Source: Desulfobacula sp. (lineage in GTDB: Bacteria > Desulfobacterota > Desulfobacteria > Desulfobacterales > Desulfobacteraceae). Taken from it: a stretch of DNA of 15,939 bases. The notes below the pieces were generated by a model that searched no databases, had not been told where the DNA came from, and saw only the letters and a list, made by a program, of their open reading frames with translations. Where the stretch lies: positions 1 to 15,939 of the forward strand of contig JAOZRI010000018.1 of assembly GCA_029940235.1 (NCBI GenBank). Reading direction: 5' to 3'. Positions within the stretch are counted from its first letter, which is position 1. Each line of letters begins with the position of its first letter. The position numbers and the translations under genes were made by a program. Shown piece after piece: positions 1-15,939 of this stretch.

Positions 1-796
1 TGGCACAGATAAAGAAATTTTGTTCAAGGATCTGCAAAGCCCGTACAAATTCAGGAGGTGCTATTAAATAACCAAGACGAAGGCCAGTCATGGCAAAAAG
101 TTTTGAAAATCCGTTTAGCAAAAATGCTCTGTTCGTAAACTCAAATATTGAGTGTTCTTTACCTTCATATACCAGTCCATGATAAATTTCATCGGAAATT
201 ACATAAAGATTGTTTTTTACTGCAACATCCACAATCTGCTGCATTCTTTTTTTGGAGATCACATTACCCGTAGGATTGGAAGGCGAGTTTATAAAAATTG
301 CCTTTGTTTTTAATGTGATTTTTTCTTGTATTGCCTCTGGAGTATATATAAAACCTTGCTCTTCAAAAACAGGAACCATAACAGGAACGCCCTGCACATA
401 ATTGATAAAATTTGCATAACAGGCATAGTGGGGATCGGAAATTATAACCTCGTCTCCCGGGTTTAAGAGTGCAGAAAACAGAAGCAGCATGCCAGGGGAG
501 GTGCCCGAGGTTACAATAATCTGACCTGGATCAATCAAGGTGTTATACATTGTTTTATGATACTGGCTTATGGCTTCTCTAAGACGGATATCACCAAGGC
601 TGTGGGTATAATGCGTTTCATTTGCAGCCATAGCCTCAAGACTTGCTTTTTTAACACATTCGGGAATATTAAAGTCAGGTTCGCCGATCTCCATGTGGAT
701 GACATCAATACCTGATTTTTCCATTTTATGGATTTTTTCCATTATCTCCATAACTATAAAAGGTGTTATGTTTTCACATCGCTTAGCAGGTTCCAT
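1..796 (-). CDS. Pyridoxal-phosphate aminotransferase, class I/II (partial, C-terminus beyond window)
   Basis: Transfers an amino group between an amino acid and a 2-oxo acid using pyridoxal phosphate; cytosolic. About 265 N-terminal residues are visible. The fold-type I signature is clear: SPSNPTGN around the substrate/PLP region, the YVISDEIYHGLVY strand with the PLP-ring Asp and Tyr, and the Schiff-base lysine in GFSKLFAMTGLRLGY. Its ATG directly follows the hisG TAG stop with no spacer, and AAGGTG about six bases upstream (inside hisG) is a good ribosome binding site, so it is translated as the third gene of hisI-hisG. The context makes histidinol-phosphate aminotransferase activity possible. 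However, the motifs look more like the aspartate/alanine-type aminotransferases common in anaerobes, and I do not assign hisC. The right end (start) is certain; the left end is cut by the window. Confidence 0.9.
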   Translation of the reverse strand, partial: MEPAKRCENITPFIVMEIMEKIHKMEKSGIDVIHMEIGEPDFNIPECVKKASLEAMAANETHYTHSLGDIRLREAISQYHKTMYNTLIDPGQIIVTSGTSPGMLLLFSALLNPGDEVIISDPHYACYANFINYVQGVPVMVPVFEEQGFIYTPEAIQEKITLKTKAIFINSPSNPTGNVISKKRMQQIVDVAVKNNLYVISDEIYHGLVYEGKEHSIFEFTNRAFLLNGFSKLFAMTGLRLGYLIAPPEFVRALQILEQNFFICA

Positions 797-1672
797 CTAT
801 AGCACCTTATTTAACGGATATTCAATTATACCTTCTGCACCTGCTTTGAGTAACAGCGGAATCAGGTCTCTCACCTTTCTTGTATCAATGATTGTTTCCA
901 CTGAAAACCAGTCTGACTGGTATAAAGATGCCACAGTTGGAGCATTCAGGCTTGGCAGCAGTGAAACAATGTGTGCGATTTTGTTTTGGGGTACATTCAT
1001 TTTAATACCCACAAGCTTTTGAGCAACCAGAGCTCCCTGCAAAAGCATTGCAATCTGTTCAATCTTTTCTCTTTTTTGGGGATTTTCCCAGGCTTTTTTA
1101 TTTGCAATTAATTGAGTATTTGTCTCCATAATTTCATGGATTACTGTTAAATTATGAGCTCTTATTGTGCTTTCTGTTTCAGTGATTTCCACGATGGCAT
1201 CGGCCAGGCCTGAAACTATTTTAGCTTCTGTGGCACCCCAGGAGAATTTTACATTTACATCAATATTGCGCTCTTTGAAAAAACGTTTGGTAAATTTAAC
1301 AAGTTCTGTGGAGATGGTTTTTCCTTTAAGGTCTTCAAGGGTTTTTATACTAGAATCATTTGCAACTGCAATTATCCATCTTGCAGGCCTTGCACTTACC
1401 TTTGAATAGATAAGATCAGTTACCACATGGATGTCAGATTCATGCTCGGCAACCCAGTCAAGACCTGTCAGGCCAACATCTATTATACCGCTTTCCACAT
1501 TAATGGACATCTCCTGGGCACGGCAGAGAGCACACTCAATGGTATCATCATTGATATCAGGAAAATAGCTTCTGCCTTCCACATTGATCTTCCATCCAGA
1601 TCTTTTAAAAAGATTTATTGTTGCATTTTGAAGGCTTCCCTTTGGAATTCCAAGTTTTAATATTTTTTCCAT
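797..1672 (-). CDS. hisG: ATP phosphoribosyltransferase, long (regulatory-domain) form
   Basis: Catalyses the first step of histidine synthesis, joining ATP and PRPP to give phosphoribosyl-ATP. At 291 residues it is the long homohexameric form: two periplasmic-binding-like catalytic lobes (about 1-215, with LGIPKGSLQ at the N-terminus and GIIDVGLTGLDW near 62-73), then the ACT-like C-terminal domain ending in the typical AGAEGIIEYPLNKVL, which carries histidine feedback inhibition in the family. The PRPP loop reads DAIVEITETESTIRA (159-172); the glycine usual at position 167 is Glu here. The ATG shares one base with the hisI stop (TAATG), and AGAGG lies about ten bases upstream, so translation is coupled. 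Assignment is secure; the loop substitution is the only oddity. Confidence 0.96.
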   Translation of the reverse strand: MEKILKLGIPKGSLQNATINLFKRSGWKINVEGRSYFPDINDDTIECALCRAQEMSINVESGIIDVGLTGLDWVAEHESDIHVVTDLIYSKVSARPARWIIAVANDSSIKTLEDLKGKTISTELVKFTKRFFKERNIDVNVKFSWGATEAKIVSGLADAIVEITETESTIRAHNLTVIHEIMETNTQLIANKKAWENPQKREKIEQIAMLLQGALVAQKLVGIKMNVPQNKIAHIVSLLPSLNAPTVASLYQSDWFSVETIIDTRKVRDLIPLLLKAGAEGIIEYPLNKVL

Positions 1673-2046
1673 TATTTATATACCTCTTTGGGATCAAAGA
1701 TTTTTGATTCCACGATTTTTAAATTATTATTTTCAATTTTTGAAAAAAAACAGGACTTATACCCTTTATGACAAGCACCACCACCGATCTGATCAACTTT
1801 TAAAAGAATGGTGTCATTATCACAGTCCACCCGAATTTCTTTTACCTTCTGCACATGGCCAGAGGTCTCCCCTTTTGTCCACAATTGTTGTCTTGATCGG
1901 CTGTAGTATGTGGCTTTATTGGTTCTAATAGTTTTATCAAAGGCCTGGCTATTCATAAACCCCAGCATCAGAACTTCTCCTGTTTTATAATCTTGTGCAA
2001 TTGCAGGGATCAACCCATTTGTTTTTGCAAAATCAAGTTTTATCAT
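1672..2046 (-). CDS. hisI: Phosphoribosyl-AMP cyclohydrolase
   Basis: Opens the adenine ring of phosphoribosyl-AMP, the third step of histidine synthesis; zinc- and magnesium-dependent, cytosolic. The 124 residues are the single-domain form without the HisE pyrophosphohydrolase that is fused in enterobacteria. Diagnostic motifs are GLIPAIAQD near the N-terminus, [18 protein letters not shown] (metal/substrate region) and [14 protein letters not shown] followed by [11 protein letters not shown], which supplies the DxD magnesium aspartates and the Cys/His zinc ligands. The ATG is preceded by GGAG with ten bases of spacing (2057-2060). It is the first gene of hisI-hisG-aminotransferase and overlaps hisG by one base. 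No hisE is in the window, so that step must be encoded elsewhere. Confidence 0.95.
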
Positions 2047-2086
2047 GCAGCGCTAACTCCTTTAAATTCATATCTTTAAGCGCCTT

Positions 2087-2115
2087 TAAATAACCGATAT
2101 TGTTTAAAAAGTCAA
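2087..2115 (-). promoter_or_regulatory. Candidate sigma70 promoter for hisI operon
   Basis: On the minus strand TTGACT (2115-2110) is followed after 17 bases by TATTTA (2092-2087). The -35 box is good and the -10 box is weak. The predicted start lies about 35 bases before the hisI ATG. This is the best candidate I found for the operon. Confidence 0.4.
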
Positions 2116-2128
2116 ATTTGTATGGCCA

Positions 2129-2156
2129 TTGACATGCAAATATCCAGATAGATAAT
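2129..2156 (+). promoter_or_regulatory. Candidate sigma70 promoter P1 for EAL-HDOD gene
   Basis: TTGACA (2129-2134), a 16-base spacer, then GATAAT (2151-2156): a consensus -35 and a five-of-six -10. The predicted start is near 2163, about 100 bases ahead of the ATG at 2267. Transcripts from here would run through the repeats at 2170-2217. Confidence 0.55.
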
Positions 2157-2158
2157 TA

Positions 2159-2188
2159 TTGACATATATAACTATATAGTTGCATGAT
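2159..2188 (+). promoter_or_regulatory. Second -35-like element P2 with palindromic spacer
   Basis: A second TTGACA (2159-2164) sits exactly 30 bases after the first within an identical ATTGACAT octamer. An 18-base spacer leads to CATGAT (2183-2188), a poor -10. The spacer contains the perfect 12-bp palindrome AACTATATAGTT (2170-2181), so the element could be a repressible promoter, or the palindrome could be an operator for P1. Confidence 0.35.
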
Positions 2189-2217
2189 ACGTTCAGGATA
2201 GTTGTATGAGACGTTCA
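2176..2217 (+). repeat. Two tandem 20-bp direct repeats, 22-bp period
   Basis: ATAGTTGCATGATACGTTCA (2176-2195) and ATAGTTGTATGAGACGTTCA (2198-2217) match at 18 of 20 positions and start 22 bases apart, about two helical turns, so both copies present on the same DNA face. They lie immediately downstream of P2 and between P1 and the gene. The arrangement is typical of a cooperative transcription-factor site; the factor is unknown. Confidence 0.7.
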
Positions 2218-2266
2218 TGCGTATTGAAAAAAACTTATTTTTTGCATAATTAAAGTGAGTTGATAA

Positions 2267-3484
2267 ATGGAAGTGTTCATGGCAAGGCAGCCGATTTTTA
2301 CGGCTGGAAAAAAGATTTTCGGTTATGAACTTTTATTCAGAAATGGCCTGGAAAATGCATTCCCCGGGGTTGACGGGGATGTAGCCACGTCAAATCTTTT
2401 ATCTAACATTTTTTTCCCTTTTGATTTTACTGAGATCCTTGGCGGCAAACCTGGATTGATCAATTTTACAAAAAAGCTGATTCTTCAAAATATTCCCCTG
2501 CTTCTTCCTAAAGAGCATTTTATTGTTGAGGTACTCGAGGATATTGAGCCTGACAAAGATGTGGTTTCAGCACTCTCCCTATTCAAAGAGAGAGGATTCT
2601 CCATTGCCCTGGACGATTTTATCTATCATAAAAAATTTCATCCAATGATGGAGCTTAGTTCAATTATTAAATTTGATATAAAAGAGACCCCCTTAAATAC
2701 TCTTGTTGATATTGTACAACAGATTAAATCTGATTATAATAACATTACTATTCTGGCAGAAAAAATTGAAACCCATGGTGAATTTGAACTGGCACAGGAG
2801 ATGGATTTTACTCTGTTCCAGGGGTATTTTTTTTCCAAACCTGAGATGCTATCTACAAAGGGTATCGCATCCCAGCAGATCACAAAATTGGAATTGATAA
2901 ATGAACTTGGAAAATATGAATTAAATATAGAGAAAACAGAAGAACTTATTAAAAATGATGCTGCCATCTCATTTAAATTATTAAAATTTATTAATTCAGC
3001 ATATTTTTCCAGAATAACTCCCATTGATACAATCAAAGAAGCCATAACCTATATCGGGACAGAAGAACTTAGAAGATTCATTAACATTGTTGTAATATCA
3101 GATTTAAACACGGATAAACCCAATGAACTGGTGAGAACCTGTGTTATCAGGGCGAAGATGTGTGAAAGACTTGGTGAAATTTTTAACACTGATTTGAAAA
3201 AAGATGAACTATTTACCCTTGGACTTTTTTCTCTGATGGATGCCATGCTTGATTGTAAAATGGCAGATATTTTAAAACATATTAATTTTTCCGATAAAAT
3301 GCAGGGGGCTCTGCTTGGGAAGAATAGGGAATTTAACAAAATTTTAAAAATCGTGATCAGTATTGATCAGGGTGACTGGGAAAATAATTTTTTTACCTAT
3401 ATATCAGGAAAATCCATTGAATCAAAACTACCTGATTTATATCTTGATTCAGTAAAAATGGCAAATTCTCTTGTCAGTTTTTAA
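2267..3484 (+). CDS. EAL-HDOD (YuxH-type) signal transduction protein
   Basis: A 405-residue cytosolic two-domain protein: an EAL domain (about 3-195) and an HDOD domain (about 200-395). EAL motifs are recognisable but altered. ELLFR (21-25) stands for the EAL signature, FIVEVLEDIE keeps the central Glu, LDDF (115-118) is followed by IYHKKF instead of the catalytic GTGYSS loop, then AEKIE (164-168) and FQGYFFSKP (184-192). The HDOD part has DAAISFKLLKFINSA (231-245) and GLFSLMDAML (319-328) but no HD catalytic pair. In the family such proteins act as c-di-GMP-linked or c-di-GMP-independent regulators of motility and adhesion, often without phosphodiesterase activity. I infer a non-catalytic regulator here. 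The start at 2267 is chosen over Met5 because the MxVFMARQPIF opening is typical of the family. The upstream repeat region suggests dedicated control. Confidence 0.9.
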   Translation: MEVFMARQPIFTAGKKIFGYELLFRNGLENAFPGVDGDVATSNLLSNIFFPFDFTEILGGKPGLINFTKKLILQNIPLLLPKEHFIVEVLEDIEPDKDVVSALSLFKERGFSIALDDFIYHKKFHPMMELSSIIKFDIKETPLNTLVDIVQQIKSDYNNITILAEKIETHGEFELAQEMDFTLFQGYFFSKPEMLSTKGIASQQITKLELINELGKYELNIEKTEELIKNDAAISFKLLKFINSAYFSRITPIDTIKEAITYIGTEELRRFINIVVISDLNTDKPNELVRTCVIRAKMCERLGEIFNTDLKKDELFTLGLFSLMDAMLDCKMADILKHINFSDKMQGALLGKNREFNKILKIVISIDQGDWENNFFTYISGKSIESKLPDLYLDSVKMANSLVSF

Positions 3485-3536
3485 CTATGGTCTTAGGTAT
3501 GCTACTATGTATTGCCATAAAACAAATAATCTGTTA

Positions 3537-3587
3537 ATAACCACCCAATAAAAATATTAAATTTTAAACTGCAGAATAAGTGGTTAT
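3537..3587 (+). promoter_or_regulatory. Inverted repeat enclosing the PBP1A start codon
   Basis: ATAACCAC (3537-3544) is exactly complementary to GTGGTTAT (3580-3587), whose last two bases are the first two of the ATG at 3586. In the mRNA this could form an 8-bp stem with a 35-base AU-rich loop that hides the initiation site. No strong ribosome binding site is visible nearby. The length is modest and the loop long, so chance is a real possibility. Confidence 0.35.
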
Positions 3588-5988
3588 GGCAAAAAAAACT
3601 AAAGCACAAATTTTAAAACTCAGAAATAAAAAAAAGCAAAAAAATATTATCCTTGTTTTTTTTAAATGGCTTTTTATTCTTTTCATTATATCAGGTATTC
3701 TTGGTTTTGCTGGCATTTTTGGATTCTATTACTATTTAACCCAGGATTTACCCAAAATAAGCTCTTTAAAAGATTACCGTCCTGCCACTGTTACCAGTGT
3801 GTTCTCCGATGATGGAAGAAAAATAGGTGAGTTCTATAAACAGAGAAGAATTGTTATTCCATTATCAAGCATGCCGGATAATTTAATTAAGGCTTTTGTG
3901 GCTGCAGAAGATTCAAGATTCAGGGAGCATCCCGGTATTGATATGGCTTCCATAGTCAGGGCATTTATAAAAAATTTTAAAGCCGGCACCATTGTCCAGG
4001 GAGGTTCAACCATTACCCAGCAGGTTACAAAATCATTTTTACTGACCCCGGAACGGACATATGAGCGAAAATTTAAAGAGGCAATCCTTGCATATAGAAT
4101 TGAAAAAAAATTCACAAAAGATGAAATTCTTTATCTCTATCTAAACCAGATATATCTTGGACATGGGGCATATGGGGTGGAAGCCGCCTCGGAGAATTAT
4201 TTTGGAAAACATGTAAAAGATCTTAATCTTGCTGAATGTTCAATGCTGGCAGGTCTGCCCCAGGCTCCAAGCAGATATTCCCCCTTTAGATTTCCAAAAA
4301 GAGCAAAACAGCGACAGATTTATGTTCTTAACCGCATGAAGGAAGATGGTCATATTTCAAATCTTGAGGTTACAGATGCCATAGAGCTCAAACTTGATAT
4401 CCAACCGCGCAAGAACTGGTTCATAGAAAGAGTACCCTGTTATACCGAGCATGTCAGAAGATATGTCCAAAAACACTATGGTGAGGATGCCTTGTATACT
4501 CAGGGACTTCAGATCCACACAGCAGTTAATATTGAACTGCAGAAGATTGGAAGAAATGCAGTCAACAGAGGTTTGATGGAACTTGACAAACGAACAGGTT
4601 ATCGAGGTCCTTTAAAAAATATTTCTGCTCTTCAGGTGGAAGATTTTTGTGACAAAATATCAGAAAAAATCGGAAATCAATTATTAGAAAAAGGGAAAAT
4701 TTATCAGGGTGTAGTGAGCAATATTGATGATGAAAAGGGTATAACCACTATAAGAGTTGGTGATTTTACAGGTGTTATAAAGCTTGAAACCATGACATGG
4801 GCAAGAAAACCTGACCATGAGATTGCCTATTATGAAATCAAAGTAAAAAAGCCCTCCCATGTTTTTAAATCCGGGGATATTATTGAGGTAAAATTACTAA
4901 ATGATATTGTTGAAGAGAATGAACTTGAATTTTTTCTCTATCAGGAACCTGTGGCACAGTCTGCATTATTGAGTATTGAAGCTGAAACCGGTCATGTTAA
5001 AACAATGATTGGTGGGCGTGATTACAGGGACAGCCAGTTTAACAGGGCATATCAATCAAGACGTCAGCCGGGAAGTGCTTTTAAACCAATTATTTATGCT
5101 GCAGCACTTGACAAGGGATATACGGCTGCAAGTGTTATTATAGATTCTCCTGTTGTTTATAAAGATATAGAGCGTGATTTTATCTGGAAGCCCCGTAATT
5201 ACAAAGAGGAATTTTTTGGCCCAACTCTGTTTCGAAAAGCCCTTGTAAAATCAAGAAATATTGTTACCATTAAAATTCTTAAGGATATTGGAATAGATTA
5301 TACCATTGATTACGCACGTAAAATGGGTATTACATCCAATATCAGCCGGGATCTTTCCATTGCACTTGGATCATCCGGGCTTTCTCTATTGGAAATTGTC
5401 AATGCCTACTCTGTGTTTTCTAATCTGGGTTATTTGATTGAGCCTGTATTTATTACAAAAATCTATGACAGGGACGGCAAACTGCTTGAGACTTCAAAAT
5501 TGATTCGCAAAAAAGTGGTTGATATGAGTACGGCCTATATCATGACAAATATCTTAGAAAGTGTGGTACAATCAGGGACAGGCTGGAGAATTAAGGCCCT
5601 TAAACGCCCGGTTGCAGGCAAAACAGGTACGACAAATAATCTTTTTGATGCCTGGTTTCTGGGATATACACCAAGATATACAACAGGTGTGTGGGTTGGA
5701 CTTGACCAGGAAGCCCCCCTTGGTAAATCAGAAACAGGATCAAGGGCAGCAAGCCCTATCTGGCTTGATTTTATGCAAAATACCCTGGAGGGAAAACCTG
5801 CAAGAACTTTTAATGTGCCCGAGGGTATTGTGTTTGCAAAAATTGATGCTAAAACTGGATTGCTTCCCATAAAAGAGTCGGAAAAAACAATCTTTGAATG
5901 CTTTAAAGAGGGTACTGTGCCCTTTGAACACACTCCAAAGCCAGACACAGCATCTGATTCTGATGAATTATTTAAAGAAGGAATTTAA
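3586..5988 (+). CDS. mrcA: Class A penicillin-binding protein (PBP1A type): peptidoglycan glycosyltransferase/transpeptidase
   Basis: Bifunctional murein synthase, 800 residues from the ATG at 3586 (a GTG at 3580 would add two), anchored by one N-terminal membrane helix (about 21-50) after a Lys-rich cytoplasmic tail. Glycosyltransferase family 51 follows: AAEDSRFREHPG with catalytic Glu108, QGGSTITQQ (138-146), RKFKEA, and KDEILYLYLNQIYLG (178-192). A linker/OB-like region (about 330-450) precedes the transpeptidase, with PGSAFKP (Ser497, Lys500), SRN (556-558) and KTGTT (679-683). All active-site motifs are intact and the length is normal for PBP1A. It lies about 100 bases after the EAL-HDOD gene with no obvious terminator, so read-through is possible. 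Its stop codon overlaps the convergent radical SAM stop by four bases. mrcA is used as the general class A name; which paralogue it is cannot be told. Confidence 0.95.
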   Translation: MAKKTKAQILKLRNKKKQKNIILVFFKWLFILFIISGILGFAGIFGFYYYLTQDLPKISSLKDYRPATVTSVFSDDGRKIGEFYKQRRIVIPLSSMPDNLIKAFVAAEDSRFREHPGIDMASIVRAFIKNFKAGTIVQGGSTITQQVTKSFLLTPERTYERKFKEAILAYRIEKKFTKDEILYLYLNQIYLGHGAYGVEAASENYFGKHVKDLNLAECSMLAGLPQAPSRYSPFRFPKRAKQRQIYVLNRMKEDGHISNLEVTDAIELKLDIQPRKNWFIERVPCYTEHVRRYVQKHYGEDALYTQGLQIHTAVNIELQKIGRNAVNRGLMELDKRTGYRGPLKNISALQVEDFCDKISEKIGNQLLEKGKIYQGVVSNIDDEKGITTIRVGDFTGVIKLETMTWARKPDHEIAYYEIKVKKPSHVFKSGDIIEVKLLNDIVEENELEFFLYQEPVAQSALLSIEAETGHVKTMIGGRDYRDSQFNRAYQSRRQPGSAFKPIIYAAALDKGYTAASVIIDSPVVYKDIERDFIWKPRNYKEEFFGPTLFRKALVKSRNIVTIKILKDIGIDYTIDYARKMGITSNISRDLSIALGSSGLSLLEIVNAYSVFSNLGYLIEPVFITKIYDRDGKLLETSKLIRKKVVDMSTAYIMTNILESVVQSGTGWRIKALKRPVAGKTGTTNNLFDAWFLGYTPRYTTGVWVGLDQEAPLGKSETGSRAASPIWLDFMQNTLEGKPARTFNVPEGIVFAKIDAKTGLLPIKESEKTIFECFKEGTVPFEHTPKPDTASDSDELFKEGI

Positions 5989-7067
5989 TTGTCAAAAGTC
6001 TTAGCAGACCTTGGAAGTTTTTCCCAACAACTAAACGGTTTAATATCCACACAATTTTTATTTTGTATTGTATTACCTGAATCAATCAAGAAATCAATCT
6101 TTGGATAACGTGATTTAAGTTTTTTTAGATTACTGTTTTTATCACCCCGTAAGCGTGACTCTGATCTATGATGCACATTTAAAATCAGGCTTTTTGTTTT
6201 TAGTAGTTCAGGACTTTGATCTATTTTTCTGCAAATCATATCATAAAAAATTTGAGAAAAGACAAGATGTCCAAATGCTGGGTGCCATGGACCTGCAAGA
6301 ACCATGGATTGATCTTCCATCATATCCGAGGCCTGCAGCCCCATACGAATAACATCAATATTGTCAGCTTGAAAGATTTGATACATCTTTTTGACAAGTT
6401 TGACACTCTCTTCAAGGGTCAAGGGTTTATATAGACCCTTTTTATACCACTGTTCCATGGGGCTGCCTTTGAGCACCATCAAAGGATAAATCCTTGCAAA
6501 GTCCGGGGCAAGTTTTGCCAATTTATGTGTGCTTTTAAGCAGTGAACTCTCACTGTCATCTGGCAGTCCAACCATGACCTGGACACCGATCTTAAATGAA
6601 TAATCCTTAAGAAGGCCTATTGCTTTTATTGTATCCCCGGCAGTATGGCCTCTTTTTGACTTTAATAAAATCTCATCATTCATGGATTGAACACCAAGTT
6701 CAATGGCAGATATTGTATAAGGTTTGAGAAGGTCAAGGGTTTGTGGATTAATGGTGTCCGGTCTTGTGGAAAACCTTATGCCATGAATTTTATTTTCAGA
6801 GATATAGGTATTCACTATTTCAAGCAATTCGATAATGGTTTTATGTGGTAATCCCAGAAAATTACCTCCAAAAAAGGCGAGTTCTACGCTTTCCCGCTTT
6901 CCTTTATATTGGAGATATTGTGTTATAATATCATTAATCTGATATTTGTCGGGCAGGTTGGATTTTTGATTTGTAATAATGGACTGATTACAGAATGCAC
7001 ATTGATGGGGGCACCCTGAATGGGGAATAAATATTGGAATCACCAATGGTTTGCATCTTTTATTCAT
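5985..7067 (-). CDS. Radical SAM protein, Elp3 N-terminal-like
   Basis: A 360-residue radical SAM enzyme. PHSGCPHQCAFCNQ holds the [4Fe-4S]-binding Cys19, Cys23 and Cys26 (CxxxCxxC), and AFFGGNFLGL is the GGE-like glycine motif used for SAM binding. FSTRPDTI and ELGVQSMNDEIL are typical of the Elp3/HemN-like radical SAM core. There is no C-terminal acetyltransferase domain as in true Elp3, so the specific reaction is unknown; tRNA or other RNA modification is only a guess from family. Stand-alone proteins of this style are, to my knowledge, often next to rnc in clostridia, and here it lies 66 bases downstream of the RNase III fusion. No good ribosome binding site precedes the ATG at 7067, the only plausible start. 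Its stop overlaps the stop of the convergent PBP gene. Confidence 0.85.
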   Translation of the reverse strand: MNKRCKPLVIPIFIPHSGCPHQCAFCNQSIITNQKSNLPDKYQINDIITQYLQYKGKRESVELAFFGGNFLGLPHKTIIELLEIVNTYISENKIHGIRFSTRPDTINPQTLDLLKPYTISAIELGVQSMNDEILLKSKRGHTAGDTIKAIGLLKDYSFKIGVQVMVGLPDDSESSLLKSTHKLAKLAPDFARIYPLMVLKGSPMEQWYKKGLYKPLTLEESVKLVKKMYQIFQADNIDVIRMGLQASDMMEDQSMVLAGPWHPAFGHLVFSQIFYDMICRKIDQSPELLKTKSLILNVHHRSESRLRGDKNSNLKKLKSRYPKIDFLIDSGNTIQNKNCVDIKPFSCWEKLPRSAKTFDN

Positions 7068-7105
7068 GTATGCTTGTATTCAAATCTATTTTTTCTCTGG
7101 AACTA

Positions 7106-7132
7106 TGAAAAAGTTGCATTGTGTAACAACCT
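7106..7132 (-). terminator. Weak hairpin plus T-run after PHP-RNase III
   Basis: Minus-strand reading gives AGGTTG-(10-base loop)-CAACTT (six pairs, one of them G-U) running into five T. The stem is short and low in GC, so at best it is an attenuator between the RNase III fusion and the radical SAM gene. Confidence 0.25.
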
Positions 7133-7133
7133 G

Positions 7134-8696
7134 TCAGGATAATTGTTTATCAAGCATTTTCAAGCTTTTTTTTGCAGCATCCTGCTCTGCTGCTTTCTTA
7201 TTTTTTCCAAGACCTGTTACGTCAACACCCAAAATGCTTAGACTGATCTCAAAGGTTTTATCATGATCTGGACCAATTTCATTAATGACTTTATATTGTG
7301 GCGTTGTGGTTGTTTTGTCCTGGACTAATTCTTGTAACAGGCTCTTATAATCAACGATTTTTATAGTAGATAAAAGTTTTTCAAGACGTCTATTGAAAAG
7401 CTCATGGATCAGTTGATATACTTTTTTATAGCCTGTATCAAGATAAACCGCTGCAATAACAGCTTCAAAGGCATCTGATAAAATGGAGTTTTTTTCAAAA
7501 CCTCTGGAAATCATTTCTCCCTTGCCAAGCTTTAAAAATCTGCCAAGGTCTATGGATCTTGCCATATCAGCAAGGGCTGGTTCACTGACAAGATTGGATC
7601 TTAATTTTGAAAGTTCCCCTTCGTTTTTAGAGGGGCTTTTTTTCATCAAAAGGTGCCCTATGCAAAGCCCTAATACTGCATCACCAAGGAATTCAAGGCG
7701 CTCATTATTATTTTGGCATGAATTCTGGTTTTCATTTAAAAATGATCTGTGACAAAGGGCAGTGTTTAACAGTGATTTATCTTTAAATGAATATTGGATA
7801 TATTTTTCTAAGGTATCTAAATTTGCATATTTTTCTTTATTCTCTTCCATGCGCATAATTAATGCTTTAAACAGTGAATAATCTATATTGAGATTGCCAA
7901 TGCCTGTTCCAAGGGCAACACCTTTATTGAATTCGCCATGAAAATCAGACCCCCCTGTGGCAAGCAGATTTTTTTTGTGGGCAAGTTTTTCATAAAAAGA
8001 TGTCAAAGGAGCATCATGCCCTGTATAATAAACTTCCATGCCTGTAAGCCCATGGGTGATCAGGGTATCAATAAACTCTTCAAGTTGATGGCTTGTATTA
8101 AAATTCAGCAGCCCGGGATGTGCAAGAACTGGAATGCCACCGGCTTCAAGAATTGTTGTGATGGCCTTTGAACAGGAGACTTTGTGTTTTTCAACATAGG
8201 CAGGTTTGCCTTTACCAAGATACTTATCAAAAGCCTCTTTAAAATTTTTGACATACCCTTTTTCTTTCATAAGTTCTGCTATATGCGGGCGGCCGGTCTG
8301 CTTGGCACCAAAGCGTTCTTCAACCTGTTCAATTGTTAAATTAAATCCAAGGTTGTTTAATTTTTCTATAATGGCAGGATTTCTTTGAAGTCTTGCTTTT
8401 TTTGCTTTATTTAGAATGGCATTAATATTTTTATCATAAATACTGAATCCGTATCCAAGAAGATGAATACTTCCCAGGTGCTTAAAATTTACAGGGGGTT
8501 CGCAGGAAATTTCTACCCCGCAAATAATTTCCAGAACATTGGATTGTGAATACTTTAAGATTTTTTTGACACCATCTATGGTATCATGATCAGTTATGGA
8601 AATAGCTTGGAGTTTTGTTTTTTTTGCAAGATTTATAATTTCAATGGGAGAAAAAGACCCATCTGAAGCTGTTGAATGTATGTGAAGATCAATCAA
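7134..8696 (-). CDS. rnc: PHP phosphoesterase (YciV/RNase AM-like) fused to ribonuclease III
   Basis: One uninterrupted 520-residue ORF carries two full-length enzymes. Residues 1-282 are a PHP domain of the YciV/TrpH type (E. coli YciV is 293 aa). It shows HIH (5-7), TDHDT (36-40), Glu62, His79, GRPHIA (135-140), AHPG (192-195) and GGSDFHG (248-254), the complete trinuclear metal-site pattern. About ten linker residues later, 294-440 is RNase III: NERLEFLGDA (331-340) with Glu332, Glu335 and Asp339, and SDAFEAVIAAVYLD with Asp408 and Glu411. A dsRNA-binding domain follows (about 448-517, with GPDHDK and KKAAEQDAAKK). RNase III matures rRNA and cuts dsRNA; the PHP family includes 5'->3' exoribonuclease RNase AM and pAp-type phosphatases. 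The start is TTG at 8696, since no in-frame ATG or GTG lies between it and the dksA stop codon and the PHP fold begins at once. The gap from dksA is 39 bases. The function of the fusion is inferred. Confidence 0.93.
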   Translation of the reverse strand: MIDLHIHSTASDGSFSPIEIINLAKKTKLQAISITDHDTIDGVKKILKYSQSNVLEIICGVEISCEPPVNFKHLGSIHLLGYGFSIYDKNINAILNKAKKARLQRNPAIIEKLNNLGFNLTIEQVEERFGAKQTGRPHIAELMKEKGYVKNFKEAFDKYLGKGKPAYVEKHKVSCSKAITTILEAGGIPVLAHPGLLNFNTSHQLEEFIDTLITHGLTGMEVYYTGHDAPLTSFYEKLAHKKNLLATGGSDFHGEFNKGVALGTGIGNLNIDYSLFKALIMRMEENKEKYANLDTLEKYIQYSFKDKSLLNTALCHRSFLNENQNSCQNNNERLEFLGDAVLGLCIGHLLMKKSPSKNEGELSKLRSNLVSEPALADMARSIDLGRFLKLGKGEMISRGFEKNSILSDAFEAVIAAVYLDTGYKKVYQLIHELFNRRLEKLLSTIKIVDYKSLLQELVQDKTTTTPQYKVINEIGPDHDKTFEISLSILGVDVTGLGKNKKAAEQDAAKKSLKMLDKQLS

Positions 8697-8735
8697 TGTA
8701 CTCTCTTGTTCAGGCTGACTGATTTGAATTGCAAC

Positions 8736-9098
8736 TTAAATACCAAGAGCCTTTTCCATGTCCTCTTCGCGTTTTTTACATTCAATGCACTGGGTAGTGA
8801 CAGGCCTTGCCTTAAGCCGCTGGAGAGAAATTTCCTCTTCACATGTTTCACATATTCCAAATGATCCGTTGTCAATGCGGACAATGGTTTTTTTGATTTT
8901 TTTGATAAGTTTATGTTCTCTGTCCCTGATTCGAAGCTCAAAACTCCTGTTGGATTCGTGGGAAGCTCTGTCAGTTGGGTCAGGAAAATTTTCTTTTTGT
9001 TTTGTCATGCCGGTTACAGTAGTGTCAGCACGGGAAAGCAGTTCCTGCAGCCTGTCAGTTAAAAGATTTTTAAAAAATTCCAAATCTTTCTTTTTCAT
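8736..9098 (-). CDS. dksA: DksA/TraR-family RNA polymerase-binding regulator
   Basis: Binds the RNA polymerase secondary channel and, with ppGpp, adjusts rRNA and other promoters in the stringent response. At 120 residues it is shorter than E. coli DksA (151) but has the essential parts. The coiled-coil tip FPDPTDRASHE holds the two aspartates (Asp40, Asp43) matching the acidic tip of DksA, and ELRIRDRE continues the helix. The C4 zinc finger has Cys83, Cys86, Cys104 and Cys107. AAAGGT lies upstream of the ATG. It is followed after 39 bases by the PHP-RNase III fusion on the same strand and probably co-transcribed with it. The antisense ORF of similar length over this gene is a shadow. The length leaves open a DksA-like paralogue rather than the main DksA. 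Confidence 0.9.
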   Translation of the reverse strand: MKKKDLEFFKNLLTDRLQELLSRADTTVTGMTKQKENFPDPTDRASHESNRSFELRIRDREHKLIKKIKKTIVRIDNGSFGICETCEEEISLQRLKARPVTTQCIECKKREEDMEKALGI

Positions 9099-9142
9099 TA
9101 TATTTACCTTTATCTTAAATTTTTAAGAACATATAAGAGAAT

Positions 9143-9170
9143 AGTATACTGAAATTGAGCAAAAAGTAAA
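9143..9170 (-). promoter_or_regulatory. Candidate promoter for dksA operon
   Basis: Minus strand: TTTACT (9170-9165), 16-base spacer, TATACT (9148-9143), about 45 bases ahead of the dksA ATG in the hemA-dksA gap. No terminator is visible after hemA, so dksA may also receive transcription from the heme genes. Confidence 0.45.
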
Positions 9171-9181
9171 GAATAAAATGG

Positions 9182-10474
9182 CTAATCATCCTCTGGTATG
9201 TCCAGATTAAATAATTGTCTGCTCAGATTGAGATAAAGGCTGTCATCTCTGTGGTCACCGGTGTTACGTAAAAAACGAATGGGGTCGTGGATAGTCCTGC
9301 TTGCTATGGCTTGTGTCATGCGTTTGATTGCATCAATATCCTGCTGTGAAAGATGTTTTAAGCTTTGGAAGGTTTTTTTATATTCAATCTCCACAATGGA
9401 TGACATTTTATCGTTTAAAGCTTTGATAGTAGGGACAATGGCAAGGCCTTCCAGCCAGTTATGAAATTTTACCACAGCTTCTTCAATAAATCTTTGTGCT
9501 TTAATTGTCTCTTTTCCGCGCTGGTCAATATTGGATTCAACAATATTTTTTAAGTCATCAATATCATAGACATAGGCATTTGATATTGTATTGATTTTTG
9601 GATCAATATCCCTTGGGACAGCTATATCAATAAAAAACAGTGTATTATGATGTCTTTTTTTCATGGCAAGTTTAACCTGTTTTTCTGTCATCACATAGTC
9701 TGTTGCACCGGTTGAACTGATGATTATATCAACATCTTTTAATGCATCTACTCGCTCTTCAAATTTGACAGGCTGCCCATTGAATTTTTGAGCAAGATTC
9801 ACTGCATTTTTAAAGGTTCTGTTTGCCACAAGAATATTTTTTACTCTGTTGGATATCAGATGTTCCACTGCAAGTTCTGCCATCTCTCCGGCTCCCAGCA
9901 GCATAACACTTTTTTGGGATAAATCTGAAAAGATTTTATTGGCAAGCTCAATGGCAGCATAGGAGATGGAAACTGCATTATCTCCTATGCCAGTTTCTTT
10001 TCTGACTTTTTTCGCAATGCTGAAAGCTTTATGCATGAGGCGGTTTAACAGCACTCCAGATGATTTATTTCCCACTGCAGTCCGATAGGATTCTTTTATC
10101 TGGCCAAGAATCTGTGGTTCTCCCACCACCATTGAATCTAAACTTGATGCAACCTGGAACAGGTGAAGTATTGCATCATCATTTTTATATATATACAAAG
10201 AGTTTTTAAATTTGGATATATCTATACTCCTTTGCACAGAGATAAACTCAATGATTCTATCAATCTGTTCACCCTTTGAAGGGATATATAGAATTTCAGT
10301 TCGGTTGCAGGTGGAAAATATAAGGCTCTCTTTAATATCTTTATCCTGTTTTAATACTTCCAGTGCTGCTATTGTCTCTTCTGGTGAAAAAGAGAGTTTT
10401 TCCCTGAGTTCAACAGGAGCGGTTTTATGGTTAGCTCCAATTAATATGATTTTAGGTAATATGTTTTGTGACAT
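9182..10474 (-). CDS. hemA: Glutamyl-tRNA reductase
   Basis: Reduces glutamyl-tRNA(Glu) with NADPH to glutamate-1-semialdehyde, the entry step of tetrapyrrole synthesis by the C5 pathway; cytosolic. The 430 residues match the family length. The catalytic cysteine is Cys56 in STCNRTEI. The family signature GEPQILGQIKESY (118-130) follows, then the NADPH-binding Rossmann loop LLGAGEMAE (192-200) with VANRT (216-220), and a C-terminal helical dimerisation region (about 310-415). It follows the ccsA/hemX-like gene by 82 bases on the same strand, a pairing well known for hemA-hemX. No strong ribosome binding site precedes the ATG (AAGAA about 14 bases upstream only). Product assignment is secure. 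Confidence 0.96.
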   Translation of the reverse strand: MSQNILPKIILIGANHKTAPVELREKLSFSPEETIAALEVLKQDKDIKESLIFSTCNRTEILYIPSKGEQIDRIIEFISVQRSIDISKFKNSLYIYKNDDAILHLFQVASSLDSMVVGEPQILGQIKESYRTAVGNKSSGVLLNRLMHKAFSIAKKVRKETGIGDNAVSISYAAIELANKIFSDLSQKSVMLLGAGEMAELAVEHLISNRVKNILVANRTFKNAVNLAQKFNGQPVKFEERVDALKDVDIIISSTGATDYVMTEKQVKLAMKKRHHNTLFFIDIAVPRDIDPKINTISNAYVYDIDDLKNIVESNIDQRGKETIKAQRFIEEAVVKFHNWLEGLAIVPTIKALNDKMSSIVEIEYKKTFQSLKHLSQQDIDAIKRMTQAIASRTIHDPIRFLRNTGDHRDDSLYLNLSRQLFNLDIPEDD

Positions 10475-10556
10475 TATGTTTTATATTCTTTTTTATATAA
10501 AAATTATTTCAAATTAAAAATAAATTTTCTTTTGCAGCCGGAATCAGTTTTGTCGA

Positions 10557-11390
10557 TTATTGTGTAAAAGGTTGATGATGCCCGCCCAGCAGCATATTAA
10601 CGCCAAGAAAAGTAAATATTATAATTAAAAAACCAATAATAGTCATTATGGCAGATTTTCTTCCCCTCCATCCAGAATAGAGACGAAGATGAAGTAATGC
10701 AGCATATATCAGCCATGTTCCCACGGAAAATATCTCTTTTGGATCCCATCCCCAGAACCTGCCCCATATGGCTTTTGCATAGATAAAGCCAGTTATAAGT
10801 CCGATTGTCAGCAAAGCAAATCCAGTTGTTAAACAGGTATATCCGACATTATCAAGAAGATCCAGTGATGGTAAGCGTTTGAAAAAGAATCCAGGGTTTT
10901 TTGTCTTAATCCCTTTTTCCTGGAGCAGATATAAAATTCCTGTGCCGCATGCCAGAGCCAGAGCTGCTTCTCCCGTAAAAATAAGAGTAATATGTGAATA
11001 GAGCCAGAAACCTTTTAATACAGAGTTTTTTTCAATGGGCGCTTCAGGAAGCATTAAGACAATCAGCATTGTGGCAGACAGCAGGATTGAAGCAAAAAGT
11101 CCGAGAATTTTAAGATCAAATTTATACTGAAAAACCAAAAACATGCATCCTAAGAAAAAAGCTGCAATGGATAAACTCTGGGAAAGATTTTGTATGGGAA
11201 GCTGCCTGATACTTATGGTATAGATTACCATGCTGACAAAATGGAGAGCAACAGCTGTTGCAATTAGATAAAAGGCTGTTTTCTGCCAGCCTGGTTTCTG
11301 GTTAAATAAAAATAGTAAATATCCGGCCATACTTGCAAAATAGAGCATGGTTGATATCTGCAGCATAATATCAGCTGTTTGAAGATTCAT
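10557..11390 (-). CDS. Cytochrome c assembly protein, CcsA/HemX/ResC-like
   Basis: A polytopic membrane protein of 277 residues with about eight hydrophobic segments. The tryptophan-rich heme-handling motif WGRFWGWDPKE (209-219) and conserved histidines (His133 in LYSHITL, His271/272 near the C-terminus) mark the CcsA/HemX family, which moves or presents heme for cytochrome c maturation (system II) or modulates HemA. Location beside hemA fits either role. The start is the ATG at 11390: it shares one base with the stop of the preceding gene (TAATG) and has GGAGGA about ten bases upstream. The longer version from TTG at 11408 would make that ribosome binding site part of its own coding sequence, so it is rejected. 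Whether it is CcsA proper or HemX cannot be decided without the Ccs1/ResB partner, which is absent here. Confidence 0.88.
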   Translation of the reverse strand: MNLQTADIMLQISTMLYFASMAGYLLFLFNQKPGWQKTAFYLIATAVALHFVSMVIYTISIRQLPIQNLSQSLSIAAFFLGCMFLVFQYKFDLKILGLFASILLSATMLIVLMLPEAPIEKNSVLKGFWLYSHITLIFTGEAALALACGTGILYLLQEKGIKTKNPGFFFKRLPSLDLLDNVGYTCLTTGFALLTIGLITGFIYAKAIWGRFWGWDPKEIFSVGTWLIYAALLHLRLYSGWRGRKSAIMTIIGFLIIIFTFLGVNMLLGGHHQPFTQ

Positions 11391-12073
11391 TATTTGTCTC
11401 TCCTCCAAGAAATAAAGTCTTTAGAAACAAGATTTTTATATGAATAGTTGTTCCCGAGAATATCACACAGGATCGAGTCTATTGCTTTTTCATCATTTGC
11501 TTTGATCAATCTAAGTATTCCTTTGTCAATAAGAGTATGGAATATCTGTTTATTATCATCAGGGGGATGACTGGATAATAGTAGTTTTTTGCGTATATTT
11601 CCCATCAAAGTTAAAAATTGGGCATATTCAGGGCCAAAAGAGTGCTCAAGTTCCTGTTTTATTCTCTTTGCCATTGCAGGGCTTGATCCACAAGTCGATA
11701 CGGCCAGAATGAGATCACCTCTGTCAACGATGGAAGGCAGTATAAAATCACTTTTATCTGGGGCATCTGCCATGTTACAAAGGATATTAAGTCTTTCAGC
11801 ATCATCTTTTATTTTTTGATTCAAATCACTATTATCAGTGGCAGCAAACACAAAAAACATACCCTTAAGGTCTTTCTTTTCATAATCTTTTTTCTTAAAT
11901 TCAATAGACTCTGTTTGTAGATTATCAAATTCATCTGAAAACTGCTTGCTTATCACTTTGACCTTTGCATTGCATTTTTCAAGTGTGGCAGCTTTGCGCA
12001 TTCCAACATTGCCTCCGCCAACAACAAGGCAATGTTTATTTTTGATATCCATGAAAACAGGATAATATTTCAT
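11390..12073 (-). CDS. Precorrin-2 dehydrogenase/sirohydrochlorin ferrochelatase-type protein (CysG N-terminal, Met8p family)
   Basis: Oxidises precorrin-2 to sirohydrochlorin with NAD, and in some members inserts iron to make siroheme. The start is the ATG at 12073 giving 227 residues, because MKYYPVFMDIKNK followed by CLVVGGGNVGMRKA (15-28, Rossmann NAD loop) is the standard opening; a TTG 36 bases upstream has no such support. The catalytic Asp of the family falls in CNMADAPDKSDF (Asp103), followed by PSIVDRGDLILAVST and GSSPAMAKRIKQ. It leads the cluster with the CcsA/HemX-like gene and hemA. In sulfate reducers siroheme serves sulfite reductase and the alternative siroheme-to-heme route, which fits this position. 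The SAM-dependent uroporphyrinogen methyltransferase is not in the window. Commonly named sirC or cysG-B. Confidence 0.9.
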   Translation of the reverse strand: MKYYPVFMDIKNKHCLVVGGGNVGMRKAATLEKCNAKVKVISKQFSDEFDNLQTESIEFKKKDYEKKDLKGMFFVFAATDNSDLNQKIKDDAERLNILCNMADAPDKSDFILPSIVDRGDLILAVSTCGSSPAMAKRIKQELEHSFGPEYAQFLTLMGNIRKKLLLSSHPPDDNKQIFHTLIDKGILRLIKANDEKAIDSILCDILGNNYSYKNLVSKDFISWRRDK

Positions 12074-12111
12074 TACAGCCCTTATTAAATTTTGATTTAT
12101 ATAAAACAATT

Positions 12112-12140
12112 AATATATAATGCCCTGTTGTATTTTTCAA
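12112..12140 (-). promoter_or_regulatory. Candidate sigma70 promoter for the sirC-ccsA-hemA cluster
   Basis: Minus strand: TTGAAA (12140-12135), 17-base spacer, TATATT (12117-12112). Five of six bases match consensus in each box, with optimal spacing. The predicted start is about 30 bases ahead of the ATG at 12073, which also supports that start over the upstream TTG. Confidence 0.6.
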
Positions 12141-12209
12141 TATTTTTTAAGTTTTAAAAAGAAATCAGATTTTTGAAATCAATTCGTAATTATGAAATTT
12201 GCAATAGGA

Positions 12210-12223
12210 TACAATATATTGTA
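12210..12223 (+). promoter_or_regulatory. Perfect 14-bp palindrome (operator candidate) ahead of the kinase gene
   Basis: TACAATATATTGTA reads identically on both strands. Its left half TACAAT is also a good -10 box, although no good -35 stands at the right distance. It is placed in the divergent gap between the siroheme gene and the kinase, where a repressor or activator site would be expected. Confidence 0.45.
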
Positions 12224-12253
12224 GTGTGTTTTTAATTTGTTTGCTTGCAACAT

Positions 12254-12289
12254 TAAAGCATTATGTCAGTGAAACATTTTGATGCTTTA
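12254..12289 (+). promoter_or_regulatory. Leader hairpin just upstream of the kinase ribosome binding site
   Basis: TAAAGCAT (12254-12261) pairs with ATGCTTTA (12282-12289), extendable by a G-U and an A-U pair, with a loop of about 16 bases. It ends five bases before AAGGGG. It could be an mRNA leader structure or, as DNA, a dyad binding site. Confidence 0.4.
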
Positions 12290-12306
12290 CATATAAGGGG
12301 AAAAAT

Positions 12307-14829
12307 TTGAGTCATAGAAAAATAGTATCACTTCTAGCCATTGTTTTATTGTTCATCTTTACTGTTTTTTTGTTTTTCTATGAAAGTTATGCTCACAATG
12401 GTGCACAATCCCGTATTGATGAACATGCTCATATTGTAGCAGAAGCACTCTGGAATTATAATCCTCAGGGCACTTCTGAATATCTATACCTCGCCTCTAA
12501 ATCACAAAACTATCAACAGATTGTCATTACAGATACCAATGAAAAAATATTTCATAAAACCATTGGGGAAGATCCTGCTCGGATTGAGAGTCTGTTGATC
12601 TCTCTTAATCTTATCAGCCAAAAACATCTGACATCAGATATCATCTATGAAGGGAAAAAAATTGGCAGAATTGATGCAGTGTGGAGCTGTGATACCATAT
12701 ATTTTGAGCTTTTTATCCTCCTGGTTCTAATCATGATATATACGATTCTCCATCTTATTTCCCAGATATTATATTCTAAAAAATCGTTGGAAAATGATGT
12801 TGCAGGACATACAAAAGAGCTATATGGCTTAAATTCTGTGCTGAAATTAGAAGTTAAAGAGCATAAACAGGCAAGGCAGGCTTTAATGAAAAGCCAAGAA
12901 TTATACCGCCTGATTGCAGAAAATGCCACAGATGTAATATGGATGACTGATATGGATTTTAATTTTACTTATATCAGTCCTTCAACTTTTCAAATGGGTG
13001 GATTTACTCAAGAGGAAATGCTGGCAAAAACTCTGGACAAAACTGTATTGCCAGATTCACTGGAAAAGCTTGTAGATTTCTACGAAAAAACATTAAATTT
13101 GATAAAGGTCGGTGACCCTGAGGGCTGGGAATCAAAAATTATTGAAGTACAAGAGTATTGCAAGAATGGCAGCACAATTGATACTGAAATAAATGCAAGA
13201 ATTTTTGCTGATGATGATAATAAGCCTGCAGGCATACTGGGAATAACCCGTGATATTACCCATCAAAAATTGATGGAAAAAAAGCTGACAGAGAGTGAAA
13301 AAAAATATAGAAATATCCTTAGCAATATGGATGATGGCTATTTTGAAGTAGATCTTGCAGGAAGTTTTACCTTTTTCAATAATTCCATGTGCAGGATGCT
13401 TGGATATCCAGGCGATGAATTAATGGGAACCAATAATCAGGAATACATGGATAAAGAAAATGCTAACAAGATTTTTCAAACTTTTAATAAAGTGTATAAA
13501 ACAGATGTACCAACCAAAGCACTTGACTGGAAATTGATAAAAAAAGATGGCTCAATCTGTTTTATTGAAACCGTTGTATCTTTGATAAAAAATTCAGAAG
13601 GTAAGAAAATTGGTTTTAGAGGTATTGCCAGGGATATAAGCGACAGAATAAAAGCTGAGCAGGAAAAAAATAAAGCCCAGCAATTTGCCATAGAACAGGA
13701 AAAGCATGCACTGGTGGGTCAGATTGCTGGAAAAATGGCCCATGATTTTAATAATATTCTGGGTATAATTATGGGCAATGCCCAGGTTGCGCTTATGGGC
13801 ACCAGGGAGTTAGAAACAAAAAAGACCCTTGAGTTGATTTTTAAACAGACCATACGGGGGAGAGATCTAACAAAAAACCTGGTTATTTTTGCCAAAGATC
13901 AGGAACCAAAGCAGGAATTTTTTAAAATTAATGAAAAACTCGATCTTGTTATTGATCTGCTTAAAAAGGATCTGGAAGGTATTGAGATTATAAAAGAATA
14001 CAGGCCTGGTGTGCCGGAAATGCTTGCTGATTCAGGAATGATTGAACATGCCCTGGTAAACATTTTGCAAAATTCAATTCATGCAATGGGTATGGTTGAA
14101 CATCCTTTAATTACTATTCGAACATACAGTATTGATGACAATATCACCCTTGAGATTGAAGATAACGGATGCGGCATTTTAAAAGAACATCTTGAAAAAA
14201 TTTATAAACCTTATTTCTCCCTTAAAGGAAGCAGAGATGCAAAAGGTTCATATAAAACAGGTATTAAAGGAACCGGTTATGGTATGGCCAATGTTAAAAA
14301 ATATATCCAACAGCATAAAGGCATAATTTTGGTTGAATCTGAATTTGGCTCAGGTACAAAAGTTACAATAAACATACCTGTCACTAAAAAAGAGTTAACC
14401 ATTGATGAGAAAAAGAAAACTCAGAAGAAGATAACACAATATGAAAAATATATTCTTCTCGTTGAAGATGAAATTGCCATCGCAGAAGTGCAATATGCAG
14501 TATTAACACAGGCTCCCTGTAATCATAAAGTTGATACAGCCAATAATGGGCAGGCTGCAATGGATTTGTTTGACACAAATCAATACGATTTTGTAAGTCT
14601 GGATTATATTCTTTATGGAGACTACAATGGTATGGATGTGTATCACCACATCAGAAAAACCGATAAAACCATTCCAATATTGTTTGTATCTGGTAATATA
14701 GAGTTTTTAGAATCCATAGAAAATTTAAAACAGGAAGATACCAATATTGACCATCTGTCCAAACCATGCCCTAATAAAGATTATGTGACCTGTATAAATG
14801 AATTGCTGGAAAGGAGCCATACCCCATGA
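12307..14829 (+). CDS. Hybrid sensor histidine kinase (2 TM, 2 PAS, HisKA, HATPase, REC)
   Basis: An 840-residue inner-membrane kinase. A membrane helix (about 7-25), an extracytoplasmic sensor region of about 100 residues I do not recognise, and a second helix (132-154) lead to a coiled linker and two PAS domains (about 198-320 and 332-447), each ending in a TRDIT or ARDIS junction. The H-box is GQIAGKMAHDFNNILG with phospho-acceptor His479. The ATPase has NILQNS (585-590), EDNGCGI (618-624) and GTGYGM (655-660). The C-terminal receiver has acidic VEDE (719-722), phospho-acceptor Asp766, Ser795 and Lys819. There is no DNA-binding output domain, so a separate phosphotransfer protein or regulator is implied. 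Start is TTG at 12307, with AAGGGG six bases upstream and a membrane helix beginning at once. The stop overlaps the next gene as ATGA. Confidence 0.93.
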   Translation: MSHRKIVSLLAIVLLFIFTVFLFFYESYAHNGAQSRIDEHAHIVAEALWNYNPQGTSEYLYLASKSQNYQQIVITDTNEKIFHKTIGEDPARIESLLISLNLISQKHLTSDIIYEGKKIGRIDAVWSCDTIYFELFILLVLIMIYTILHLISQILYSKKSLENDVAGHTKELYGLNSVLKLEVKEHKQARQALMKSQELYRLIAENATDVIWMTDMDFNFTYISPSTFQMGGFTQEEMLAKTLDKTVLPDSLEKLVDFYEKTLNLIKVGDPEGWESKIIEVQEYCKNGSTIDTEINARIFADDDNKPAGILGITRDITHQKLMEKKLTESEKKYRNILSNMDDGYFEVDLAGSFTFFNNSMCRMLGYPGDELMGTNNQEYMDKENANKIFQTFNKVYKTDVPTKALDWKLIKKDGSICFIETVVSLIKNSEGKKIGFRGIARDISDRIKAEQEKNKAQQFAIEQEKHALVGQIAGKMAHDFNNILGIIMGNAQVALMGTRELETKKTLELIFKQTIRGRDLTKNLVIFAKDQEPKQEFFKINEKLDLVIDLLKKDLEGIEIIKEYRPGVPEMLADSGMIEHALVNILQNSIHAMGMVEHPLITIRTYSIDDNITLEIEDNGCGILKEHLEKIYKPYFSLKGSRDAKGSYKTGIKGTGYGMANVKKYIQQHKGIILVESEFGSGTKVTINIPVTKKELTIDEKKKTQKKITQYEKYILLVEDEIAIAEVQYAVLTQAPCNHKVDTANNGQAAMDLFDTNQYDFVSLDYILYGDYNGMDVYHHIRKTDKTIPILFVSGNIEFLESIENLKQEDTNIDHLSKPCPNKDYVTCINELLERSHTP

Positions 14830-15674
14830 TTATTGATTCACATACACATATTTTTCCTGAAAAAATTAAACAGGACCGATCTTTATATTTTAATAATGAA
14901 CCTGAATTTCAACTGCTTTATGATTCACCAAAGGCAGCAATTAGCAATATTGAAGATTTGATTGAGACCATGGATAAATTCCAGGTTGATATCTCTGTGA
15001 TTTGTGGATTCCCCTGGCATAATCCTGATTACACAAAATTCAACAATGACATTATTATTGAATCTGCAATAAAATATCCAGACAGGATTAAAGGCCTTGC
15101 CTGTTTTGATGCAGCCTGGGAAGGGGCAGGCAATGAAACCAAAAGATGTATTGATGCAGGGCTTTGCGGTGCAGGTGAACTTGCATTCTATCTGTCCGGA
15201 ATAGATGAACAGGCATTGGCTCTTCTTGATCCTGTCATGTCTGTTTTAAAAGATAATGGCAATCTGCCATGTATGATTCATACCAATGAGCCTGTAGGCC
15301 ATAAATATCCCGGTAAAACACCCGTCACTCTGGAACAGATTTACAATCTTGCAAAGACTTTTCCCGATAATAAAATTATCTTGGCACACTGGGGAGGTGG
15401 AATCTTTTTTTACAATATCATGAAAAAAGAGACAAAAACTGTTTTCAAAAATATCTGGTATGATACTGCGGCATCTCCCTATTTATATGACTCCCATATT
15501 TATGATATTGCCGTTGATGCACAAATTGCAGACAAAGTGCTTTTTGGAACTGATTTTCCTTTGCTCAACCCGGACAGATACTATAAGGATATAGATAATT
15601 CAAATATTACTCCTGATCAAAAAAAACAGATACTTGGCGACAATGCTGCCCTTGTTTTTAACATTGATGAGTGA
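14826..15674 (+). CDS. Amidohydrolase family 2 (ACMSD-like TIM-barrel metal hydrolase/decarboxylase)
   Basis: A 282-residue amidohydrolase_2 protein. Metal-ligand and active-site residues are in order: DSHTH (His6, His8), His152 in CMIHTNE, His188 in LAHWGGG and Asp243 in LFGTDFPL. This is the pattern of zinc-dependent decarboxylases and hydrolases such as ACMSD. The substrate cannot be told. The ATG overlaps the kinase stop as ATGA, with AAGGAG nine bases upstream inside the kinase gene, so translation is coupled and the two are one operon. A metabolic hydrolase tied to a hybrid kinase is uncommon and may mean that the kinase senses a compound the enzyme acts on. The length is normal and no residue is missing. 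Confidence 0.9.
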   Translation: MIIDSHTHIFPEKIKQDRSLYFNNEPEFQLLYDSPKAAISNIEDLIETMDKFQVDISVICGFPWHNPDYTKFNNDIIIESAIKYPDRIKGLACFDAAWEGAGNETKRCIDAGLCGAGELAFYLSGIDEQALALLDPVMSVLKDNGNLPCMIHTNEPVGHKYPGKTPVTLEQIYNLAKTFPDNKIILAHWGGGIFFYNIMKKETKTVFKNIWYDTAASPYLYDSHIYDIAVDAQIADKVLFGTDFPLLNPDRYYKDIDNSNITPDQKKQILGDNAALVFNIDE

Positions 15675-15684
15675 CTTGAAATTG

Positions 15685-15745
15685 ATTACCTTTTAATATA
15701 ATAGGAACCCCCTTTTTGGTATGGTATGTTATAACAAAAGGTAAT
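15685..15745 (+). repeat. 61-base imperfect hairpin downstream of the amidohydrolase gene
   Basis: ATTACCTTTT (15685-15694) is exactly complementary to AAAAGGTAAT (15736-15745). Inside it TATAA (15697-15701) pairs with TTATA (15729-15733), and a further ACC/GGT pairing is possible near the loop. No T-run follows on either strand, so it is not a standard terminator. It may be an mRNA 3' structure or a remnant of a small mobile element. Confidence 0.5.
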
Positions 15746-15803
15746 AAAATTGAACCCGCAAATAGAATCTATATGTATTTTTTTGTAAATTATTTTTAAT
15801 TTA

Positions 15804-15832
15804 TTGACAAATATAAAACTATATGATTCTAT
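15804..15832 (+). promoter_or_regulatory. Candidate promoter for the HTH gene
   Basis: TTGACA (15804-15809) with a 17-base spacer to TTCTAT (15827-15832). Transcription would begin at about 15839-15840, that is at the ATG itself, giving a leaderless mRNA; no ribosome binding site is visible. The weak -10 keeps confidence low. Confidence 0.4.
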
Positions 15833-15841
15833 GACTCATAT
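15821..15841 (+). promoter_or_regulatory. Operator-like inverted repeat over promoter and start codon
   Basis: ATATGA (15821-15826) and TCATAT (15836-15841) are perfect inverted arms 9 bases apart, covering the predicted -10 and the ATG. A second dyad, ATAGA-A-TCTAT (15762-15772), lies upstream of the -35. Such pairs are typical of autoregulating XRE-family repressors. Confidence 0.4.
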
Positions 15842-15939
15842 GAAAACCACATTAAATTTTGTAGGTAAAAATATCCGGTTTTTCAGAAGATCCCGAAACT
15901 GGACAATGTCCCAGCTTGCATTAAAAACAGGAATTCAGG
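15840..15939 (+). CDS. XRE-family helix-turn-helix regulator (partial, N-terminus only)
   Basis: Thirty-three codons are visible before the window ends. GKNIRFFRRSRNWTMSQLA followed by LKTGIQ is the start of a Cro/CI-type helix-turn-helix: basic helix 1, then the MSQLALKTG turn leading to the recognition helix. The rest of the protein and any sensor domain are outside the window, so the regulated process is unknown. The ATG at 15840 is preferred, with an in-frame ATG at 15831 as the alternative; neither has a ribosome binding site, which agrees with a leaderless transcript from the promoter at 15804. The gene begins about 165 bases after the amidohydrolase stop and is likely its own unit. Confidence 0.7.
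   Translation, partial: MKTTLNFVGKNIRFFRRSRNWTMSQLALKTGIQ

Follow-up and report, generated by a model that had tools for sequence, protein, structure and literature searches.

The window, the whole 15,939-nucleotide stretch of Desulfobacula sp. DNA analyzed here, comes from a 3.0-Mb draft genome (615 contigs, 78.7% complete). On its minus strand lies a 520-aa open reading frame at 7134..8696, with a TTG start at 8696 and a stop codon at 7134-7136, which is supported by Pfam and NCBIfam matches and by full-length homologues. An earlier note on this DNA had proposed one unbroken PHP-RNase III frame at this place, giving no strand; the proposal holds for the minus strand, where the frame has no internal stops, and frame 1 of the plus strand over the same stretch is stop-rich.

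The protein begins with a PHP domain of the RNase AM/Cv1693 type (residues 1-275; 7872..8696, minus strand, as are the parts that follow), assigned from Pfam (PF02811, residues 3-142, 48.3 bits against a gathering cutoff of 26.4), NCBIfam, alignment, and Foldseek matches to 9etk and 2yb1. A junction (residues 276-292; 7821..7871) leads into the RNase III catalytic domain (residues 293-444; 7365..7820), identified by Pfam (Ribonucleas_3_3, residues 306-433, 131.8 bits against a cutoff of 35), NCBIfam, alignment, and Foldseek, and a double-stranded RNA-binding domain closes the chain (PF00035, dsrm, residues 450-515; 7152..7349; 55.4 bits against a cutoff of 23). The C-terminal part exceeds the curated cutoff of the NCBIfam RNase III model (TIGR02191, 250.6 bits against 166.25), and this fusion is the only RNase III match in the window's genome.

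The gene sits between two conserved neighbors on the same strand. Upstream, and separated from the fusion start by 39 bases, is dksA (8736..9098; TIGR02420, 143.2 bits against a cutoff of 115.5); downstream is a gene for a radical SAM protein that resembles MnmL/YtqA and Elp3 at scores below the family cutoffs (5985..7067). The 179 locus records that hold both the PHP and RNase III genes count some genomes twice, and several of the misses among them fall at contig ends; 174 have a same-strand dksA upstream, 169 have the radical SAM gene downstream, and 164 have both. Bacterial RNase III genes are known in an rnc-era arrangement; the fusion gene adjoins dksA and the radical SAM gene instead. 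DksA controls rRNA transcription, so the cluster reads as one for RNA and ribosome supply. In one genome of the order (G047; locus L255, contig C7, 539840-544520), the arrangement is dksA-rnc-radical SAM and nothing between dksA and rnc matches PHP, so that the PHP gene seems dispensable there. Outside the order, at a locus of genome G484 (L254), the radical SAM gene follows rnc, and neither dksA nor PHP is matched; from this locus, the rnc-radical SAM pair may predate the arrival of the PHP gene. Elsewhere in the window, on the plus strand at 14826-15674, a 282-aa ORF beginning MIIDSHTHIFPE has no NCBIfam match at an E value of 0.001; judging by eye, we take it to be amidohydrolase-like.

Distribution and origin of the fusion

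We searched 55 genomes of the window's family of sulfate-reducing bacteria (54 at ≥90% completeness plus the window's own; ten genera) and found one RNase III in each, with the PHP domain in the same frame in all 55, although a contig end cuts the frame in three of them (G014, G096, and G115). Single-contig assemblies account for eight of them (G008, G093, G098, G099, G102, G103, G105, and G106). Full-length fusions in the family are about 50-78% identical to the window protein. A 58-genome search that included the window's own genome gave one-frame matches to both halves throughout the genus and the family; the exceptions are contig-cut copies in G007 and G014, a copy in G026 that is listed in two pieces but lies in one frame, a TAA within the aligned span of G019, which was classified as fused, and G031, which is 70% complete and has no RNase III match. 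Named genomes were scanned as well, and the fusion is present in Desulfobacula, Desulfotignum, Desulfobacter, Desulfospira, and Desulfamplus, with the cultured isolates Desulfobacter vibrioformis DSM 8776, Desulfobacter latus AcRS2, and Desulfospira joergensenii DSM 10085 among the carriers. Because full-length fusions recur across many independent genomes, single-contig genomes and cultured isolates among them, a chance ORF or a misassembly is ruled out. No re-split fusion was seen among the 55 family genomes. We conclude that the fusion is fixed in the family, as the sole RNase III found there.

The search of the order covered 242 genomes, 187 of them outside the family. Sequence-checked fusions were found in 13 of the 187 (G062, G063, G074, G077, G078, G079, G136, G138, G181, G182, G209, G211, and G212). 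By far the most common state is a pair of adjacent but separate PHP and RNase III genes, present in 149 genomes (75 established from sequence and 74 from coordinates, with a gap of −200 to 1000 bases). The two genes lie on different contigs in 12 genomes, several of them of genus g40, and far apart in one; four genomes have only the PHP match, five have only the RNase III match, and three have no match at 1e-30. The earlier note had named relatives that always carry two genes as grounds for doubting the fusion; instead, the family is fused, and in most other genomes of the order the two genes are neighbors.

Beyond the order, the search that the earlier note had suggested across Desulfobacterota found the architecture only within it: no fusion was seen among the matches listed for about 374 other genomes of the phylum. 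That sample comprised 394 genomes, of which 20 are listed as belonging to the order and 7 are unlisted, with their kinship not shown; the matches listed reach ∼1e-60, and within the order no fusion that forms a single row scores worse than 8e-117, but a fusion split into two rows could escape. Three genomes (G341, G422, and G273) were considered as carriers outside the order, since they have long frames around the PHP match; no rnc was present in the stretch examined. In a plasmid collection, 84 records were matched, but no single place in any of them covered 80% of the protein.

Since no fusions were seen outside the order among the matches listed, separate genes are probably the older state. 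A phylogenetic tree of the quick kind was built from 115 PHP and RNase III pairs. The family contributes 24 fused representatives, picked from its fused records; the remaining 91 are all the other loci in which both halves are present, 13 fused and 78 separate, with two of the separate ones drawn from genomes less than 90% complete. Two of its rows, L171 and L180, are long. The label fused or separate requires 8 changes on this tree, at least 5 of them forced by the starred branches, a count that does not by itself distinguish gain from loss. A single ancient origin of all fusions, with the 37 fused rows as one clade, was rejected on the same quick tree (p-AU, 3.6e-7). The fusion thus appears to have arisen more than once in the order. 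Its recurrence is weaker evidence than it would be for unlinked genes, because adjacency makes fusion little more than the loss of a stop codon.

This cheapness bears on a null explanation, that the two genes are coexpressed for unrelated reasons and that, once a stop codon was lost, the fusion was tolerated without functional coupling. The 149 of 187 genomes with adjacent unfused genes fit it, as do the 47 of those 149 pairs that share a frame, often with a single stop between the genes, and the fact that only 13 of the 187 genomes went on to fuse. The same-frame pairs comprise 41 of the 75 taken from sequence, which were picked with a preference for same-frame genes, and 6 of the 74 taken from coordinates, which were checked for stops, so only the total is meaningful. 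That total is close to the third expected by chance and gives no support to programmed read-through in these pairs. Against tolerance without coupling stand the presence of the fusion in 55 of 55 family genomes across ten genera, with no re-split copies, and its repeated origin, and we regard this explanation as unlikely. We conclude that the PHP-RNase III fusion is a real, conserved, and repeatedly evolved protein, a new combination of two known enzymes.

Active sites of the two halves and their junction

The residues that the earlier note had listed, both for the PHP metal site and for RNase III, are all present in the protein. The metal-site residues of the PHP half are H5, H7, D12, H37, E62, H78, H193, D251, and H253. 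For comparison, PMC9410882 gives the metal ligands of Escherichia coli RNase AM as His13, Asp20, His45, Glu72, His83, His198, Asp255, and His257; these align to H5, D12, H37, E62, H78, H193, D251, and H253 of the window protein, which thus has a complete three-metal site, and H7, which is absent from the ligands named there, is placed by alignment only. The same source describes a 5′-phosphate pocket of Arg107, Arg110, and Arg141 with a base-stacking Phe161. The equivalents R102, R105, R136, and F156 occur in every covering row of the 77 distinct fused sequences compared, of which the family and its kin supply 64 and other genomes 13, and they are likewise kept in all 37 fused and all 78 separate rows of the order. 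Where covered, metal ligands and pocket are conserved throughout the 77 sequences except for F at H37 and V at H78, both in L066, whose match starts only at residue 108, beyond these deviant positions.

One position departs from RNase AM. In the E. coli enzyme, Arg201 contacts a sulfate that marks the phosphate site (PMC9410882). Its equivalent is L196 in the window and L, I, S, or F in 62, 11, 3, and 1 of the 77 fused sequences, so the fused proteins lack this salt bridge; no Arg occurs at the column among the 78 separate PHP proteins of the order that were aligned either (L in 67, F in 6, S in 2, I in 1, and a gap in 2). The PHP half scores 164.8 bits with the NCBIfam model for RNase AM/Rnm (NF047791, RNase RNM), against an equivalog cutoff of 375, and is therefore not filed as RNase AM. 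Its best NCBIfam match, at 178.8 bits, is to the 3′,5′-nucleoside bisphosphate phosphatase model (NF041577), whose equivalog cutoff is 400. As judged from alignment, the PHP half thus appears to retain intact RNase AM-type catalytic residues while scoring below both equivalog cutoffs. With RNase AM (YciV; E. coli 7ug9, Vibrio cholerae 9etk), it shares the PHP fold, the eight metal ligands, the three pocket arginines, and the stacking Phe; unlike RNase AM, to which it is 22-27% identical in structural alignments, it carries Leu, Ile, Ser, or Phe for R201 and has an RNase III attached. With the phosphatase Cv1693 (2yb1/2yb4), it has the fold and the kind of pocket in common, but it is 25% identical in the structural alignment and is joined to an endonuclease.

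These affinities leave room for a PHP half that acts as a tethered scavenger or pAp phosphatase and destroys the short 5′-phosphorylated strands and oligonucleotides released by RNase III, or 3′,5′-bisphosphate nucleotides, rather than working on rRNA ends. In its favor, the bisphosphate phosphatase model outscores the RNase RNM model, albeit with both below their cutoffs; Cv1693, solved with AMP and phosphate (2yb1), ranks first by TMt among the PHP structures listed; and PMC9410882 describes the same 5′-phosphate pocket for RNase AM and for the Cv1693-type enzyme. A pure metabolite role, on the other hand, offers no reason for a tether to RNase III, and general needs of this kind might be covered by a second PHP protein of the family, although the pocket of that protein differs in the copies aligned. 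We consider the scavenger role doubtful, if still a serious contender.

The second protein, PHP2, is a stand-alone paralogue of 307 aa (L002, 560-1483, minus strand; genome G000, contig C508) that is 30-37% identical to the PHP half of the fusion. It was found in 53 of the 55 family genomes (not in G012 or G023) and in one of the 187 other genomes of the order (G047). Four aligned copies have Lys at pocket position Arg105 and Ile or Met at Phe156, and with two pocket positions changed, PHP2 is unlikely to be a replacement RNase AM. Because the 13 fused genomes outside the family have no PHP2 among their matches, PHP2 is not a condition of fusion; its correlation with the fusion inside the family may reflect a single event.

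In the RNase III half, the acidic residues E332, E335, D339, D408, and E411 correspond to E38, E41, D45, D114, and E117 of E. coli RNase III. Four of them (E335, D339, D408, and E411) do not vary across the 77 distinct fused sequences, and the E332 column holds E in 68 and Q in 9. Like the RNase III enzymes of E. coli (7r97) and Thermotoga maritima (1o0w), the fusion has complete catalytic and dsRNA-binding domains with these acidic residues; unlike them, its RNase III is preceded by an enzymatic N-terminal part of ∼290 residues and does not begin at a start codon of its own. We estimated dN/dS for 142 of the 666 pairs formed by 37 coding sequences, keeping those with a PHP dS of 0.1 to 1.6 and with all three regions computable. 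The medians are 0.135 for the PHP half, 0.128 for the RNase III half, and 0.246 for the junction, at a median dS of about 1, which is near saturation. Both halves thus appear to keep their catalytic residues and to be under selection.

The D408 column is more variable where the genes are separate: N occurs in 22 and G in 2 of the 78 separate RNase III proteins of the order, against none of the 37 fused rows. The surrounding SILAN..EA motif is otherwise intact in the 12 contexts printed, so that the substitution does not look like a misalignment; the rows are related and not independent.

A single-chain AlphaFold model built from 31 sequences (mean pLDDT, 83.8; pTM, 0.77) places a helix at residues 273-290, at the junction, followed by an RNase III helix at 293-300. 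Segments 1-4, 6-12, 254-260, and 263-266, which contain or flank metal ligands, have pLDDT values below 50. Among the best 50 of 99 Foldseek matches at an E value of 0.001, the PHP half resembles Cv1693 (2yb1; TMt, 0.83) and the RNase AM of V. cholerae (9etk; TMt, 0.76) and of E. coli (7ug9; TMt, 0.68; rmsd, 7.8), and the other half resembles RNase III (7r97; TMt, 0.65); each of these structures covers about one half of the fusion. A few Dicer and Drosha rows within the same best 50 align over 441-457 columns, but with an rmsd of 20-28, too poor to mean anything.

The fusion could still be nominal if a separate RNase III were made from an internal start or by proteolysis. The window junction has in-frame ATG codons at M281 and M283, which might serve as internal starts there, and at least one ATG occurs in 30 of 63 distinct family-type junctions. 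In 15 of the 63, a start codon follows a Shine-Dalgarno-like stretch. Yet 11 of the 63 lack any in-frame ATG, GTG, or TTG, and 22 lack ATG and GTG; our scan found no Shine-Dalgarno-like stretch at the window junction ATGs, and an ATG stands behind one in only 2 of the 63 junctions. This last test is blunt, because a stretch of this kind precedes only 27 of the 78 separate rnc genes. The dN/dS of the junction suggests some selection on it as protein. We regard a separately made RNase III as very improbable.

A putative cut-then-trim enzyme

Both enzymes were known before, and E. coli 23S rRNA precursors are acted on by RNase III as well as by RNase AM (PMC9848016 and PMC10250234). In PMC9757072, RNase J1 and RNase AM are called the only bacterial 5′→3′ exoribonucleases known until that 2022 paper added NrnA. 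What is new is the covalent union, its fixation as the family's sole RNase III, and its repeated appearance; the parts of the open-licence PMC literature covered by our search contain no description of a PHP-RNase III fusion, of such fixation, or of such recurrence. As the only RNase III of a family, the fusion is a natural experiment, in which the dependence of 5′ trimming on the enzyme that opens the end becomes testable through single point mutants in one protein.

The best reading, in our view, is that the fusion is a bifunctional RNA-processing enzyme that cuts and then trims, and we rate its chances as about even. RNase III leaves 5′-phosphates. Following this reading, the C-terminal half would dimerize as an ordinary RNase III and cut double-stranded precursors, above all the long stems of pre-rRNA, leaving 5′-monophosphate ends. 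The short helical junction would keep the N-terminal PHP half on the RNase III dimer, where it would bind the 5′-phosphorylated end in its Arg/Arg/Arg/Phe pocket and remove nucleotides in the 5′→3′ direction with its three-metal site, so that the newly opened end would be trimmed by the same molecule. That the protein dimerizes, that either half is active, that the PHP half works 5′→3′, and that rRNA is the chief substrate are inferences. The architecture suggests that cutting and trimming are joined in one machine.

A more ambitious proposal can be built on this. The fusion may be a maturase in one piece: RNase III would pass a fresh 5′-monophosphate end directly to a tethered 5′→3′ exonuclease, and rRNA 5′ ends would be made in one binding event. 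Such coupling would have been selected several times in Desulfobacterales and would reveal a partnership between RNase III and RNase AM-type enzymes in bacteria generally. We put this forward tentatively, as possible but somewhat doubtful. The fused lineage itself predicts an RNase III/RNase AM partnership, to be sought where the two enzymes are separate.

Several observations speak against the cut-then-trim reading. The PHP half falls below both NCBIfam cutoffs, R201 is replaced in all 77 fused sequences, and the PHP gene can be missing beside rnc, as in G047. Other enzymes could also do the trimming. The earlier note had supposed that the lineage may lack other 5′ exonucleases, which turned out otherwise: the window's genome encodes RNase J (558 bits against a cutoff of 400), as do 37 of 37 good-quality relatives and 53 of 58 genomes searched overall, and RNase E/G is present in 39 of 39 genomes. 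RNase J, the 5′→3′ exonuclease of many bacteria, is an unrelated protein encoded by a separate gene that co-occurs with the fusion and could perform the same trimming. With RNase J and RNase E/G present, the fusion would supplement the other 5′-end enzymes and not replace them. The interpretation offered in the earlier note is thus upheld in its two-domain protein with intact catalytic residues but not in its premise of a shortage of other 5′ exonucleases.

We nevertheless prefer the cut-then-trim reading, partly because of what is known of RNase AM and partly because of the predicted fold of the 23S flanks. According to PMC9410882, E. coli RNase AM degrades a 40-nt 5′-phosphorylated RNA processively, and in PMC9848016, both ends of the p23S that RNase III releases are trimmed, and RNase AM is depicted as a trimmer. 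In two genomes of the family (G093 and G105), folding of the pre-23S flanks gives a single long leader-trailer helix, as expected, a result obtained with no shuffle control. In another locus, L240, a short 23S match coincides with 2500 masked bases.
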